Assembly: GCA_002255905.1 (NCBI GenBank)
Contig: NKIN01000001.1
Location: 620,001 to 684,000, forward strand
Length of the DNA: 64,000 nt
DNA from: Burkholderiales bacterium PBB1
Lineage (GTDB): Bacteria > Pseudomonadota > Gammaproteobacteria > Burkholderiales > Burkholderiaceae_C
Direction of reading: 5' to 3'
Position numbers and translations under genes: made by a program. The notes beneath the pieces were generated by a model, which searched no databases, was not told the origin of the DNA, and worked only from the letters and a program-made list of their open reading frames with translations. Positions 1 through 64,000 of the stretch are shown piece by piece; position 1 is the first letter of the stretch; each line of letters starts with the position of its first letter.

Positions 1-224
1 CCTGGCCGATCAGTGGTGCGACGTTCATCCTGATGCACGCGGTGCAGGACAAGCCGCAACAGGCCAAGGCAGCGCTGAAGTTTTTTGATTGGGCCTATGC
101 GCACGGCGACAAGGCGGCTGCCGACCTCGACTATGTCCCGATGCCAAATCCGGTGAAGGACGCCATCCACAAGCAGTGGCAAACCATCAAGAGCGCAGAC
201 GGGAAACCGGTTGCAGGCTTGTAG
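1..224 (+). CDS. pstS: Phosphate ABC transporter substrate-binding protein, C-terminal end (partial)
   Basis: Only the last 73 codons lie in the window. The frame is already open at base 3 and ends at a TAG at 222-224. The translated tail reads WPISGATFILMH, then an amphipathic helix with AALKFFDWAYAHGD and the segment YVPMPNPV. These are typical of the C-terminal lobe of PstS, the periplasmic protein that hands phosphate to the PstCA permease. No pstC follows: the next gene is a sulfite dehydrogenase on the same strand nearly 400 bases away. This copy therefore either ends its operon or stands alone. The family call is firm from the tail, but the N-terminus and the ligand residues are outside the window. 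Confidence 0.8.
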   Translation, partial: WPISGATFILMHAVQDKPQQAKAALKFFDWAYAHGDKAAADLDYVPMPNPVKDAIHKQWQTIKSADGKPVAGL

Positions 225-611
225 GTTTCCAGGATCCCGGTGCCACCCGCGCGGGACGGACTGCTGAATTCTTCTCGAACGGCGGTTCTCCGCGGTTGCA
301 GCAGCAGCCTCGGGGCATCGATCACGTCAGCGTGCCCATCCGGCTCGACCCAGCCGTGCCTGGCGCGGGTAAACACGCTTCGAAATTTCACCGCCAGCAT
401 CGAATATTCAGACGCGAGGTTCGTTGCTGTGAGCCACTCGCTGAAGGTTGAAGGGTGCGAGCGACAAAGCACACAGCGGCAGTTTCCGCTGTTGTCCTGC
501 GGCAGTCGTTGGCACCCGGTACAGCCAGGAGCCAGTGATTGCGCACGGCAGCGGTACTGATTCGGCGGGGATCGCCTTTCAGAGTGCGTCCCGACAACCA
601 AGGAGACAGGC
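225..611. other. Intergenic stretch with no supported gene
   Basis: These 387 bases separate the pstS end from sorA. Short ORFs exist on both strands, but none has a recognisable domain, a good ribosome-binding site or conserved-looking composition. A strong Shine-Dalgarno AAGGAGAC lies at the right edge just before the sorA ATG. A TGGCAC motif near 510 resembles a sigma-54 -24 element, but the GC that should follow at -12 is one base out of register, so I do not call a promoter. Confidence 0.4.
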
Positions 612-1841
612 ATGAGCTATCACCCCAACAATCTTGGTCGCCGCAGATTGATCGCGGGCAGCGCCGGCGTACTGGCCACCGCGGGGCTCGGCATGCTCGG
701 CCGCAGTGCCTGGGCCGGGCCAACGGCCGAACTGCCCTTCGTCAATGGCCACCGCAACCTCGTGGCCTACCCCGAGAAGCGCCCGCTGATCGTGCTGACA
801 TCCCGGCCGCCACAGCTCGAAACGCCGTTCGATGTTTTCAACGATGGTTTGATCACGCCGAACGACGCGTTCTTTGTCCGATATCACAATGCGGGCCTGC
901 CCACCTCGATTGACGGGGACGCCCATGTCATCAAGATCGGGGGCAATGCAGCGGGCAAGCCCTTCGAGCTCACCGTGGCCGAGTTGCGTACGCAGTTCAA
1001 GCCAGTCGAACTGATCGCGGTCAACCAGTGCTCCGGCAACAGCCGCGGCTTGTTCAACCCGCGCGTGACGGGCGGCCAACTGGCCAATGGCGCGATGGGC
1101 AACGCCCGCTGGGTCGGGGTGCCACTGAAGGACGTGCTGGCGCGCGCCGAGCTGAAGGACACTGCGCGCCAGGTCACGTTCAACGGGCTGGACCTCGCCC
1201 TGTTTGGAGGCGGTGACTTCGTCAAGTCGCTCAACGTGAATCACGCGATGGACGGCGAGGTGATGCTCGCCTACCAGATGAACGGCGCCGACATTCCATT
1301 GTTGAACGGCTTCCCGGTGAAGCTGATCGTGCCTGGCTATTACGGTACCTACTGGGTCAAGCACCTGTCGGAGATCGAAGTCGTTGACCAGACTTTCGAG
1401 GGTTTCTGGATGAAGCCCGCTTACCGTGTGCCGGACAACGACTGTGCCTGTATCGACCCCGGCACCACACCGGCTGCGACCCGGCCGATCGGCCGCTTCA
1501 ATGTGCGCTCCTTCATCACATCGGTGACTGATGGCGCACGGCTGCGCGCCGGTCGACCGATGATGGTGCGAGGAATCGCATTCGACGGCGGCCAGGGCAT
1601 CCGCGAAGTCGCTTATTCGACCGACGGTGGTCAGAGCTGGCAAGGCGCCCGACTCGGAGCTGACATCGGTCGCTATTCCTTCCGCGAATTCACCTTCGGT
1701 TTCACGCCCAAGAAGGGCGGCCACGACCTGCGTGTTCGCGCCTGGAACCGCTCAGGACAGAGCCAGCCGATGGAAGCACTTTGGCAGCCTGCAGGCTACA
1801 TGCGCAATGTGGTCGAGTCGGTCAAGGTCACCGCTGTCTGA
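612..1841 (+). CDS. sorA: Periplasmic sulfite dehydrogenase, molybdopterin catalytic subunit
   Basis: This 409-residue protein belongs to the sulfite oxidase family of molybdenum enzymes, which oxidise sulfite to sulfate and pass two electrons to cytochrome c. The N-terminus has a twin-arginine signal (GRRRLIAG, residues 9-16, then a hydrophobic stretch ending near SAWAG), so the folded cofactor-loaded enzyme would be exported by Tat. Cys140 in AVNQCSGNSRG is the expected Mo-ligating cysteine. The C-terminal third, with FDGGQGIREV and YSTDGGQSW, is the immunoglobulin-like dimerisation domain. The start follows a strong AAGGAGAC site. The next gene, 11 bases on, is a monohaem cytochrome c, which fits the SorAB type better than SoxCD. 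Related sulfoxide or SoxC-like substrates cannot be excluded from sequence alone. Confidence 0.85.
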   Translation: MSYHPNNLGRRRLIAGSAGVLATAGLGMLGRSAWAGPTAELPFVNGHRNLVAYPEKRPLIVLTSRPPQLETPFDVFNDGLITPNDAFFVRYHNAGLPTSIDGDAHVIKIGGNAAGKPFELTVAELRTQFKPVELIAVNQCSGNSRGLFNPRVTGGQLANGAMGNARWVGVPLKDVLARAELKDTARQVTFNGLDLALFGGGDFVKSLNVNHAMDGEVMLAYQMNGADIPLLNGFPVKLIVPGYYGTYWVKHLSEIEVVDQTFEGFWMKPAYRVPDNDCACIDPGTTPAATRPIGRFNVRSFITSVTDGARLRAGRPMMVRGIAFDGGQGIREVAYSTDGGQSWQGARLGADIGRYSFREFTFGFTPKKGGHDLRVRAWNRSGQSQPMEALWQPAGYMRNVVESVKVTAV

Positions 1842-1852
1842 AAGGACCTGTC

Positions 1853-2188
1853 ATGAAACCCCAAACGCTTCTCGCTCCTGCACTGGCCCTCGTGGCCATG
1901 GCCTGCATGGACACGTCGTTCGCCATCACCAAGACCGTTGAGCTGCCGCCCGATGGCATTGCGCTCACGGCGAGTCCGCTGCCGGGCTATCAGAAGGCCC
2001 AGGAAAACTGCACCAGATGCCATTCGGCGGAGTACATGCAGTACCAGCCACCGACCGCTCCACGGGCTTATTGGGACGCGATGGTCAAGCGGATGAAAGT
2101 CGTGTTCAAAGGGCCGATTCCCGAGGAGGACATGCCCGCCATCGTCGACTACCTGGTGAAGACCTACGGCAACGAGCAGTCGAAGTGA
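1853..2188 (+). CDS. sorB: Monohaem cytochrome c subunit of sulfite dehydrogenase
   Basis: This is a 111-residue exported cytochrome c. A Sec signal peptide covers about residues 1-24 (ALALVAMACMDTSFA). One haem-binding motif, CTRCH, sits at residues 53-57, and Met81 in VKRMKVVF is the likely distal axial ligand. The C-terminal IVDYLVKTYG helix is typical of SorB-like cytochromes. It starts 11 bases after sorA with GGACCTGTC in front of the ATG. An in-frame upstream start would run back into sorA and would destroy the signal peptide, so the ATG at 1853 is chosen. It should accept electrons from SorA and feed the respiratory chain. Confidence 0.85.
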   Translation: MKPQTLLAPALALVAMACMDTSFAITKTVELPPDGIALTASPLPGYQKAQENCTRCHSAEYMQYQPPTAPRAYWDAMVKRMKVVFKGPIPEEDMPAIVDYLVKTYGNEQSK

Positions 2189-2194
2189 CCACGG

Positions 2195-2980
2195 TCATTT
2201 GGTGACGCCACCTCTGCGGGCCACCGCTCGAACAGCCAGTTCGAGCCGACTGCTCGCGTGCAGCTTGTCCATGATGCGGCTGACGTAGTTCTTCACGGTC
2301 CCCTCGGCCAGGAACACGGTCGCGGCGATTTGCTTGTTGCTCTTGCCTTGCGCGATCAGGTCCAGAATGCGCGACTCCTTGTCAGTCAACAACTCATCGA
2401 TTGCCGGCGGGCGAGTCGAAGTCATCGATGTCTCGCTGGCTGGCTCTGTGTTGACCGGAGTGATGGTTGACCCAGGCACTGGCGTGAGGGCACGGCCGCT
2501 GTTCCAGCCCTTGGGCGAATGAGCTGCGAACGTGCGGAATTGCTCCATCACCTTGCGTGCGATGGACGGTGAGAGCCGCGACTCGCCGCGGTGGACCAAT
2601 CGAATGGTTTCCAACACATCGGCTTCCGACGCGTCTTTCAAGAGGTAAGCCCGCGCGCCAGCGCGAATGGCTTCGTAGACGAGCTCGTCATCGTCATAGG
2701 TACTGAGTACGACGATGCGCGCGTCGGGCAGCTGGGTGGTGATCTCTCGGGTCGCCACCACACCGCTGGCACGTGGCATTTGCAGGTCCATGACGATGAC
2801 ATCGGGGATGGTTGCCAGGGCCTGGTCAACGGCTTCGAGGCCATCGGCTGCGACGCCAACCACTTCGAGGTCAGCTTCTGCGGCCAGCGTCATCGCCAGT
2901 CCACGCCGGATCAGGGGCTGGTCATCGACAATCAACAGCCGGATGGCGCGTTGAGCTGGCTCGCTGCACGTGATGTTCAT
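2195..2980 (-). CDS. NarL/LuxR-family two-component response regulator
   Basis: The 261-residue protein has an N-terminal receiver domain (RLLIVDDQPLIRRG, acidic pocket D19/D20, phospho-acceptor D65 in VIVMDLQMP, conserved Lys in YLLKDAS). A variable, proline- and threonine-rich linker covers about residues 150-190. A LuxR-type helix-turn-helix follows at the C-terminus (LTDKESRILDLIAQG, GTVKNYVSRIMDKL). Its 5' end overlaps the upstream small gene by the four bases ATGA, so the two are translationally coupled. The HisKA_3-type histidine kinase encoded divergently at 3329 is the obvious partner. Target genes are unknown, although the neighbouring sorAB genes are candidates. Confidence 0.9.
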   Translation of the reverse strand: MNITCSEPAQRAIRLLIVDDQPLIRRGLAMTLAAEADLEVVGVAADGLEAVDQALATIPDVIVMDLQMPRASGVVATREITTQLPDARIVVLSTYDDDELVYEAIRAGARAYLLKDASEADVLETIRLVHRGESRLSPSIARKVMEQFRTFAAHSPKGWNSGRALTPVPGSTITPVNTEPASETSMTSTRPPAIDELLTDKESRILDLIAQGKSNKQIAATVFLAEGTVKNYVSRIMDKLHASSRLELAVRAVARRGGVTK

Positions 2981-3174
2981 GCCCCTGGCTTCGGCGGTGG
3001 TCTGCTATCAGCGCTGTTGGATACGCCCAAGCGAGCTTGCAGTTCCCCGAAGATCGGAGACGGCAGGCGCGCCGCGAGAAAACGCAGCATGCCATCGACG
3101 GCCACCGATGCCTGCTCCGGCGGCAACTTGGCCGCTCGACCGACAGCCTGGATCAGTTCGTCCATCATGACCAT
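2977..3174 (-). CDS. Small hypothetical protein coupled to the response regulator
   Basis: The open frame extends to a TTG at 3225, but a cluster of ATG codons at 3174, 3168 and 3165 gives a more likely 62-65 residue product beginning around MVMMDELIQAVG. The body, AAKLPPEQASVAVDGMLRFL followed by LPSPIFGELQARLG, reads like the small helical domain of DUF2267/DUF2780-type proteins. That similarity is by eye only. The stop overlaps the ATG of the response regulator (ATGA), so the two genes are in one operon. No clear Shine-Dalgarno decides between the starts. No function is known. Confidence 0.55.
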   Translation of the reverse strand: MVMMDELIQAVGRAAKLPPEQASVAVDGMLRFLAARLPSPIFGELQARLGVSNSADSRPPPKPGA

Positions 3175-3328
3175 GGGGTTGACCGGGAGGGCCGGCAATG
3201 AAGGCAGCACAAGCACATCAAGCAAGGCTACGGCGAGGCGGAGTGCTGCACAAGAGTGACATCGGACACTTCAACGTCATGACCTTCGAGACTCCCCTTG
3301 TTTCACGCAACAGCCTCACGATGAGGCC

Positions 3329-5146
3329 ATGAGGTTGTTGCAGACCTTGAATCCTCGGTCGCACATCGCCGCTGCGATTGGCTGGGCGGTGTTCCTGATC
3401 GTCACCTTGGCCGCTCTGATGGCGGCCAATCTGGCCGCCACCGAGGCTGAACAGCGAGCGCGTGCCGACGCCGAAGGACTTCTGGCAGAGTTTGCGACCC
3501 AGGTCCGCGATGCATTGTCGATGAGTCTGGAGACGCGCCGCTCCGTCCTTGAGGCCACGGCCGTACAGATCGTTGCCGCAGGTGATCGCAGGCCGCTGGG
3601 CGTGGCGGGCACCCTCGACATGGTGCGAACCCGCTTCCCGGAATTCACCTGGCTGGGCGTGGCGAGTGCCTCAGGGTGCGTGACGACGGGGACCGACGGT
3701 CTTGGGCTGGGTGACGATGTGACGAGAACGCTGTGGTTCCAGCAAGGACGCCTTCACCCTTATGTGGGCGAAGGTCGAACGATCTCAGCGTTGGACACGA
3801 CAGCGCCAGCGAACGCTGAGGCTCACCGGCTGTTGGACATGGCGGTGCCGTTGAATCCATGGATGCCCGAGGACGGGGGTGTGATAGCGGCACGCCTGTC
3901 GTGGTCCTGGATGGAGGCCGTCCTGAGCAGCATCCAGGCGGCCTTCAATACACGACGCCAGATCGATCTGCTGCTGGTTGGGCGCGACGGTACCGTGCTC
4001 GCTGGTCCCGGCGCGTGGCGCGGGCGCCACCTCGACGCCGCCAGCGACATCACCGAAGGTGGCCATTACGTCGTGGGGAAGCGAACTCAGTTGCGACTGG
4101 CCGATAACTTGGGCTTGGGGTGGACCGCGATCATTCGACAAAGTGCGGAATCCGCCCTCGAGCCAGTCAGAACGCTCCGCCGCACGGTATTTTTGATCGT
4201 CTTTCTTGCAGGACTGATCTCTGCCGCGGCTGCCATGCTGGCGACGCGCGTTCTGACTCGTCGCCTGTCCACGTTGGCTGTTGCGGCTGAAACCGTCCAA
4301 AGAGGCGAGCAGCGCATGCTGGTACCACCGGCTGGAAGTGACGAGGTGAGTCGCATTGGCGCGACGTTGTCACACCTGGTTGAGCACCTGCAAGCCGAGA
4401 AGCAAGCGCTGCTGGCTCTCAATGCTGAACTCGACGCTCGAGTCACCGAGCGGACTCTGCGCATCGAGCGAATGGCCGACGAAGCTCGTCACGCTGCTGT
4501 GACACGTGAACGTCTGCGCATCGCACGTGACCTGCACGACACACTGGCGCATTCGCTGATGGCGCTGTTGACGCAGGTTCGCCTGGTTCGCAAGCTGCAT
4601 CAGCGAATGGATGACGGCGAACTGGATGCAGAGTTGACGCATGCAGAGCAGGTTGCCGCGACGGGTCTGGCAGGTGCACGAGCGGCCATCGCGCAGATGC
4701 GCGACAACAGCGTGATCGACCTGGGGCTGGGCCAGGCCCTGACGGATCTGGTGCGTCGGTTCGGCCAGCGCACCGGTGTTTCCGCGAGTCTGGACTGCGA
4801 CACCTCGTGCGCGACTTGGGCCGACGATCGAGCGGCCACGCTGTTTCGGATCGTCGAGGAAGCTTTGCGAAATGTGGAGCGTCATGCCCAATCGACCACA
4901 GTGTGCGTGACCCTGCACCACGACTCGAACGGCAACACCCACGCTGCGAGTTCGGCTTGCGATTCGCCGATACGTGTTGTCGTCGCGGTGGTTGACGACG
5001 GCATCGGATTCGATCCTGCGCTGCCGCGCCCCGGCCACTACGGACTCAGAGGCATGCGTGAACAGGCGGCGCTGATCGACGCTTATTTGGATATTCACAG
5101 CGGGCCGGGAGAGGGCACCAGGGTCCGCGTTGTCCTCGACTGCTGA
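3329..5146 (+). CDS. Membrane sensor histidine kinase, NarX-like (HisKA_3)
   Basis: This 605-residue kinase has a first transmembrane helix at about residues 12-36, a roughly 250-residue periplasmic Cache-like sensor region, and a second helix at about 286-306. A HAMP linker and coiled coil follow. The dimerisation/phosphotransfer domain is of the HisKA_3 type, with His403 in ARDLHDTLAHS. The ATPase domain shows the N box (EEALRNVERHA), the G1 box (VDDGIGFD) and the GLRGMREQA motif. It is transcribed away from the NarL-type regulator at 2195-2980 across a gap of about 150 bases, so they form a divergent cognate pair. The ligand is unknown. Adjacency to sorAB hints at sulfur or redox sensing, which is inference. 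Confidence 0.88.
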   Translation: MRLLQTLNPRSHIAAAIGWAVFLIVTLAALMAANLAATEAEQRARADAEGLLAEFATQVRDALSMSLETRRSVLEATAVQIVAAGDRRPLGVAGTLDMVRTRFPEFTWLGVASASGCVTTGTDGLGLGDDVTRTLWFQQGRLHPYVGEGRTISALDTTAPANAEAHRLLDMAVPLNPWMPEDGGVIAARLSWSWMEAVLSSIQAAFNTRRQIDLLLVGRDGTVLAGPGAWRGRHLDAASDITEGGHYVVGKRTQLRLADNLGLGWTAIIRQSAESALEPVRTLRRTVFLIVFLAGLISAAAAMLATRVLTRRLSTLAVAAETVQRGEQRMLVPPAGSDEVSRIGATLSHLVEHLQAEKQALLALNAELDARVTERTLRIERMADEARHAAVTRERLRIARDLHDTLAHSLMALLTQVRLVRKLHQRMDDGELDAELTHAEQVAATGLAGARAAIAQMRDNSVIDLGLGQALTDLVRRFGQRTGVSASLDCDTSCATWADDRAATLFRIVEEALRNVERHAQSTTVCVTLHHDSNGNTHAASSACDSPIRVVVAVVDDGIGFDPALPRPGHYGLRGMREQAALIDAYLDIHSGPGEGTRVRVVLDC

Positions 5147-5341
5147 CCGTCATCGCCAGCGAGGGCCTACCGAGGAGGCGTCAGCGCCGATAGTGACAAA
5201 CGTCCCGACAGCGACGTGACCTCCCGCACTGCCGTGCAAGCGCGCAAGTACCTACAGTGGATGAGGCGGTGGCGATCGGTAAAGGTCTCCGCTTTCAACT
5301 TGCATCTGCCGTATGCCTCACCTGTGAATGGAGACAAGAGA

Positions 5342-5878
5342 GTGACGATCGCGAAATCCTGTGTGTTGCTGGGCGCCTTGACTGCCCTGCTGGGTGCCTG
5401 CAGCAGCACGCCCGTGACGCCGACCTACACGCCACCACCCCTAACGGCGGCGGCCACCCCAGCACCCACCGCGCCATCGGCAGCAATGGCGCCTGTTCCA
5501 GCCCAAACCTTGCCTGCGTACCTCGATCCGAAGAGCGATATTTCTACCGCACGCAGTGTCTACTTCGATTTCGACCAGGCGTTGCTCAAGAAGGACTTCA
5601 CGGGCCTGATCGAGCGCCATGCCAAGTACCTGTCGTCGAACCCGCAACTGGCCATCCGGATCGAGGGCAACACCGACGAGCGCGGCAGCGCCGAATACAA
5701 CCTGGCGCTGGGGCAAAGGCGCGCTGAAGCGGTGCGTCAGGCGCTGAAAATCTATGGCGTCAAGGACGCCCAGATGGAGGCGATCAGCTGGGGTAAGGAG
5801 AAGCCCAAGGCGCTGGGCCACGATGAATCCGATTGGGGGCAGAACCGCCGCGCCGACCTTCAGTACCCCACGAAGTGA
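5342..5878 (+). CDS. Pal-like OmpA-family outer membrane lipoprotein
   Basis: The protein has 178 residues when read from the GTG at 5342, which has GGAGACAAGAGA in front and puts the signal peptide at the N-terminus. The lipobox is LLGAC, with Cys20 as the lipidated residue. A proline/alanine/threonine linker follows, then an OmpA_C peptidoglycan-binding domain from about residue 70. It includes VYFDFDQALLKKD, IEGNTDERGSAEYNLALGQR and a C-terminal GQNRRADLQY. This is the Pal fold that anchors the outer membrane to peptidoglycan. It is not beside tolQRAB, so it may be a second Pal-like protein rather than the Tol partner. The longer upstream frame from 5216 has no supporting signal. Confidence 0.82.
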   Translation: MTIAKSCVLLGALTALLGACSSTPVTPTYTPPPLTAAATPAPTAPSAAMAPVPAQTLPAYLDPKSDISTARSVYFDFDQALLKKDFTGLIERHAKYLSSNPQLAIRIEGNTDERGSAEYNLALGQRRAEAVRQALKIYGVKDAQMEAISWGKEKPKALGHDESDWGQNRRADLQYPTK

Positions 5879-5903
5879 TCTCCGATTGCGGTCAGTCTGC
5901 CAG

Positions 5904-6542
5904 ATGGGTTTCAGCGAAAGTCTCGGCCGAGTCAAGCACTCGCTCGGCTTTCGCCTTTTTGTCGTCGGGTTGTTGCTGGCCTTTGAGGGCGGGGTTGCTT
6001 CGTGGATCGTGAATCCGCGAAGCAACCCCACCGCCTATGCTGATGGACAGCGAGTCAATGCCTCGACAGTGAGTTCGGTGCAACCGGCAGACGGCGGCTG
6101 GCAGCAGCTCTCTGCCCCTGAGCAACAAGCGCTGCTTCCCCTGAGGGAGATGTGGCCCACACTGCGTGACGCCCAACAGCAAAAATGGCGCTTGCTTGCG
6201 GCCGGTTTCCAGGGCAAGTCGGCATCGGAACAGCGGAGAGTCCACGCACGGATGGCAGCATGGGCCCGACTGTCACCGCACCAGCGGGCTCAGACCAGAC
6301 TGGCTTTTCTTGAGGGCGCGACGATCTACGACCGCAAGCGGCGCATTGAGCGGTGGAATGCCTACCGGCAGATGCCATCGACCCAGCGGCCGCGAGTTGC
6401 TGCAGCCAACAACCCACGCATCGTGTCGAGAGCCTCCTTGCATGCGGCAAGCGGTGCAACCACGATGCTGATGCCGCAGTTTTTCCCGCTGCCGATCTAC
6501 GGACAGGTGGCTCTGGCTCTGGCTCGTGCGACAGGTCAGTGA
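5904..6542 (+). CDS. DUF3106-containing exported protein
   Basis: This 212-residue protein starts at the ATG at 5904, 25 bases after the Pal-like gene. It opens with a hydrophobic segment (FRLFVVGLLLAFEGGVASWIV, about residues 16-36) that acts as a signal or anchor. The body carries the DUF3106 pattern, with LSAPEQQALLPLREMWPTL, KWRLLAAGFQGKSASEQRR and RARMAAWARLSPHQRAQTR-like repeats of short Trp/Leu/Pro segments. This resembles periplasmic stress-sensor helices. Function is not known. It sits among envelope genes, so a periplasmic role is likely. Confidence 0.7.
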   Translation: MGFSESLGRVKHSLGFRLFVVGLLLAFEGGVASWIVNPRSNPTAYADGQRVNASTVSSVQPADGGWQQLSAPEQQALLPLREMWPTLRDAQQQKWRLLAAGFQGKSASEQRRVHARMAAWARLSPHQRAQTRLAFLEGATIYDRKRRIERWNAYRQMPSTQRPRVAAANNPRIVSRASLHAASGATTMLMPQFFPLPIYGQVALALARATGQ

Positions 6543-6698
6543 TCTGCGCCCCAGATCGACATGGGGCACCGATCTGACGATGCCGCCTCTGCAGCGATCA
6601 CGCCTCCGACGTCGATGCACCTGCAGAAACCGTGAGCCAGCACCTGTCGAGGATCCGACAGATGTCTGGGTGGAGCTTGTGAAGCATCCCGGGAGTGG

Positions 6699-7553
6699 AT
6701 GGCGATGAGATCACGCATTTTTGTGACGGTGGTGGTGTCGATTCTTCTCGTCGAGATCGGTCTCGGCGTATTTGAGTTCGGGCCAGATGCGGATCGAAGC
6801 GCCGCAAAGCGTCTCGTGGCCGCAGCGCCTGCGCCGCCGGTTGCGACGCCCCCGGCAGTCGCCGTGCCACCAGCGGAGGCTTCTTCGCCAGCAGCGCGAC
6901 AGGAAGCCGCTGTTCCGGTACCCAAGGGACCGTCGATCGCTGCCGACGGGGTCGCTGTCGCGCTGACGGAGTTGGTAGGCACCAAGGCCGCTGAGGCATG
7001 GCTACGCTTGGATGACTTTCCGCACCGACTGGTCGCGACTGTCGACAACCTCAGCCGCGAACAGGCGGCAGCATCCCTGTGGCCAGTGGGTCCGACGGCG
7101 GGGCACTTCTCGGTGGTTCAACACGAGGGCCGGCTGGTCATCGATCCTGACAATCAGCTGCGCTACGCGCCATTTGTTCAATGGGTAGAGGGGCTGGACA
7201 GCGCCAAGGTGGTCGCTGTCTATGTGCGGCTTCTGCCGCTGCTGCAACGTACATATGAGGAGCTGGGCTATCCCCTTGGCCTCCACTTCCAGGCGCAGCT
7301 CTTGAAGGTGATCGACAGCCTGCTGGCTGCGCCGGAGGCCGCTGAACTCATCGAGGTGAAGCTGACTGACGTCAAAGGGCCCGTTCCCTCCTTGAGGCCG
7401 TGGGTGCGTTACGAATTTGCGGACGCTGAACTCGAGTCGGCCAGCGCTGGGCAGAAGCTGATGGTGCGCATCGGTGCACCGAATGAAACCCGCCTGAAAG
7501 CCAAGTTGAGGGCGCTGCGCAGCGAGATCGTCAGGCAGTCCAGCGACCAGTGA
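6699..7553 (+). CDS. DUF3014-containing membrane-anchored protein
   Basis: This 284-residue protein has one N-terminal transmembrane helix (IFVTVVVSILLVEIGLGVFEF). An Ala/Pro-rich linker runs from about residue 40 to 80, and the rest is a globular periplasmic domain. Diagnostic DUF3014 segments are the RLDDFPHRLVATVDNLSRE region, the FVQWVEGLDSAKVVAVYVRL helix and YEELGYPLGLHFQAQL. The family is widespread in proteobacteria without an assigned function. A second ATG at 6705 is two codons in and equally possible. Neighbours are other envelope proteins. Confidence 0.72.
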   Translation: MAMRSRIFVTVVVSILLVEIGLGVFEFGPDADRSAAKRLVAAAPAPPVATPPAVAVPPAEASSPAARQEAAVPVPKGPSIAADGVAVALTELVGTKAAEAWLRLDDFPHRLVATVDNLSREQAAASLWPVGPTAGHFSVVQHEGRLVIDPDNQLRYAPFVQWVEGLDSAKVVAVYVRLLPLLQRTYEELGYPLGLHFQAQLLKVIDSLLAAPEAAELIEVKLTDVKGPVPSLRPWVRYEFADAELESASAGQKLMVRIGAPNETRLKAKLRALRSEIVRQSSDQ

Positions 7554-7596
7554 AGCAGGCAGCCTGTTTGCTCTGCAAGACGTTCATTTCCATCGC

Positions 7597-8586
7597 ATGT
7601 CCACTCGTTCCTTCCTGATCGACACTTTGTGTGCTTGTTGTCTTTCCTCGTTCGCTGCTGAACCGGTCCAGGCGGACATGGATCCGCTCACCCTGTACGC
7701 AGTGCGATCGACCCCCGTGGGTCATGTCAGGGGGGCGAAGGCCGACCGGAATGCTCTGCGTGTGCCACTTCGATCAGACGTTGTGCTGGTTGTCGACTTG
7801 AACACCGGAGACGAACTTCTCGCCAAGAATCCTCAGCGCGTGGTTCCGATCGCATCGATCACGAAATTGATGACGGCCTTGGTCGTTTTGCAGACCCGTG
7901 CGCCGCTGGACGAGGTCTTGACCATCGCAAGCGATGATGTCGACCGGCTGAAAAACAGCAGCTCCAGGCTCCAGATCGGTGTCAGGCTCACGCGGCGAGA
8001 GATGCTTCAACTCGCCCTGATGTCCTCCGAAAATCGCGCCGCACACGCGCTCGCTCGCAGTCAGCCAGGCGGTGAGAGCGAGTTCATCGCGGACATGAAC
8101 GCGACCGCCCGCCAGCTCGGTATGTACAGCACAAGCTTCACGGACCCGACGGGCCTGTCCCCGTCCAACCAATCGACGGCGCGGGACCTGGCCAGATTGG
8201 TCAGGGCGGCGAGCAAGGTACCGCTGCTCAGCCAGTTGTCGACGATGTCGCAGCACAGCGTGAGCTTCGGCCGTCGGCGCTTGCTCTATCGAAACACCAA
8301 TCGGCTCATTCATCGCGATGACTGGGACATCAAACTGCAAAAGACCGGGTTCATCAATGAGGCGGGAAAGTGCCTGGCGATGCAGACCAGGATCGGTGTT
8401 CGAAGCCTGGTGATGATCCTGCTCGACGGCAGAGGTCCTTCGGTGCGCGTGCGCGATGCGGAAAACATCAGGCGGTGGTTGCGGATGAACCCGGCCGGAC
8501 GGGGGCACCAGGTGCCTCGCGCCAATGGGTCGCTCCCCAGCGCCCGGACTGATCATCAGATCAGGGGTCGATTCGATCGACGTTAG
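7597..8586 (+). CDS. pbpG: D-alanyl-D-alanine endopeptidase, PBP7-type (S11 family)
   Basis: The 329-residue protein has all three penicillin-binding motifs of the S11 peptidase family: the SxxK catalytic serine and lysine (S87-I-T-K90), SEN at 144-146 and KTG at 249-251. The lack of a C-terminal membrane-anchor domain and the overall size match the endopeptidase PBP7 rather than a DacA carboxypeptidase. PBP7 cuts the D-Ala-meso-DAP crosslinks of peptidoglycan in the periplasm. The N-terminus (SFLIDTLCACCLSSFAAEPVQA) is a short, cysteine-rich signal peptide. The C-terminal tail after about residue 290 is unusually basic and poorly conserved in appearance. Confidence 0.8.
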   Translation: MSTRSFLIDTLCACCLSSFAAEPVQADMDPLTLYAVRSTPVGHVRGAKADRNALRVPLRSDVVLVVDLNTGDELLAKNPQRVVPIASITKLMTALVVLQTRAPLDEVLTIASDDVDRLKNSSSRLQIGVRLTRREMLQLALMSSENRAAHALARSQPGGESEFIADMNATARQLGMYSTSFTDPTGLSPSNQSTARDLARLVRAASKVPLLSQLSTMSQHSVSFGRRRLLYRNTNRLIHRDDWDIKLQKTGFINEAGKCLAMQTRIGVRSLVMILLDGRGPSVRVRDAENIRRWLRMNPAGRGHQVPRANGSLPSARTDHQIRGRFDRR

Positions 8587-8786
8587 CCATGACAGGTGGA
8601 TCAGCAACACCACTGGTCCATCCGACCGATGCAAGCGCCGCAGCGTTGGGCAAACGCTCCGCGCGCGGTGCCGAGCCATCTCGTCATGGTTTGACGCAGG
8701 TCAGAAGCCCGCACGCAGTGGGACACTAGAGTGGCATCGAGGGCGGGCCGTGGGTCTGCCGTGCACATTGCCAGGGCGGCCCCGAC
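8587..8786. other. Spacer ahead of the CoA-ligase operon
   Basis: The 200 bases between the PBP7 gene and the acyl-CoA ligase should contain the promoter of the ligase-thiolase-BKACE operon. I do not see a convincing -35/-10 pair or a terminator hairpin. The ligase ATG at 8787 has no clear Shine-Dalgarno (GGCGGCCCCGAC precedes it). Confidence 0.3.
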
Positions 8787-10322
8787 ATGAACCTGTTTTC
8801 CCTGCTCGACCAGACGGCGCTGCGCTATCCCGACCAGGGGGCGGTGTTTCGGGGCCTTGAGCAGGTGCACACCTGGCGCGCGTTGCGCGCCCGCGCGCTG
8901 AGCCTGGCGGCGGGCATCCGCCAGCGCTGCACGGCAGGTGATCGCATCGCACTCGTCAGCGAAAACCGGGTCGAGTTCCCCGAGTTGCTGTTCGCCGCCT
9001 GGGCGGCCGAGGCGACCATCGTGCCCATCAACTTCAAGCTGCACGACAAGGAAGTGCTGCAGATCCTGGAAGACGCCGACGTGTCGCTGGTGTTCGCCTC
9101 GCCCAAGCTGCTGCCTGATTTGCCGCACACCGCAGCAGCGCACGCCGAGCGCCTGATGGTGATCGGTGAGGCCGATTACCTCGGCATGCTGCAGGCCAAT
9201 GCGCTGGCGCCGCCCACCATCGATCCGCAGGCGCTGGCCTGGCTGTTCTATACCAGCGGCACCACCGGCCGCTCCAAGGGCGCGATGCTGTCGCACCGCA
9301 ACCTGCTGGCGATGACGGTGGCGCACCTGGCCGACATCGAGTCGATGAACGCGCACTGCAGCCAGATCCATGTGGCGCCCATGTCGCACGGCTCGGGCAT
9401 GTACATGCTGAGCTCGGTGGCGCGCGGCGCGCGGCAGGTGGTGCCGGCCTCGGGTGCGTTCGATCCGGCCGAATTTCTCGACCTGTGCGAGGTGCACCCC
9501 GGCTGCGGCGCGTTCCTGGCGCCCACCATGGTGCAGCGCCTGCGGCTGGAGGCCGAAGCCCAGCGCCGCGCACCGCCTGCCAACCTGCGCTGCATCGTCT
9601 ACGGCGGCGGGCCGATGTATGTGGAAGAGCTGCGCAAATCCACCGCCGTGCTGGGCCCGGTGTTCGCGCAGATCTACGGCCAGGGCGAGGCGCCTATGAC
9701 GATCACCGGGCTCGACCTGGCTGCTCACGCCCACGCGCACGCCACCGACGACGACGCCATCCTCGGTTCGGTCGGCTGGCCGCGCAGCGGGGTCGAGGTG
9801 CGGGTGATCGATGCGCTGGGGGTGCCGGTGGCGCCGGGCGAGGTGGGCGAAATCGTCTGCCGTGGCGATGTGGTGATGTCGGGCTATTGGCGCAACCCCG
9901 ACGCGACCGGCCAGGCCCTCAAAGACGGCTGGCTGCACACCGGCGACATGGGCGCATTCGACGCGCACGGCTGCCTCACGCTGCGCGATCGCTCGAAGGA
10001 TGTGGTGATCAGCGGCGGCAGCAACATCTACCCGCGCGAGGTCGAAGAGGTGCTGCAAACCCACCCGGGGGTCACCAAGGTCAGCATCGTCGGCCGGCCC
10101 GACCCCGAGTGGGGCGAGGTGCTGGTGGCCTTCGTGGTGTGCACGCCCGGTGTGGTGGTCACGCACAAAGAGCTCGATGCCCACTGCCTCGACCACATCG
10201 CCCGCTTCAAGCGGCCCAAGGAATACCGCTTTGTCGATGAGCTGCCCACCAGCAACTACGGCAAGGTGCTCAAGAGCGAGCTGCGCAAGCTGCTGGCAAG
10301 CAACACAGGAGTGCAACCATGA
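8787..10322 (+). CDS. Acyl-CoA synthetase (AMP-binding, ANL superfamily)
   Basis: This 511-residue enzyme has the complete adenylate-forming signature: the P-loop-like YTSGTTGRSKGAMLSH (about residues 154-169), YGQGEAPM, GWLHTGDMGAFDAHGC and the hinge/A10 region KDVVISGGSNIYPREVEE with GKVLKSELRK at the C-terminus. It would activate a carboxylic acid to an acyl-CoA using ATP and CoA. Sequence alone does not define the chain length or type of the acid. Its stop overlaps the ATG of the thiolase gene by four bases, so the two are translationally coupled. Position in the operon suggests it primes the substrate that the thiolase and BKACE enzymes then process. Confidence 0.85.
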   Translation: MNLFSLLDQTALRYPDQGAVFRGLEQVHTWRALRARALSLAAGIRQRCTAGDRIALVSENRVEFPELLFAAWAAEATIVPINFKLHDKEVLQILEDADVSLVFASPKLLPDLPHTAAAHAERLMVIGEADYLGMLQANALAPPTIDPQALAWLFYTSGTTGRSKGAMLSHRNLLAMTVAHLADIESMNAHCSQIHVAPMSHGSGMYMLSSVARGARQVVPASGAFDPAEFLDLCEVHPGCGAFLAPTMVQRLRLEAEAQRRAPPANLRCIVYGGGPMYVEELRKSTAVLGPVFAQIYGQGEAPMTITGLDLAAHAHAHATDDDAILGSVGWPRSGVEVRVIDALGVPVAPGEVGEIVCRGDVVMSGYWRNPDATGQALKDGWLHTGDMGAFDAHGCLTLRDRSKDVVISGGSNIYPREVEEVLQTHPGVTKVSIVGRPDPEWGEVLVAFVVCTPGVVVTHKELDAHCLDHIARFKRPKEYRFVDELPTSNYGKVLKSELRKLLASNTGVQP

Positions 10323-11494
10323 GCGTGAACGTCTCCATCGTCGGCTGGGCTCAAACGCCCTTCGGCAAGTTCGACAACGAAAGCGTCGAGAGCCTGATCG
10401 TCAAGGCCGTACACGGCGCGCTCGAATCGGCGGGCATCTCGGCGGCCGATGTCGACGAGATCTACCTCGGCCACTTCAACGCCGGCTTCTCCAAACAAGA
10501 CTTCACCGCCTCGCTGGTGCTGCAGGCCGACGATGCTTTCCGCTTCACGCCCGCCACGCGGGTCGAGAACGCCTGCGCCACCGGCTCGGCCGCCATCCAC
10601 CAGGGCATCAAGACCATCCAGGCCGGCCGCGCGAAGATCGTGCTGGCGGTGGGCGTCGAGCAGATGACGCAGACGCCCGGCCCCGAGGTCGGCACCAACC
10701 TGCTGCGCGCTTCGTACCTGCGCGAGGAAAGCGACATCCAGGGCGGCTTTGCAGGCCTATTTGGCCAGATCGCCACCGCCTACTTCGAGAAGTACGGCGA
10801 CCAGTCGGATGCGCTGGCGATGATCGCCGCGAAGAACCACCACAACGGCGTGTCGAACCCGCTGGCGCACCTGCGCAAGGACCTCGGCTATGACTTCTGC
10901 CGGCAGGTCAGCGACAAGAACCCGTTCGTCGCCGGCCCGCTCAAGCGCACCGATTGCTCGCCGGTGTCGGACGGCGCGGCGGCCGTGGTGCTGGCCGACG
11001 CCGCCACGGCCCGCGGCATGCAGCGCGAGATCGCCATCCGCAGCGTGGCGCATGTGCAGGACTATCTGCCGATGTCGCGGCGCGAGGTGATGAAGCTCGA
11101 AGGCTGCTCGCTGGCCTGGCGCAAGGCGCTCGATTCAGCCCAGCTGCAGTTGAGCGACTTGTCGTTCGTCGAGACGCACGACTGCTTCACCGTGGCCGAG
11201 CTGCTCGAATACGAAGCCATGGGTCTGACGCCCGCAGGGCAGGGCGCCACCGCCATCCGCGAAGGCTGGACGCAGGTGGGCGGCAAGCTGCCGGTCAATG
11301 CCTCGGGCGGCCTGAAGGCCAAGGGCCACCCGGTGGGCGCCACGGGTGTGTCGATGCATGTGATGGCGGCAATGCAGCTCGCCGACCAGATGCCCGAGGC
11401 CATCACGGTGAAGAACGCGCGGCTCGGCGGCGTGTTCAACATGGGCGGTGCGGGTGTTGCCAATTACGTCAGCATCCTGGAGCGGGTACGCTGA
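10319..11494 (+). CDS. SCP2-type thiolase family acyl-CoA acyltransferase
   Basis: The protein has 391 residues. The nucleophile is Cys86 in RVENACATGSA, and the family motifs HDCF (287-290) and GHPVGATG (336-343) are present. The C-terminal CxGGG motif, which carries the second catalytic cysteine of classical biosynthetic and degradative thiolases, is replaced by NMGGAG. This pattern is that of the sterol carrier protein-x / SCP2 thiolase branch, where the HDCF cysteine is thought to take that role. It would cleave or form 3-ketoacyl-CoA. It is coupled to the CoA ligase by ATGA and followed 33 bases later by a BKACE gene. Substrate unknown. Confidence 0.82.
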   Translation: MSVNVSIVGWAQTPFGKFDNESVESLIVKAVHGALESAGISAADVDEIYLGHFNAGFSKQDFTASLVLQADDAFRFTPATRVENACATGSAAIHQGIKTIQAGRAKIVLAVGVEQMTQTPGPEVGTNLLRASYLREESDIQGGFAGLFGQIATAYFEKYGDQSDALAMIAAKNHHNGVSNPLAHLRKDLGYDFCRQVSDKNPFVAGPLKRTDCSPVSDGAAAVVLADAATARGMQREIAIRSVAHVQDYLPMSRREVMKLEGCSLAWRKALDSAQLQLSDLSFVETHDCFTVAELLEYEAMGLTPAGQGATAIREGWTQVGGKLPVNASGGLKAKGHPVGATGVSMHVMAAMQLADQMPEAITVKNARLGGVFNMGGAGVANYVSILERVR

Positions 11495-11527
11495 CGACAT
11501 CCACTCTGCCCATCAGGGGCCACCGAC

Positions 11528-12451
11528 ATGAACAAAGTCATCATCACCTGCGCGATCACCGGGTCGATCCACACCCCGTCGATGTCACCCCACTTGCCGG
11601 TGACGGCCGACGAGATCACCGAGTCGGCCATCGGTGCGGCCGAGGCGGGCGCGGCCATCGTGCACCTCCACGCGCGCGATCCGAAAGACGGCCGGCCATC
11701 GCAAGACCCGGCGCTGTTCCGTCAGTTCGTGCCGCGCATCAAGGCGGCGTCAGACGTGGTGATCAACATCACCACCGGCGGCGCGCCGACGATGACGGTG
11801 GAAGAACGCCTGCAGCCGGCGCTGCAGCTGCGCCCTGAGGTGGCCTCGCTGAACATGGGCTCGATGAACTTCGGGCTTTACGAGATGCTCGGCCGCTTCA
11901 AGGAGTTCAAGCACGACTGGGAGCGGCCTTATCTGGCCGGCAGCGACGACCGGGTGTTCAAGAACACCTTCAAGGACATCGCGCACATCCTGCAGTCGTG
12001 CAGCGAGAACCAGACCCGCTTCGAGATCGAGTGCTACGACATCAGCCACCTGTACACCGCGGCGCACTTTCTCGACCGCGCGCTGCTGACGCCGCCGCTG
12101 TTGATCCAGTCGGTGTTCGGCCTGCGCGGCGGCATCGGCGGCCATGTGGAAGACCTGATGCACATGCGGCGCACGGCCGATCGGCTGTTCGGAAAAGACT
12201 ATGTGTGGTCGGTGCTGGGTGCGGGCCGCCACCAGATTCCGCTGGCCACGGTGTCGGCCTCGATCGGCGGGCATGTGCGCGTGGGGCTTGAAGACTCGCT
12301 GTGGGACGGCCCGGGCCAGCTGGCCAAGACCAACGCGGCGCAGGTGCAGCGCATGCGCACCATCATCGAGGCGCTGTCGCTGCAGGTGGCCACACCGGCC
12401 GAGGCGCGGCAGATGCTGGGCCTGAAGGGCCGCAACGAAGTGGCGTTCTGA
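11528..12451 (+). CDS. Beta-keto acid cleavage enzyme (BKACE, DUF849)
   Basis: This 307-residue protein is of the BKACE family, founded on 3-keto-5-aminohexanoate cleavage enzyme (Kce). BKACEs are zinc enzymes that exchange the acyl part of a beta-keto acid with acetyl-CoA to give acetoacetate and a new acyl-CoA. The conserved metal site HLHAR (His46, His48), the N-terminal ITCAITGS, the NITTGG strand and the SVLGAGRHQIPL segment are all present. The family is functionally diverse. The specificity pocket cannot be assigned by eye, but co-operonic CoA ligase and SCP2-type thiolase genes make lysine fermentation unlikely. It lies 33 bases after the thiolase. Confidence 0.85.
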   Translation: MNKVIITCAITGSIHTPSMSPHLPVTADEITESAIGAAEAGAAIVHLHARDPKDGRPSQDPALFRQFVPRIKAASDVVINITTGGAPTMTVEERLQPALQLRPEVASLNMGSMNFGLYEMLGRFKEFKHDWERPYLAGSDDRVFKNTFKDIAHILQSCSENQTRFEIECYDISHLYTAAHFLDRALLTPPLLIQSVFGLRGGIGGHVEDLMHMRRTADRLFGKDYVWSVLGAGRHQIPLATVSASIGGHVRVGLEDSLWDGPGQLAKTNAAQVQRMRTIIEALSLQVATPAEARQMLGLKGRNEVAF

Positions 12452-12470
12452 TCCTGCCGCTGACGGCTTA

Positions 12471-13183
<713 letters not shown>

Positions 13184-13184
<1 letters not shown>

Positions 13185-15925
13185 CAGGTCTTCGGGCTCT
13201 GCAGGCTGTCAGGGAGTTCGGTCAGATCGATCGCAGGTGGTGTGCCGAGCGGCAAGGTGAAGCTGAAGGTGGCTCCATGGTCCTGACCCTCGGTGCGTGT
13301 CGGCTCGACCCCGATGTGCCCGCGGTGCGCCTCGATGATGGCGCGGCAGATCGCGAGACCCAAGCCCATGCCCGGCGTGGCCGACTCGGTGTGGCCGCGG
13401 GTGAACTTGTCGAAGATGGCGTCCTCCTGGCCGGTGGGAACGCCGGGGCCGTGGTCTTGCACGCAGACACGCACGACGGGGCCATCGGGGAGCACGATGA
13501 TCTCCAGTGGCGAACCCACCGGCGTGTACTTGCCGGCGTTCTCGAGCAGATTGGCCAGCACCCGCTCGATCAGCACCGCATCGCATTCGACCAGCGGCAC
13601 CGCCGGGGCTATGTGCACGCTGATGCGGCGCGACCCCAGCGAGCCCTGGGCGGCCTTGAGGGCGCTGCCGATGATCTCTTCGAGCGAATGCCATTCGACC
13701 CGCAGCCGGATCTCGCCGCTCTGGATGCGCGCCATGTCGAGCAGGTTGGTCACCATGGCCGTCATGCGCTGGGTCTTGTCGGCCATCGAACGCGCGAGCG
13801 CCTGCTGGTCTGCGCTCAGCGCCGGCTGGCTGCCAGCCAGTGTTTCTGCCAGGCCCACCAGCGCTGCCAACGGGGTGCGCAGGTCGTGCGACAGCGCCGA
13901 CAGCAGCGAGTTGCGCAGGCGCTCCGATTCCATCTGCACCGTGGCAGCCTGCGCCACCTCGATGTAGTGCACGCGCTCGAGTGCCATGGCCGTCAAGGCC
14001 GTGAAGGTTTCGAGCTGCTGGCGCTGCTCGGGGATCAGCAGAAATCGCGTGACCTCCGGGCGCACCGCCAGCACCCCACGTGCACGCATCGTGGCCTTCA
14101 GCGGCAGATACAGCCAGGCGCTGCCGGCGAGGGTGTCGGTGCCGAGCCCGGCGGGCAGCAGATGGTCAATCGACCATTGCGCGGTGCCGGTGTCCAGGCC
14201 TTGCTGAGCGGGCTCGCCGGGTGCGGCAGTCGGCGCCTGCAAGCGGTCGTTCGCATCGAGCACGTAGATCGCCACCTGCGCCCTGAACTCGCGGCCGATG
14301 ACCGCGCGCGCGACCTCGATGACCTGCTCGCGGGTGAGCATGTTCGACAGGTCGCGAGCGGCCTCGAACAAGGCCCGCGACCGGGCCTCGCGGTGCGTCG
14401 CCACGCTGGCCTGAAAGCGCAGCCCGGCGGTGAGCTGGCCGGTGACCAGGCCGACGATCAGCATGATCGCGAAGGTCAGCAGGTACTGCGCGTCGGACAC
14501 CGCGAAGGTGCCCCGCGGTGGCACGAAGAAGAAGTCGAACGAGGCCACATTCATGAAGGCCGCCAGCACCGCCGGCCCGCGCCCCAGCCACACGCCGATG
14601 CCCACCACGGCCAGCAGGAACACCATCACGATGTTGGCGAGGTCGAAGTAGGGCACCAGCAGGTGCGTCAGCAGCGTGGTGGCCGCACAGGTGCCGGCTG
14701 CCAGCAGGTAGCGCCGGATCTGCGCACTGCCCTCGGGGGTAGCAAGCTCTGTGGTGGCCTGCGGGCTTGTCCGCTGGCGCGTGGCTTCGGGCTGCCCGAC
14801 CTCGATGCGGTCGATGTCCGGAGCGCGCCGCGCAATCGCCTCGGCCAGTGTGCGCATCGGCCACCCGCGGTGGCGCTGGGCGGTGCCAAGCACCAGCTTC
14901 GACAGGTTGTTGGCCCGGGCATGGGCGACCAGTGCCTGCGCCACGCTCTGCGCGGACAGCACCACGCTGCGCGCCCCCAGTGCCTCGGCCAGCTTGACGG
15001 TTTGCAGAATGCGCTCGCGATGTGCCGGCGCCAGCCGCTGCAGCGCGGGTGTCTCGACATACACCGCATGCCAGCTGACCGCCAGCTGCTGCGCCAGCCG
15101 TGCGGTGCTGCGCACCACGTGTTCAGCCCCCTCGTGCGGCCCGATGCCGCACAGCAGCGCACCTTCGGTCTGCCACACCTGCGTGATGCGGCGGTCGCTG
15201 CGCCAGGCCTGCACATCGTCTTCCACCCGGTCGGCGGTGCGGCGCAGCGCCAGCTCGCGCAGCGCCATCAGGTTGCCCTTGCGGAAGAAGTTCTTCGCCG
15301 CCCGCTCGGCCTGTGCCGGCAGGTACACCTTGCCGGCGGCCAGCCGCTCGATCAGCTCGTCGGCCGGCGTGTCGACCAGCACCACCTCGGCGGCCGAGTC
15401 GAAGAAGGTGTCGGGCAGCGTTTCGTGCACGGCGATGCCGGTGATGCCGCCGACCACGTCGTTCAGGCTTTCGAGGTGCTGCACGTTCAGCGTGCTGTAG
15501 ACATCGATGCCCGCGGCCAGCAGCTCTTCGACGTCCTGCCAGCGCTTGGGATGGCGCGAACCCGGCACGTTGGAGTGCGCGAGTTCGTCGACCAGCAACA
15601 GGGCGGGCCGGCGTGCCAAGGCGCCGTCGAGGTCGAATTCGGCGAGGCGCTTGCCTCGGTACTCGATCTGCGCGGCGGGCAACACCGGCAGGCCTTCGAG
15701 CAGCGCAGCGGTGTGGCTGCGGCCGTGGGTTTCGACCACGCCGGCGACCACGTCGACGCCATCGGCCTTCAGCTGCTGCGCGGCTTCGAGCATGGCGCAG
15801 GTCTTGCCCACGCCGGCAGAGGCGCCGAAGTAGATGCGCAACTTGCCGCGCCCCTCGCGCTGCTGGGCGTCGCGCAGCTGCGCCAGCAGGGCGTCAGGGT
15901 CGGGGCGCTGCGGTTCGGTCGTCAC
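13184..15925 (-). CDS. kdpD: KdpD sensor histidine kinase
   Basis: This 913-residue kinase has the KdpD order. The N-terminal KdpD domain has a Walker A motif, GASAGVGKT (34-42), and the LLVDELAHSN segment. A UspA-like domain comes next (about 255-370), then four closely spaced transmembrane helices (about 400-490), a GAF-like segment and the kinase core. His680 lies in SHDLRTPLAA, with ATPase motifs LLENAGKYTP, VQDHGPGVP and GMGLGLAICR. It senses low potassium or turgor and phosphorylates KdpE. The start codon is GTG at 15925. It lies 49 bases downstream of kdpC in the same operon. Confidence 0.93.
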
Positions 15926-15974
15926 GCGGGGATGGTGTCACAGCCGCGCGGGCGGGGTGCGCTGCAGCGCATGT

Positions 15975-16550
15975 TCAAGAGCCGAGGGCGTCCAGCGCCA
16001 GATTGAACTGCAGCACGTTCACGCGCGGCTCACCGAGCAGGCCGAACAGCCGACCTTCGGTGTGCTCGCCGATCAGTTGCTGCACCGTCTCCAGCGGCAA
16101 ATGACGCACCTGGGCCAGCCGCGCTGCCTGGTACCGGGCACCGGCTGCGCTGACGTGCGGGTCGAGGCCGCTGCCCGAGGCGGTGACCAGGTCCACCGGC
16201 ACGGCAGCCGTGTTGCCGGGGTCGGCCGACCGCAGCGCGGCGATGCGTGCCTTGACCGCATCTGCAAGCGCCGGGTTCAGCGGGCCCAGGTTCGAGCCGC
16301 CCGAACTGCTGGCGTTGTAGGGCGCCGGGCTGGTGGCCGACGGACGACCCCACAGGTACTTCGGGTCGCTGAAGTGCTGTCCGATCAGCGATGAGCCCAC
16401 GGGCTGGCCATTTCTGGCGATGAGGCTGCCTGCGGCCTGCGCCGGGAAAACGGCCTGGCCGATGCCGGTGACGGCCAGAGGGTAGGCAATGCCGGTGAGC
16501 ACGGTCAGCGCGACGAACAAGACCAGCGCGGGGCGAACGATGGCGCTCAT
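15975..16550 (-). CDS. kdpC: Potassium-transporting ATPase subunit C
   Basis: This 191-residue subunit has a single N-terminal transmembrane helix ([19 protein letters not shown]). The periplasmic domain includes [19 protein letters not shown] and the C-terminal [15 protein letters not shown]. KdpC stabilises the KdpFABC complex and helps nucleotide binding by KdpB. I chose the ATG at 16550 over a GTG two codons upstream because an AAGGAG Shine-Dalgarno lies five bases ahead of it. That site spans the kdpB stop at 16561, so kdpB and kdpC are translationally linked. Confidence 0.92.
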
Positions 16551-16560
16551 GGCCACTCCT

Positions 16561-18690
16561 TCAGACGAGGTGCAAAGTGGACAGCAGCAGGTCGATGACC
16601 TTGATGCCGATGAAGGGCACGATCAGACCGCCCAGGCCGTAGATCAGCACGTTGCGGCGCAGCAGCGCGGCCGCACCGATGGCGCGATAGGCCACGCCCT
16701 TGAGCGCCAGCGGGATCAGGAACACGATGACGATCGCGTTGAAGATCACCGCCGACAGGATGGCCGACTGCGGGCTCGCCAGCCCCATCACGTTCAGCAC
16801 CGACAGCTGCGGGTAGGTGGTGACGAACATCGCCGGGATGATGGCGAAGTACTTCGACACGTCGTTGGCGATCGAGAAGGTGGTGAGCGAGCCGCGGGTC
16901 ATCAGCAACTGCTTGCCGGTCTCGACGATCTCGAGCAGCTTGGTGGGGTTGCTGTCGAGGTCGACCATGTTGCCGGCCTCTTTCGCGGCCTGGGTGCCGG
17001 TGTTCATCGCCACCGCGACGTCGGCCTGCGCGAGGGCGGGCGCATCGTTGGTGCCGTCACCGGTCATCGCCACCAGCCGGCCCTCGGCCTGGTAGTCGCG
17101 GATCATCTTCAGCTTGGCCTCGGGCGTGGCTTCGGCGAGGAAATCATCGACACCGGCCTCGGCGGCGATGGCTGCGGCCGTGAGGCGGTTGTCGCCAGTG
17201 ATCATCACCGTCTTGATGCCCATGCGGCGCAGCTCGGCAAAGCGCTCCTTGATGCCGCCCTTGACGATGTCCTTCAGCTCGACAACACCGAGGACACGCG
17301 GTGGCGCGACCGCGACGCCGCTTGCGGTGACCACACCGTCGGCCACCACCAGCGGCGTGCCACCCCGGCGCGCCACGTCGTCGGCTGCGGCCTGCACCTC
17401 GACGGGGAAGGTACCGCCCAGCGCTTCGATGTGCTTGCGGATCGCCTGGCCTGCGCCCTTGCGCAGCTGACGCACGGTGCCATCGGCTGCTTCGATGTCA
17501 ACGCCGCTCATCCGCGTCTGGGCGGTGAAGGGCACGAAGCTGGTTTTCTGCGCGGTCAGGTCGCGCTCGCGGACGTTGAACTTCTGCTTGGCCAGCACCG
17601 TGATGCTGCGGCCTTCGGGCGTCTCATCGGCCATCGAGGCGAACTGCGCCGCGTCGGCCAGCGCCTGCTCGGTGACGCCTGCCGCTGGCACGAAGGACGA
17701 CGCCTGCCGGTTCCCGAGCGTGATGGTGCCGGTCTTGTCGAGCAGCAGCACGTCGACGTCGCCAGCGGCCTCGACCGCGCGGCCCGAGGTGGCGATGACG
17801 TTGGCCGCCATCATCCGGCTCATGCCGGCCACGCCGATGGCCGACAGCAACGCGCCGATGGTGGTGGGGATCAGGCATACCAGCAGCGCGATCAGCGCGG
17901 TGACGGTGACAGGCGTGGCGGCCTGGCCGGCGGCGCTGGCCATGTCGGCGCTGAAGATCGAGAACGGCAGCAGCGTCACCGTGACCACCAGGAACACGAT
18001 CGTGAGGGCGACCAGCAGGATCGTCAGCGCGATCTCGTTGGGTGTCTTCTGCCGCTTGGCACCTTCGACCATCGCGATCATGCGGTCGAGGAAGCTCTCG
18101 CCCGGGTTCACGTCGATGCGCACCACCAGCCAATCCGACAGCACGCGCGTGCCGCCGGTCACGGAGGCAAAGTCGCCGCCCGACTCGCGGATGACCGGCG
18201 CCGATTCGCCGGTGATGGCGCTCTCGTCCACCGAGGCCACGCCTTCGATGACCTCGCCGTCGAGCGGGATCACGTCGCCCGCCTCGACCAGCACGACCGC
18301 GCCCTTGCGCAACTCGTCGGCCTCTTGCGGGTGCCATGGCGAGCCGTGCCGGGGCTGCTCCAGCTTCTTGGCGATCGTCTTCTTCTTCATGCCCCGCAGC
18401 GACGAGGCTTGCGCCTTGCTGCGGCCCTCGGCCATTGCCTCGGCGAAGTTGGCGAACAGCACGGTGAACCACAGCCACACCGTGATCGCGAGGATGAACG
18501 ACTGCGGCGCCTCGCCGTGTCCGCCCAGGGCCTGCAACCACAGCAGGGTGGTGAGGATGCTGCCGACGTAGACGACGAACATCACCGGGTTGCGCCACTG
18601 CACGCGCGGGTCGAGCTTGCCGAATGCCGAGGCGATGGCCGGCTTGACGAGGGCAGGGTCCATCAAGGAAGACGAGGCGGTGTGGTTCAT
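16561..18690 (-). CDS. kdpB: Potassium-transporting P-type ATPase, catalytic subunit B
   Basis: This 709-residue P1A-type ATPase has the phosphorylation motif DKTGT with Asp318, the actuator-domain TGES ([12 protein letters not shown]), the hinge region [16 protein letters not shown] and seven predicted membrane segments. ATP hydrolysis by KdpB drives potassium through KdpA. The start is the ATG at 18690. An open frame continues upstream to 18909, but that part is an out-of-frame shadow of kdpA. The kdpB ATG overlaps the kdpA stop by four bases (ATGA). The length is close to the usual 680-710 residues. Confidence 0.95.
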
Positions 18691-20408
18691 GGCTGGCTCC
18701 ACAGCATCAGGTGCTCGACGACGGGCCCGAGGGCCAGCGCCGGCACGTAGTTCAGCAGTCCGACCAGCACCACGGTGCCGATCAGCAGTGCGACGAAGAG
18801 CGGCCCGTGCGTGGGCAGCGTGCCGGCGGTGACCGCCATGCGCTGCTTGCCGGCCAGAGAGCCCGCGATCGCCAGCACCGGCACGATCACCCCGAAGCGC
18901 CCGAACCACATCGCCACGGCGAGCAGCGTGTTGTAGAAGGGCGTGTTGGCCGACAGGCCCGCGAAGGCGCTGCCGTTGTTGTTGGCCGCCGAGGTGAGGG
19001 CGTAGAGGATCTCGGAGTAGCCGTGCGCACCGGGGTTGGCGATGCCGGCCTGGCCGGCGTCGGCCAACACCGCGAAGGCCACGCCACCCAACACCAGGAT
19101 TGGCGTGACGAGGATGGCAATCGAGGTCATCTTCATCTCGAAGACCTCGATCTTCTTGCCCAGGTATTCGGGTGTGCGGCCGATCATCAACCCGGCGATG
19201 AACACTGCCAGGATCGCAAAGATCAGCATGCCGTACAGCCCCGAGCCGACGCCGCCGAACACCACTTCGCCCAGCTGCATCAGCACCAGCGGCACCGCAC
19301 CGCCCAGCGGCGTGAACGAGTCGTGCATGCCGTTGACCGCCCCGCAGGACGCTGCGGTGGTGATCGCTGCGAACAGCCCCGTGGCGGCGATGCCGAAGCG
19401 CGCTTCCTTGCCTTCCATGTTGCCGCCGGATTGCGTGGTGCTCGCGACCTGATCGGCCCCCAGCGCGGAGAGCAGCGGGTTGCCCTGCAGCTCCTGCGCG
19501 GTGACAACGAGTACCGACACAACGAACAGCGCCGTCATCGCCGCCAGCACCGACCAGCCTTGCCGCATGTCGCCGACCATGCGGCCGAACATGAACACCA
19601 GCGCGGTCGGAATCAGGAAGATGGCCAGCATCTGCACGAAGTTGGTCAGTGCCGTCGGGTTCTCGAACGGGTGCGCCGAGTTGGCGTTGAAGAACCCACC
19701 GCCGTTGGTGCCGAGCATCTTGATCGCCTCTTGAGAGGCGACCGGTCCCATCGCGATCGACTGCGTGTCGCCTTGCAGCGTGGCCACCTGTTGGGGGGCG
19801 CCGAAGTTCTGGATCACGCCCTGGCTGACCAGGAACACCGCGAACACCAGCGACAGCGGGATCAGCACGTATGCAGTGACGCGGGTGATGTCGACCCAGA
19901 AATTGCCGATCGATGTCGAAGAGCGCGCCACGAAGCCGCGGATCAGCGCGATCACGACCACGATGCCGGTGGCGGCAGAGAGAAAGTTCTGCACCGCGAG
20001 CGCGAGCATCTGCGTCAGGTGGCTCATCGTCGCTTCACCCGCGTAGCCCTGCCAGTTGGTGTTGGTGACGAAGGCGATCGCGGTGTTGAACGCGGAATCG
20101 GCGCTGACCGCCGCCATGCCGGCAGGATTGAGTGGCAGCGGCCCCTGGAGTCGCTGCAGCGCATAGACCACCAGCACGCCGAGCACATTGAAGGCCACCA
20201 GCGCGAGGGCATAGGCGCGCCAGCCCATACCGGCCGACGGGTCGATGCCTGCCAGCCGGTACAGACCACGCTCAGCGGCTTCAACAGGCGCGAGCCAGCG
20301 CGGGAAGTGGCCATTGGCGACCCGCACCAACCACTGGCCCAGTGGCCAGGCCAGCAGCATCAGCGCGACCAGGTAGGTCGCCAGCAGCATCCAGACGTTG
20401 GCGTTCAT
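18687..20408 (-). CDS. kdpA: Potassium-transporting ATPase subunit A (channel-like)
   Basis: This 573-residue integral membrane protein has about ten hydrophobic segments. It carries the repeated selectivity-filter regions of the SKT family, such as [43 protein letters not shown]-like [14 protein letters not shown] and [12 protein letters not shown]. It binds and conducts potassium in the KdpFABC complex. Its ATG shares one base with the kdpF stop (TGATG) and its stop overlaps the kdpB start, so the whole run is translationally coupled. Confidence 0.95.
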
Positions 20409-20497
20409 CAGAACACCTCTGCGCGCAGCAGTGCATAGACCAGGTAGACCAACAGGCCCAGCGACACCAGGCCTGCGAGCACATACAGCGCGTTCAT
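20408..20497 (-). CDS. kdpF: Potassium-transporting ATPase subunit F
   Basis: KdpF is a 29-residue single-helix peptide, beginning [19 protein letters not shown] and ending LLRAEVF. It is the standard small lipid-like stabilising subunit of KdpFABC. It starts at the ATG at 20497. The ATG overlaps the stop of another small membrane ORF by four bases, and its own stop shares a base with the kdpA start. Length and sequence fit the family well. Confidence 0.9.
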
Positions 20498-20586
20498 CGC
20501 TGCGTCCCCAGGGCGTCGCAACCCATCACCAGCCCGACGATCGCCGCGCAAAGCACGGCCACCAGAAGCAAAAACAGGACGTCCAT
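20494..20586 (-). CDS. 30-residue membrane peptide in front of kdpF (unrecognised)
   Basis: Reading from the ATG at 20586 gives 30 residues: [20 protein letters not shown] followed by [10 protein letters not shown]. There is one hydrophobic helix (about residues 3-21) and a short polar tail containing a cysteine. A GAGG Shine-Dalgarno precedes the ATG at good spacing. The stop overlaps the kdpF ATG as ATGA, in the same way as the other junctions in this operon. This is what is expected of a real first gene in the kdp operon. I do not recognise it as a named Kdp subunit. It may be a leader peptide, a second KdpF-like stabiliser or a regulator. Confidence 0.65.
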
Positions 20587-20665
20587 GGCACCTCGGGAAT
20601 CGGATTTCGATACCCGAGGAGCCTAGGCAGCCGCGCGTCAAATCGGTGTAGAGATGCGCCGGGCA

Positions 20666-20687
20666 CGCATCAAGATCGCATCAAGAT
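20666..20687 (-). promoter_or_regulatory. Tandem 11-bp repeat, candidate KdpE operator
   Basis: Two perfect adjoining copies of CGCATCAAGAT occupy 20666-20676 and 20677-20687; on the operon strand each reads ATCTTGATGCG. A direct repeat with an exact 11-bp period places both half-sites on the same helix face, which is how OmpR-family dimers bind. It lies 80-101 bases upstream of the first kdp-operon ATG. KdpE is the obvious ligand, but that is inference. I see no clear -10 element at a fixed distance. Confidence 0.5.
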
Positions 20688-20734
20688 GGGCTCTGGCTCT
20701 GGCGCGGGCTGTTGCTGTCCGCGAGCGCCGGGAC

Positions 20735-20774
20735 AAAGCAAAAGGCCCGGTCGTTGGACCGGGCCTTTTGCTTT
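20735..20774. terminator. Strong intrinsic terminator after the phasin gene
   Basis: A perfect 18-bp inverted repeat has arms 20735-20752 and 20757-20774 and a four-base GTTG loop. The GC-rich core GGCCCGGTC is flanked by A- and T-rich ends (AAAGCAAAA / TTTTGCTTT), so it could terminate in both directions. It sits about 50 bases downstream of the phasin stop and upstream of the kdp promoter region, insulating the two minus-strand units. Confidence 0.9.
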
Positions 20775-20822
20775 GAAGCTGCCAGGCACAGGGCCTGGCA
20801 GCGTTCAGTGCTTTCCCAGGAC

Positions 20823-21371
20823 TCAGGAAGCGCGCTTCGCCTTGGTGGCAGAAGCGGCCTTCACGGCGGTGCTGGTCATCGCCTGGAAGTTGGCTTCGGC
20901 CACTTCGACAGCTTGCTTCGACGCCTTGTGCACGCTTTCGTAGGCGTTGTTGGCAGCCGCAACCGCAGACTTCACCAGGGCCACGGCGTTTTCGCTGCCA
21001 GCCGGTGCGTTCTTGACGGCGGTGTCGACCACCGACATGAACTTCTTCTGTGCATCGGCAGCGGTGGCTTCAGCGGCCTTGGTGATTTCAGACGTGGTCG
21101 CGGTGGCGATGTCGTACAGGTGGCGGCTGTAAGCGGCAGCCTTCTCGGCTGCTGGCTGCAGCAGCGAGGTTTGCAGGGCCAGCAGTTCCTGAGCGTCCTT
21201 GGCCGACAGCGCGGCTTGGGTGGACTCAGCGGCTTCGCCCATGGCGGCCTTGGCCACTTGCAGGTTCAGCTCGACGAGCTTTTCAACGCCTTCGAACGCC
21301 TTGGCGGTCAGGCCGAACAGCGTGTCGAGGTTGGACTTCTGGGCGGCAACGATTTGTTCTGCGGTCAACAT
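20823..21371 (-). CDS. phaP: Phasin (polyhydroxyalkanoate granule protein)
   Basis: This 182-residue protein has no membrane segments and is composed almost entirely of amphipathic helix rich in Ala, Lys, Glu and Val. The N-terminus, [20 protein letters not shown], matches the Phasin_2 (TIGR01841) start seen in Burkholderiales PhaP. The rest includes [19 protein letters not shown] and a lysine/alanine-rich tail ([15 protein letters not shown]). Phasins coat PHA granules in the cytoplasm. The start ATG at 21371 follows CCAGGAGATCTCC. A longer frame to 21488 overlaps the promoter and is rejected. The gene has its own promoter and terminator. Confidence 0.9.
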
Positions 21372-21425
21372 GGAGATCTCCTGGAGGTAAATAAGATGGC
21401 TTGAGAGCTGACCTACAAATCTTGT

Positions 21426-21495
21426 TGCAGTGCAGCATGGGTGAAGTATAGGAGGCTGTTCTGCCTTGGCAAGCGTTTTTTGGTGCAATGCAGCA
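21426..21495 (-). promoter_or_regulatory. Pair of TGCA-rich boxes flanking the phasin promoter (candidate PhaR operators)
   Basis: TGCAGTGCAGCA at 21426-21437 and TGCAATGCAGCA at 21484-21495 differ by one base and are 58 bases apart. On the gene strand each contains CTGC-N3-GCA. PhaR repressors of PHA-producing bacteria recognise TGC/GCA-rich dyads of about this form at phasin promoters. One box covers the predicted transcription start and the other lies just upstream of the -35, an arrangement suited to repression. Assignment to PhaR is inference. Confidence 0.5.
21445..21472 (-). promoter_or_regulatory. Sigma-70 promoter of the phasin gene
   Basis: On the minus strand a -35 hexamer TTGCCA (21472-21467) and a -10 hexamer TATACT (21450-21445) are separated by 16 bases. 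The predicted transcription start is near 21438, leaving a leader of about 67 bases that ends with the AGGAG ribosome-binding site. It lies between the two candidate operator boxes. Confidence 0.7.
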
Positions 21496-21562
21496 AATCT
21501 AGGGTGACCGTTCTAAAACCCGGGGTTCGCGGGTGTGCAGGTGGGTCTGCACAATCTGGCGG

Positions 21563-22537
21563 GTGCAGGCCTATTACTCCGACCATTTCGTGTTGCCGCT
21601 GCCCGAGGGGCACCGTTTCCCGATGACGAAGTACCGTCTGCTGCGAGACCGCGTGGCCGCCGAGCTGCCTGGCATCACGCTGATGGAGGCGCCTGCAGCC
21701 ACCGACGGTGAGCTGGCGTTGGCGCACACGCCGCAGTACGTCGGCGAGGTGGCCGAAGGGCGGTTGTCGGCCGCGCAGCAGCGCGAGATCGGCTTCCCGT
21801 GGTCGGCGGCGATGGTGGCCCGATCCCGCCGATCGGTGGGGGCCTCGATCGCTGCAGCACGCGCCGCGCTGAATGGGGGTGGTGTGGCGTTCAACCTGGC
21901 TGGCGGCACCCACCATGCGTATGCCGATCGGGGCAGCGGATTCTGTGTGTTCAACGACGTGGTGGTCGCGGCGCGGCGAATGCAGGCCGAGTCGACCCGG
22001 CGTGGCGAGGCGCCGCTGCGGGTGGCGGTGATCGACCTCGACGTGCACCAGGGCAATGGCACCGCGGCCATCTGCCGCGACGACCCGTCGATCACCACGC
22101 TGTCGATGCATGGCGCGAAGAACTTCCCGTTTCGCAAGGAGGCGAGCGACATCGATGTCGACCTGCCCGATGGCTGTGCCGACGACGAGTACCTGGCCGC
22201 ACTGGACAGCGCGCTGGAGCGGCTGTGGCGGCACGCCGAGTCCGATGACGCGCCACGGCTGATCTTTTTCCTGGCAGGCGCCGACCCGCACGAAGGCGAT
22301 CGCCTCGGTCGGCTGAAACTCACCGCAGCCGGTCTGGCCGAGCGCGACCGGCGGGTGTTCGCCGCAGCCCTCGAGCGCCGGATTCCGGTGGCGGTGTCGA
22401 TGGCTGGCGGCTACGGCACCGTGATCGAGGACACGGTGGCGCTGCAGCTCACCACCTTGCGCCTGGCGTTCACGCATTGGCAGACCTGGCAGTCGCTGTA
22501 CCCGCGAACGCCCGACCGGCGGGCCGCAGCGGCCTGA
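21563..22537 (+). CDS. Histone deacetylase-family zinc hydrolase
   Basis: About 324 residues are read from the GTG at 21563, which gives the typical family start QAYYSDHFVLPLPEGHRFP. Another GTG at 21533 would add ten unsupported residues. The arginase/deacetylase fold motifs are present: the catalytic His-His in GGTHHAYADRG, the metal-binding DLDVHQGNGTA, and AGADPHEGDRLGRL near the C-terminal half. These bacterial class II-like proteins remove acyl groups from small molecules such as acetylpolyamines, or from proteins. The substrate is unknown. The gene is upstream of rmuC by 22 bases and may be co-transcribed with it. Confidence 0.82.
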   Translation: MQAYYSDHFVLPLPEGHRFPMTKYRLLRDRVAAELPGITLMEAPAATDGELALAHTPQYVGEVAEGRLSAAQQREIGFPWSAAMVARSRRSVGASIAAARAALNGGGVAFNLAGGTHHAYADRGSGFCVFNDVVVAARRMQAESTRRGEAPLRVAVIDLDVHQGNGTAAICRDDPSITTLSMHGAKNFPFRKEASDIDVDLPDGCADDEYLAALDSALERLWRHAESDDAPRLIFFLAGADPHEGDRLGRLKLTAAGLAERDRRVFAAALERRIPVAVSMAGGYGTVIEDTVALQLTTLRLAFTHWQTWQSLYPRTPDRRAAAA

Positions 22538-22559
22538 GGCTCGCTGAGACAATCGGGCG

Positions 22560-23963
22560 ATGGAAAACCTGCCCTGGATCACGCTGGCGCTCAGTGTCGT
22601 CACACTGCTGATGGTGCTGTGGCTCACGCTGCGCAGTTCGGAGAACGCCCGAGCGCGTGCCGACCACGAGGCCTTGATCGACGCCGTTCGCAGTGGCTCC
22701 GAGCGGCTTGAACGAGAGCTGCGCGACGAACTCGGACGCAGCGCCCAGGGCACGCGGGTCGAGCTGGGCACGGCGCTCGGCACGTTTCAGCAGACGCTGC
22801 TGAACCAGCAGGGCGACGTGGCCCGCACCCAGACCACTCAGGCGCAGGCCTCGCGCGAATCGCTCGATGCGGCGCTGAAGCGCTTTTCCGACACGCTGGC
22901 CACTCAGCTGCGCGACATGGCCGAGGCCAACGAGCGGCGGCTTGGGGAGGTCAAGACCAGTGTCGAACAGCGGCTCACCACGCTGCAGCAGGGCAACGAG
23001 GCCAAGCTCGAACAGATGCGCGCCACCGTCGACGAGAAGCTGCACGCCACGCTCGAAGCGCGCCTGGGCGAAAGTTTCAAGCAGGTCGCCGACCGGCTCG
23101 ACCAGGTGCACCGCGGGCTGGGCGAAATGCAGGGGCTGGCCAAGGACGTGGGCTCGTTGAACCGCGTGCTCAACAACGTGAAGTCGCGCGGCGTCTTCGG
23201 CGAGGTGCAACTGGCCGGTCTGCTGGAACAGGTGTTCACACCCGACCAGTACGCGACCAATGTCGAAACGATTCCCGGCAGCGGCGCGCGGGTCGAGTTC
23301 GCGATCAAGCTGCCGGGCCGCCGCGACGACAACCTGCCGCTGTGGCTGCCGATCGATGCGAAGTTTCCGCGCGAAGACTACGAGCGATTGCTCGATGCCC
23401 AGGAGCGCGCCGACCGGCCCGAGGCCGAAGCGGCCGGCAAGGCGATCGAGCTGCGCCTGCGTGCCGAGGCGAAGACGATCCGCGAGAAGTACGTGGCCGC
23501 GCCCCATACCACCGAGTTCGCGATTCTGTTCGTGCCCACGGAAGGGTTGTACGCCGAGGCCTTGCGCCGCCCTGGCCTGATGGAAGCACTGCAGCGCGAA
23601 CATCGTGTCACGCTGGCTGGGCCCACCACGCTACTGGCCACGCTGAACAGCCTGCAGATGGGCTTTCGCACGCTGGCCCTGGAGAAGCGCTCAACCGAAG
23701 TGTGGGAGGTGCTGGGCGCGGTGAAGACCGAGTTCGGCAAGTTCGGCGAGGTGCTCGCGAAGACCAAGAAGAAGCTCGACGAGGCCAGCAACACGATCGA
23801 CGCCGCGCAGACGCGCACCAACGCGATGACGCGCAAGCTGAAGTCGGTCGAGGCGCTGTCCGAGCCGCGGACGCGTGCGCTGCTGCCCGGCACCGACGCC
23901 GACCTGCTGGTCGATCCTGACACCGACTTGCTGTCCGCCGAGGCTCACCCGGCACGCGACTGA
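22560..23963 (+). CDS. rmuC: DNA recombination protein RmuC
   Basis: This 467-residue protein has one N-terminal transmembrane helix (WITLALSVVTLLMVLWLTL). A long coiled coil follows (about 30-190, rich in Glu, Gln, Arg and Leu). The conserved RmuC domain contains GSLNRVLNNVKSRGVFGEVQL as its entry, then LPIDAKFPREDYERL and LFVPTEGLYAEAL. RmuC is a nuclease-fold protein that limits DNA inversions and recombination at short repeats. Its stop shares one base with the ATG of the MFS gene (TGATG). Confidence 0.9.
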   Translation: MENLPWITLALSVVTLLMVLWLTLRSSENARARADHEALIDAVRSGSERLERELRDELGRSAQGTRVELGTALGTFQQTLLNQQGDVARTQTTQAQASRESLDAALKRFSDTLATQLRDMAEANERRLGEVKTSVEQRLTTLQQGNEAKLEQMRATVDEKLHATLEARLGESFKQVADRLDQVHRGLGEMQGLAKDVGSLNRVLNNVKSRGVFGEVQLAGLLEQVFTPDQYATNVETIPGSGARVEFAIKLPGRRDDNLPLWLPIDAKFPREDYERLLDAQERADRPEAEAAGKAIELRLRAEAKTIREKYVAAPHTTEFAILFVPTEGLYAEALRRPGLMEALQREHRVTLAGPTTLLATLNSLQMGFRTLALEKRSTEVWEVLGAVKTEFGKFGEVLAKTKKKLDEASNTIDAAQTRTNAMTRKLKSVEALSEPRTRALLPGTDADLLVDPDTDLLSAEAHPARD

Positions 23964-25213
23964 TGGTGTTTTCGCGGGCGCTGCTGGCGCTGATCCTGGG
24001 GCAGGTTTTTCTGCATGCCTGCATGACGGGTGTGCGAGTCGCCGCTCCGTTGCTGATGCTGCGGCAAGGGCATGCCGAATGGGCGGTGGGCTTGCTGCTG
24101 GGCTTGTTCGCGGCTGCCCCGGTGGCCACCGCGTTGCGCTCGGGCCGGATGGCAGACCGCCATGGCTACCACCGGCCGATGCGGCTGGCCGTCGCCCTGG
24201 CGGTGTTAGGGGCGTTGTTGGCAGCAGCGGCGGTGTGGTTGACGCCTTCAGCGCCGAGCTCTGGGTGGCCTGCGCTGGATGCGTTGAGACACGCGCCGCG
24301 GGGCGCCTCGTTTGCCATGCTGGCCATGGCCGCGATGTTGTGCGGCGTGGGCGCCAACATGGGCCTGATCACGATCCAGCGCAGCGCCGGGCGACTGGCC
24401 TCCGGCGGCACCGAGGTCACGCGGGTGTTCAGCTGGCTGGGCCTGGCCCCGGCAGTGTCGAACATGATCGGCCCGGTCGTGGCGGGTGCCGTCATCGACG
24501 CGGCTGGATTCGGCAGCGCTTTTCTGGTGCTCGCCGGGTTGCCGTTGATCAGCCTGGCGTGGATGCGGCAGGTGCCAGTCGACGTGCCGGCGGCACGGGC
24601 GGTGGGCGCACCGGCCACCAGCGTCTGGACACTGCTGCGCCTGCCCGGTCTGCGCCGCCTGCTGCTGGTGAACTGGCTGCTGTCGTCGAGCTGGGACCTG
24701 CACGCGTTCCTCGTGCCGGTGCTGGGCCACGAGCGCGGCCTGAGCGCTTCGGCGATCGGATTGATTCTGGGCACCTTCGCCGCTGCAGTGGCCTCGGTGC
24801 GGCTGGTGATCCCGTGGATCGCGCACCACCTGCGCGAGGCGCAGGTGCTGACCGGCGCGATGCTCACCACGGCGGCGGTGTTTGCGATCTACCCGTTCGC
24901 CCAGTCGGCGTTGGCGATGGCGGTGTGTGGCGCATCGCTGGGCATGGCACTGGGTTGCGTGCAGCCGATGATCATGACCGCCTTGCACCGATTGACGCCC
25001 CAGCCGCGCCACGGCGAGGCGCTGGCGCTGCGGTCGATGACGATCAACGGGGCCAGCACGTTGATGCCGTTGCTCTTCGGGTTGCTGGGCTCAGCGCTCG
25101 GTGCTGCGCCGCTGTTCTGGCTGATGGGCGCTGCCATGGCCACAGGCAGCCTGGCGGCTTGGCAGGTCGGGCGCCGCTCGGACGACGCTCACCTCGAAGC
25201 GGTCAGAACTTGA
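23963..25213 (+). CDS. MFS transporter
   Basis: This 416-residue protein has about twelve hydrophobic segments. The MFS loop 2-3 signature is present as SGRMADRHGYHRPMRL. The gene begins inside the stop codon of rmuC, so it is translationally coupled, an arrangement that need not mean related function. The helices are rich in Gly, Ala and Leu, consistent with an exporter or sugar-type carrier. I cannot name the substrate. Its end overlaps the convergent DUF4124 gene by 11 bases. Confidence 0.78.
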   Translation: MVFSRALLALILGQVFLHACMTGVRVAAPLLMLRQGHAEWAVGLLLGLFAAAPVATALRSGRMADRHGYHRPMRLAVALAVLGALLAAAAVWLTPSAPSSGWPALDALRHAPRGASFAMLAMAAMLCGVGANMGLITIQRSAGRLASGGTEVTRVFSWLGLAPAVSNMIGPVVAGAVIDAAGFGSAFLVLAGLPLISLAWMRQVPVDVPAARAVGAPATSVWTLLRLPGLRRLLLVNWLLSSSWDLHAFLVPVLGHERGLSASAIGLILGTFAAAVASVRLVIPWIAHHLREAQVLTGAMLTTAAVFAIYPFAQSALAMAVCGASLGMALGCVQPMIMTALHRLTPQPRHGEALALRSMTINGASTLMPLLFGLLGSALGAAPLFWLMGAAMATGSLAAWQVGRRSDDAHLEAVRT

Positions 25214-25880
25214 ATCCGCCGGTGCTGGGCGGTGGATCGCGGCGCACTTCCTGTGCGTCGGTGAGCAATGAGGGCAGACGGGCCGACTTGTCTTTTTGCG
25301 ACGCATCGCGCTGCTCGGTCAGAGGGCTGGCGGTGGCGAACTGGTAACTGGCAGGCAGCTTGGACTCTCGAGGGTAGCCGGCCGCATCGAGGTACGAGGC
25401 CCAGCCGTCGGACGACCAGCCGCGCACCACCTGCGCGCCGATGGTGATCGCCGGCAGGTCGTTGCCGCCAGTCAGGCGCAACAGCATCGCCCCGTCGTCT
25501 TCGGTGGTCACGCTCTTTTCGGTGTACGGGATGCCGCGCTGCTGCAGGAACTGCCGACCCGCATCGCAAGGACCGCAATTGGCAGACCCGTACAGCGTGA
25601 CCGGATATCGCTGCACGGCCTCGCGCACATCAACGGGCAAGGCCGCGGCGCTTGCGCCGGTCGTGGCGCCCGTGGTCTTCAAAGTGGACAGCTTGTCGCC
25701 GCTGGCCAGTGGCGGTCGGTCGGTGTAGGTGACGCTGCCATCACTGGCGACGACCTTGTATTGCTGCGCGACGCTGTGCGGTGTGATGCCAACGAGGCTC
25801 GCCGCGCAAACGAGTGCGACTGCCCAGCCCACGGAGGGGCCGCGCGAAGCGGGGCGTTGGGGGTGTGGGGTCGAAGTCAT
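25203..25880 (-). CDS. Exported DUF4124-glutaredoxin fusion protein
   Basis: This 225-residue protein begins at the ATG at 25880, preceded by AAGGAGACACGGTC. A signal peptide covers about residues 18-38. A DUF4124 segment follows (QYKVVASDGSVTYTDRPPL), then a glutaredoxin-like domain with VTLYGSANCGPCDAGRQFLQ, where CGPC is the redox motif, and DLPAITIGAQVVRGWSSDGW. It is probably a periplasmic thiol-disulfide protein. The open frame upstream of 25880 belongs to the prlC region and is not used. It lies 46 bases downstream of prlC on the same strand and is likely co-transcribed. Confidence 0.78.
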   Translation of the reverse strand: MTSTPHPQRPASRGPSVGWAVALVCAASLVGITPHSVAQQYKVVASDGSVTYTDRPPLASGDKLSTLKTTGATTGASAAALPVDVREAVQRYPVTLYGSANCGPCDAGRQFLQQRGIPYTEKSVTTEDDGAMLLRLTGGNDLPAITIGAQVVRGWSSDGWASYLDAAGYPRESKLPASYQFATASPLTEQRDASQKDKSARLPSLLTDAQEVRRDPPPSTGGFKF

Positions 25881-25926
25881 GACCGTGTCTCCTTGAACGT
25901 CGCGCGGTGTCGCCTGGTCTGGGCGA

Positions 25927-27978
25927 TCACGCCATGCCTTGATGACGCAGCAGCGCGTCGATGCTCGGCTCCCGGCCGCGGAATGCCTTGAAGCTTTCCA
26001 TCGCGGGCCGGCTGCCGCCGGCCTCGAGCACCGCCTGCCGATAGCGCCTGCCGGTGGCGACATTCAGGACGCCGCCGTCGTGCGCCGTTTCCTCGAACGC
26101 CGACCATGCATCGGCCGACAGCACCTCGGCCCATTTGTAGCTGTAGTAACCCGCCGAGTAGCCCCCGGCAAAGATGTGCGAGAAGCTGTGCTGGAAGCGG
26201 TTCAGTGCCGGAGGCTTGAACACCGACACCTCGTTGCGCACCTCTTCGAGCACCTCGGCAATGCGGTCTTCGCTGCCGGGCTCGGCATGCAGCCGCATGT
26301 CGAACAAGGCAAATTCAACCTGGCGCAGCGTCTGCAGGCCGCTCTGGAAATTCTTGGCGGCCAGCATGCGGTCGAACAACTCGCGCGGCAGGGGGGCGCC
26401 GGTGTCGACGTGCGACGTCAGGCGCTTGACCACGTCCCATTCCCAGCAGAAGTTCTCCATGAACTGGCTGGGCAGTTCGACCGCGTCCCATTCGACACCG
26501 GAGATGCCGGCCACGCCGATGTCGTCGACCTGCGTCAGCATGTGGTGCAGCCCATGGCCGAATTCGTGGAACAGCGTGGTGACGTCGTCGTGGCTGAGCA
26601 GCGCTGCGCGCCCTGGCAGAGGTGGCGTGAAGTTGCACACCAGCTGTGCCACTGGCGTCTGCAGCCGGCCTTCGGGACGAGCCCAGCGGCCGCGCACGTC
26701 GTCCATCCAGGCGCCAGGTCGCTTGCCCGGGCGGGCGTAGGGGTCGAGGTAGAACTGGCCGACCAGCTCCGCGCCGCCGTCGGCCGATCCGGTGATCGGC
26801 CGCTCGATGCGGAAGAAGCGCACGCTGGGGTGCCACACCGGCGCGCTGTCGGGGCGGATCGTCACCTCGAACAGGGTCTCGATGATGCGGAACAGCCCCT
26901 CGAGCACCTTCGGCTCGGTGAAGTACTGCTTCACTTCATGGTCGCTGAAGGCGTAACGGGCTTCCTTGAGCTTTTCGCTCGCGAATGGCAGATCCCAGGC
27001 CTGCAGGTCGTCGATGCCGAGCTCGGTGCGCGCGAACTCACGCAGTTCTTGGAGGTCCTGCAGGGCATGAGGGCGCGCGCGGCGTGCCAGGTCGCGCAAG
27101 AAATCAGTGACCTGCTTCGGCGAGGTGGCCATCTTGGGAACCAGCGAAACGTCGGCATAGCTCGGGTAGCCCAGCAGGCGCGCCTCTTCCTGGCGCAGGC
27201 TCAGCAATTCCCGCATCACGCTGCTGTTGTCTTTCTCGGGCGGGCCCAGGTCGCTGGCCCGGGTGGCGTTGGCAACGTACAGCCTCTCACGCAGCGCGCG
27301 GTTGTGGGCGTACTGCATCACCGGAAAATAGCTCGGGAAATGCAGCGTCACCTTGTGCCCGGTCTGGCCTTCGGCGGCGGCTGCGGAGGCAGCCGCCTCG
27401 CGCGCATCGGCCGGGACACCGACGAGTTCATCGGCCGAGGCGTAGTACGCGTAGCCATCGGTGGCGTCGAGCACGTGCTCGGAGAACTTCTGCGCCAGCT
27501 CGGCCTGCAATTCCTGCACGCGCTGGAAGCGTTGCTTGGCCTCGCCTTGCAATTCGGCACCGGCCAGCACGAAGTCACGCATCGCATTGCCCAGCGCCCG
27601 TCGGCGCGCCGGACTCAACGAGGAATCGGCGGCTTCGGCGATGGCCTTGTACTTGGCGTAGAGCCGCTCGTCGGCCGCATGGCGGCTGGACTGCTCGGTG
27701 ACCTTGGGCAAAGCCTCGGTGAAAGCTGCGCGCAGAGCGGGCGTGTCGGCGACGGCGTTCAAGTGGCCAATGGCACCCCAGACGAAGCGCAGTCGCTCGC
27801 CGGCCGTGTCCAGCACCGCCGACACGGCGTCGTAGTGCGCGGGGACATCCGGGCCGACGGCGAGTTCGAGGGCCTCGTCGGCCGCCTGCAGCAGCACCTC
27901 GATGGCGGGCGCCACATGCTCGGGCCGGATCTGGTCGAAGGCGGGCAGGCCGTCAGCACTGAGCAGTGGGTTGGTCAT
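25927..27978 (-). CDS. prlC: Oligopeptidase A (M3 metallopeptidase)
   Basis: This 683-residue cytoplasmic zinc peptidase of the M3 family has the catalytic motif HEFGH at residues 471-475 (HEFGHGLHHML). The family segment GVAGISGVEWDAVELPSQFMENF-like region follows it, and FAGGYSAGYYSYKWAEVL is near the C-terminus. It degrades peptides, including signal-peptide fragments. The start is the ATG at 27978. A GTG three codons upstream is possible but lacks support. Length is normal for PrlC. Confidence 0.93.
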   Translation of the reverse strand: MTNPLLSADGLPAFDQIRPEHVAPAIEVLLQAADEALELAVGPDVPAHYDAVSAVLDTAGERLRFVWGAIGHLNAVADTPALRAAFTEALPKVTEQSSRHAADERLYAKYKAIAEAADSSLSPARRRALGNAMRDFVLAGAELQGEAKQRFQRVQELQAELAQKFSEHVLDATDGYAYYASADELVGVPADAREAAASAAAAEGQTGHKVTLHFPSYFPVMQYAHNRALRERLYVANATRASDLGPPEKDNSSVMRELLSLRQEEARLLGYPSYADVSLVPKMATSPKQVTDFLRDLARRARPHALQDLQELREFARTELGIDDLQAWDLPFASEKLKEARYAFSDHEVKQYFTEPKVLEGLFRIIETLFEVTIRPDSAPVWHPSVRFFRIERPITGSADGGAELVGQFYLDPYARPGKRPGAWMDDVRGRWARPEGRLQTPVAQLVCNFTPPLPGRAALLSHDDVTTLFHEFGHGLHHMLTQVDDIGVAGISGVEWDAVELPSQFMENFCWEWDVVKRLTSHVDTGAPLPRELFDRMLAAKNFQSGLQTLRQVEFALFDMRLHAEPGSEDRIAEVLEEVRNEVSVFKPPALNRFQHSFSHIFAGGYSAGYYSYKWAEVLSADAWSAFEETAHDGGVLNVATGRRYRQAVLEAGGSRPAMESFKAFRGREPSIDALLRHQGMA

Positions 27979-28184
27979 GGCGTGCACGTGAGTCGGTGAT
28001 GGGGCAATCGAACGAGCGAAGGCGCATGAGTGAATGTCAGGCCATGAGCCATCTCATTCGGCGATAGGTGGTGCTGACCTGTGCGGTCTCAAGGGCACAG
28101 ATTAACCTTTGTCGCCCGCATGGCGCTATACCCTTGCAGGCGATGCGAGAAGAACCACACGTCGGACAAGGTCTGAAAACAGCG

Positions 28185-28205
28185 AAGGCCGCTGCGGGCG
28201 GCCTT
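28185..28205 (-). terminator. Hairpin downstream of the FixJ-like regulator gene
   Basis: AAGGCCGC (28185-28192) pairs with GCGGCCTT (28198-28205) around a five-base loop. On the minus strand it is followed by CGCTGTTTTC, a weak T-tract. A second hairpin, CGGGAGT/ACTCCCG at 28221-28239, abuts the gene end. The two may together end the regulator-kinase transcript. The rest of the 27979-28243 gap, which also holds the prlC upstream region, shows no gene. Confidence 0.45.
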
Positions 28206-28243
28206 GCTCGGGGCAGAAGTCGGGAGTGCGGGACTCCCGCGGG

Positions 28244-28867
28244 TCACGACTTTCCCTGTGCCCCCAGGGCGATCTTCAGCAGATCGGCCACGGTGTTGGC
28301 ATTGAGCTTTTCCATGATGTTGGCGCGGTGCGCCTCGACCGTCTTGATGCTGATGCCCAGGTCGTCGGCGATCTGTTTGTTCAGGCGGCCTGCGACGATG
28401 CGCTCGAGCACCTGGCTTTCTCGGGTGGTCAGCCGCGAAAGCAGGGCATCTCGGCTGGCGGCTTCCTGGTGATGCGAAAACGCCGCGCGAGCCTGATCCA
28501 GCATCCGTTCGACGAGGCTGACGAGCTCTTCCTCCTTGAAGGGCTTCTCGATGAAATCCATCGCGCCCTTTTTCATCGTGGTCACGGCCATCGGCACGTC
28601 GCCGTGGCCGGTGATGAAGACGATGGGCAACGGGCTCTTGCGTTCGAGCAGGCGGTCTTGCAGTTCCAGGCCGCTCATGCCATCCATGCGGATGTCGGCG
28701 ATCAGGCAAGCGACTTCGCGTGAATCGAAGCGCGACAGAAAGGACTCCGACGAGTCAAAGCACTTGACCCGGTAATCCTTGCCTTCGAGCAGCCATTGCA
28801 GCGAATCGCGTACCGCTTCGTCGTCGTCGACGACATACACAGTGCCTTTTTTGGGAATCAAGCTCAT
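28244..28867 (-). CDS. FixJ-family two-component response regulator
   Basis: This 207-residue regulator has the receiver signature VYVVDDDEAVRDSL, phospho-acceptor D58 in LIADIRMDGMSG and the FixJ-type phrase VFITGHGDVPMAV with a KPF switch. The C-terminal LuxR helix-turn-helix contains LTTRESQVLERIVAGRLNKQ and KTVEAHRANIMEKL. The ATG at 28867 overlaps the stop of the upstream kinase gene (ATGA), so the two form a coupled pair. The kinase-regulator unit is divergent from aceE, so the pyruvate dehydrogenase operon is a candidate target by position only. Confidence 0.9.
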   Translation of the reverse strand: MSLIPKKGTVYVVDDDEAVRDSLQWLLEGKDYRVKCFDSSESFLSRFDSREVACLIADIRMDGMSGLELQDRLLERKSPLPIVFITGHGDVPMAVTTMKKGAMDFIEKPFKEEELVSLVERMLDQARAAFSHHQEAASRDALLSRLTTRESQVLERIVAGRLNKQIADDLGISIKTVEAHRANIMEKLNANTVADLLKIALGAQGKS

Positions 28868-31416
28868 GAGATCACAGCCGCGTTGGGTGAGGGGAGCGCT
28901 TCGATTCGACCGGTCTCCACGGGCAGCGTAAACACGAAACAGCAACCCGAAACCGACCCTCCATTGTAAAGGTTCTCGGCCCGCATCCGGCCCCGGTGCG
29001 ACTCGATGATCGAGCGGCACAGGCTCAGACCGATGCCCAATCCTTCCGGTTTCGTGGAGAAAAACGCCTCGTACAGCCGCGCCAGCACTTCCGGCTTGAT
29101 CCCCGGGCCCATGTCGGTCACGCGGAATTCGATGACATCGCCTTCTTCGGCCGTGCGCCTCGGAACCACCCGCAATTCGATGTTGCGTCGCGCTGGCGGC
29201 AGCTTCGCCAGGTCGATCGCCTCGGCCGCGTTCTTCAGCAGATTGAGCACCACCTGCTCGATCAGGATCGGGTCGACCATCAAGGTTGGCAAGCGCTGAG
29301 CCACGTAGGTGTGGATGGACACCCGCCGCCGCCGCAGCTCGATGCTGGCCAGATCAACCGCATCGTCGACGATGGTTTGCGCGCTCGCCGCCTGGCGTTG
29401 CGGCTCGCTGCGCTTCACGAAGGCACGGATGCGGTGGATGATCTGTCCGGCGCGTTGCGCTTGCCGGGATGTCTTTTCCAGGGCGGCGATCAGGTCGTCT
29501 TTTTCGATCGCATTGTTCTTGACCCGGTACACCATGCCGTTGCAGTAGTTCGCAATCGCCGTCAGTGGCTGGTTCAGTTCATGCGCCACCGACGACGCCA
29601 TCTCGCCCATCGTCACCAGGCGGCTCGTCATCTGCGCCTTCTCGGATTGGCTGGCCGCCTGGCTTTCAGCGCGGCGCCGCGCCGTCACGTCGGTGGCAAT
29701 CAACATCTGAGCCAGGCGGCCGTCGGTCCATTGCAGGTAGCGCACCCGCACATCGAACCATTTGTTCAGCGGCTCGATCAGCACCTCGCGCGGATCGGCG
29801 TTGATTTCCGTCAGCTCCTGCGTGGGCAAGCCTCCCATGCTTTCCACCGATTCATCGGATTCACTGCCGGGGATGACATCGACATCGTCGCCTGCTAGCA
29901 GCGCATGGCCCAGCGCATCGCTGCCGAACCACAGCCGGTAGGAGCGATTGGCAAACAGCAGCTCGCCCTGCTGCACCGAGAGCACCGACACGGCCGCGTC
30001 GAGCCCCTCGAGCACGGTGGTGAATCGCTCGTGCGAGGCAGCCAGCTGGTCGCGTACCCGCTTGGCGTCGGTGATGTTGGTCATCGAGGTCATCCAGCCG
30101 GTCTGCTGGCCCTTCGGATCGACCAGCGGCGAGACGTACATCCGGGCGTCGAAGAGCTCCCCGTTCTTGTGCATGGCCTTGATCTCGATGCCGCCGGCCG
30201 GGCTGCGGCCTTCGAGCTCCTGCTGCAGCAGCCGTTGGCTCTCGTCCTGACGGTCCGGTGGCCAATAGGGGAACGGCGGGGTTCGACCGATCAGTTCCTG
30301 CTCGCTGAATCCGGTCATCTCGCAGAAGGCAGGATTCACGTAGGTGATACGACCTTCCATGTCCATCGCTCGCATGCCGGTGAGCATCGAGTTTTCCATC
30401 GCGCGGCGAAAGTTGGCCTCGGACACCAGCGCCGCCTGCATCTGCGAGCGCCGACGCATGTGGCGCCAGGTGATCAGCAGCGTCCAGACCGTCAGCACGC
30501 TCAGGGCCACCACCATCCAGAACAGTGTGTTGCTGACCAGACCGCCGGAGGTGCGGTAACCCTGTCCGCGCAGCATCAGCGAATTGCCCGAAGGCAGTAC
30601 AGGCACGTCATGAGAGATGCTGGCCGCGCGCAGGTCCTGACCCGGCATCAGCATCACCGTGCTGGCAAGCAGGCGCCCTGCCGGATCGATCAGGCTGATC
30701 ACGTGCCGGGCGCTGACATCAGCGGGGACCAGCATACGGATCAGGTTGTCGACCGGGTACTCGGCCACCAGCATGCCGAGGAAGACATTGCGCACCATCA
30801 GAGGCAGGTGCACCTGCACGGCCTTGGTCTGCGCGTTGTCGGTGAATGCAGCGGAATACACGGTGTCGCGTGATTTGCGAGCGGCGCGGAAAGCGTTTTC
30901 CGGTGCGCTGTCGGTGCCTTCGCGGGGCAAGGAGTTGCCCAGCTGCTCGGCGACCACGGCCGGGTCGTTGTCGATCCTGTAGCCGCGTGCGGCTTGCATC
31001 GCCACGACCCCCCGCTCAGGGTCCAGCCAGTAGATGCGGCTGATCTCGGAGTGCTCCCGGATCAGGTCGGCCGCGTTGCGCAGGAACAGGTTGCGGTCGG
31101 GGCGGTGCACCACCAGCTCCTGAGCGATGCGGCCGAGCAGCTCCTCGTTCTCGATCAGTCGCAAGCGTATGTGCTGTTGCGCCACCTCGGTGTCGCGTCG
31201 CACCGAATCACCCGCGCGCTGCGACGCCTCGTTGCGCAGGTACCAGAAAGCCGAAATGATGGCTGCCAGGAACAGCAGCACCGAGGCCAATGGTGCCAGC
31301 GTGGCGTAGCGATCCTGGCGCGCCGGGGACTGCTTGCGCCACCAGCGACTGAATCCACGGCGCTCAAATTGCGGCGCACTTCGCAATCGTTTGCGGAGGT
31401 TCAGGGTAAGTCGCAT
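28864..31416 (-). CDS. Membrane PAS sensor histidine kinase, FixL/DctB-like
   Basis: This 850-residue kinase has its first membrane helix at about residues 43-63 (LAPLASVLLFLAAIISAFWYL). A periplasmic double-Cache-like domain of roughly 240 residues and a second helix (TLFWMVVALSVLTVWTLLI) follow. Then come two PAS domains (ENSMLTGMRAMDMEGRITYV is the first) and a HisKA domain with the phospho-acceptor in SSVAHELNQPLTAIANYC. The HATPase_c domain has NLLKNAAEAI, VTDMGPGI and GLGIGLSLCRSI. The ELNQPL signature is typical of FixL/DctB kinases. I start it at the ATG at 31416. The open frame beyond it overlaps the aceE leader. Confidence 0.88.
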   Translation of the reverse strand: MRLTLNLRKRLRSAPQFERRGFSRWWRKQSPARQDRYATLAPLASVLLFLAAIISAFWYLRNEASQRAGDSVRRDTEVAQQHIRLRLIENEELLGRIAQELVVHRPDRNLFLRNAADLIREHSEISRIYWLDPERGVVAMQAARGYRIDNDPAVVAEQLGNSLPREGTDSAPENAFRAARKSRDTVYSAAFTDNAQTKAVQVHLPLMVRNVFLGMLVAEYPVDNLIRMLVPADVSARHVISLIDPAGRLLASTVMLMPGQDLRAASISHDVPVLPSGNSLMLRGQGYRTSGGLVSNTLFWMVVALSVLTVWTLLITWRHMRRRSQMQAALVSEANFRRAMENSMLTGMRAMDMEGRITYVNPAFCEMTGFSEQELIGRTPPFPYWPPDRQDESQRLLQQELEGRSPAGGIEIKAMHKNGELFDARMYVSPLVDPKGQQTGWMTSMTNITDAKRVRDQLAASHERFTTVLEGLDAAVSVLSVQQGELLFANRSYRLWFGSDALGHALLAGDDVDVIPGSESDESVESMGGLPTQELTEINADPREVLIEPLNKWFDVRVRYLQWTDGRLAQMLIATDVTARRRAESQAASQSEKAQMTSRLVTMGEMASSVAHELNQPLTAIANYCNGMVYRVKNNAIEKDDLIAALEKTSRQAQRAGQIIHRIRAFVKRSEPQRQAASAQTIVDDAVDLASIELRRRRVSIHTYVAQRLPTLMVDPILIEQVVLNLLKNAAEAIDLAKLPPARRNIELRVVPRRTAEEGDVIEFRVTDMGPGIKPEVLARLYEAFFSTKPEGLGIGLSLCRSIIESHRGRMRAENLYNGGSVSGCCFVFTLPVETGRIEALPSPNAAVIS

Positions 31417-31588
31417 GGGGGCAATTATCGATCCCGCCTGCGTCGTCGCGCATGCATGCTTGGTCCAAAATACGGGCCCGTCAGAACTCGTGGCTCCTGA
31501 GAATCTCAAGCTGGATGCTGCCCGATTCCGAATCATGCAGATGCGAGAATGCATCTCGATAACAACAGCTCGTTCGTCCGGAGACACC
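31417..31588. other. Divergent promoter region between the kinase and aceE
   Basis: These 172 bases must hold the promoters of both the minus-strand kinase-regulator pair and the plus-strand pyruvate dehydrogenase operon. GGAGACACC precedes the aceE ATG as its ribosome-binding site. I see no strong consensus -35/-10 pair and no hairpin. A binding site for the adjacent FixJ-like regulator or a PdhR-type repressor would be expected here but is not obvious by eye. Confidence 0.35.
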
Positions 31589-34306
31589 ATGTCCGCAATG
31601 CCCGATCACCCTGCTGGCGATGCCAGCGCCCCTGCCAACGACGTCGATTCACAGGAAACCCGCGAGTGGTTGGATGCGTTGTCGGCCGTCATCGAGGGCG
31701 AAGGCCCGGAGCGTGCGCACTTCCTGCTGGAGCAGTTGCTGGAACACGCGCGGCAAAACAGCATCGACATGCCGTTTTCGGCCACCACTGGCTATGTCAA
31801 CTCGATCGAGCCTGAGGAGGAAGCGCGAAATCCAGGCAATCTCGAGCTGGAAGGCCGCCTTCGTGCCTACATGCGCTGGAACGCGATGGCCATGGTGGTC
31901 AAGGCCAACCGCCTGCACCCCGCTGACGGCGGTGACCTCGGTGGCCACATCAGCAGCTTTGCCTCACTGGCGCACATGTTTGCCGCGGGCTTCAACCACT
32001 TCTGGCATGCCGACAGCGAAGGCCATGGCGGCGATTGCCTGTACATCCAGGGTCACAGCTCGCCCGGCATCTATGCCCGTGCGTTCATGGAAGGGCGGCT
32101 GACCGAAGAGCAGTTGTTGAACTTCCGCCAGGAAGGCGCTGGCAAGGGCTTAAGCAGCTACCCGCACCCGAAGCTGATGCCCGAGTTCTGGCAGTTCCCC
32201 ACGGTCTCGATGGGCCTGGGGCCGCTCATGGCGATCTACCAGGCGCGTTTCCTCAAATACCTGCACGCCCGCGGCATTGCCGACACCGCCAATCGCAAGG
32301 TCTGGGTGTTCTGCGGCGACGGCGAGATGGACGAGCCCGAGAGCCTGGGTGCCATCAGCCTGGCCGCGCGCGAGAAGCTCGACAACCTGATCTTCGTCGT
32401 CAACTGCAACCTGCAGCGCCTGGACGGCCCGGTGCGTGGCAACGGCAAGATCATCCAGGAGCTGGAAGGCGAGTTCCGCGGTTCGGGCTGGAACGTCATC
32501 AAGCTGATCTGGGGCAAGGAGTGGGACGGCCTGCTGGCCAAGGACAAGGACGGCGCCCTTCGCAAGATCATGATGGACACGCTGGACGGCGACTACCAGG
32601 CCTTCAAGGCCAATGACGGTGCCTTCGTGCGCAAGCACTTCTTCGGACGTGACCCGCGCACGTTGGAGATGGTGGCGAAGATGTCCGACACCGAAATCTG
32701 GAACCTGCGCCGCGGCGGCCATGACGCGGGCAAGGTCTACGCGGCCTTCCATGCGGCGAACTCGCACAAGGGGCAACCCACCGTCCTGTTGGTCAAGACG
32801 GTCAAGGGCTGGGGCATGGGTGAGTCGGGTGAAGGCAAGAACACCGCGCACCAGACCAAGAAGCTCACCGACGACGACATCCGGCGCTTCCGTGATCGCT
32901 TCAACATCCCCATCTCCGACGCCGATCTGCCCAACATCCCGTTCTACAAGCCGGCCGATGACACGCCGGAGATGAAGTACCTGCACGAGCGCCGCCAGGC
33001 TCTGGGGGGTTACCTGCCCAAGCGCCGTGCGAAAGCCGACGAGCAGTTCACCGTGCCGCCGCTGGAGACCTTCAAGGCCGTGCTCGAGCCCACCGCCGAG
33101 GGCCGCGAGATCAGCACGACGCAGGCCTACGTGCGCTTCCTGAACACGCTGCTGCGTGACGCGGCGCTCGGCCCGCGCGTGGTGCCGATCCTGGTCGACG
33201 AGGCACGCACCTTCGGCATGGAAGGCCTGTTCCGCCAGATCGGTATCTACAACCCTGCAGGGCAGAACTACACCCCGGTCGACAAGGACCAGGTGATGTA
33301 CTACCGCGAGGCCCAGAACGGCCAGATCCTGCAAGAGGGCATCAACGAGGCCGGCGGCATGGGCAGCTGGATCGCCGCAGCCACGAGCTACTCGACGAAC
33401 AACCGGATCATGATCCCGTTCTACGTCTACTACTCGATGTTCGGCTTCCAGCGCATCGGTGACATGGCCTGGGCGGCGGGCGACATGCAGGCGCGTGGAT
33501 TCCTGCTCGGCGGCACCAGCGGCCGCACCACGCTGAACGGCGAAGGCCTGCAGCACGAAGACGGCCACAGCCACATCCTGGCGGGCACCATCCCCAACTG
33601 CATCAGCTACGACCCCACCTTCGCCCACGAGGTCGGCGTGATCCTGCACCACGGTCTGAAGCGCATGGTGGAGCGGCAGGAAAACGTCTACTACTACATC
33701 ACCTTGCTCAACGAAAACTACCCGATGCCGGGGCTGAAGCCGGGCACCGAGGAGCAGATCATCAAGGGCATGTATTTGCTGCAGGAGGGCGCCGCCAAGA
33801 AGAAACTGCGCGTCAACCTGCTGGGCAGCGGCACGATCCTGCGCGAGAGCATCGAAGCGAAGAAGCTGCTCGAGGCCGACTGGGGTGTGGCGGCCAACGT
33901 CTGGAGCTGCCCGAGCTTCAACGAGCTGACCCGCGAAGGCCAGGACGTCGAGCGCTGGAACCTGCTGCACCCGACGGCCGAAGCCAAGGTGCCGTATGTC
34001 ACGCAGCAGCTGGGCGCATACGCCGGCCCGGTGGTGGCCAGCACCGACTACATGAAGAACTACGCCGAACAGATCCGCGCCTTCATGCCCAAGGGCCGGA
34101 CCTACAAGGTGCTGGGTACCGACGGTTTCGGGCGCAGCGATTTCCGCAGCAAGTTGCGCGAGCACTTCGAGGTGAACCGCCACTACATCGTGGTGGCCGC
34201 GCTCAAGACGCTGAGCGATGAAGGCTCTGTGCCCGCCGCCAAGGTGGCCGAGGCCATCGCGAAGTACGGCATCGATGCCGACAAGATCAATCCCCTGTAC
34301 GCATAA
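31589..34306 (+). CDS. aceE: Pyruvate dehydrogenase E1 component
   Basis: This 905-residue homodimeric-type E1 decarboxylates pyruvate with thiamine diphosphate and acetylates the lipoyl arms of E2. The thiamine-binding motif begins at GDGEMDEPESLG (about residue 244) and continues to NCNLQRLDGPVRGN. Substrate-proximal DGGDLGGHISSFAS and the C-terminal LGTDGFGRSDFR are typical of AceE. The start ATG at 31589 has CCGGAGACACC in front. The upstream open frame overlaps the divergent promoter. It is first in the aceE-aceF-lpdA operon, with 18 bases to aceF. Confidence 0.96.
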   Translation: MSAMPDHPAGDASAPANDVDSQETREWLDALSAVIEGEGPERAHFLLEQLLEHARQNSIDMPFSATTGYVNSIEPEEEARNPGNLELEGRLRAYMRWNAMAMVVKANRLHPADGGDLGGHISSFASLAHMFAAGFNHFWHADSEGHGGDCLYIQGHSSPGIYARAFMEGRLTEEQLLNFRQEGAGKGLSSYPHPKLMPEFWQFPTVSMGLGPLMAIYQARFLKYLHARGIADTANRKVWVFCGDGEMDEPESLGAISLAAREKLDNLIFVVNCNLQRLDGPVRGNGKIIQELEGEFRGSGWNVIKLIWGKEWDGLLAKDKDGALRKIMMDTLDGDYQAFKANDGAFVRKHFFGRDPRTLEMVAKMSDTEIWNLRRGGHDAGKVYAAFHAANSHKGQPTVLLVKTVKGWGMGESGEGKNTAHQTKKLTDDDIRRFRDRFNIPISDADLPNIPFYKPADDTPEMKYLHERRQALGGYLPKRRAKADEQFTVPPLETFKAVLEPTAEGREISTTQAYVRFLNTLLRDAALGPRVVPILVDEARTFGMEGLFRQIGIYNPAGQNYTPVDKDQVMYYREAQNGQILQEGINEAGGMGSWIAAATSYSTNNRIMIPFYVYYSMFGFQRIGDMAWAAGDMQARGFLLGGTSGRTTLNGEGLQHEDGHSHILAGTIPNCISYDPTFAHEVGVILHHGLKRMVERQENVYYYITLLNENYPMPGLKPGTEEQIIKGMYLLQEGAAKKKLRVNLLGSGTILRESIEAKKLLEADWGVAANVWSCPSFNELTREGQDVERWNLLHPTAEAKVPYVTQQLGAYAGPVVASTDYMKNYAEQIRAFMPKGRTYKVLGTDGFGRSDFRSKLREHFEVNRHYIVVAALKTLSDEGSVPAAKVAEAIAKYGIDADKINPLYA

Positions 34307-34324
34307 GAAAAACGGAGACAAGAC

Positions 34325-36001
34325 ATGGCCACGGTAGAAGTCAAGGTGCCGGACATCGGCGACTTCAAGGATGTCGAGATCATTGAATTGCTGGTCAAGC
34401 CAGGCGACACGGTCGCTGTCGACCAGTCCCTGCTGACGGTGGAATCCGACAAGGCGTCGATGGAGATCCCGTCGTCTCATGCCGGCGTGGTGAAGGAAAT
34501 GAAGGTCAAGCTCGGCGACAAGGTCAGCCAGGGCGTGCTGGTTTTGCTGCTGGAGTCCACGGGCGCTGCCGCGCCTGCTGCGGCGGCTGCCCCCGCAGCG
34601 GCCGCGCCCGCCCCCGCCCCGGTGGCTGCGCCCGCTGCAGCGCCTGCTGTGGCAGCTGCGGCCGCAGGCCCGGTCGAAGTTCGTGTGCCCGACATCGGCG
34701 ACTTCAAGGAAGTGGCTGTCATCGAAGTGTTCGTCAAGCCGGGCGACAGCGTGAAGGTCGAGCAGAGCCTGATCACGGTGGAAAGCGACAAGGCCTCGAT
34801 GGAGATCCCGTCCTCGCATGCCGGTGTGGTCAGCGAGTTGAAGGTCAAGGTCGGCGACAAGGTGAAGGAGGGCACGTTGATCGCCCTCCTGCAGGGTGCC
34901 GCGGGCGCGCCTGCCGCTTCGGCGCCAGCGTCTGCATCTGCACCGGCACCGGCACCGGCTCCTGCAGCCGCTGCCGTATCGCCCGCGGCGGCGCCCGCCG
35001 CCGTCGCAGCAGTGGCTGCCTCGGCACCCGCGGCTGCCATGCCGGCGCACGACCCGACAGCGCCCAAGGGTGCGTTGCCGCACGCCTCGCCGTCGGTGCG
35101 CCGATTCGCGCGCGAACTCGGTGTGCCGTTGCACGAGGTGGTCGGCACGGGGCCCAAAGGCCGCATCACGCAGGACGACGTGCAGGGCTTCGTCAAGGCC
35201 GTGATGGCCGGCAGCGTCGCCACGGCAGCACAGAAGAGCGCTGCTCCTGCGGGGGATGGCGGCGCCTTCCCGGGCCTGCTGGCCTGGCCGAAGGTCGACT
35301 TCGCCAAGTTCGGCCCGATCGAGCGCAAGGACCTGAGCCGCATCCAGAAGATCAGTGGTGCGAACCTGCACCGCAACTGGGTGCTGATTCCTCACGTCAC
35401 GAACCACGAAGAAGCCGACATCACCGACTTGGAGGCCTTCCGTGTGGCCACCAACAAGGAAAACGAGAAGTCGGGCGTCAAGGTGACGATGCTCGCTTTC
35501 ATGATCAAGGCGGCTGTGGCCGCGCTGAAGAAGTTCCCGCAGTTCAATGCCTCGCTGGACGGCGATCAGCTGGTGCTGAAGAACTACTTCCACATCGGTT
35601 TCGCTGCCGATACGCCAAACGGTCTGGTGGTGCCCGTGATCAAGGATGCCGACAAGAAGGGCATCTTCGAGATCAGCACCGAGATGAGCGAACTGGCCAA
35701 GAAGGCGCGCGACGGAAAGCTCGGCCCCGCCGACATGAGCGGTGGCTGTTTCAGCATCAGCAGCCTGGGGGGCATTGGTGGGCGTTACTTCACGCCGATC
35801 ATCAACGCTCCGGAAGTTTCGATCATGGGCGTCTGCAAGAGCAGCATCGAGCCGCGCTGGGACGGCAAGCAATTCGTGCCGCGCCTGATCCTGCCGCTCA
35901 GCCTGAGCTGGGATCACCGCGTGATCGACGGCGCTGCTGCCGCACGATTCAACCTGTATTTCGCATCGCTGCTGGCGGACTTCCGCCGCATCGTGCTCTG
36001 A
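34325..36001 (+). CDS. aceF: Pyruvate dehydrogenase E2, dihydrolipoyl acetyltransferase (two lipoyl domains)
   Basis: This 558-residue E2 has two N-terminal lipoyl domains with lipoyl lysines K43 and K156, each in [15 protein letters not shown]. Ala/Pro-rich flexible linkers separate the domains. A peripheral subunit-binding domain is at about residues 255-293 ([15 protein letters not shown]). The catalytic acetyltransferase core ends in [15 protein letters not shown] with the catalytic HxxxDG. It passes the acetyl group to CoA. The linkers are long and of very low complexity (Ala and Pro in GC-rich codons). The gene sits 18 bases after aceE and 16 before lpdA. Confidence 0.95.
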
Positions 36002-36017
36002 CCCCAAGGAGCACGAC

Positions 36018-37796
36018 ATGGCAATCATCGAAGTGAAGGTCCCGGACATCGGCGACTTCAAGAGCGTGGCGATCATCGAGGTGCTGGTGAAGCCAGGCGA
36101 TGTGATCAAGGCCGAGCAGAGCCTGATCACGGTCGAGAGTGACAAGGCCTCGATGGAGATTCCCTCCTCGGCGGCAGGCGTCGTCAAGGAACTGAAGGTC
36201 AAGATCGGCGACAAGGTCGGCGAGGGTTCTGTGATCCTGTCGCTCGACGCGGCTGCTTCGTCAGCGCCTGCGCCGGCCCCCGCAGCGGCGGCTCCAGCGC
36301 CCGCTGCGCCAGCGCCTGCCGCCTCGGCGCCGGCACCCCAGGCATCAAGCTACGCCGGCGGTGCCGATGTCGAGTGCGATCTGCTCGTGCTGGGCGCCGG
36401 CCCCGGCGGTTATTCGGCAGCGTTTCGTGGTGCCGACCTCGGCCTCAAGACCGTGCTGGTGGAGCGTTTCCCCACGCTGGGTGGTGTCTGTCTGAACGTG
36501 GGCTGCATCCCGAGCAAGGCGCTGCTGCATGTGGCCTCGGTGATGGACGAGGTGACGCACTTTGCCGACCTGGGCATCACCTTCCAGAAGCCCGAAGTCG
36601 ACCTGGGCAAGCTGCTGGCGCACAAGAACAAGGTCGTCGGCAAGCTGACCGGCGGTCTGGCGGCCATGGCCAAGATGCGCAAGGTGACGGTGGTCAATGG
36701 GGTGGGCGAGTTCGCCGATCCGCATCACCTGAAGGTCACGGGTACCGACGGCAAGGCCCAGACGATCAAGTTCAAGAACGCCATCATCGCCGCCGGATCC
36801 GAGGCGGTGAAGTTGCCTTTCCTGCCCAAGGACGACCCACGCATCGTCACCAGCACCGGCGCACTCGAGTTGCGCCAGAAGCCCGAGCGCATGCTCGTGA
36901 TCGGCGGCGGCATCATCGGGCTTGAAATGGGCACGGTGTACAGCACGCTCGGCGCACGGCTGGATGTCGTGGAGATGCTCGACGGCCTGATGCAGGGTGC
37001 CGACCGCGACCTGGTGAAGGTCTGGCAGAAGATGAACGCGCATCGCTTCGACAAGCTGATGCTCAAGACCAAGACCGTGGGTGCTGAGGCCACCGCCGAT
37101 GGCATCAAGGTGCAGTTCGAGGGCCTGGACGGCACCAAGAGCGAGGGTGTCTACGACCTGGTGCTGCAGGCCGTGGGCCGCACGCCGAACGGCAGGAAGA
37201 TCGGTGCCGACAAGGCGGGTGTGGTCGTCAGCGACCGCGGATTCATCCCGGTCGACGTGCAGATGCGCACCAACGTGCCCCACATCTTTGCCATCGGTGA
37301 CATCGTCGGTCAGCCCATGCTCGCCCACAAGGCCGTGCATGAGGCGCATGTGGCCGCTGAAGTGGCTGCCGGCGACAGCAAGGCGCAGTTCGACGCCCGA
37401 GTGATCCCGAGCGTCGCTTACACCGACCCGGAAGTGGCCTGGGTCGGCTTGACGGAGGACGAGGCCAAGGCCAAGGGCATCCCGGTCAAGAAGGGTCTGT
37501 TCCCGTGGACGGCTTCAGGCCGCGCGATTGCCAATGGCCGCGACGAGGGCTACACCAAGCTGCTGTTCGATGACAGCCCCGAGGCCCACGGTCACGGCCG
37601 CATCCTGGGCGGTGGCATCGTCGGCACCCATGCGGGCGACATGATCGGCGAGGTGGCCCTGGCTATCGAGATGGGAGCCGACGCGGTGGACATCGGCAAG
37701 ACCATCCACCCGCACCCCACGCTGGGTGAAAGCATCGGCATGGCGGCCGAGGTGGCACACGGCAGTTGCACCGACCTGCCGCCGGCGCGGCGCTGA
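36018..37796 (+). CDS. lpdA: Dihydrolipoamide dehydrogenase with N-terminal lipoyl domain (E3)
   Basis: This 592-residue E3 carries its own N-terminal lipoyl domain with K43 in [15 protein letters not shown]. An Ala/Pro-rich linker (about 78-110) follows, then the flavoprotein disulfide reductase. This part has FAD-binding [13 protein letters not shown], the redox disulfide C158/C163 in [20 protein letters not shown]-binding [19 protein letters not shown] and the C-terminal catalytic segment [11 protein letters not shown]. It reoxidises dihydrolipoyl groups with NAD. Lipoyl-bearing E3 is known from several betaproteobacteria. The gene closes the operon, with a hairpin about 50 bases later. 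Confidence 0.95.
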
Positions 37797-37843
37797 CAAT
37801 CTCTCGCATGAATCGCATGACTGCGCTCAAGATGAAGGGGTAG

Positions 37844-37867
37844 AAAAGCGCTCGTCTCGGCGCTTTT
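37844..37867 (+). terminator. Terminator-like hairpin after lpdA
   Basis: AAAAGCGC (37844-37851) and GCGCTTTT (37860-37867) form an 8-bp stem around an 8-base loop, ending in four T. It lies 48 bases after the lpdA stop and before the ThiF gene, so it probably ends the pyruvate dehydrogenase transcript. The stem is short, so read-through is possible. The remaining bases to 37950 should carry the ThiF-cluster promoter, which I cannot define. Confidence 0.6.
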
Positions 37868-37950
37868 GCGTGCTACAAAGACCGTCACACTGAATAAAGT
37901 CGAGCGCCAGCATCGTGGCGTCGGCGTACTTTTTTCGCGAGCGGCTTTGA

Positions 37951-38826
37951 ATGAGCGTCGTTTTTTCATACGAAGAAGCTTTTTCGCGCAACATTGGTTG
38001 GGTGACAGCCCGCGAGCAACTTGCACTCAAATCCAAGCGGGTGGCCATCGCAGGTCTGGGAGGGGTTGGCGGCAGCCATTTGCTGACTTTGGCCCGGCTT
38101 GGCGTAGGTGCCTTCAACATCGCCGATTTCGACGCCTTCGATGTGCCTAACATTAACCGCCAAGCGGGTGCGGTGATGTCCACCTTGGGTGCCCCTAAGG
38201 TTGAGGTGCTGGCCGCAATGGCGCGCGACATCAACCCTGATGTCGATATCCAAGTGTTTCCTCAAGGGGTCGACCGCTCGAACTTGGTTCAGTTTTTGTC
38301 CGGTGTCGATGTGTATGTCGACGGGCTGGACTTCTTCGCCTTCGCGGCAAGGCGACTCACCTTCGCCTCCTGCTCGGATATGGGGGTACCCGCCATCACC
38401 GCCGCCCCGTTGGGCATGGGAACGGCGGTGCTGAATTTTTTGCCCGGGCAGATGAGCTTCGAGGAATACTTCCTCTGGGGTGATCTGCCCGACGACGAAA
38501 AAGCGTTGCGCTTTCTGGTCGGCCTGGCTCCCGCGGGATTGCACCGGGCCTATCTTGTCGATCCGTCCACCGTGGATTTGGTCGAGCGCCGCGGACCATC
38601 CACCATCATGGGTTGTCAGCTCTGCTCGGGTGTCGCGGCAACCGAAGCCTTAAAGATCATGCTTGCGCGCGGCAAGGTACGAGGTGCACCGCATGGCTAT
38701 CAATTCGATGCCTATCGCAATAGGTTCGTGCGCACCTGGCGTCCTGGTGGAAACAAGCACCCGTTGCAACAACTTGCGCTGAAGATAGGGATGCGCCAGC
38801 TCCAAAAAATGAGGTCTGCTCGATGA
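37951..38826 (+). CDS. ThiF/MoeB/E1-like adenylyltransferase
   Basis: The 291-residue protein has the Rossmann ATP-binding motif of E1-like enzymes (VAIAGLGGVGGSHLLTLARLG, with GLGGVGG at 35-41). The ADFDAFDVPNINRQAG segment follows, with the conserved Asp and Asn-Arg-Gln, then KVEVLAAMARDINPDV. The C-terminal half has one CxxC (GCQLCSG) where MoeB/ThiF have two zinc CxxC pairs. Such enzymes adenylate the C-terminal carboxylate of a small ubiquitin-like protein or peptide; no such partner is encoded nearby. The stop overlaps the nitroreductase ATG (ATGA). The same two activities are found joined in Mycobacterium Rv1355c-type proteins. Confidence 0.75.
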   Translation: MSVVFSYEEAFSRNIGWVTAREQLALKSKRVAIAGLGGVGGSHLLTLARLGVGAFNIADFDAFDVPNINRQAGAVMSTLGAPKVEVLAAMARDINPDVDIQVFPQGVDRSNLVQFLSGVDVYVDGLDFFAFAARRLTFASCSDMGVPAITAAPLGMGTAVLNFLPGQMSFEEYFLWGDLPDDEKALRFLVGLAPAGLHRAYLVDPSTVDLVERRGPSTIMGCQLCSGVAATEALKIMLARGKVRGAPHGYQFDAYRNRFVRTWRPGGNKHPLQQLALKIGMRQLQKMRSAR

Positions 38827-39914
38827 CTTCGCCGATGCCCACGGTCCCCGTTGGCGTAATGGCGCAGATCCTCGAACTCGCTCGGTGGGCGCCGAGTGGT
38901 GACAACAGTCAGCCCTGGCGCTTTGAGGTGGTAGATAAGAATCACGTGATCATTCATGGATTCGACACGCGTGAGCATTGCGTCTACGACTTGAAGGGTG
39001 AGCCCAGCCAAATGTCCCTGGGCGCCTTGCTCGAGACCCTGTCTATTGCAGCCAGTGGCCACGGCCTTGAGACGACGGTGCAGCGCCGCCCGGAGATGCC
39101 GGACACTGCGCCGACCTTCGACGTGCGATTCACGCCAAATGCCGAGATCTCCGCCGACCCGCTGATTCCATGTATCACCGCCCGAAGCGTGCATCGCAAA
39201 CCGATGAGCATTCGTCGGCTGACCAGGGACGAGAAGAAGTCGCTCGAGGACTCCGTGGGCTTGGCATATCGCCTCGAATGGATCGAAGGCTTCCGTTCCA
39301 AATGGACGGTCGCGCGCCTGATGTTCGGCAACGCCAAGCTGCGATTGACGCTGCCGGAGGCCTATCGCACTCACCGGGATGTCATCCAGTGGAATGCGCG
39401 TTACAGCGAAAACCGCGTTCCCGATAAAGCCCTCGGTGTGGACCCGCTCACTGTCCGGCTGATGCAGTTCGTGATGCAGAGCTGGAGCCGCGTCGAGTTA
39501 TTCAACCGCTATCTGGCTGGCACGGTGGCACCGCGAATCCAGATGGATTTCGTGCCCAGCCTGGCCTGTGGCGCACATTTCGTGATCAAGGCACAGCGGC
39601 GCCCGACGACCATGGACGATTTCGTTGCTGCAGGTCGCGCGATGCAGCGTTGCTGGCTGACCGCGACGCGACTGGGGTTGTTTCAACAGCCCGAACTGAC
39701 GCCACTGATTTTTTCCAGGTACATCCGAGAAGGCACGACGTTCACGGCCCATTCCGCGTTGACGGCACAGGCGCGCAGGCTCGAAGAGCGAGCACGTGCG
39801 GTGATCGGCGCGGATATCGAGCGAGCTGTTTGGATGGGCCGCATCGGCGCTGGCACTGTGCCCTGGTCACGCTCGCTTCGGCGTCCGCTGCAGCAGTTGA
39901 TGCGGTCGAACTGA
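38823..39914 (+). CDS. Nitroreductase-fold flavoprotein coupled to ThiF
   Basis: The protein has 363 residues. The FMN-binding start of the nitroreductase family is seen as LARWAPSGDNSQPWRFEV (residues 19-36). ARSVHRKPMS resembles the N-terminal R-x-S-x-R-x-(F/Y) pattern, and a C-terminal helix-strand AMQRCWLTATRLGLFQQPEL corresponds to the usual A..N..L.A...GL segment. It is longer than simple nitroreductases (about 200-220 residues) and resembles the nitroreductase half of Rv1355c-like proteins. It is translationally coupled to the ThiF gene, and the glycosyltransferase ATG is five bases after its stop. Substrate unknown; an oxidation or reduction of the ThiF-activated product is an inference. 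Confidence 0.65.
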   Translation: MTSPMPTVPVGVMAQILELARWAPSGDNSQPWRFEVVDKNHVIIHGFDTREHCVYDLKGEPSQMSLGALLETLSIAASGHGLETTVQRRPEMPDTAPTFDVRFTPNAEISADPLIPCITARSVHRKPMSIRRLTRDEKKSLEDSVGLAYRLEWIEGFRSKWTVARLMFGNAKLRLTLPEAYRTHRDVIQWNARYSENRVPDKALGVDPLTVRLMQFVMQSWSRVELFNRYLAGTVAPRIQMDFVPSLACGAHFVIKAQRRPTTMDDFVAAGRAMQRCWLTATRLGLFQQPELTPLIFSRYIREGTTFTAHSALTAQARRLEERARAVIGADIERAVWMGRIGAGTVPWSRSLRRPLQQLMRSN

Positions 39915-39919
39915 CGCCT

Positions 39920-41125
39920 ATGCGGCGTGTTCTGTTCTTCTGCGAAGCCGTCACGCTGGCACATGTTGCTCGCCCTGTCACATTGGCAGCCGCGCTCGAT
40001 TCTTCATGCTACGAGGTTGTGATCGCTTGTCCTGATCGCTCGCGTGCGTTTGCGGGCATGGGACCGTGGCCAATCAAGTCGCTAGACAGCATCAGCAGCG
40101 AGCGCTTCCTCGCCGCGCTCGCATCGGGCCGGCCGGTCTATGACCTGGAAACCTTGCGGCGCTATGTCGCCCGCGATATCGAGCTCATCGATGAGGTTGG
40201 CCCCGACGTCGTGATTGGTGACTTTCGCTTGTCGCTTTCGGTCAGCGCACGTGTCGCGGGGGTCCCGTACATCACGATGACCAATGCCTATTGGAGTCCC
40301 TACTACCCTCGCATTGACTATCCCTTGCCTGTGTTGCCTATGACGAAGCTGCTGCCCCTTCCAGCGGCGCAACGACTGTTCAGGTGGGCCGCGCCGTATG
40401 CGATGCAAGGACATTGCAGGCCAATGAACCGATTGCGTCGTGAGCATGGCTTGCCATCGCTCGGCTCTGACCTGCGGCGTGTCTACACTGACGCAGACCA
40501 CACGCTGTATCTCGACTTTCCCAGCCTCTTTGCGGCGGTCGACCCTCCGAAGAACCATCATTTTCTCGGGCCGGTGCTGTGGTCGCCGCCGACGCCTGAG
40601 CCCCCTTGGTGGACGAACCTGCCGCAAGACCTGCCGTTGGTGTATGTGACCATGGGCAGTTCGGGCCAGGCCGGCATCCTCAAGAGCGTGCTTTCAGCTC
40701 TGGCTGAATTGCCGGTAGTCGTCATGCTCTCTACTGCGGGTGCTGCCATACCGTCTGCGCTACCTACCAATGCCTATGCCGCCGAGTATCTGCCTGGCAT
40801 TGACGCCGCGGCGCGGTCGAACTTGGTCGTGTGCAACGGCGGAAGCCCGACCAGCCAGCAGGCCCTGGCCGCTGGTGTTCCCGTACTCGGTATTGCGAGC
40901 AACATGGATCAGTTCATGAACATGGAAGCCGTCACAGGCGCTGGCGCCGGGCTGCTGCTGCGCGCCGATCGGCTCGACATTCACGCGATCCGAACTGCCT
41001 GTCGGCGCTTGCTCACCGAACCAAGCTTTCGAGACACGGCTCAGAGCTTGTCAGCCTCCACCGATCCGGCCGCAATCCAGGCACGCTTCAACCGAATTGT
41101 GGCCAACGCCTCAAGCGGCCGATAA
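39920..41125 (+). CDS. UDP-glycosyltransferase-like (GT1/MGT type) protein
   Basis: The protein has 401 residues from the ATG at 39920. The longer open frame upstream lies inside the nitroreductase gene. The two-domain GT-B layout is visible. The N-terminal half starts MRRVLFFCEAVTLAHVARPV, where H15 could be the catalytic-base histidine of GT1 enzymes. The C-terminal half has VYVTMGSSGQAG and the donor-binding segment VVCNGGSPTSQQALAAGVPV near residues 302-321. That is the GT1/MurG-like HGG motif with Asn in place of His. It should transfer a sugar to a small acceptor or lipid. Close spacing to the ThiF-nitroreductase pair suggests a shared pathway. Confidence 0.72.
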   Translation: MRRVLFFCEAVTLAHVARPVTLAAALDSSCYEVVIACPDRSRAFAGMGPWPIKSLDSISSERFLAALASGRPVYDLETLRRYVARDIELIDEVGPDVVIGDFRLSLSVSARVAGVPYITMTNAYWSPYYPRIDYPLPVLPMTKLLPLPAAQRLFRWAAPYAMQGHCRPMNRLRREHGLPSLGSDLRRVYTDADHTLYLDFPSLFAAVDPPKNHHFLGPVLWSPPTPEPPWWTNLPQDLPLVYVTMGSSGQAGILKSVLSALAELPVVVMLSTAGAAIPSALPTNAYAAEYLPGIDAAARSNLVVCNGGSPTSQQALAAGVPVLGIASNMDQFMNMEAVTGAGAGLLLRADRLDIHAIRTACRRLLTEPSFRDTAQSLSASTDPAAIQARFNRIVANASSGR

Positions 41126-41204
41126 GGCCGTTGCGACCGAGCCTTTCACTGCCCCTGTCATCCCCCGCATGCAACCTGACCCACCTGCAACAAGAGATTC
41201 CCCC

Positions 41205-43997
41205 ATGCCTATCCAACACCGTCCCAGTTTTCCCGGCCGCCTGTCAGCGGTAGGCGCGTTGTTTCTCATGGCCCTGTTGGCTGCTTGCAGCAAACCGAGC
41301 CCTGAACAGATGCTGGCGTCCGCGAAAACTTACGCCGCCGCGAGGGACTTCAACTCGGCCGTCATCCAGCTGAAAGGCGTTCTGCAGGCCAAGCCCGACG
41401 TGGCCGAAGCTCGATTCCTGCTTGGCAAGACACTCCTGGACATGGGAGACCCTGTGTCTGCCACGGTCGAATTTGACAAGGCGCTGACCCTGAAGTACCC
41501 CGAGGACACTGTCGTTCCGCTACTGGCAAAAAGCTTGCTGCAAAGTGGTGAGGTCAAGAAACTGACGGAGGAATTCGCCAGCCGCAATCTGGCCGACCCA
41601 GCCGCCGCAGCCGCGTTGAAAACTGTCCTCGCGACCGCCTACGCGTCGCTCGGAAATGCCCAGGCCGCTGAGGCGGCATATTCGGCGGCAGTCGCCGCAG
41701 TGCCGGATTTTCCTGGTGCGCTGGTGTTCAAGGCGAAGCAAAAGGCCGGTGCAAAGCAGTTCGACGAGGCCATCGCTCTGGTCGACCGTGCGATCGCCAT
41801 CAAGCCCGACGAAGGCGAGGCCTGGCACTACAAGGGTGAGTTTTTGCTGTACGGCAAAGCCGACTTTCCGGGCGCGACCACGGCGTTCAAAAAAGCCATT
41901 GAGTTGAATGATCGTTACCTGCCCTCGCGCTGGACGCTGATCAACCTGGCACTGGCTCAACACGACCTCAAGTCAGCCTCTGATCAAACCGATGCACTCC
42001 GCAAAATCGTCCCCTCACACCCGTGGGTGACTTACTTCGATGCGCAGCTTGCCTTCCGCAACAAGGATCTGACCAAGGCCCGTGATCTGGTCCAGAAGCT
42101 GCTGAAGAACTCGTCAGGCAGTGCCGAAGTGCTGGAATTGGCCGGTGCGGTGGAACTCAGTGGCGGCTCCCCCGTGAAGGCTGAAAAATACTTGATCCAG
42201 GCGCTGCAGCAGGGGCCGAATCGTATCTTCAGCCGACAGATGCTGGCCCAGCTCTATCTGCGCTCGGGCCAGACGGACAAGGCGGTGTCGGCGATGGAGC
42301 CGGCGCTACGGCAGTCCGATCCCAGCGCTGACACCCTTGCGCTGGCGGCTCAGGCCTATTTGAGAGCAGGCGACCTTGAGAAGGCAAAAACACTGTACGC
42401 CCGGGCTGCGGCCAAGAACCCTAACGATGTGAAAACCAAGGTTGCCCTCGCGGTGACGCAGGGCAAACCGGATACGCAAGCGCAAACGATGGCCGAACTC
42501 CAAGCCATTGCCTCGGCCGATACGAGCGGTACCTACGCGGACCTCGCCGTCTACAGTGCCATGTTCTCGAAAGGAGACTTCGAAGGAGCGCTCAAGGCGA
42601 CCGATGCGATCGAGAAAAAGCAGCCCAAGCTGCCCTTGGCTTTCGACTTGCGCGGCCGTGTCCAGGCGCTACGCAACGATCTCACTGCAGCACGCCAAAG
42701 CTTCGAGACGGCAGTGAAACTCGATCCCTTGTACGCGCCATCGATCCATGGCCTGATCGCTATCGATCTGATTGAAAAGAAGCCGGAGGCCGCGGCCAAG
42801 CGTTTCGATGCCGTGCTGGCGGCCGACCCGAAAAACCTCGCTGCGCAGTTGAGCAATGCGGGCTTGCTGCAGCGGGCGGGTGCGCCGAAGGAAGAGGTTG
42901 CGGCGCGGTTGACCAAGGCGATTGAAACCAACCCGGATGCCTTGGCGCCTCGTTTGGTGCTGATCGAGCACCACTTGAAGAACAACGATCCCAAGCAGGC
43001 GCTGACGGTGGCACAGGCGGGTGAGGGAGCCTTTGGGAACAACCCCGAATTTCTGGATGCGCTGGGTCGGGCGCAGCTGGCGACCGGTGAACCGAATCAG
43101 GCGATTGCCAGCTTCAATCAAATGGCGGTGCTGTTGCCTGATTCGCCGCTGCCGCAGTTGAGACTGGCCGAGTTGTACGTGTCGACCAACAACCTGGATT
43201 CAGCCACCAAGAGTTACCAGCAGGCGCTGAAGATCAAGCCCGATCTACTGGCCGCGCAAAGCGGTCTGGTGTCGATCGCCACCCTTTCCAAGCGGCCGCA
43301 AGAAGCCATTGCCATCGCTCGCACGGTGCAAAAGCAACGGCCCGACAGCCCCGAAGGCTTCATGCTCGAGGCCATGGTCGAAACAACAAACCGCAATTTC
43401 GATGCGGCAACTGGCCTTTATCAGAAGGTGTTGAAACGCTTCCCCTCCTCGATCCCCGCCGTTCGTCTGCATTCGGTGCTGGTCGCTGCAAGCAAGCAGC
43501 GTGAGGCCGATCAACTCGCCGACTCCTGGCTCAAGTCGCAACCCAAAGATGTGCTTTTCCGCAATTACCTGGCGACCATTTTCATGGCTCAGAAAGACTA
43601 TTCGGCAGCGCTTGAACAGTATCAGGCGGTTGTTGCGCTGCAGCCCCAAGATCCCGCCGCTTTGAACAACATGGCATGGAACATGGTCCAACTCAACAAG
43701 CCGGGCGCGGTTGAATTGGCCCAGAAAGCCAATGCCTTGCTGCCGAACAAGCCGGCGCTGATGGACACGTTGGCGTCGGCACTGGCTGCCGACAAAAAGT
43801 TCAAGGAAGCCATCGATATTCAGAAGCGGGCTGTGACATTGGCACCGGAGGACCAAGCGCTGCGGCTGAATCTGGCGCGGCTCTATGTGAGCAACGGCGA
43901 TCGTTCAACGGCCCGATCCGAGCTTGATCGCTTGGAAACGACAAAGCCCAGCCCGCAAATTCAGAAAGATATCAGTGCGCTGCGCAAAGCCTTGTAG
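41205..43997 (+). CDS. prsT: PEP-CTERM system TPR-repeat lipoprotein (PrsT type)
   Basis: This 930-residue lipoprotein has its lipobox LLAAC (lipidated Cys28) after a basic start. It then consists almost entirely of about twenty tetratricopeptide repeats with recurring patterns such as AEARFLLGKTLLDMGD, AWHYKGEFLLYGKAD and PAALNNMAWNMVQLNKPG. Length and composition match PrsT (TIGR02917), a marker of exosortase/PEP-CTERM exopolysaccharide loci. TPR proteins of this kind are thought to scaffold the assembly or export of the polymer in the periplasm. It follows the glycosyltransferase by 79 bases without an obvious promoter. The start ATG at 41205 is the one that places the signal peptide correctly. 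Confidence 0.85.
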   Translation: MPIQHRPSFPGRLSAVGALFLMALLAACSKPSPEQMLASAKTYAAARDFNSAVIQLKGVLQAKPDVAEARFLLGKTLLDMGDPVSATVEFDKALTLKYPEDTVVPLLAKSLLQSGEVKKLTEEFASRNLADPAAAAALKTVLATAYASLGNAQAAEAAYSAAVAAVPDFPGALVFKAKQKAGAKQFDEAIALVDRAIAIKPDEGEAWHYKGEFLLYGKADFPGATTAFKKAIELNDRYLPSRWTLINLALAQHDLKSASDQTDALRKIVPSHPWVTYFDAQLAFRNKDLTKARDLVQKLLKNSSGSAEVLELAGAVELSGGSPVKAEKYLIQALQQGPNRIFSRQMLAQLYLRSGQTDKAVSAMEPALRQSDPSADTLALAAQAYLRAGDLEKAKTLYARAAAKNPNDVKTKVALAVTQGKPDTQAQTMAELQAIASADTSGTYADLAVYSAMFSKGDFEGALKATDAIEKKQPKLPLAFDLRGRVQALRNDLTAARQSFETAVKLDPLYAPSIHGLIAIDLIEKKPEAAAKRFDAVLAADPKNLAAQLSNAGLLQRAGAPKEEVAARLTKAIETNPDALAPRLVLIEHHLKNNDPKQALTVAQAGEGAFGNNPEFLDALGRAQLATGEPNQAIASFNQMAVLLPDSPLPQLRLAELYVSTNNLDSATKSYQQALKIKPDLLAAQSGLVSIATLSKRPQEAIAIARTVQKQRPDSPEGFMLEAMVETTNRNFDAATGLYQKVLKRFPSSIPAVRLHSVLVAASKQREADQLADSWLKSQPKDVLFRNYLATIFMAQKDYSAALEQYQAVVALQPQDPAALNNMAWNMVQLNKPGAVELAQKANALLPNKPALMDTLASALAADKKFKEAIDIQKRAVTLAPEDQALRLNLARLYVSNGDRSTARSELDRLETTKPSPQIQKDISALRKAL

Positions 43998-44010
43998 CAG
44001 TTTGCATACG

Positions 44011-44038
44011 AAAAAGAGGCGCCGAAGCGCCTCTTTTT
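44011..44038. terminator. Bidirectional intrinsic terminator between prsT and the PEP-CTERM gene
   Basis: A perfect 12-bp inverted repeat, AAAAAGAGGCGC / GCGCCTCTTTTT, has a CGAA tetraloop (44023-44026). Flanking A and T runs give a U-tract on both strands. It lies 14 bases after the prsT stop and 20 bases from the stop of the convergent PEP-CTERM gene, so it serves both. Confidence 0.92.
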
Positions 44039-44057
44039 GACTTGCTTGAAGACCTGC

Positions 44058-45044
44058 TCAGGCAGACTTCTTCTTGCGTTGACTTGCTACACCAGCTGCA
44101 GCCAGTGCCAGACCAACCAGTGCGAGAGACGCAGGTTCAGGAACTTGGTTTACGAATGAACCCGCAGCATCACTTTGGAACTGGAAGTCGCAGCTTCTGG
44201 TCCTCGTGCCTGATTCCGTCACACCACCCTGGGTGCAATCAGCGCCGTTGACCTTAGCCCCGTTAACGTAGCTGTAGTTCGGCGTGAAGCCCACCACCGA
44301 GTCGGAGGGCTGGGCAGCATTGAACGGCACAGCCAGATTCGTGGTGTCGTTGTAATTCAAGGTCAGAATCAGTTCAGCAACATTGCCGAGGAAGTAGCTT
44401 GGATCGAGAAAGTCAATTTTCACATTGACCGTGTTGCTGCCATTACCCACATGGCTGACCACGCCGCCGTCCACGTCACCGTTGCCGCCGGGGCCGTTCG
44501 CAAACTGATCCAGACCGGTAACTGGGTACAAACTAGGAAGAAGCCGGGTGAAATCGTTGAAAGTGCCGGTAAGGCTATTGATGGTGCCGCTGAGGATCAA
44601 GGTGCCGTCGCCGTAACCCGTACCGGTAACTTGGTTGCTGTTGTTGGCGGTGTCTGCATAGACCTTGAAATAATTGGCGCCTGACGCCAACTGGAACGCT
44701 GCAGCAGACGTCCCGATACCGGTTGCTGTTTCAAAAAATGACGCTTGGAAGGTGTACTCACGACCCGTCTGTGCAAACAGCGCAGACTGGGGCCCCGATG
44801 CCGTGGTGAAGGTGGCCAGCTTGCCCTGGGCCACCGTCTGCAAGGTCTGGCTGCCATTGACCGGAGGTGTTGAGAGGGCGCCAATCGACAAGGCGTTGTC
44901 AGGGCTCCAATCCAGACCGATGAGGTTGACTTGGCTGCCGGCAGAACCTGAGCCGTCATAACTGAATACCACAGCATTGGCAGAGGTAACCCCCATGCCA
45001 AGCGCTGCAGCCGCTGCTATCGATAACAAAGACTTGTTGAACAT
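44058..45044 (-). CDS. PEP-CTERM sorting domain-containing secreted protein
   Basis: This 328-residue exported protein has a Sec signal peptide MFNKSLLSIAAAAALGMGV ending near ANA. The mature part is low in charge and rich in Ser, Asn, Gly, Thr and Ala, of the beta-rich adhesin-like kind. The C-terminal sorting signal is complete: VPEP at residues 301-304, a hydrophobic helix (ASLALVGLALAAAGVA) and a basic tail SQRKKKSA. Exosortase would cut here. The body is not a family I recognise. AGAGGATCAAC precedes the ATG. A near-consensus sigma-54 promoter lies about 50 bases upstream. Confidence 0.88.
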   Translation of the reverse strand: MFNKSLLSIAAAAALGMGVTSANAVVFSYDGSGSAGSQVNLIGLDWSPDNALSIGALSTPPVNGSQTLQTVAQGKLATFTTASGPQSALFAQTGREYTFQASFFETATGIGTSAAAFQLASGANYFKVYADTANNSNQVTGTGYGDGTLILSGTINSLTGTFNDFTRLLPSLYPVTGLDQFANGPGGNGDVDGGVVSHVGNGSNTVNVKIDFLDPSYFLGNVAELILTLNYNDTTNLAVPFNAAQPSDSVVGFTPNYSYVNGAKVNGADCTQGGVTESGTRTRSCDFQFQSDAAGSFVNQVPEPASLALVGLALAAAGVASQRKKKSA

Positions 45045-45092
45045 GTTGATCCTCTGAAGTTACGCCGTAAGGGACGGCGACGCAGGCTATCA

Positions 45093-45108
45093 AGCATGGG
45101 TTGTGCCA
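45093..45108 (-). promoter_or_regulatory. Sigma-54 (-24/-12) promoter of the PEP-CTERM gene
   Basis: The minus strand reads TGGCACAACCCATGCT from 45108 down to 45093. The -24 element TGGCAC is perfect, the GG-to-GC spacing is the required one, and the -12 element ATGC differs from TTGC by one base. The predicted start near 45082 leaves a leader of about 38 bases before the ATG at 45044. Sigma-54 control through the PrsR enhancer-binding protein is known for PEP-CTERM loci, which supports the call. Confidence 0.75.
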
Positions 45109-45160
45109 GATGACGAAAATCCTTGTAAATCAGATACTTACGCGGAAAACGAGAGGTTTT

Positions 45161-45177
45161 AGCCGGTCAATCCGGCT
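45161..45177 (-). promoter_or_regulatory. AGCCGG-N5-CCGGCT dyad upstream of the sigma-54 promoter
   Basis: A perfect 6-bp dyad with a five-base centre (45161-45166 and 45172-45177) lies about 80-95 bases upstream of the predicted start. That is the normal distance for an enhancer-binding-protein site. It is also between the acyltransferase stop and this promoter and could be a weak terminator, but no T-run follows it on the minus strand. I favour an activator site at low confidence. Confidence 0.35.
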
Positions 45178-45205
45178 GGTTTGTAAAGTTTTTCGACGGT
45201 TTGGC

Positions 45206-45997
45206 TCAGTCTGCTGCGGGCGACTGGGCCGCATGTGCAATCGCCGCATCGCGCGCCTGAAAAGCGCTGTTCACCGACGCTTCGATCACTTCGTAGAGCG
45301 GTTTGATCATCGGCCGAAGCCCGGCCACGACTTTGCTCGAACTCAGCAGCGACGGTACCCGCACGCCACGGTGCTCGATCTGGCCGCCGACGGCATGTAT
45401 GTCGAAACCGATGCGCACAAAGTGGTTTGCCAGCCGGGGCTCGGTAAGCACAAATACATTCTCGATGCCGAGGCGTATCGCCATGGCCGCCGCTCCGAGG
45501 TACAGGCTGACCGGGATAAACGGAAACCGCGTGTTTGGCCCACGCGCGCTGAAGTCGTCGTCTGTGACCGATGTCGCCGCAGTCGCCTCACCTTTACGCT
45601 GCCGGTAGCTATGCGCCACCGCCAGCCGGGACACTTCGCCCAGCGTGTGCCGCGGCATGCGGGCCGGGTCAACGATGCTGCGGTCAAGCACGGCTGCGCA
45701 GCTGACCTCGAACGGTAGCGGGTACTGCGGCGCTTCAGGCCGCGCAGCGATCAAGCGAGTGCAGCCCACCGCTTCGCCAGTTTTACGGCTTCGCAACAGG
45801 CAGTGAACAGAATGGCGGTCGAATTCGTCGGACTCGCGCCCATCCTCTCGCACCGGTTCCCAGCCTAGATCTCGACAGTACACCTCGTGCCGTAAGCGGA
45901 ACACTTGGTCGAGCGTGGCCTCATCGAAAGCCGGTATCAGCTCGAACCATTGCTGGAACTTTTCGCCCAGATTGGAGGTGGGGGTTTCCAAGGTCAC
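45206..45997 (-). CDS. PEP-CTERM/exosortase-associated N-acyl amino acid synthase
   Basis: This 263-residue GNAT-fold acyltransferase has the conserved FRLRHEVYCRDLGWEP entry and the D-E-FDRHSVHCLL segment. GCTRLIAARPEAPQYPLPFE and LGEVSRLAVAHSYRQRKGE follow in the TIGR03694 order. Relatives make long-chain N-acyl amino acids from acyl-ACP and an amino acid such as tyrosine, and published work has tied them to PEP-CTERM/exosortase loci. It is upstream of and co-directional with the PEP-CTERM gene (161 bases between them). A degenerate sigma-54-like site lies about 160 bases upstream of its ATG. Confidence 0.85.
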   Translation of the reverse strand: MTLETPTSNLGEKFQQWFELIPAFDEATLDQVFRLRHEVYCRDLGWEPVREDGRESDEFDRHSVHCLLRSRKTGEAVGCTRLIAARPEAPQYPLPFEVSCAAVLDRSIVDPARMPRHTLGEVSRLAVAHSYRQRKGEATAATSVTDDDFSARGPNTRFPFIPVSLYLGAAAMAIRLGIENVFVLTEPRLANHFVRIGFDIHAVGGQIEHRGVRVPSLLSSSKVVAGLRPMIKPLYEVIEASVNSAFQARDAAIAHAAQSPAAD

Positions 45998-46399
45998 GAG
46001 TTGACTTCAGTAAGGTGGTGGGCTGTCAATCGGTCATGTGACGATTGCGCATGGAGGTGGGTGAATTCGTGTCGTGTGTAGATGTCTGGGCAAATGCACT
46101 TTGCGTTCGATCAGTGTTTGTCGCGTCTACCAGACGCCATCCTTCCAGTGATTCCATGCTTGAGTTGTGCCGGAACTCGACCACTGAAAACAAAAGTTGC
46201 CGAAGCAGAAGGCTTTTTCACAACCATTCTCGGAATGACACAACACGTTTCGACTGTAGCCTGCCCGACCGCGCTGTGCACGTCTTCTGGCGGACAGGCA
46301 AAAGCCTGGTGAGCGCGTTGTCCCGCGTGCGATTCAAGGCTACCCAGTGGTGCATTCAGCAGCCAACACACTCTGGCATGCGCGCACCGGTCAGCTGTG
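45998..46399. other. Gap upstream of the acyltransferase, no supported gene
   Basis: This 402-base gap separates the acyltransferase start from the end of the GIDE gene. ORFs on both strands here look like chance frames and have no domain or good ribosome-binding site. On the minus strand CGGCACAACTCAAGCA (46172 to 46157) has the sigma-54 GG and GC at the right spacing but weak flanks. It could drive the acyltransferase with a long leader. The composition is less GC-rich than that of the surrounding genes. Confidence 0.35.
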
Positions 46400-47308
46400 T
46401 CAGCCCTTCATCGCGATTTGCGCCCCCATGGCCAGCGCGGCCACACCCAGGTGAAACGCGCTCCACCACAGATAGCGCCGCCTGGTCTTGTGCGGGGGCA
46501 GGGTAGAGATCAGGAACATGCGGCCGTCACGGGGTGCGCGCAGGAGGTTGAGTTCGCCCAACTGCCGCACCGCTCGGTGCTGCCGCTCGACCGTTTTGGT
46601 CGCCAGACGCCGTGCCAGCTCCCATTCCCGCAGGTCGATCTCACCGTCGCCGTTCAGGTCGAAGCGCTTCTTCAGTTGCACGGGGTGGGCTTTCCAGTCG
46701 GCCAGCAGCGCGCTGACATCGGCGCTGACGCTCAAGGCCTCACCCTCGCCGCGCACGGTGGTGTACTCGCCCAGCACATAGAGCTGGCTGCCGGCGAACA
46801 GCATCTCTTCGACCAACTTGTCGCCGTCGCGGTACGTCACCCGTTGCTCGGGGGCCATCACTTCGGCGTGCTCGGGGTCGACCCGGCAGGCGCCGCTGCC
46901 ATCGGACATCTCGAAGGTGGTGTGACTCGACCCGCTGTCGATCTGCCGCCATTCGCCCCGGGGCTCCTCTCGCGAATACACGCGGTAGCGGTACCAGATG
47001 CAGGGGATCTGGCTGTACGGCGTGAGTATCAGCTCGCCAGGGTCGGCCTTGGCTAGGCCTGTCACCTCGACATAGCCCTGGGCCGCAGAGCCGATGCGCG
47101 AGGTGGCGATGTCGGCGATCGCGCGGGCGCGTCGGTAGCTCGCCACACCGGCCAGGGCGCCCACCGCGAAGATCAGCCAGAGGCAGATCCGCCAGCCAGC
47201 CGTTTCGCCGAGATGCAGCCCGAAGCCGCCCACTGCTGCATAGCCGATCAAGGCCAGTTGGTGACTGTGCTGCTCACGCAGCCCGGTCAGACGAGGCAGG
47301 TTGATCAC
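46400..47308 (-). CDS. GIDE-domain membrane protein with an EF-hand
   Basis: This 302-residue protein starts at GTG (47308). Two N-terminal hydrophobic segments (about 18-34 and 41-57) are followed by a GIDE/MULAN-like cytoplasmic or periplasmic domain. That domain contains EVTGLAKADPGELILTPYSQ, PCIWYRYRVYSREE and AGSQLYVLGEY. A canonical EF-hand loop DLNGDGEIDLREWE is at 217-230, and a last membrane segment lies near residues 278-298. The E3-ligase RING seen in eukaryotic MULAN is absent. It is 19 bases downstream of lemA, a pairing seen in many bacteria. A calcium-responsive envelope role is inference. Confidence 0.75.
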   Translation of the reverse strand: MINLPRLTGLREQHSHQLALIGYAAVGGFGLHLGETAGWRICLWLIFAVGALAGVASYRRARAIADIATSRIGSAAQGYVEVTGLAKADPGELILTPYSQIPCIWYRYRVYSREEPRGEWRQIDSGSSHTTFEMSDGSGACRVDPEHAEVMAPEQRVTYRDGDKLVEEMLFAGSQLYVLGEYTTVRGEGEALSVSADVSALLADWKAHPVQLKKRFDLNGDGEIDLREWELARRLATKTVERQHRAVRQLGELNLLRAPRDGRMFLISTLPPHKTRRRYLWWSAFHLGVAALAMGAQIAMKG

Positions 47309-47327
47309 GACCGGCGCGACATCGGCC

Positions 47328-47888
47328 TCAAGGCTTGAAGCGTTGGCCGACGTCCACGTCCTTCAGTTCGTCGCCTGCGAACTGCAGCATCTCGAAGCGA
47401 TTGAACTTGAACCACTTGGCGATCAGCAGTTCGGGGAACTGCTCGATGCGAACGTTGTTGATGTTCACGCTCTCGTTGTAGAACTCGCGCCGGTCGGCGA
47501 TGGCGTTTTCGAGCCCGCTGATGCGCGATTGCAGGTGCAGGAACTGTTCATTGGCCTTGAGCTCAGGATAGGCCTCGACCAGCGCGAAAAGGCTGCCCAG
47601 GCCGCTGCGCAAGGCGCCTTCGGCGGAGCCCAGCGCACCGATGTTCTGCGATGCGCGAGCTTCGGACACGCGCGATCGCGCCTGGATCACCTTCTCCAGC
47701 GTGGCCTGCTCGTGCTGCATGTATTGCTTGCAGGTATCGACCAGCTTGGGCAGTTCATCGTGGCGCTGCTTGAGCAGCACATCGATGTTGGCCCAGGCCT
47801 TGGCCACCGCGTTCTTCACGCTCACCAGGCTGTTGAAGACGATCACGCCATACACCGCCAGGATCGCCAGCGCGATCCAGAAAATCAT
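47328..47888 (-). CDS. lemA: LemA family protein
   Basis: This 186-residue protein has an N-terminal transmembrane helix (MIFWIALAILAVYGVIVF). The LemA helical domain contains NSLVSVKNAVAKAWANIDVL, LLKQRHDELPKLVDTCKQYM, ENAIADRREFYNESVNINN and the C-terminal FKFNRFEMLQF. The open frame reaches 48203, but the ATG at 47888 gives the standard N-terminus. Biochemical function is unknown; it commonly partners GIDE-type or TPM-domain membrane proteins. The region upstream to 48066 has no gene. Confidence 0.9.
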   Translation of the reverse strand: MIFWIALAILAVYGVIVFNSLVSVKNAVAKAWANIDVLLKQRHDELPKLVDTCKQYMQHEQATLEKVIQARSRVSEARASQNIGALGSAEGALRSGLGSLFALVEAYPELKANEQFLHLQSRISGLENAIADRREFYNESVNINNVRIEQFPELLIAKWFKFNRFEMLQFAGDELKDVDVGQRFKP

Positions 47889-48066
47889 GCCCAAGCTTGT
47901 TCTCCTTGTGCTGTCATGAACTGCCGGCAGCCGATGCCTGCGCCGTGCCTTTAGTCTGCCTGTGACGTGAGGTGCCGGCGTGTCGGAGCGTTGAACTGGC
48001 GCTGTCGTTCCGTGTAGCCTGCACGCGAATGTTGTTCGAGGTTTCGCTCGGTGATCAGCGAGCGCC

Positions 48067-48939
48067 TCAGGACTTGGTGACGGCGACGGTCCCTGTGGCG
48101 CCTCCTGATCGGCGCCGGTAATGGGCCTTGACCTGGCTGGCGGCCAGGGCCAGGATGAAGCCCACCGTCTGCACCATGACGATGGTGGGGCCGGTAGCCG
48201 CATCGAGGTGAAAGCTCGCGATCGTGCCGATCACGCAGGACGACACCGCAGCTGCCACGGCGATCATGCTCAGCCGGCCGAACTGCTTGGCGAGCAGGAA
48301 GCCGATGGCGCCTGGCGTGATCAGCATCGCGATCACCAGGATCACACCGACGGCCTTGAGCGAGGCCACGATGGCCAGCGCGACCAAGGCCAGCAAGCCA
48401 TAGTGCAGCATTCCCACCGACAGCCCCATCGCCCGGGCATGTGCGGCATCGAAACAAAACAGCAGCAGGTCGCGTCGCTTGGCGATCACGATCGCGCTGA
48501 CGGGCACGGCGATCAGCGCCGTGTCGATCACATCAGACCAGCGCACACCCAGCATGTTGCCGAACAGGATGTGATTCAGATGTTGATCGGAATCCACCTT
48601 GACGAACAGCACCAGGCCCAGGGCGAACATGCCCGAGAACACGATCGCCATCACCGAGTCTTCCTTCACGCGGCAATGTTCACGCAGGTAGGCCGATCCG
48701 GTGGTGCAGACCAGACCAGCGACGAATGCCCCGATCACGAGCGGGATGGACCACAGGTAAGCCAGCACGATGCCGGGCAGCACGGCGTGCGAGATCGCGT
48801 CGCCCATCAGCGACCAGCCCTTGAGCACCAGATAGCAAGACAGCAGCGCGCAGACCGTGCCCACCAGCACGGCGACCACGAGCCCGCGTTGCATGAATTC
48901 ATGCGTCAAGGGTTCGGCAAACCAACGCAGCAGATTCAT
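48067..48939 (-). CDS. sitD: Manganese/iron ABC transporter permease (second)
   Basis: This 290-residue ABC-3 family permease has about eight membrane helices. Family segments include LLSCYLVLKGWSLMGDAISH, LPGIVLAYLWSIPLV and VGVILVIAMLITPGAIGFLL. Its ATG at 48939 overlaps the stop of the first permease by four bases. The longer open frame upstream is an out-of-frame shadow of that gene. Together with the preceding permease it forms the membrane channel of the importer. Confidence 0.88.
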   Translation of the reverse strand: MNLLRWFAEPLTHEFMQRGLVVAVLVGTVCALLSCYLVLKGWSLMGDAISHAVLPGIVLAYLWSIPLVIGAFVAGLVCTTGSAYLREHCRVKEDSVMAIVFSGMFALGLVLFVKVDSDQHLNHILFGNMLGVRWSDVIDTALIAVPVSAIVIAKRRDLLLFCFDAAHARAMGLSVGMLHYGLLALVALAIVASLKAVGVILVIAMLITPGAIGFLLAKQFGRLSMIAVAAAVSSCVIGTIASFHLDAATGPTIVMVQTVGFILALAASQVKAHYRRRSGGATGTVAVTKS

Positions 48940-49802
48940 GTCGTGCTGCCCGCGGCACGTTGCGCAGCGTTTCTGCGCCAGGTTGCCAGCCGCCCGTGCT
49001 TGGGTGCGAAGACAAACGCCGCGAGGAACACCAGCGTCTGAAACACGACGATCAAACCGCCAGTCGCGCCGTCGAGAAAGTAGCTGGCATAGGCTCCCAG
49101 CCCACCGCACAGCACACCGACCGTCATGGCCAGCAGGATCATGCGGTCGAAGCGGTCGGTCAGCAGGTAGGCGGTGGCCCCCGGGGTCACGACCATGGCG
49201 ATCACGAGGATGGCGCCCACCGTCTGCAGCGCTGCCACCGTGCAGGCGGAGAGCAGAACGAAGAACAGGATGCTCAGCCGCAGTGGATTGATCCCGACCA
49301 CCCGCGCCTGCGCCTCGTCGAAGAACGCCAGCATCAGATCCTTCCACTTCGCGCCAAGCACCACGAGCGACACGGCCGCGATCACGATCACCTGGTTCGC
49401 GTCCTCGTCGGCGATCGCGAGGATGTTGCCGTAGATCACGGACTGCAGGTTGACCGAGGTCGGGTTCATCGACACCAGGAACAGCCCGAACGCGAACAGG
49501 CTGGTGAAGATGATGCCGATGACGGCGTCCTCGCGCAGCAGCGTGATGCGCTTGACCGCGAGGATCGACACCGCGGCCAGCAGTCCGGACACGAAAGCGC
49601 CCACGGCATAGGGCAGCCCCACGAGGAACGCGATGGCCACGCCGGGCACCACGGCGTGCGACAGCGCGTCGCCCATCAGCGCCCATCGCTTCATGACGAG
49701 ATAGCACGACAGAAAGGCGCAGACGCCCGCCACCAGGGCGCTGACCCAGATCGCCTTGAACATGTAGCTGTAATGAAACGGCTCGAGAAGCAGGTCGATC
49801 AC
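48936..49802 (-). CDS. sitC: Manganese/iron ABC transporter permease (first)
   Basis: This 288-residue ABC-3 permease starts at a GTG (49802) that overlaps the ATPase stop as GTGA. Motifs parallel the second permease: [39 protein letters not shown] and [20 protein letters not shown]. The two permeases are clearly paralogous and probably arose by duplication. An upstream in-frame extension to 50099 is a shadow of the ATPase gene. Confidence 0.88.
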
Positions 49803-50722
49803 TGCTGGCCCTCGCGTTCGCGGTCGAAGATGGCCGGATCGGCTTTCTCGCCATAGAAAACCAGCGGCCGCTCGTCGTCGGTCAGCACGGTGACGGAGCG
49901 CGTGTCGGCGTCGTCGTGCAAGTCGCTGCCGCCCAGCCGGATGTGACGCAGCACACCGCCAAATGCCGTGGCGAGGTTGTCCTCGGTGAATACCACCGCA
50001 GTGGGCCCGTAAGCCAGCACCGTGCGGTTGAAGAGGATCACCTGATCGCAGAAGTTGGGAACCGAGCCCAGGTTGTGGGTGGACACCAGCATCAGGCAAC
50101 CCCGATCCCGCATGCCTCGCATCAGCGCGATGATCGCGTCCTCGGTCTTGACATCGACGCCGGTGAACGGTTCGTCCAGCAGGATGACCGTGGCCTCCTG
50201 TGCCAGCGCCCGCGCCAGGAAGACCCGCTTTCGCTGCCCCCCCGACAGCTCACCGATCTGCCGGCCTGCGTAGGCGCTCATGCCGACGCGATCGAGCGCG
50301 TCGGCCACGGCGACATGGTCCGCGCGGGATGCCATCCGCAGGATGTTCATGTGCCCGTAGCGACCCATCATCACCACATCGCGCACCAGCACCGGGAAGG
50401 TCCAGTCCACGTCCTCGCTCTGCGGGACGTAGGCCACCAGGCCCCGGGAGAGTGCCTCATGAACCGGCAGCCCCGAGATGGAGACACTCCCGCTGGCGGG
50501 GGTCAGGAAGCCCATCAGGGTCTTGAACAGCGTCGATTTGCCCGAGCCGTTGATCCCGACCAGCGCGCAGATCGACGAGGCGCCAAGCTCGAAACTGGCG
50601 TTCTCGATGGCGCGCACGCCGTTCGAGTACGAGACGGAAATGTCCGAGACGCGCAGCCCCGCTGCGGGAGGGGCGGCCGAGGCCAGCACCGAGCGGCCGA
50701 ACGCCAGCATCCGGCTGATCAT
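49799..50722 (-). CDS. sitB: Manganese/iron ABC transporter ATP-binding protein
   Basis: This 307-residue ATPase has Walker [10 protein letters not shown] at 56-64, a Q-loop VPQSEDVDW, signature [15 protein letters not shown], Walker [13 protein letters not shown] and a switch His in VSTHNL. The Q-loop DVDWTFP is typical of metal-uptake (MntB/SitB/ZnuC) ATPases. A C-terminal extension of about 45 residues after LRHIRLGG is longer than usual. The ATG at 50722 overlaps the substrate-binding protein stop (ATGA). Confidence 0.9.
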
Positions 50723-51654
50723 TGGCCGAAGCCGTTGGCAATGGTGTCCACGGTCACCTCGAGTAGCTTCAAATAGGTCGGTACAGCGCCCGTCTTGGCC
50801 GAAAGCGAGTCCACATAGAGGACCCCGCCATAGCGGGCCCCCGTCTCCCTCGCCACTTGCCGCGCCGGCTTGTCCGACACCGTGCTCTCGCTGAAGACAA
50901 CAGGAATCGCATTTTTGCGCACCAGGTCGATCAGGCGGCGAACCTGTTGCGGCGAACCCTGCTCGTCCGCGTTGATGGGCCAGAGATAGGCCTCGCGCCA
51001 GCCGAAGTCCCGGGTGAGGTAGCCGAACGCGCCCTCGCTGCTCACCAGCCACCGCTGCGCTTCAGGCACCTTGGACAACCGCGCTTTCAGCGGTGCGGCG
51101 AGGGCCCGGATCTGGTCCGAGTAGGCGGCAGCGTTCCTGGCGTACACCTCGGCATTGGCAGGATCGGCCTGGGCAAGCGCCTTGCGGATGTTGCCCACGT
51201 AGATCAGCGCGCTCGAGGTCGACATCCAGGCATGCGGGTTCGGCCTGCCGAGGTAAGGGCCTTCGCGAATGCCGATCGGGACGATGCCGTCGCTGACCAC
51301 GGCGCTGCGCACGTTCTTCACGTTGTCGTAGAACTTCTCGAACCAGCGCTCCAGATTCAGCCCGTTCCACAGAACCAGATCGGCAGACTGCGCTTTCACC
51401 ACGTCCAGCGGCGTGGGTTGGTAGTCGTGGATCTCGGCGCCGGGCTTGGTGATGGATTCGACGATCGCGGCTGTTCCAGCCACGTTCTGTGCGATGTCCT
51501 GGATCACCGTGAAGGTGGTCACCACCCGCAGCGGCTTTCGGGCCTGCGCAAGCGCTGGCGGCCCCACGGACAGGAGCGCCACAGCGGCCGCACAAGCGCC
51601 AACCACCGAGCGGCGGGATACAGGAGGGCAATGAGGCAGCGAGATCGGATTCAT
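50719..51654 (-). CDS. sitA: Manganese/iron ABC transporter substrate-binding protein
   Basis: This 311-residue cluster A-I metal-binding protein has putative ligands H76 (EIHDYQPTP), H141 (PNPHAWMS), E207 (SSEGAFGYL) and D282 (LYVDSLS). Glu at the third position, rather than the His of zinc-specific ZnuA, points to Mn2+ or Fe2+. The signal peptide carries twin arginines ([16 protein letters not shown]), so Tat export is possible. I chose the ATG at 51654. A GTG at 51705 is in frame, but neither has a strong Shine-Dalgarno. It is first in sitABCD, all four genes being overlapped by four bases. Confidence 0.88.
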
Positions 51655-51786
51655 GGGGCGGGCCGGGAGCGCAAGCGCCGTATTGTCGGGTGGAGTGCGC
51701 CGCACAGATCACAGCAGGGGCACGGGGAGCATCAACCCGACCGTCGCCGGCGGTCGAATCTGCCGTGGCGGGGGCTGCAGGTGTGG

Positions 51787-53031
51787 TCAGGCTGCTGCCG
51801 TTGCCGCGGGAAGTCGCGCCTCGCGGATCGGCAGGTTGACGAACGCGGCGGCCAGGGCGAGCGCAGCGTCGGCCCACCACATCCAGGCGTAGCTGCCGGT
51901 CTGCACCACCGTGAGCCCACCCAGCCACGCGCCGAAGAAGCCGCCGATCTGGTGGCTGAGCAGCGTCAGGCCGAACAGCGTGGCGAGGTAGCGCGTGCCG
52001 AACAGCTTGGCCGTCAGCCCGGCCGTGGGAGGCACGGTGGCCAGCCAGGTGGTGCCGAGCACCGCGGCGAAGACATAGAACGTCCAGGGTTCCTTGGGTG
52101 CAGCCATGTAGGCCAGGATGGCCAGCGCACGCGTCGCGTACATCCAGAACAGCAGCATCTTCATCCGCACCCGGTTGCCTAACGCGCCAGCGGCGAGGCT
52201 GCCGCCGATGTTGGCCAACCCGATGATGGCCAGCGAGGTGGCGGCGACGTTGGTACCCAGACCGCACAGATTCACCTCGCCCGGCAGGTGCGTGACCAGG
52301 AAGGCGATGTGGAAGCCGCAGGTGAAAAAACCGGCATGCAGGCACCAGTAGCTGCGGTCGCGCAGCGCAACCCGCAGCTGCTGGCGCAGTGGCATCTCGG
52401 CAGCTGCAGCGGGCCGGTCCGAAGCCTGTTGCACCGGCTTCTTCCCCTCGCCGCGGAGCCACCACGCCATCGGTGCAGTGGTGAGCGCCGCCGCAGCCAT
52501 CATCCACATGGCGTGCATCCAGCCGAAAGACGACATCACCGCCTGGTTCAGCGGGGCGAACACGAACTGCCCGAAGCTGCCACCGGCGTTGATGAAGCCA
52601 CTGGCGAACGAGCGCCGCTCCGGCGGCAGCCGGCGAGCCGTCGCGCCGATCAGGATTGAGAAGCTGCCACCACCGGCGCCGGCCGCGCTCAACACGCCCA
52701 GCGCGACGATCAGCCCCCACTCGCTCGTCACCTGGGTCGTCAGCACCGAACCCGCGGCCAACAGCACTGCGCCCATCACGATCACGCGCCCCGGACCCCA
52801 TCGGTCGGCCACTGCACCGAAGACGGGTTGCGCTGCGCCCCAGACAAACTGACCGATCGCCATCGCGAAGCTGATGGTGGCGATGCCCAGCCCGGTGTGG
52901 GTGTTCAGTGGCGAGACAAACAGCCCCATCGACTGCCGGGTGCCCATCGTGATCATCAGGATGGCAGCAGCCACCAGCATGAAAAGCCAGGGGTTGCGGG
53001 GGATGACAGAACCTGGCTGTTGAGACGGCAT
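51787..53031 (-). CDS. MFS transporter
   Basis: This 414-residue protein has about twelve hydrophobic segments. The start at 53031 (MPSQQPG) precedes the first helix directly. RQSMGLFVSPLNTHTGLG, FGAVADRWGPGRVIVMG and the conserved ERRSFASGFINAGGSFGQF segment place it near the oxalate/formate antiporter and monocarboxylate-type MFS carriers. A carboxylate substrate is therefore suggested, but only by resemblance. It is downstream of the formate-tetrahydrofolate ligase gene by 28 bases on the same strand, so co-transcription is likely and a C1-acid substrate such as formate would make sense. Confidence 0.7.
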   Translation of the reverse strand: MPSQQPGSVIPRNPWLFMLVAAAILMITMGTRQSMGLFVSPLNTHTGLGIATISFAMAIGQFVWGAAQPVFGAVADRWGPGRVIVMGAVLLAAGSVLTTQVTSEWGLIVALGVLSAAGAGGGSFSILIGATARRLPPERRSFASGFINAGGSFGQFVFAPLNQAVMSSFGWMHAMWMMAAAALTTAPMAWWLRGEGKKPVQQASDRPAAAAEMPLRQQLRVALRDRSYWCLHAGFFTCGFHIAFLVTHLPGEVNLCGLGTNVAATSLAIIGLANIGGSLAAGALGNRVRMKMLLFWMYATRALAILAYMAAPKEPWTFYVFAAVLGTTWLATVPPTAGLTAKLFGTRYLATLFGLTLLSHQIGGFFGAWLGGLTVVQTGSYAWMWWADAALALAAAFVNLPIREARLPAATAAA

Positions 53032-53059
53032 GGGGTTCGATTCAATCACATAGAGGCGG

Positions 53060-54733
53060 TCAGAACAGCCCCGAGATTCGCCCGTCATCATCGATGTCGA
53101 TGCGTTCGGCAGCGGGTGCTGCCGGCAGGCCGGGCATCGTCATCATGTCGCCGCAGATCGCGACAACGAAGCCGGCGCCGTTGGCGAGCCGCACCTCGCG
53201 CACATTCAGGGTGTGGCCCGTGGGGGCGCCACGCAGCGACGGGTCGGCCGAGAACGACATCTGCGTCTTGGCCATGCACACCGGGAAATGGCCATGGTCG
53301 GCGTTCCATTCCTCCAGCTGCCTGCGTGCGGCCTCGGCGAACGTGACCTGTCCTGCACCATAGATCTTGGTGGCCACCGCGGTGATCTTGTCCATCAGCG
53401 TGTCGCTGTCCTGGTAGACGACGCGGTGGTGTCCGTGGAAGTTCTGGGCCAGATCGACCACCGTGTGTGCCAGCGTCTCGGCACCGCGTCCACCTTCGGC
53501 CCAGTGACGTGCGACCACGAAGCGGGCCCCCAGCGCCTCGACGCGGCCCTTCAGCAGCGCGATCTCCGCCTCGGTGTCTGCGGTGAAGTGGTTGACGGAC
53601 ACCACGCACGGCAGGCCGTAGTGTTCGGTGATGTTGCGCAGGTGACGCTCGAGGTTGACGATCCCTTGCTCAAGGGCTGCCAGGTTCTCCTGGTTCAGCT
53701 CCTCCTTCTTCACGCCACCGTGGAATTTCAGCGCACGGATGGTGGCCACCAGCACCACTGCCGCGGGGTGCAACCCGGCCATGCGGCACTTGATGTCGAT
53801 GAACTTCTCGGCGCCCAGATCGGCGCCGAAACCGGCCTCCGTGACCACGTAGTCGGCCAGCTTGAGTCCGGCCTTGGTGGCGGTGACGGAATTGCAGCCG
53901 TGTGCGATGTTGGCGAACGGCCCGCCGTGGATGATGGCCGGGTTGTTCTCGAGTGTCTGCACCAGGTTCGGCTTGATCGCGTCCTTCAGCAGCGCTGCCA
54001 TCGCGCCGTGCGCCTTCAACTCGCGCGCGAAGACCGGCCGCCTGTCCCCCTGGGTGTAGCCAATGATGATGCGGCCCAGGCGTTCCTTCAGGTCGTGGCG
54101 TGACAGTGCCAGGCACAGGATGGCCATCACCTCCGAGGCGACCACGATGTCGTAGCCGTCTTCGCGCAGGAAGCCGTTGGCCGTGCCACCCAGGCCGACG
54201 ACGATCTTGCGCAGCGCCCGATCGTTCATGTCGGCGACGCGCTTCCAGGCGATCAGCCGCGGATCGATGCGCAGCGCATTGCCGTGGTGGATGTGGTTGT
54301 CGATCAGCGCCGACAGCAGGTTGTGCGCCGCGGCAATCGCGTGGAAATCGCCGGTGAAATGCAGGTTGATGTCTTCCATCGGCACGATCTGCGCGTGCCC
54401 GCCGCCGGCCGCGCCGCCCTTGAGGCCGAACACCGGGCCCAGTGAGGGCTCTCGCAGGCAGATCATGGCTTTCTTGCCGATGCGGTTCAGCGCATCGCCG
54501 AGGCCCACGGTGGTGGTGGTCTTGCCTTCACCGGCGGGCGTCGGGCTGATGGCGGTCACCAGGATCAACTTGCCGTCGTGGCGGCCCTTCAGGCTGTCCA
54601 GGTACTCCAGCGAAATCTTGGCCTTGTAGTGGCCGTAGGGTTCGAGGGCGTCTTCGGGCACACCGATGCGCTCTGCCACCTGGGTGATGCGCTGCATCGT
54701 GGCGCGTTGCGCGATGTCGAGATCGGAAGGCAT
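53060..54733 (-). CDS. fhs: Formate-tetrahydrofolate ligase
   Basis: This 557-residue enzyme joins formate to tetrahydrofolate with ATP to give 10-formyl-H4F (also called FtfL). The nucleotide-binding segment [20 protein letters not shown], the [20 protein letters not shown] region and the late MPGLPAAPA motif are typical. The start is the ATG at 54733. Fourteen upstream codons in the open frame lack support. It is divergent from hprA-mtdA-fchA across 124 bases, which together make the H4F branch of C1 assimilation. Confidence 0.95.
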
Positions 54734-54857
54734 GAGGTGTCCGTGGTGCGTGGTTTGGCAACGTGATGCCATCACAGGATTTTGATCGAGCCTGCCGCCC
54801 GATTCGCGCGATCATTCGGAGAGTTCACGCTTGAGCACCCCTGACGCTTTTTCGATC
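54734..54857. other. Divergent control region of the C1 genes
   Basis: These 124 bases separate the starts of fhs and hprA and must contain promoters in both directions. I see no clear consensus promoter or dyad. An in-frame TTG at 54831 could extend hprA by nine residues, but the ATG at 54858 gives the usual N-terminus. Confidence 0.3.
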
Positions 54858-55808
54858 ATGACCGAACACCTGGTTTTCCTCGACCGTTCCACGCTGCAGG
54901 CGACGCTGCGGAGCCCGTCTTTCGACCACACCTGGGCGGAACACGCCACCACCACGCTCGACCAGACCGTGGCCCGGCTGCGAGACGCCACCATCGCGCT
55001 GACCAACAAGGCGCCGCTGCGTGCCGAGGCGCTTGCCCAGTTGCCCCGCCTCAAGCTGATCGCGGTGGCCGCCACCGGCTACGACATCGTCGATGTGGCC
55101 GCCTGCCGCGAGCGCGGCATCGCGGTATGCAACATCCGCAACTACGCGGTGCACACCGTGCCGGAGCATGTGCTCGCGCTGATCCTGGCGCTGCGTCGCA
55201 ACCTGTTTGCCTACCGGGCCGACGTCGAGCGCGGTCGCTGGCAGCAGTGCGAGCAGTTCTGCTTTTTCGACCACCCGATCGGTGATCTGCACGGCAGCAC
55301 GATGGGCATCATCGGTGGCGGCGCGCTGGGGCAGGGCACAGCGGCGCTGGCGCGCGCCTTCGGCATGCGGGTGCGCTTTGCCGAGATCACCCCGGGCGCG
55401 CCCGCGCGCGCGGACCGCGTGCCGCTGAGCCAGGTGCTGGCCGAGGCCGACGTGATCTCGCTGCATTGCCCGCTGACGCCTGCGACCCGACACCTGATCG
55501 GGCCCGAGCAACTGCGTCAAATGAAGCGCAGCGCGATCCTGATCAACACCTCGCGCGGGGGTCTGGTCGATGAGTCGGCGCTGGCCACCGCGCTCACCGA
55601 AGGCTGGATTGCCGGCGCCGGGTTCGATGTCCTGACCAGCGAGCCGCCAACGCAGGGCAATCCGTTGCTGGAGCTGCGGTTGCCGAACTTCATCCTGACC
55701 CCGCACGTGGCCTGGGCCTCCAAGGACGCCATGCAGGCACTGGCCGATCAGCTCATCGACAATATCGAGTCGTTCGTCCGAGGCACTCCCCAGAACCTGG
55801 TGACCTGA
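54858..55808 (+). CDS. hprA: Hydroxypyruvate reductase / glycerate dehydrogenase
   Basis: This 316-residue member of the D-2-hydroxyacid dehydrogenase family reduces hydroxypyruvate to glycerate with NADH in the serine cycle. The match to methylotroph HprA is visible in LKLIAVAATGYDIVDVAAC and NIRNYAVHTVPEHV. NAD-binding MGIIGGGALGQG is present, with catalytic Arg in NTSRGGLVDE, Glu in DVLTSEPP and His in LTPHVAWASKDAM. Read from the ATG at 54858. It leads the hprA-mtdA-fchA operon, an order known from methylotrophs. Confidence 0.9.
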   Translation: MTEHLVFLDRSTLQATLRSPSFDHTWAEHATTTLDQTVARLRDATIALTNKAPLRAEALAQLPRLKLIAVAATGYDIVDVAACRERGIAVCNIRNYAVHTVPEHVLALILALRRNLFAYRADVERGRWQQCEQFCFFDHPIGDLHGSTMGIIGGGALGQGTAALARAFGMRVRFAEITPGAPARADRVPLSQVLAEADVISLHCPLTPATRHLIGPEQLRQMKRSAILINTSRGGLVDESALATALTEGWIAGAGFDVLTSEPPTQGNPLLELRLPNFILTPHVAWASKDAMQALADQLIDNIESFVRGTPQNLVT

Positions 55809-55829
55809 GCGGTCGCCGAGAGCACCCCC

Positions 55830-56693
55830 ATGAAGAAACTTCTGTTCCAGCTCGATACCGACGCGATGCCTTCGGTGTTCGACACCGTGGTCGGGTACGA
55901 CGGCGGCGCTGACCATGTGATGACCTACGGTGGTGTCCATCCCGACAACGTCGGCGCATTGGTCGAGGGCGCCATCTTCACCCGCGCCCCGAAAGACAAG
56001 AAGCACACCGCTTTGTTCGTCGGCGGCAGCAACCTGCCGGCTGGCGAGGCCTTGCTGAAGGCGGTGCGCAAGAAGTTTTTCTCGAACTTCCGCGTGTCGG
56101 TGATGCTCGACAGCAATGGCGCGAACACCACCGCTGCAGCAGCGGTCGCTTGCGTGCTCAAGAGTGCCGGCGGCAGCCTGGCGGGCAAGCGTGCGGTGGT
56201 CCTGGCGGGCACCGGCCCGGTCGGGCAGCGCGCGGCGGTGATGCTGGCCAAGGAGGGCGCCACCGTTGCCATCACTTCGCGCACGGTCGATAACGCCCAA
56301 AAGGTGGCCGATCACCTGAAGGCAGCCTTCGGCATCGAGGTGGGCGCCATCGCGGCCCCCGACCTGGATGCCCGCGCCAAAGCCTGCGAGGGCGTGCAGA
56401 TCGTGTTTGCCACGGGCGCCGCCAGCTCGGTGCTGCTGCGCGAGGCCGACTGGAAGGGCAACCCGACGATCGAACTGATGGCCGATGCGAACGCCACGCC
56501 GCCGCTGGGCCTGGAAGGCATCGACATGATGGACCGGGGAGTGGTCCGCGACGGCAAGATCTGCTGGGGCGCGATCGGTTTCGGCGCGCTCAAGCTGGCG
56601 GTGCACCGTGCCTGCATCGCCCAGTTGTTCGAAGCACCCGACCAGGTGCTGGATGCCGAGGCGATCTACGCCAAGGCCAAATCGATGGCCTGA
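55830..56693 (+). CDS. mtdA: NADP-dependent methylene-tetrahydrofolate/-H4MPT dehydrogenase
   Basis: This 287-residue protein is strongly similar by eye to MtdA of Methylobacterium. The N-terminus KKLLFQLDTDAMPSVFD, DGGADHVMTYGGVHPDN, MLDSNGANTTAAAAVACV and the nucleotide-binding VVLAGTGPVGQRAAVML all correspond. It oxidises methylene-H4F (and methylene-H4MPT) with NADP, linking the folate C1 pool to formyl-H4F. It is 21 bases after hprA and 12 before fchA. Confidence 0.94.
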   Translation: MKKLLFQLDTDAMPSVFDTVVGYDGGADHVMTYGGVHPDNVGALVEGAIFTRAPKDKKHTALFVGGSNLPAGEALLKAVRKKFFSNFRVSVMLDSNGANTTAAAAVACVLKSAGGSLAGKRAVVLAGTGPVGQRAAVMLAKEGATVAITSRTVDNAQKVADHLKAAFGIEVGAIAAPDLDARAKACEGVQIVFATGAASSVLLREADWKGNPTIELMADANATPPLGLEGIDMMDRGVVRDGKICWGAIGFGALKLAVHRACIAQLFEAPDQVLDAEAIYAKAKSMA

Positions 56694-56705
56694 ACTGGAG
56701 ACCCC

Positions 56706-57329
56706 ATGATCGTTGAACAACCCGTCACCACGTTTCTGGACCAACTCGCCAGCGGTGCGGCCACACCCGGCGGCGGGAGCGCCGCCGCCATCATGGGCGC
56801 GATGGGCGCCGCCCTGGTCAGCATGATGTGCAACCTGACCATCGGCAAGAAAAACTACGCCGAAGTCGAAGGCGAGATGCGCGCCGTGCTGAGCGACGCC
56901 GAATCGCTGCGCCGCCGGCTGGCCGACATGGTCGCCGAAGACATCGCCGCCTTCGATGGCTTGATGGCCGCGTACGGCCTCCCGAAGGACAGCGACGAGC
57001 AAAAGGCGCAGCGCAGTGCAGCGATCCAGGTCGGCCTGAAAGCGGCCACCGAAGCGCCGCTGGCCTGTGCTCGCGCGAGTGCCGAAGTGATCTCTCTGGC
57101 GCTGCGCGCTGCGAAGGTGGGCAACACCAACGTCATCAGCGACGCCGGCGTCGGTGCGCTGTCCGCGCAGGCCGCCTTGCGCAGTGCTGCGCTGAATGTG
57201 TACATCAACGTGCCCAGCCTCAAGGACGCGGCCTATGCCGCAGCCTGCCGCCAGGAGATCGATGCACTGCTGGCCAGCGCAGTGCCGCTGGCCGAGCAGA
57301 CCTACGACCTGGTGAAGTCCAAGCTCTGA
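56706..57329 (+). CDS. fchA: Methenyltetrahydrofolate cyclohydrolase
   Basis: This 207-residue helical protein of the FchA / formiminotransferase-cyclodeaminase cyclase family has SGAATPGGGSAAAIMGAMG, ALVSMMCNLTIGKKNY and NTNVISDAGVGALSAQAALR, which align with Methylobacterium FchA. It converts methenyl-H4F to formyl-H4F. Together with MtdA and formate-tetrahydrofolate ligase it completes interconversion of methylene-H4F and formate. It ends 30 bases before the convergent fabI. Confidence 0.94.
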   Translation: MIVEQPVTTFLDQLASGAATPGGGSAAAIMGAMGAALVSMMCNLTIGKKNYAEVEGEMRAVLSDAESLRRRLADMVAEDIAAFDGLMAAYGLPKDSDEQKAQRSAAIQVGLKAATEAPLACARASAEVISLALRAAKVGNTNVISDAGVGALSAQAALRSAALNVYINVPSLKDAAYAAACRQEIDALLASAVPLAEQTYDLVKSKL

Positions 57330-57359
57330 GTTCTGGTGCCTCGCTGGGCCGAGGCCGGC

Positions 57360-58145
57360 TCAGCCCAGATTGCCGCCACCCATCGCGTGGCTGAAGCCGC
57401 CGTCCACGTAGGTGATCTCAGAAGTCACGCCGGCGGCGAGGTCGGACAGCAGGAAGGCGGCCACGTTGCCCACGTCGTCGATCGTCACATTGCGCCGCAG
57501 CGGTGCCGTGGATTCGACCACCTCGAGGATCTTGCCGAAACCCTTGATGCCCGATGCCGCCAATGTCTTGATCGGCCCGGCCGAGATGCCGTTGACGCGG
57601 ATGCCACGCGGGCCGACGCTTTCGGCCAGGTAGCGCACGCTGGCTTCCAGCGACGCCTTGGCCAGGCCCATCGTGTTGTAGTTCGGCACTGCCCGCAAGG
57701 CGCCCAGGTAGGACAGCGTCAACAGCGCCGAGCCGGCGCGCAACCGCGGCAATGCCGCCTTGGCCATCGCCGGGAAGCTGTAGGCAGAAATGTCGTGCGC
57801 GATGCGAAATGATTCGCGCGACAGGCCGTCGAGGAAATCGCCGGCGATCGATTCGCGTGTGGCAAAGCCGATCGAATGAACGAAGCCGTCGAATTCCGGC
57901 CAGACCTCGCCCAACTGGCTGAAGAGGCGTTCGATCTGTGCGTCGTCGGCGACATCGCAGTCGTACAGCAGCGTCGAGCCGAAATCAGCTGCCAGCGCGG
58001 CGGTGCGTTCCTTGAAGCGCTCACCGACGTAGCTGAACGCCAGTTCGGCGCCTTCGCGGTGGCAGGCCCGCGCGATGCCGTAGGCGATCGAGCGGTTCGA
58101 CAGTACGCCGGTGATCAGCAGGCGTTTACCGGTCAGAAATCCCAT
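57360..58145 (-). CDS. fabI: Enoyl-ACP reductase
   Basis: This 261-residue short-chain dehydrogenase-like enzyme carries out the last step of the fatty acid elongation cycle. The FabI-type NADH site ([15 protein letters not shown]) replaces the usual GxxxGxG. The catalytic residues are Tyr156 and Lys163 ([10 protein letters not shown]), and [13 protein letters not shown] is the FabI substrate loop. Start ATG at 58145. It is convergent with the C1 operon and divergent from rimP. Confidence 0.95.
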
Positions 58146-58263
58146 GGTGTGTTCCAGGCGGTCAAAGGCGGCGGATTATTGCGCGCGGGCGGTCACGCAC
58201 CGCTTCCTGCCACTGGTTCGGCGCTGCCCAGGCCGATTCCTGTGGACAGAACCGCATCAGGTG

Positions 58264-58292
58264 TTGCCGGTACAAACCCCACGAGCTACAAT
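58264..58292 (+). promoter_or_regulatory. Sigma-70 promoter of the rimP-nusA-infB operon
   Basis: TTGCCG (58264-58269) and TACAAT (58287-58292) are separated by 17 bases, close to consensus at both elements. The predicted start near 58299 gives an untranslated leader of about 105 bases before rimP. That leader contains the attenuator-like hairpin at 58323-58352. Confidence 0.7.
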
Positions 58293-58322
58293 GCTGGTTT
58301 TCCGAGACGTTAGACCAAGAAC

Positions 58323-58352
58323 ATGGGCGGACTCATCCAGCCCATTTTTTTT
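58323..58352 (+). terminator. Attenuator-like hairpin in the rimP leader
   Basis: ATGGGC (58323-58328) pairs with GCCCAT (58340-58345), and the stem can be extended by GG/CC across a bulged A. A run of eight T (58345-58352) follows directly. Its form is that of an intrinsic terminator, yet it lies between the promoter and the rimP ATG, so it should reduce entry into the operon. Premature terminators ahead of rimP have been described in other proteobacteria. Confidence 0.75.
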
Positions 58353-58403
58353 GGCCGATCGGAATGCGTCGTACGGAATTGAGCGGGCAGGGATCGATCG
58401 TTA

Positions 58404-58961
58404 ATGAGCTGGCAGAACGCCGTTGAAAAAACCGTGACCGGACTGGGTTACGACTTGGTGGACACCGAGCGCAGTCCGAAGGGCTTGCTGCGCGTGTACA
58501 TCGACAAGCTCCCGTCCGCAGCGCCTGTAACGCCGGGTGATGAGTTCATCACCGTCGAAGACTGCGAGCGCGTGACCCGGCAACTGCAGCACGTGCTCGA
58601 GGTCGAGAACTGTGCCTATGAGCGCCTGGAGGTGTCGTCGCCAGGGCTCGATCGACCCTTGAAGAAGCCGGCCGATTACCTGCGGTTCAGCGGAGAGCGC
58701 ATCGATCTGACGCTCAAGCAGGCGTTCAAGGGGCGCAAGCATTTCCAGGGTGTTCTCGAGCTGTTGGGCGACAGCTGGCGGCTGGTGTTCACTGCCGATG
58801 GCTTCGATCAGGCGCTGGAGTTTTCGCTCGACGAAGTGCGAGAAGCCCGGCTGGTGCCCGTGGTGGATTTCAAGGGGCGTCGGTTTGCGGCGCCCACGCA
58901 AGAGCCGACCGAGCAGGTCGAGTCGGCCGCAACTGAAACGGATGGAGACCGCAAACGATGA
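58404..58961 (+). CDS. rimP: Ribosome maturation factor RimP
   Basis: This 185-residue protein has the RimP N-terminal domain ([25 protein letters not shown]) and the central [21 protein letters not shown] motif. An SH3-like C-terminal domain and an acidic, poorly conserved tail follow. It assists 30S subunit assembly. The stop overlaps the nusA ATG (ATGA). The tail after about residue 160 is longer than in many homologues. Confidence 0.94.
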
Positions 58962-60436
58962 ACCGCGAACTGTTGATGCTGGTGGATGCGATTTCTCGCG
59001 AGAAGAGCGTGGACCGCGAAGTCGTGTTCAGCGCCGTCGAGGCAGCGTTGGCATCGGCGTCCAAGAAGCTGCATGGCGGCGAAGTCGACATGCGGGTGAC
59101 CGTTGATCGCGACACCGGCGCCTACGAAACCTTCCGCCGCTGGCACGTGGTCGCAGACGAAGCCGGGCTGCAATTGCCCGACTCTGAAATCCTGCACTTC
59201 GAAGCGCTGGAGCAGATCCCGGACATCGAGGTCGACGATTACATCGAGGAGCCGGTGGAGTCGGTGTCGATCGGCCGCATCGGTGCGCAGGCCGCCAAGC
59301 AGGTGATCCTGCAGAAGATCCGCGACGCCGAGCGCGAGCAGCTGCTCAACGACTTCCTGTCGCGCGGCGAGAAGATCTTCGTCGGCACCGTGAAGCGCCT
59401 GGACAAGGGTGACGTGATCGTCGAGTCCGGCCGCGTCGAAGGCCGGCTGCGCCGCAGCGAGATGATCCCGAAGGAAAACCTGCGCATCGGCGACCGTGTC
59501 CGCGCCTACATCCTCGAAGTCGACGCCACGCTGCGCGGCCCGCAGATCATCCTGTCGCGCAGCGCGCCGGGCTTCATGATCGAGCTGTTCGCCCAGGAAG
59601 TGCCCGAGATCGAACAGCGACTGCTCGAGATCAAGTCCTGTGCCCGTGACCCGGGCTCACGCGCCAAGATCGCCGTTCAATCGCATGACAAGCGCGTCGA
59701 TCCGATCGGCACCTGCGTCGGCGTGCGCGGCTCGCGCGTCAATGGCGTCACCAATGAGCTGGCTGGTGAGCGCGTCGACATCGTGCTGTGGTCGGAAGAC
59801 CCTGCGCAGTTCGTCATCGGTGCGCTGGCACCGGCGAACGTGCAGTCGATCGTCGTCGACGAAGACCGCCATGCGATGGACGTGGTGGTCGACGAGGAGA
59901 ACCTCGCGATCGCGATCGGCCGCGGTGGTCAGAACGTGCGCCTGGCCTCCGAGATGACAGGCTGGCGCATCAACATCATGACGGCCGAAGAGTCGTCGAT
60001 GAAGCAGGCCGGTGAAAGCGACGCGGTGCGCAAGCTGTTCGTCGACAAGCTCGATGTCGATGCCGAGGTGGCTGACATCCTGATCGCCGAGGGCTTCTCC
60101 AGCCTGGAAGAAGTGGCCTACGTTCCGATGCAGGAAATGCTCGAAATCGAAGGCTTCGACGAAGACACGGTCAATGAACTGCGCACCCGCGCCAAGGACG
60201 CCCTGCTGACGATGGAAATCGCCCGCGAAGAAAGCGTCAGTGACGTGTCGCAGGATCTGCGCGACCTCGAAGGCCTGGACCCCGAGCTCATTCCGAAGCT
60301 GGCCGATGGCGGTGTGCACACCCGTGACGACCTCGCCGACCTTGCCGTGGATGAGTTGATCGAAATCGCCGGCCTCGATGAAGAAAAAGCCAAGACGCTG
60401 ATCATGAAAGCCCGTGAACACTGGTTCACCACCTGA
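58958..60436 (+). CDS. nusA: Transcription termination/antitermination protein NusA
   Basis: This 492-residue protein has the NusA order. The N-terminal RNA-polymerase-binding domain ([20 protein letters not shown]) is followed by S1 ([20 protein letters not shown]), KH1 and KH2 ([20 protein letters not shown] and [19 protein letters not shown]). Two C-terminal acidic helix-hairpin repeats come last ([19 protein letters not shown] and [20 protein letters not shown]). It modulates pausing and termination. It is translationally coupled to rimP. Confidence 0.96.
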
Positions 60437-60506
60437 GCGCCTGACACGCACTCGAATACCGCACACACGCACGCTACGCCGCTAGACCCGAAGCAAGGAT
60501 TCCACA

Positions 60507-63347
60507 ATGGCTGTGACCACCGTCGCCCAACTCGCCGCCGAGCTGAACCGCCCCGCTGCTGCACTGCTCGATCAATTGCAGTCTGCGGGGGTCAGCAAGG
60601 CGTCGACGGACGATGCCCTGACCGACTCCGACAAGGAGCGGTTGCTCGACTATCTGCGTGCCACCCATGGCACGGCCGGTGCCGAGCGCAAGAAGATCAC
60701 GCTGACGCGGAAATCGACCAGCGAAATCAAGCAGGCTGATTCCAGCGGCAAGGCACGCACCATCCAGGTCGAGGTGCGCAAGAAGCGCACATTCGTCAAG
60801 CGCGATGAGACCCCATCGGCGCCGGCGGTGCCCGAGGCTCCCGAGGCACCGGAGATCGATACCGCCGAGCTGATGCGGCTCGAGCACGAAGCCCAGGCCC
60901 AGGCCGCGCTGCTGCGTCAGCAGGAGGCCGAGCTGGCCGAACGCCAGCGGTTGCGTGACGAGAAGGAACGCGCCGATCGCGAGGCAGCCGAAGCCGCTGC
61001 CCGCGCTCAGGCGGAGGCAGAAGCCAGGCAGGCTGCCCTTGACGCGGCTGCCAATGCCGCGAGTACCCAGGCCGCCGAGGCGAGCGCGCCGGCGAAGCCG
61101 GTGGCCGCCGCACCCGCCGAGCCTGCGAAGCCCCAGCTGCGCGTGATCAAGGCCGCCGATGTGGTCGATGAGGACAAGCAGCGCGCGCTCGACCTGGCCA
61201 AGCGTCGCAAGGCGGCCGAAGACGAAGCATCCGCGATCCGCGCGATGATGTCGGCACCGAAGAAGGTGCTGAACGCGAAGAAGCCGGAAGAGCCACCGAA
61301 GCCAGCTGAAGCCGGCAAGGAAGGCATCAAGGGGACGATCCACAAGCCGGCGGCTGTGGCCGGTGCGCCAGGTGCGGCGGTTGCCAAGCCGGGTGACAAG
61401 AAATCGGTCAAGTCTGAAAAGCTGTCCTCCAGCTGGGCTGACGATGCCGCCAAGAAGCGTGGTCTGAAAGCCCGCAACGACGCGCCTGGTGGCGGCGCCC
61501 GTCCTGGCTGGCGCGCACCGCGCGGTGGTCGTCGTGGCGAGCGCAGCGATGGTTCGGTCTCGACCTTTGTCGCGCCGATCGAACAGCAGGTGCAGGAAGT
61601 GCACGTGCCGGAAACCATCAGCGTGGCCGATCTGGCGCACAAGATGAGCGTGAAGGCCTCCGAGGTCATCAAGCAGTTGATGAAGCTGGGTCAGATGGTC
61701 ACCATCAACCAGCAGCTGGACCAGGAAACCGCGATGATCCTCGTCGAGGAAATGGGCCACAAGGCGTTCGCTGCGAAGCTCGACGACCCGGATGCCTTCC
61801 TCGAGGAAGATGCCGATGGCGATTCGGAACACGAGTTGTTGCCGCGTGCGCCGGTCGTGACCGTGATGGGCCACGTCGACCATGGCAAGACCTCGCTGCT
61901 CGACTACATCCGCACCGCCCGCGTCGCAGCAGGTGAGGCCGGCGGCATCACGCAGCACATCGGTGCCTACCACGTCGACACGCCGCGCGGCATGATCACC
62001 TTCCTCGACACGCCAGGTCACGCCGCTTTCACGGCGATGCGCGCCCGCGGCGCCAAGGCCACCGATCTGGTGATCCTGGTGGTGGCGGCCGACGATGGTG
62101 TGATGCCACAGACCAAGGAAGCGATCTCGCACGCCAAGGCGGCAGGCGTTCCGCTGGTGGTCGCGATGAACAAGATCGACAAGCCCGGTGCGAACCTGGA
62201 GCGCCTGAAGAGCGAGCTGGTCGCCGAAGAGGTCGTGCCCGAAGAGTTCGGGGGGCCATCGCCATTCGTTCCGGTGTCGGCCAAGACCGGCGCTGGCATC
62301 GACGATCTGCTGGAGCAGGTGTTGCTGCAGGCCGAGGTGCTCGAGTTGAAGGCGCCCAAGGACAGCATGGCCAAGGGCCTGGTCATCGAAGCCAAGCTCG
62401 ACAAGGGCCGCGGTCCGGTGGCCACCGTGCTGGTGCAATCCGGCACGTTGCGGCGCGGCGACGTGGTGCTGGCCGGCTCGACCTATGGCCGCGTGCGCGC
62501 CATGCTCGACGAGAACGGCAAGCCGGCCACCGAAGCCGGCCCGTCAATCCCTGTCGAAATCCAGGGTCTGACCGAGGTGCCGCAAGCCGGTGACGAGTTC
62601 ATGGTGCTGGCCGACGAGCGCCGCGCCCGCGAGATTTCGACCTTCCGCTCCGGCAAGTACCGCGACGTCAAGTTGGCCAAGCAGCAGGCCGCGAAGCTGG
62701 AGAACATGTTCGATAACGTGGGCGAGGGCGCGGCACAGACGCTGGCCCTGATCATCAAGGCCGACGTTCAGGGCTCGCAGGAGGCGCTCGCGCAGTCGCT
62801 GCTCAAGCTCAGCACGGCCGAGGTCAAGGTGCAGGTGGTGCACGGAGCGGTGGGTGGCATCAGCGAAAGCGATGTGAACCTGGCCATCGCGTCGAAGGCC
62901 GTGATCATCGGCTTCAATGTGCGGGCCGACGCCGGTGCGCGCAAGTTGGCCGAGCACAATGGTGTCGATCTGCGTTACTACAACATCATTTACGACGCGG
63001 TCGACGAGATCAAGGCCGCCATGACCGGCATGCTGGCGCCGGAACAGCGCGAGGAAACCATCGGCACGGCCGAGATCCGCACGGTGTTCGTGGCGTCGAA
63101 GATCGGTACCGTGGCCGGTTCGATGGTCACTGCCGGTCTGGTGCGCCGTGGCGCGAAGTTCCGCCTGCTGCGCGACAACGTGGTCGTCTACACCGGCGAG
63201 ATCGAATCGGTGCGCCGCCTGAAGGACGACGTGAAGGAAGTGGCCGCCGGCTTCGAGTGCGGTATCAAGCTGAAGAACTACAACGACATCGCCGAGGGCG
63301 ATCAGCTGGAGTTCTTCGAGGTCAAGGAAGTGGCTCGAACGTTGTAA
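60507..63347 (+). CDS. infB: Translation initiation factor IF-2
   Basis: This 946-residue protein has an N-terminal IF2_N segment ([19 protein letters not shown]) and a long charged Ala/Glu/Arg coiled linker (about 120-370). A second IF2_N ([20 protein letters not shown]) precedes the G domain, with GHVDHGKT at 455-462, DTPGHAAF and NKID. The C-terminal domains bind fMet-tRNA. The length is usual for betaproteobacteria. A gap of 70 bases follows nusA, and an intrinsic hairpin follows the stop. Confidence 0.96.
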
Positions 63348-63367
63348 ATCTCCTCGATCGGCAAGAC

Positions 63368-63401
63368 AACCCCGCCTTGCGGTTCAGGCGGGGTTTGTTT
63401 T
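63368..63401 (+). terminator. Hairpin between infB and rbfA
   Basis: AACCCCGCCT (63368-63377) pairs perfectly with AGGCGGGGTT (63386-63395) around an 8-base loop and is followed by TGTTTTT. It looks like an intrinsic terminator but lies only about 20 bases before rbfA. It therefore probably lowers rbfA-truB expression relative to infB or implies a separate start. Confidence 0.8.
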
Positions 63402-63417
63402 TCCCGGGGGCTGACCC

Positions 63418-63783
63418 ATGAAACACAAGCGCTCCATTCCCAACCGCGGTTTCCGCGTGGCCGACCAGATCCAGCGGGATGTGGCGGTGCTCATCCGCGA
63501 TCTGAAAGATCCGCGCATCGGCATGGTCACGCTGCACGCGGTGGAGGTCACGCCCGACTATGCGCATGCGAAGGTGTTCTTCTCGGTGCTGGTCGGTGAC
63601 CCGCAGGAGTGCGAGACCGCGCTGAACGAAGCCGCCGGCTTCATCCGCAATGGCCTGTTCAAGCGCCTGCAGATCCACACCGTGCCGACGCTGCACTTTC
63701 ATTTCGACCGCACCACCGAGCGCGCAGCCGAACTGAGCCTGCTGATTGCGCAGGCGAACGCCACGCGGGCGAAGGACGACTGA
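63418..63783 (+). CDS. rbfA: Ribosome-binding factor A
   Basis: This 121-residue KH-like protein has [21 protein letters not shown], the [20 protein letters not shown] strand and [19 protein letters not shown], all family signatures. It matures the 17S rRNA and the 30S subunit. The stop shares one base with the truB ATG (TGATG). GGGGGCTGACCC precedes the ATG, a weak ribosome-binding site. Confidence 0.95.
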
Positions 63784-64000
63784 TGTCGGTCGGAAACTCG
63801 ATTGTCCGATCAGCACCTGCAGGGCAGGCCCCGCGGGTCAAAGTCCCGCGCCGTGCCGTCCATGGCGTGCTGCTGCTCGACAAGCCCCTGGGGCTGTCGA
63901 GCAATGACGCGCTGATGAAGGTCAAGCGCCTGTACCGCGCTGAAAAGGCCGGCCACACCGGCACGCTCGACCCGCTGGCCACCGGCCTGTTGCCTCTGTG
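63783..64000 (+). CDS. truB: tRNA pseudouridine-55 synthase, N-terminal part (partial)
   Basis: The first 72 codons are present before the window ends. After a basic leader of about 30 residues comes [20 protein letters not shown], then [15 protein letters not shown]. The Asp in GTLDPLATG is the catalytic aspartate that forms the covalent intermediate during pseudouridine synthesis at U55 of tRNA. The gene is coupled to rbfA by a shared base. Confidence 0.93.

Follow-up and report, generated by a model that had tools for sequence, protein, structure and literature searches.

Oxazolone-forming enzymes that join a ThiF-like protein with a nitroreductase are the closest described relatives of the locus considered here. 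OxzAB of Pseudoalteromonas rubra, an oxazolone synthetase attributed to de Rond et al. in 2021, is said to carry out ThiF-nitroreductase chemistry on acyl tyrosine and acyl phenylalanine and has been likened to the window locus, with the difference that OxzB is reportedly a fused protein. To our knowledge, no glycosyltransferase belongs to OxzAB.

Homologous enzymes are known to cyclise and desaturate N-acyl amino acids (TyzACB, PMC10404671; TrzAS, PMC12856293). In TrzS, E1-like activation comes first and flavoprotein oxidation second (PMC12856293); in TyzCB, the step order is described as not obligate. The combination of an N-acyl amino acid synthase, a ThiF cyclase and a nitroreductase-fold desaturase is, in other words, an already described oxazolone or N-acyl-dehydroamino-acid pathway, and kyonggic acids, thalassotalic acids and stieleriacines would belong to the same pathway type. 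The original prediction for this DNA had known of no described pathway with such a set; for the three-enzyme core (OxzAB, TyzACB, TrzAS), this was mistaken. That N-acyl amino acid synthases are associated with exosortase loci was noted by Craig et al. 2011 (cited in PMC11072679 and PMC7293339).

Organization and composition of the island

The window, that is, the whole stretch of 64,000 nucleotides analysed, contains the following features.

37797..46010, no strand: whole island, GC 59.5% against 65.4% in the rest of the window
37951..38826, + strand: E1/ThiF-like adenylyltransferase-cyclase, 291 aa, match to NF006077 (PRK08223)
38823..39914, + strand: Acg-like nitroreductase-superfamily flavin oxidase (predicted desaturase), 363 aa, match to PF00881 and structural match
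39920..41125, + strand: GT1-type glycosyltransferase, 401 aa, match to PF06722
41205..43997, + strand: PrsT TPR-repeat lipoprotein, 930 aa, match to TIGR02917
44011..44038, no strand: hairpin (stem-loop 44016-44033) with flanks of five A and five T, by direct reading
44058..45044, - strand: PEP-CTERM protein resembling PepA of flocculating bacteria, 328 aa, match to PF07589
45093..45108, - strand: candidate sigma-54 -24/-12-like site, relaxed-pattern match 5' of the PEP-CTERM gene
45125..45141, - strand: GTAA-N8-TTTAC palindrome, possible PrsR-type box, pattern match
45206..45997, - strand: TIGR03694 (PEP-CTERM/exosortase-associated) N-acyl amino acid synthase-like acyltransferase, 263 aa, GTG start, by profile score

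The four genes on the (+) strand run in the order ThiF, nitroreductase, glycosyltransferase and PrsT. Specifically, the ThiF-like gene overlaps the nitroreductase-like gene by 4 bases (ATGA), the glycosyltransferase gene starts at 39920, 5 bases past the nitroreductase stop, and a gap of 79 bases leads to PrsT (TIGR02917, 712 bits, cut-off 312.2). The PEP-CTERM gene (PF07589, 25.0 bits, cut-off 20.7) and the N-acyl amino acid synthase-type gene (TIGR03694, 249.2 bits, cut-off 111.95) oppose them on the (-) strand. Both the tight packing and the facing pair had been proposed from the letters, and gene spacing and family scores bear them out. The hairpin at 44016-44033 is probably a terminator shared between the facing operons; it is missing from the list of the island terminator pattern scan, the count of which is at chance level. 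A sigma-70 promoter scan of the island gave no match.

In base composition the island stands apart from its surroundings. Its GC content lies below that of all 112 sliding stretches of equal length in the window, the lowest value among the 79 stretches without island overlap being 62.6%, and its genes have a GC3 of 0.63-0.74 against 0.82-0.86 in the nine other window genes computed. The gene arrangement is not a matter of chance, because another genus member, G008 (identical to L061 and L157), retains it, with 66% identity for the nitroreductase and 77% for ThiF. Taken as a whole, the region is probably an acquired N-acyl-oxazolone or N-acyl-dehydroamino-acid island tied to the exosortase (PEP-CTERM) system.

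The ThiF-like and nitroreductase-like proteins

The ThiF-like protein matches PF00899 with 137.7 bits and NF006077 with 454.9 bits, above the curated cut-off of 266. By sequence, its nearest solved structure is TcdA (4D79, E 1.7e-15), an E1-like enzyme of ring closure in tRNA (PMC4405576). Among 16 aligned sequences, the window one included, residues G35, G37, G38, G40, G41, D61, N69, R70, K83, D124 and D127 are invariant; the predicted adenylation residues N69, R70, K83, D124 and D127 of the cyclase are in this way intact, and D127 would be, by motif position, the counterpart of TrzS D217. Against the Rv1355c family NF005901, to which TrzS belongs, the protein scores 64.8 bits, under the full-length cut-off of 476.

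The adjoining nitroreductase-like protein (PF00881, 46.1 bits, cut-off 23.5) has its best NCBIfam match in the same family NF005901, at 110.6 bits under the cut-off of 476, almost level with the Acg/Rv3131 family NF047509, at 109.0 bits under the cut-off of 199. The top PDB match of its AF2 model (pLDDT 94.5) is Acg 2YMV, with TM 0.69/0.76, and the nearest structure of TrzS is likewise Acg 2YMV (PMC12856293). The Acg/Rv3131 group is stated not to produce oxazolones (PMC10404671). On these profile scores, the ThiF-like and nitroreductase-like proteins, scored separately, may work like the TrzS family without counting as members. The positions of the window nitroreductase nearest to TrzS R540 and Q651 are, by profile, R174 and Q289, which is a guess with no claim of equivalence.

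A ThiF-like protein adjoining an Acg-like flavin oxidase is what an oxazolone-type pathway demands. An E1-like protein with an FMN nitroreductase-fold dehydrogenase is also reminiscent of TOMM clusters. Modification of a ribosomal peptide to azoles, in which a SagB-like dehydrogenase would act alongside a ThiF-like cyclodehydratase partner, was weighed as well. This reading was rejected and is regarded as extremely improbable: neither a YcaO protein nor a known precursor is among the seven proteins scanned, the nitroreductase is Acg-like, and the conserved neighbors are acyl amino acid synthases.

For the preferred oxazolone-type pathway, four steps can be proposed. The TIGR03694 acyltransferase would couple a fatty acyl group with an amino acid, probably an aromatic one. 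Subsequently, the ThiF-like enzyme would adenylate the carboxylate, on which the acyl amide oxygen would close to form a 5(4H)-oxazolone (azlactone). The Acg-like flavoprotein, with O2, would then desaturate the alpha-beta bond to give an acyl-oxazolone, which would be cyclic or hydrolysed to an N-acyl dehydroamino acid. Lastly, the glycosyltransferase would attach a sugar, most simply at the phenol hydroxyl in the case of tyrosine. The first three steps have been demonstrated for homologues elsewhere (Oxz, Tyz, Trz), and homology lends good support to the earlier proposal that the acyl amino acid would be activated by the E1-like enzyme and then changed by the flavoprotein; the fourth step and the destination of the product, cell surface or exopolysaccharide, are what we infer.

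Co-occurrence of ThiF with the exosortase system

The order sample comprised 399 genomes of at least 90% completeness, which the co-occurrence statistics treat singly, with kinship ignored. NF006077 ThiF scores above cut-off in 62 of them. Of the 62, 61 have an exosortase, compared with 90 of the 337 others. The exosortase tally of 151 genomes takes the five weakest of 156 matched (E 1.8e-4 and worse) as under cut-off, and one ThiF genome, G143, was scored positive on a weak match (E 2.2e-7). In at least 17 of the 62 cases the exosortase gene lies no more than 25 kb from the ThiF gene.

A nitroreductase is in reach at 49 of the 63 ThiF loci of this sample (missing at 14), adjoining and co-directional at 40, fusions included, and PrsT is in reach at 24. 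A second set, taken from a contig scan that confirmed 493 loci, comprises the best 80, mostly betaproteobacterial by title; these named loci have a nitroreductase at 66, PrsT at 28, a FeeM-type synthase at 37, TIGR03694 at 14 and either acyltransferase at 49. The expectation that the trio of ThiF, nitroreductase and glycosyltransferase keeps acyltransferase neighbors was upheld in part: FeeM or TIGR03694 is in reach at 55 of the 63 order loci (four of the eight exceptions are on stretches shorter than 19 kb), but neither is in reach at 31 of the best 80 named loci, 14 of the 31 being titled Janthinobacterium or Duganella. Since 19 of these 31 have the glycosyltransferase, the trio can occur apart from a synthase at the locus.

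The same counts bear on the suspicion that these are housekeeping genes and that a detoxifying nitroreductase lies beside a MoeB/TcdA-like E1 by accident. Both folds are common, and the ThiF domain has alignable counterparts in TcdA, ThiF and MoeB. Nevertheless, this reading was rejected as very unlikely on the near-exclusive pairing of an infrequent ThiF with exosortases, on the ThiF-nitroreductase fusions seen at several loci, and on the spare ThiF-domain genes of the window genome (C14, 261 bits; C8, 127 bits, a match that holds one stop), which could cover housekeeping tasks.

The acyltransferase and its relation to FeeM

As judged from its profiles, the TIGR03694 product is a distant relative of FeeM only. 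Against PF21926 (FeeM-type) it scores 31.6 bits over a cut-off of 27, along profile positions 1-95 of 158 only, and when the profiles of the FeeM group and of TIGR03694 were compared directly, no significant match resulted. The structures that its AF2 model (pLDDT 86.3) matches best are AHL synthases (E 9e-11), followed by FeeM 2G0B (E 3e-7). A lone FeeM-type gene elsewhere in the window genome (C17:112423, 166 bits) could provide substrate in trans.

In the order sample, with FeeM-type synthases counted at 120 bits or more (a threshold of our own), such a gene is present in 56 of the 62 ThiF genomes against 14 of 78 in the comparison group, exosortase genomes without ThiF. TIGR03694 and ThiF occur together in 18 of the 399 genomes against 7.0 expected (p 2e-5, kinship ignored); within exosortase genomes, however, TIGR03694 is independent of ThiF (18 of 61 with it, 27 of 90 without). 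TIGR03694 as a conserved ThiF partner across the order was therefore rejected. Across the order, NF006077 ThiF is usually partnered by a FeeM-type protein, encoded directly upstream of ThiF at 35 of the 63 loci, and TIGR03694 seems to replace FeeM where FeeM is missing, being found in 5 of the 6 ThiF genomes without FeeM against 13 of the 56 with it (p 0.006, kinship ignored).

This partnership raises the question of whether the ThiF-nitroreductase pair uses N-acyl amino acids from the C17 FeeM-type gene, the TIGR03694 enzyme having another product, such as a signal resembling AHL or simply an unmodified N-acyl amino acid. The prevalence of FeeM beside ThiF, the existence of such a gene in the window genome and the precedence of AHL synthases in the model search speak for it. 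The genus comparison (15 genomes, eight of them less than 90% complete) speaks against it: FeeM (>140 bits) is found in 10 of the 15 genomes, trio present or absent, whereas TIGR03694 is found in exactly two, the same two that hold the nitroreductase orthologue, and close beside the trio in both. In the window genus, TIGR03694 travels with the trio. In addition, another ThiF, found in the genus mates G006, G012 and G013, has its own adjoining FeeM-type gene. Together with the five of six FeeM-less genomes above, this makes a supply from C17 unlikely, and TIGR03694 is retained as the probable synthase of the island.

At the island site, genus mates hold other acyl-amino-acid cassettes. Their FeeM-type genes score 56-58 bits by BLAST against our own sequence cluster, which is without that type, and 147-153 bits with PF21926 (149 bits in L147). 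ORFs 13315-14265, 14267-15478 and 17396-18319 of L147 and ORF 6728-7876 of L150 have no Pfam match.

The glycosyltransferase

The glycosyltransferase (PF06722, 58 bits, cut-off 31.7) belongs to a subfamily present in 20 of the 399 order genomes, 17 of which also have NF006077 ThiF, within about 10 kb in 15 of the 17. This association, together with its place directly behind the nitroreductase, is consistent with glycosylation of the acyl amino acid, which the enzyme would carry out. A possible alternative, somewhat less than evenly probable, is that it serves another branch, exopolysaccharide or glycolipid, and that only the three-enzyme oxazolone core forms one pathway. Indeed, the glycosyltransferase is in reach at a minority of ThiF loci (16 of 63 in the order sample, 30 of the best 80 of 493 named loci), 3 of the 20 genomes with the window-type enzyme are without NF006077 ThiF, many of the loci contain wza, wzc and other genes for polysaccharides, and the term "glycosyl" is nowhere mentioned in the three oxazolone and stieleriacine papers compared.

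Candidate regulatory sites and significance of the exosortase context

The PEP-CTERM protein scores 76.1 bits against floc_PepA (NF033554), just under the cut-off of 80. The name "PEP-CTERM locus" given to the region earlier suits its PrsT, PEP-CTERM and acyltransferase genes, but not the exosortase: none is near the locus, and the nearer of two in the genome is about 145 kb off (C16:513064). Upstream of the PEP-CTERM gene, the candidate sigma-54 site is the one place in the window that fits the relaxed pattern exactly, with 1.28 expected per whole window, and is read as such because of its position 48 nt ahead of the start codon. The GTAA-N8-TTTAC palindrome, a possible PrsR-type box, is likewise the sole window match (0.01 expected, for a pattern picked after viewing the sequence). 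It terminates in the TTTACA of motif 1 (PMC1569441), a motif compared by this end alone, and about 15 nt separate it from the candidate sigma-54 site, fewer than the 32-92 nt reported there.

New in the data are the pairing of NF006077 ThiF with exosortases, the partnering with FeeM or TIGR03694, the joint occurrence of nitroreductase orthologue and TIGR03694 in the window genus, and the association of the glycosyltransferase with ThiF. For many of these genomes, the near-exclusive ThiF-exosortase pairing points to a cyclised, oxidised and sometimes glycosylated product rather than a plain N-acyl amino acid, and a vague synthase-exosortase association becomes a testable pathway with known assays. 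Acid or methanol work-up opens oxazolones (PMC12856293) and may have concealed such compounds. The product could be tied to exopolysaccharide or protein sorting. A more far-reaching proposal, to which we give a small chance, is that exosortase bacteria of this group make a glycosylated, oxidised, oxazolone-derived acyl-amino-acid lipid with enzymes devoted to it and, in related loci, an exporter of its own (LolCDE-like ABC genes, a LolA-like carrier and a DUF1302 barrel); the electrophilic oxazolone or its glycoside would anchor or modify sorted PEP-CTERM proteins or exopolysaccharide at the cell surface. Such a role would not be universal, because 90 of the 151 exosortase genomes are without NF006077 ThiF.

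Comparison with known systems

With the PEP-CTERM/EpsH (exosortase) system with PrsK, PrsR and PrsT (PMC1569441), the locus shares PrsT, a PEP-CTERM protein and perhaps promoter motifs, and it differs in being without a nearby exosortase; that paper makes no mention of ThiF, nitroreductase or acyltransferase. TyzACB (PMC10404671), the N-acyl tyrazolone pathway, has separate acyltransferase, ThiF and nitroreductase genes with the acyltransferase on the opposite strand, as in the window; it is actinobacterial, and exosortase, PEP-CTERM and glycosyl are not mentioned in its paper. For the window nitroreductase, the best NCBIfam match is, narrowly, the family of the N-acyl tryptazolone pathway TrzAS (Rv1356c/Rv1355c, PMC12856293), with which it also shares the nearest structure; in contrast, the window has separate genes, a TIGR03694 acyltransferase, an additional glycosyltransferase and an exosortase context.

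The sets for kyonggic acid (Massilia), thalassotalic acid and stieleriacine consist, as in the window, of a synthase, ThiF and a nitroreductase, and the products reported are open N-acyl dehydrotyrosines (PMC12479983, PMC7293339). Those of Thalassotalea and M. kyonggiensis are spaced by less than 10 bp or overlap (same sources), the M. kyonggiensis and Stieleria sets being compared by published description. The Stieleria maiorica cluster includes a PEP-CTERM gene and, unlike the window, methyltransferases (PMC12479983, PMC7293339), and the ThiF proteins of Massilia loci among the best 80 of 493 are 66-70% identical to that of the window.

Gene layout and composition of the island

The best explanation of this locus, and one that we hold to be fairly probable, is an acquired island for oxazolone-type acyl amino acids that would be tied to the exosortase system. 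The genes named in the original prediction, namely those for a ThiF/E1-like protein, a nitroreductase, a GT1-type glycosyltransferase (GT) and PrsT, together with the facing PEP-CTERM gene and the acyltransferase gene, were all confirmed in their existence and position. Specifically, the ThiF and nitroreductase genes overlap by 4 bases and are followed by the GT gene after 5 bases and by prsT after 79. The GC content of 37797-46010 is 59.5%, with 65.4% in the remaining window and a minimum of 62.6% among 79 non-overlapping stretches of equal length; in addition, the island genes show GC3 values of 0.63-0.74, as opposed to 0.82-0.86 in the 9 other window genes for which this was computed.

The interval between prsT and the PEP-CTERM gene contains a strong hairpin bounded by an A run and a T run. 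Upstream of the PEP-CTERM gene, pattern matching in the window places a sigma-54-like -24/-12 site, directly preceded by a GTAA-N8-TTTAC palindrome (0.01 expected per window, for a pattern picked after seeing the sequence). PEP-CTERM genes are described by Haft et al. as preceded by a motif with a TTTACA end and a sigma-54 site; the spacer between the two elements, however, is about 15 nt in the window and 32-92 nt in their account (PMC1569441). In Aquincola, the pepA gene adjoining prsT is sigma-54-dependent, and floc formation requires prsT (PMC9850573).

Enzymes encoded by the island

The ThiF protein belongs to family NF006077, its closest solved structure by sequence being TcdA, and the loop glycines as well as N69, R70, K83, D124 and D127 are invariant in an alignment of 16 sequences. 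The nitroreductase is Acg-like, with an AF2 model of pLDDT 94.5 whose top PDB match is 2YMV (E 1.2e-14, TM 0.69/0.76). In NCBIfam it stays below both cut-offs, with 110.6 bits to the TrzS family and a nearly equal 109.0 bits to the Acg/Rv3131 family, a near-tie that slightly reduces our confidence in the oxazolone reading. For the model of the TIGR03694 acyltransferase (pLDDT 86.3), AHL synthases rank first and the N-acyl amino acid synthase FeeM behind them; for TyzA, the closest matches reported are FeeM and an AHL synthase (PMC10404671).

Co-occurrence and neighbourhoods across the order

In a sample of 399 genomes of the order, 62 exceed the cut-off for the ThiF family, 45 that for TIGR03694 and 151 that for the exosortase (PF09721). 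An exosortase is found in 61 of the 62 ThiF genomes, where chance would give 23.5 (Fisher p 7e-29), as well as in 45/45 TIGR03694 genomes, relatedness being ignored here as in all our co-occurrence statistics. ThiF and TIGR03694 occur together in 18 genomes (7.0 expected); when only exosortase genomes are considered, TIGR03694 is independent of ThiF (18/61 with ThiF versus 27/90 without). FeeM-type genes, scored as present at PF21926 >=120 bits, a threshold of our own setting, accompany 56/62 ThiF genomes and only 14/78 exosortase genomes lacking ThiF (78 scanned of 90; p 7e-19). Moreover, TIGR03694 is present in five of the six ThiF genomes without FeeM (G062, G114, G162, G292 and G299, the exception being G277), compared with 13/56 of those with it (p 0.006). 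For at least 17 of the 62 ThiF genes, an exosortase gene is found no more than 25 kb away.

Neighbourhoods of up to 20 kb were collected as 63 ThiF loci, covering all 62 ThiF genomes and G008, a second genome of the window's genus, and profiles were made from these loci. A nitroreductase is found in 49/63, adjacent and co-directional or fused in 40, and FeeM likewise in 49/63, directly upstream of ThiF in 35. TIGR03694 is present in 9, either acyltransferase in 55, PrsT in 24, a LolCE-like permease in 22 and GT in 16. When searched in the reverse direction, the GT scores at least 235 bits in 20/399 genomes, the next score being 119; 17 of these 20 have the ThiF family, at a distance of no more than about 10 kb in 15/17.

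Other genes recur around ThiF. Many loci (L044, L053, L171, L172, L194, L228, L234 and others) contain, completely or in part, a set made up of LolCE-like permeases, a LolD-like ATPase, a LolA-like carrier and a DUF1302 barrel, which looks like a lipid export route. FeeM-type genes are doubled within L063, L064, L071, L086, L089 and L187, and in the first four of these no nitroreductase was found within the fetched stretch. A GAF-domain protein, possibly a sensor, is encoded directly 3' of the nitroreductase in L052, L057, L058 and L072.

Loci in named organisms

The best 80 of 493 confirmed ThiF loci from one scan are mostly from Betaproteobacteria, among others Massilia, Duganella, Janthinobacterium, Rugamonas, Nitrosospira, Thauera, Azohydromonas and Azoarcus. 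These 80 include a nitroreductase in 66, FeeM or TIGR03694 in 49, GT in 30 and PrsT in 28; several Massilia loci show the order PrsT-FeeM-ThiF-nitroreductase, in some cases with GT behind (L198, L203, L217). Neither acyltransferase was found within reach in 31 of the 80, some of which lie on short contigs; 14 of the 31 bear Janthinobacterium or Duganella titles, and 28 have a nitroreductase. GT is present in 19 of them, and these 19 of the best 80, with ThiF and GT and no acyltransferase in reach, also slightly lower our confidence in an oxazolone island.

An apparently exchangeable site in the genus

Among 15 genomes of the genus, 8 of them less than 90% complete, a strong nitroreductase orthologue is present in two, the window genome and G008, which are also the only ones with TIGR03694 over cut-off. 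A FeeM-type gene (PF21926 >140 bits) occurs in 10/15, irrespective of the ThiF-nitroreductase-GT trio. Downstream of lpd, G006 and G013 have a ThiF other than that of the window (about 51% identical), accompanied by a FeeM-type gene, PrsT and a PEP-CTERM gene; in G012 the same four kinds of gene sit on a contig without lpd. In G014, where lpd forms one flank and the same genes for GIDE-like and LemA proteins form the other, the interval holds PrsT and a FeeM-type gene, and no ThiF was found in it. In G005, lpd is followed by a FeeM-type gene. As gene content thus varies by species, the region behind lpd appears to accommodate swappable acyl-amino-acid / PEP-CTERM cassettes.

The FeeM-type gene is accompanied by an AMP-binding ligase in the cassette of G014 (L148:8461-10596) and by a FAD-binding-domain protein in that of G005 (L150:5082-7289), which suggests alternative tailoring sets for acyl amino acids. 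In another genus member, a single open frame of 553 codons (L147:5897-7555) encodes a FeeM domain (149 bits) and then a weak PilZ match (23.1 bits, cut-off 22.5), so that N-acyl amino acid synthesis may be under cyclic di-GMP control in that species. The window genome itself has a FeeM-type gene apart from the module (G000:C17:112423-112872; L102, L106), and the surrounding 20 kb yielded none of the other module genes.

Comparison with known systems

Judged from sequence, the core chemistry encoded in the window is likely of a known kind. Like chemistry is reportedly performed by OxzAB of P. rubra, according to the Tyz/Trz and related papers. Acyl-tyrazolones are made by TyzA, TyzB (ThiF) and TyzC (nitroreductase fold) (PMC10404671), and TrzS, a ThiF-flavin oxidase fusion, carries out ATP-driven cyclisation of acyl tryptophan followed by O2 desaturation (PMC12856293). 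According to Grigg et al., the TyzC subcluster has betaproteobacterial members, and more than half of its genes with known context adjoin a ThiF gene (PMC10404671). Sets of NAS, ThiF and nitroreductase mark N-acyl dehydrotyrosine producers, Massilia kyonggiensis among them; what ThiF does there has been termed enigmatic, a 2020 proposal for Stieleria invoked lactonisation and then oxidation, and a PEP-CTERM gene was pointed out in the Stieleria cluster (PMC12479983 / PMC7293339). In the exopolysaccharide cluster table of Rubrivivax gelatinosus, ThiF-type genes appear, with their role uncommented there, flanked by ABC transporter genes on one side and wza on the other, and PrsT genes are close by (PMC3684757). 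Within the portions of the open-licence full-text literature covered, no statement was found that links this ThiF family genome-wide to exosortase, or GT to an oxazolone pathway.

In the methanotroph LW13, three genes were tested with alike outcome, among them one for an exosortase-associated N-acyl amino acid synthase: its disruption impaired the polysaccharide band and gradient growth, both rescued by complementation (PMC11072679). This phenotype would be compatible with a surface role, and falls short of showing one. What sets the window apart as a variant of the known pathways is TIGR03694 as the acyltransferase, the conserved GT, the exosortase context and the apparently exchangeable site.
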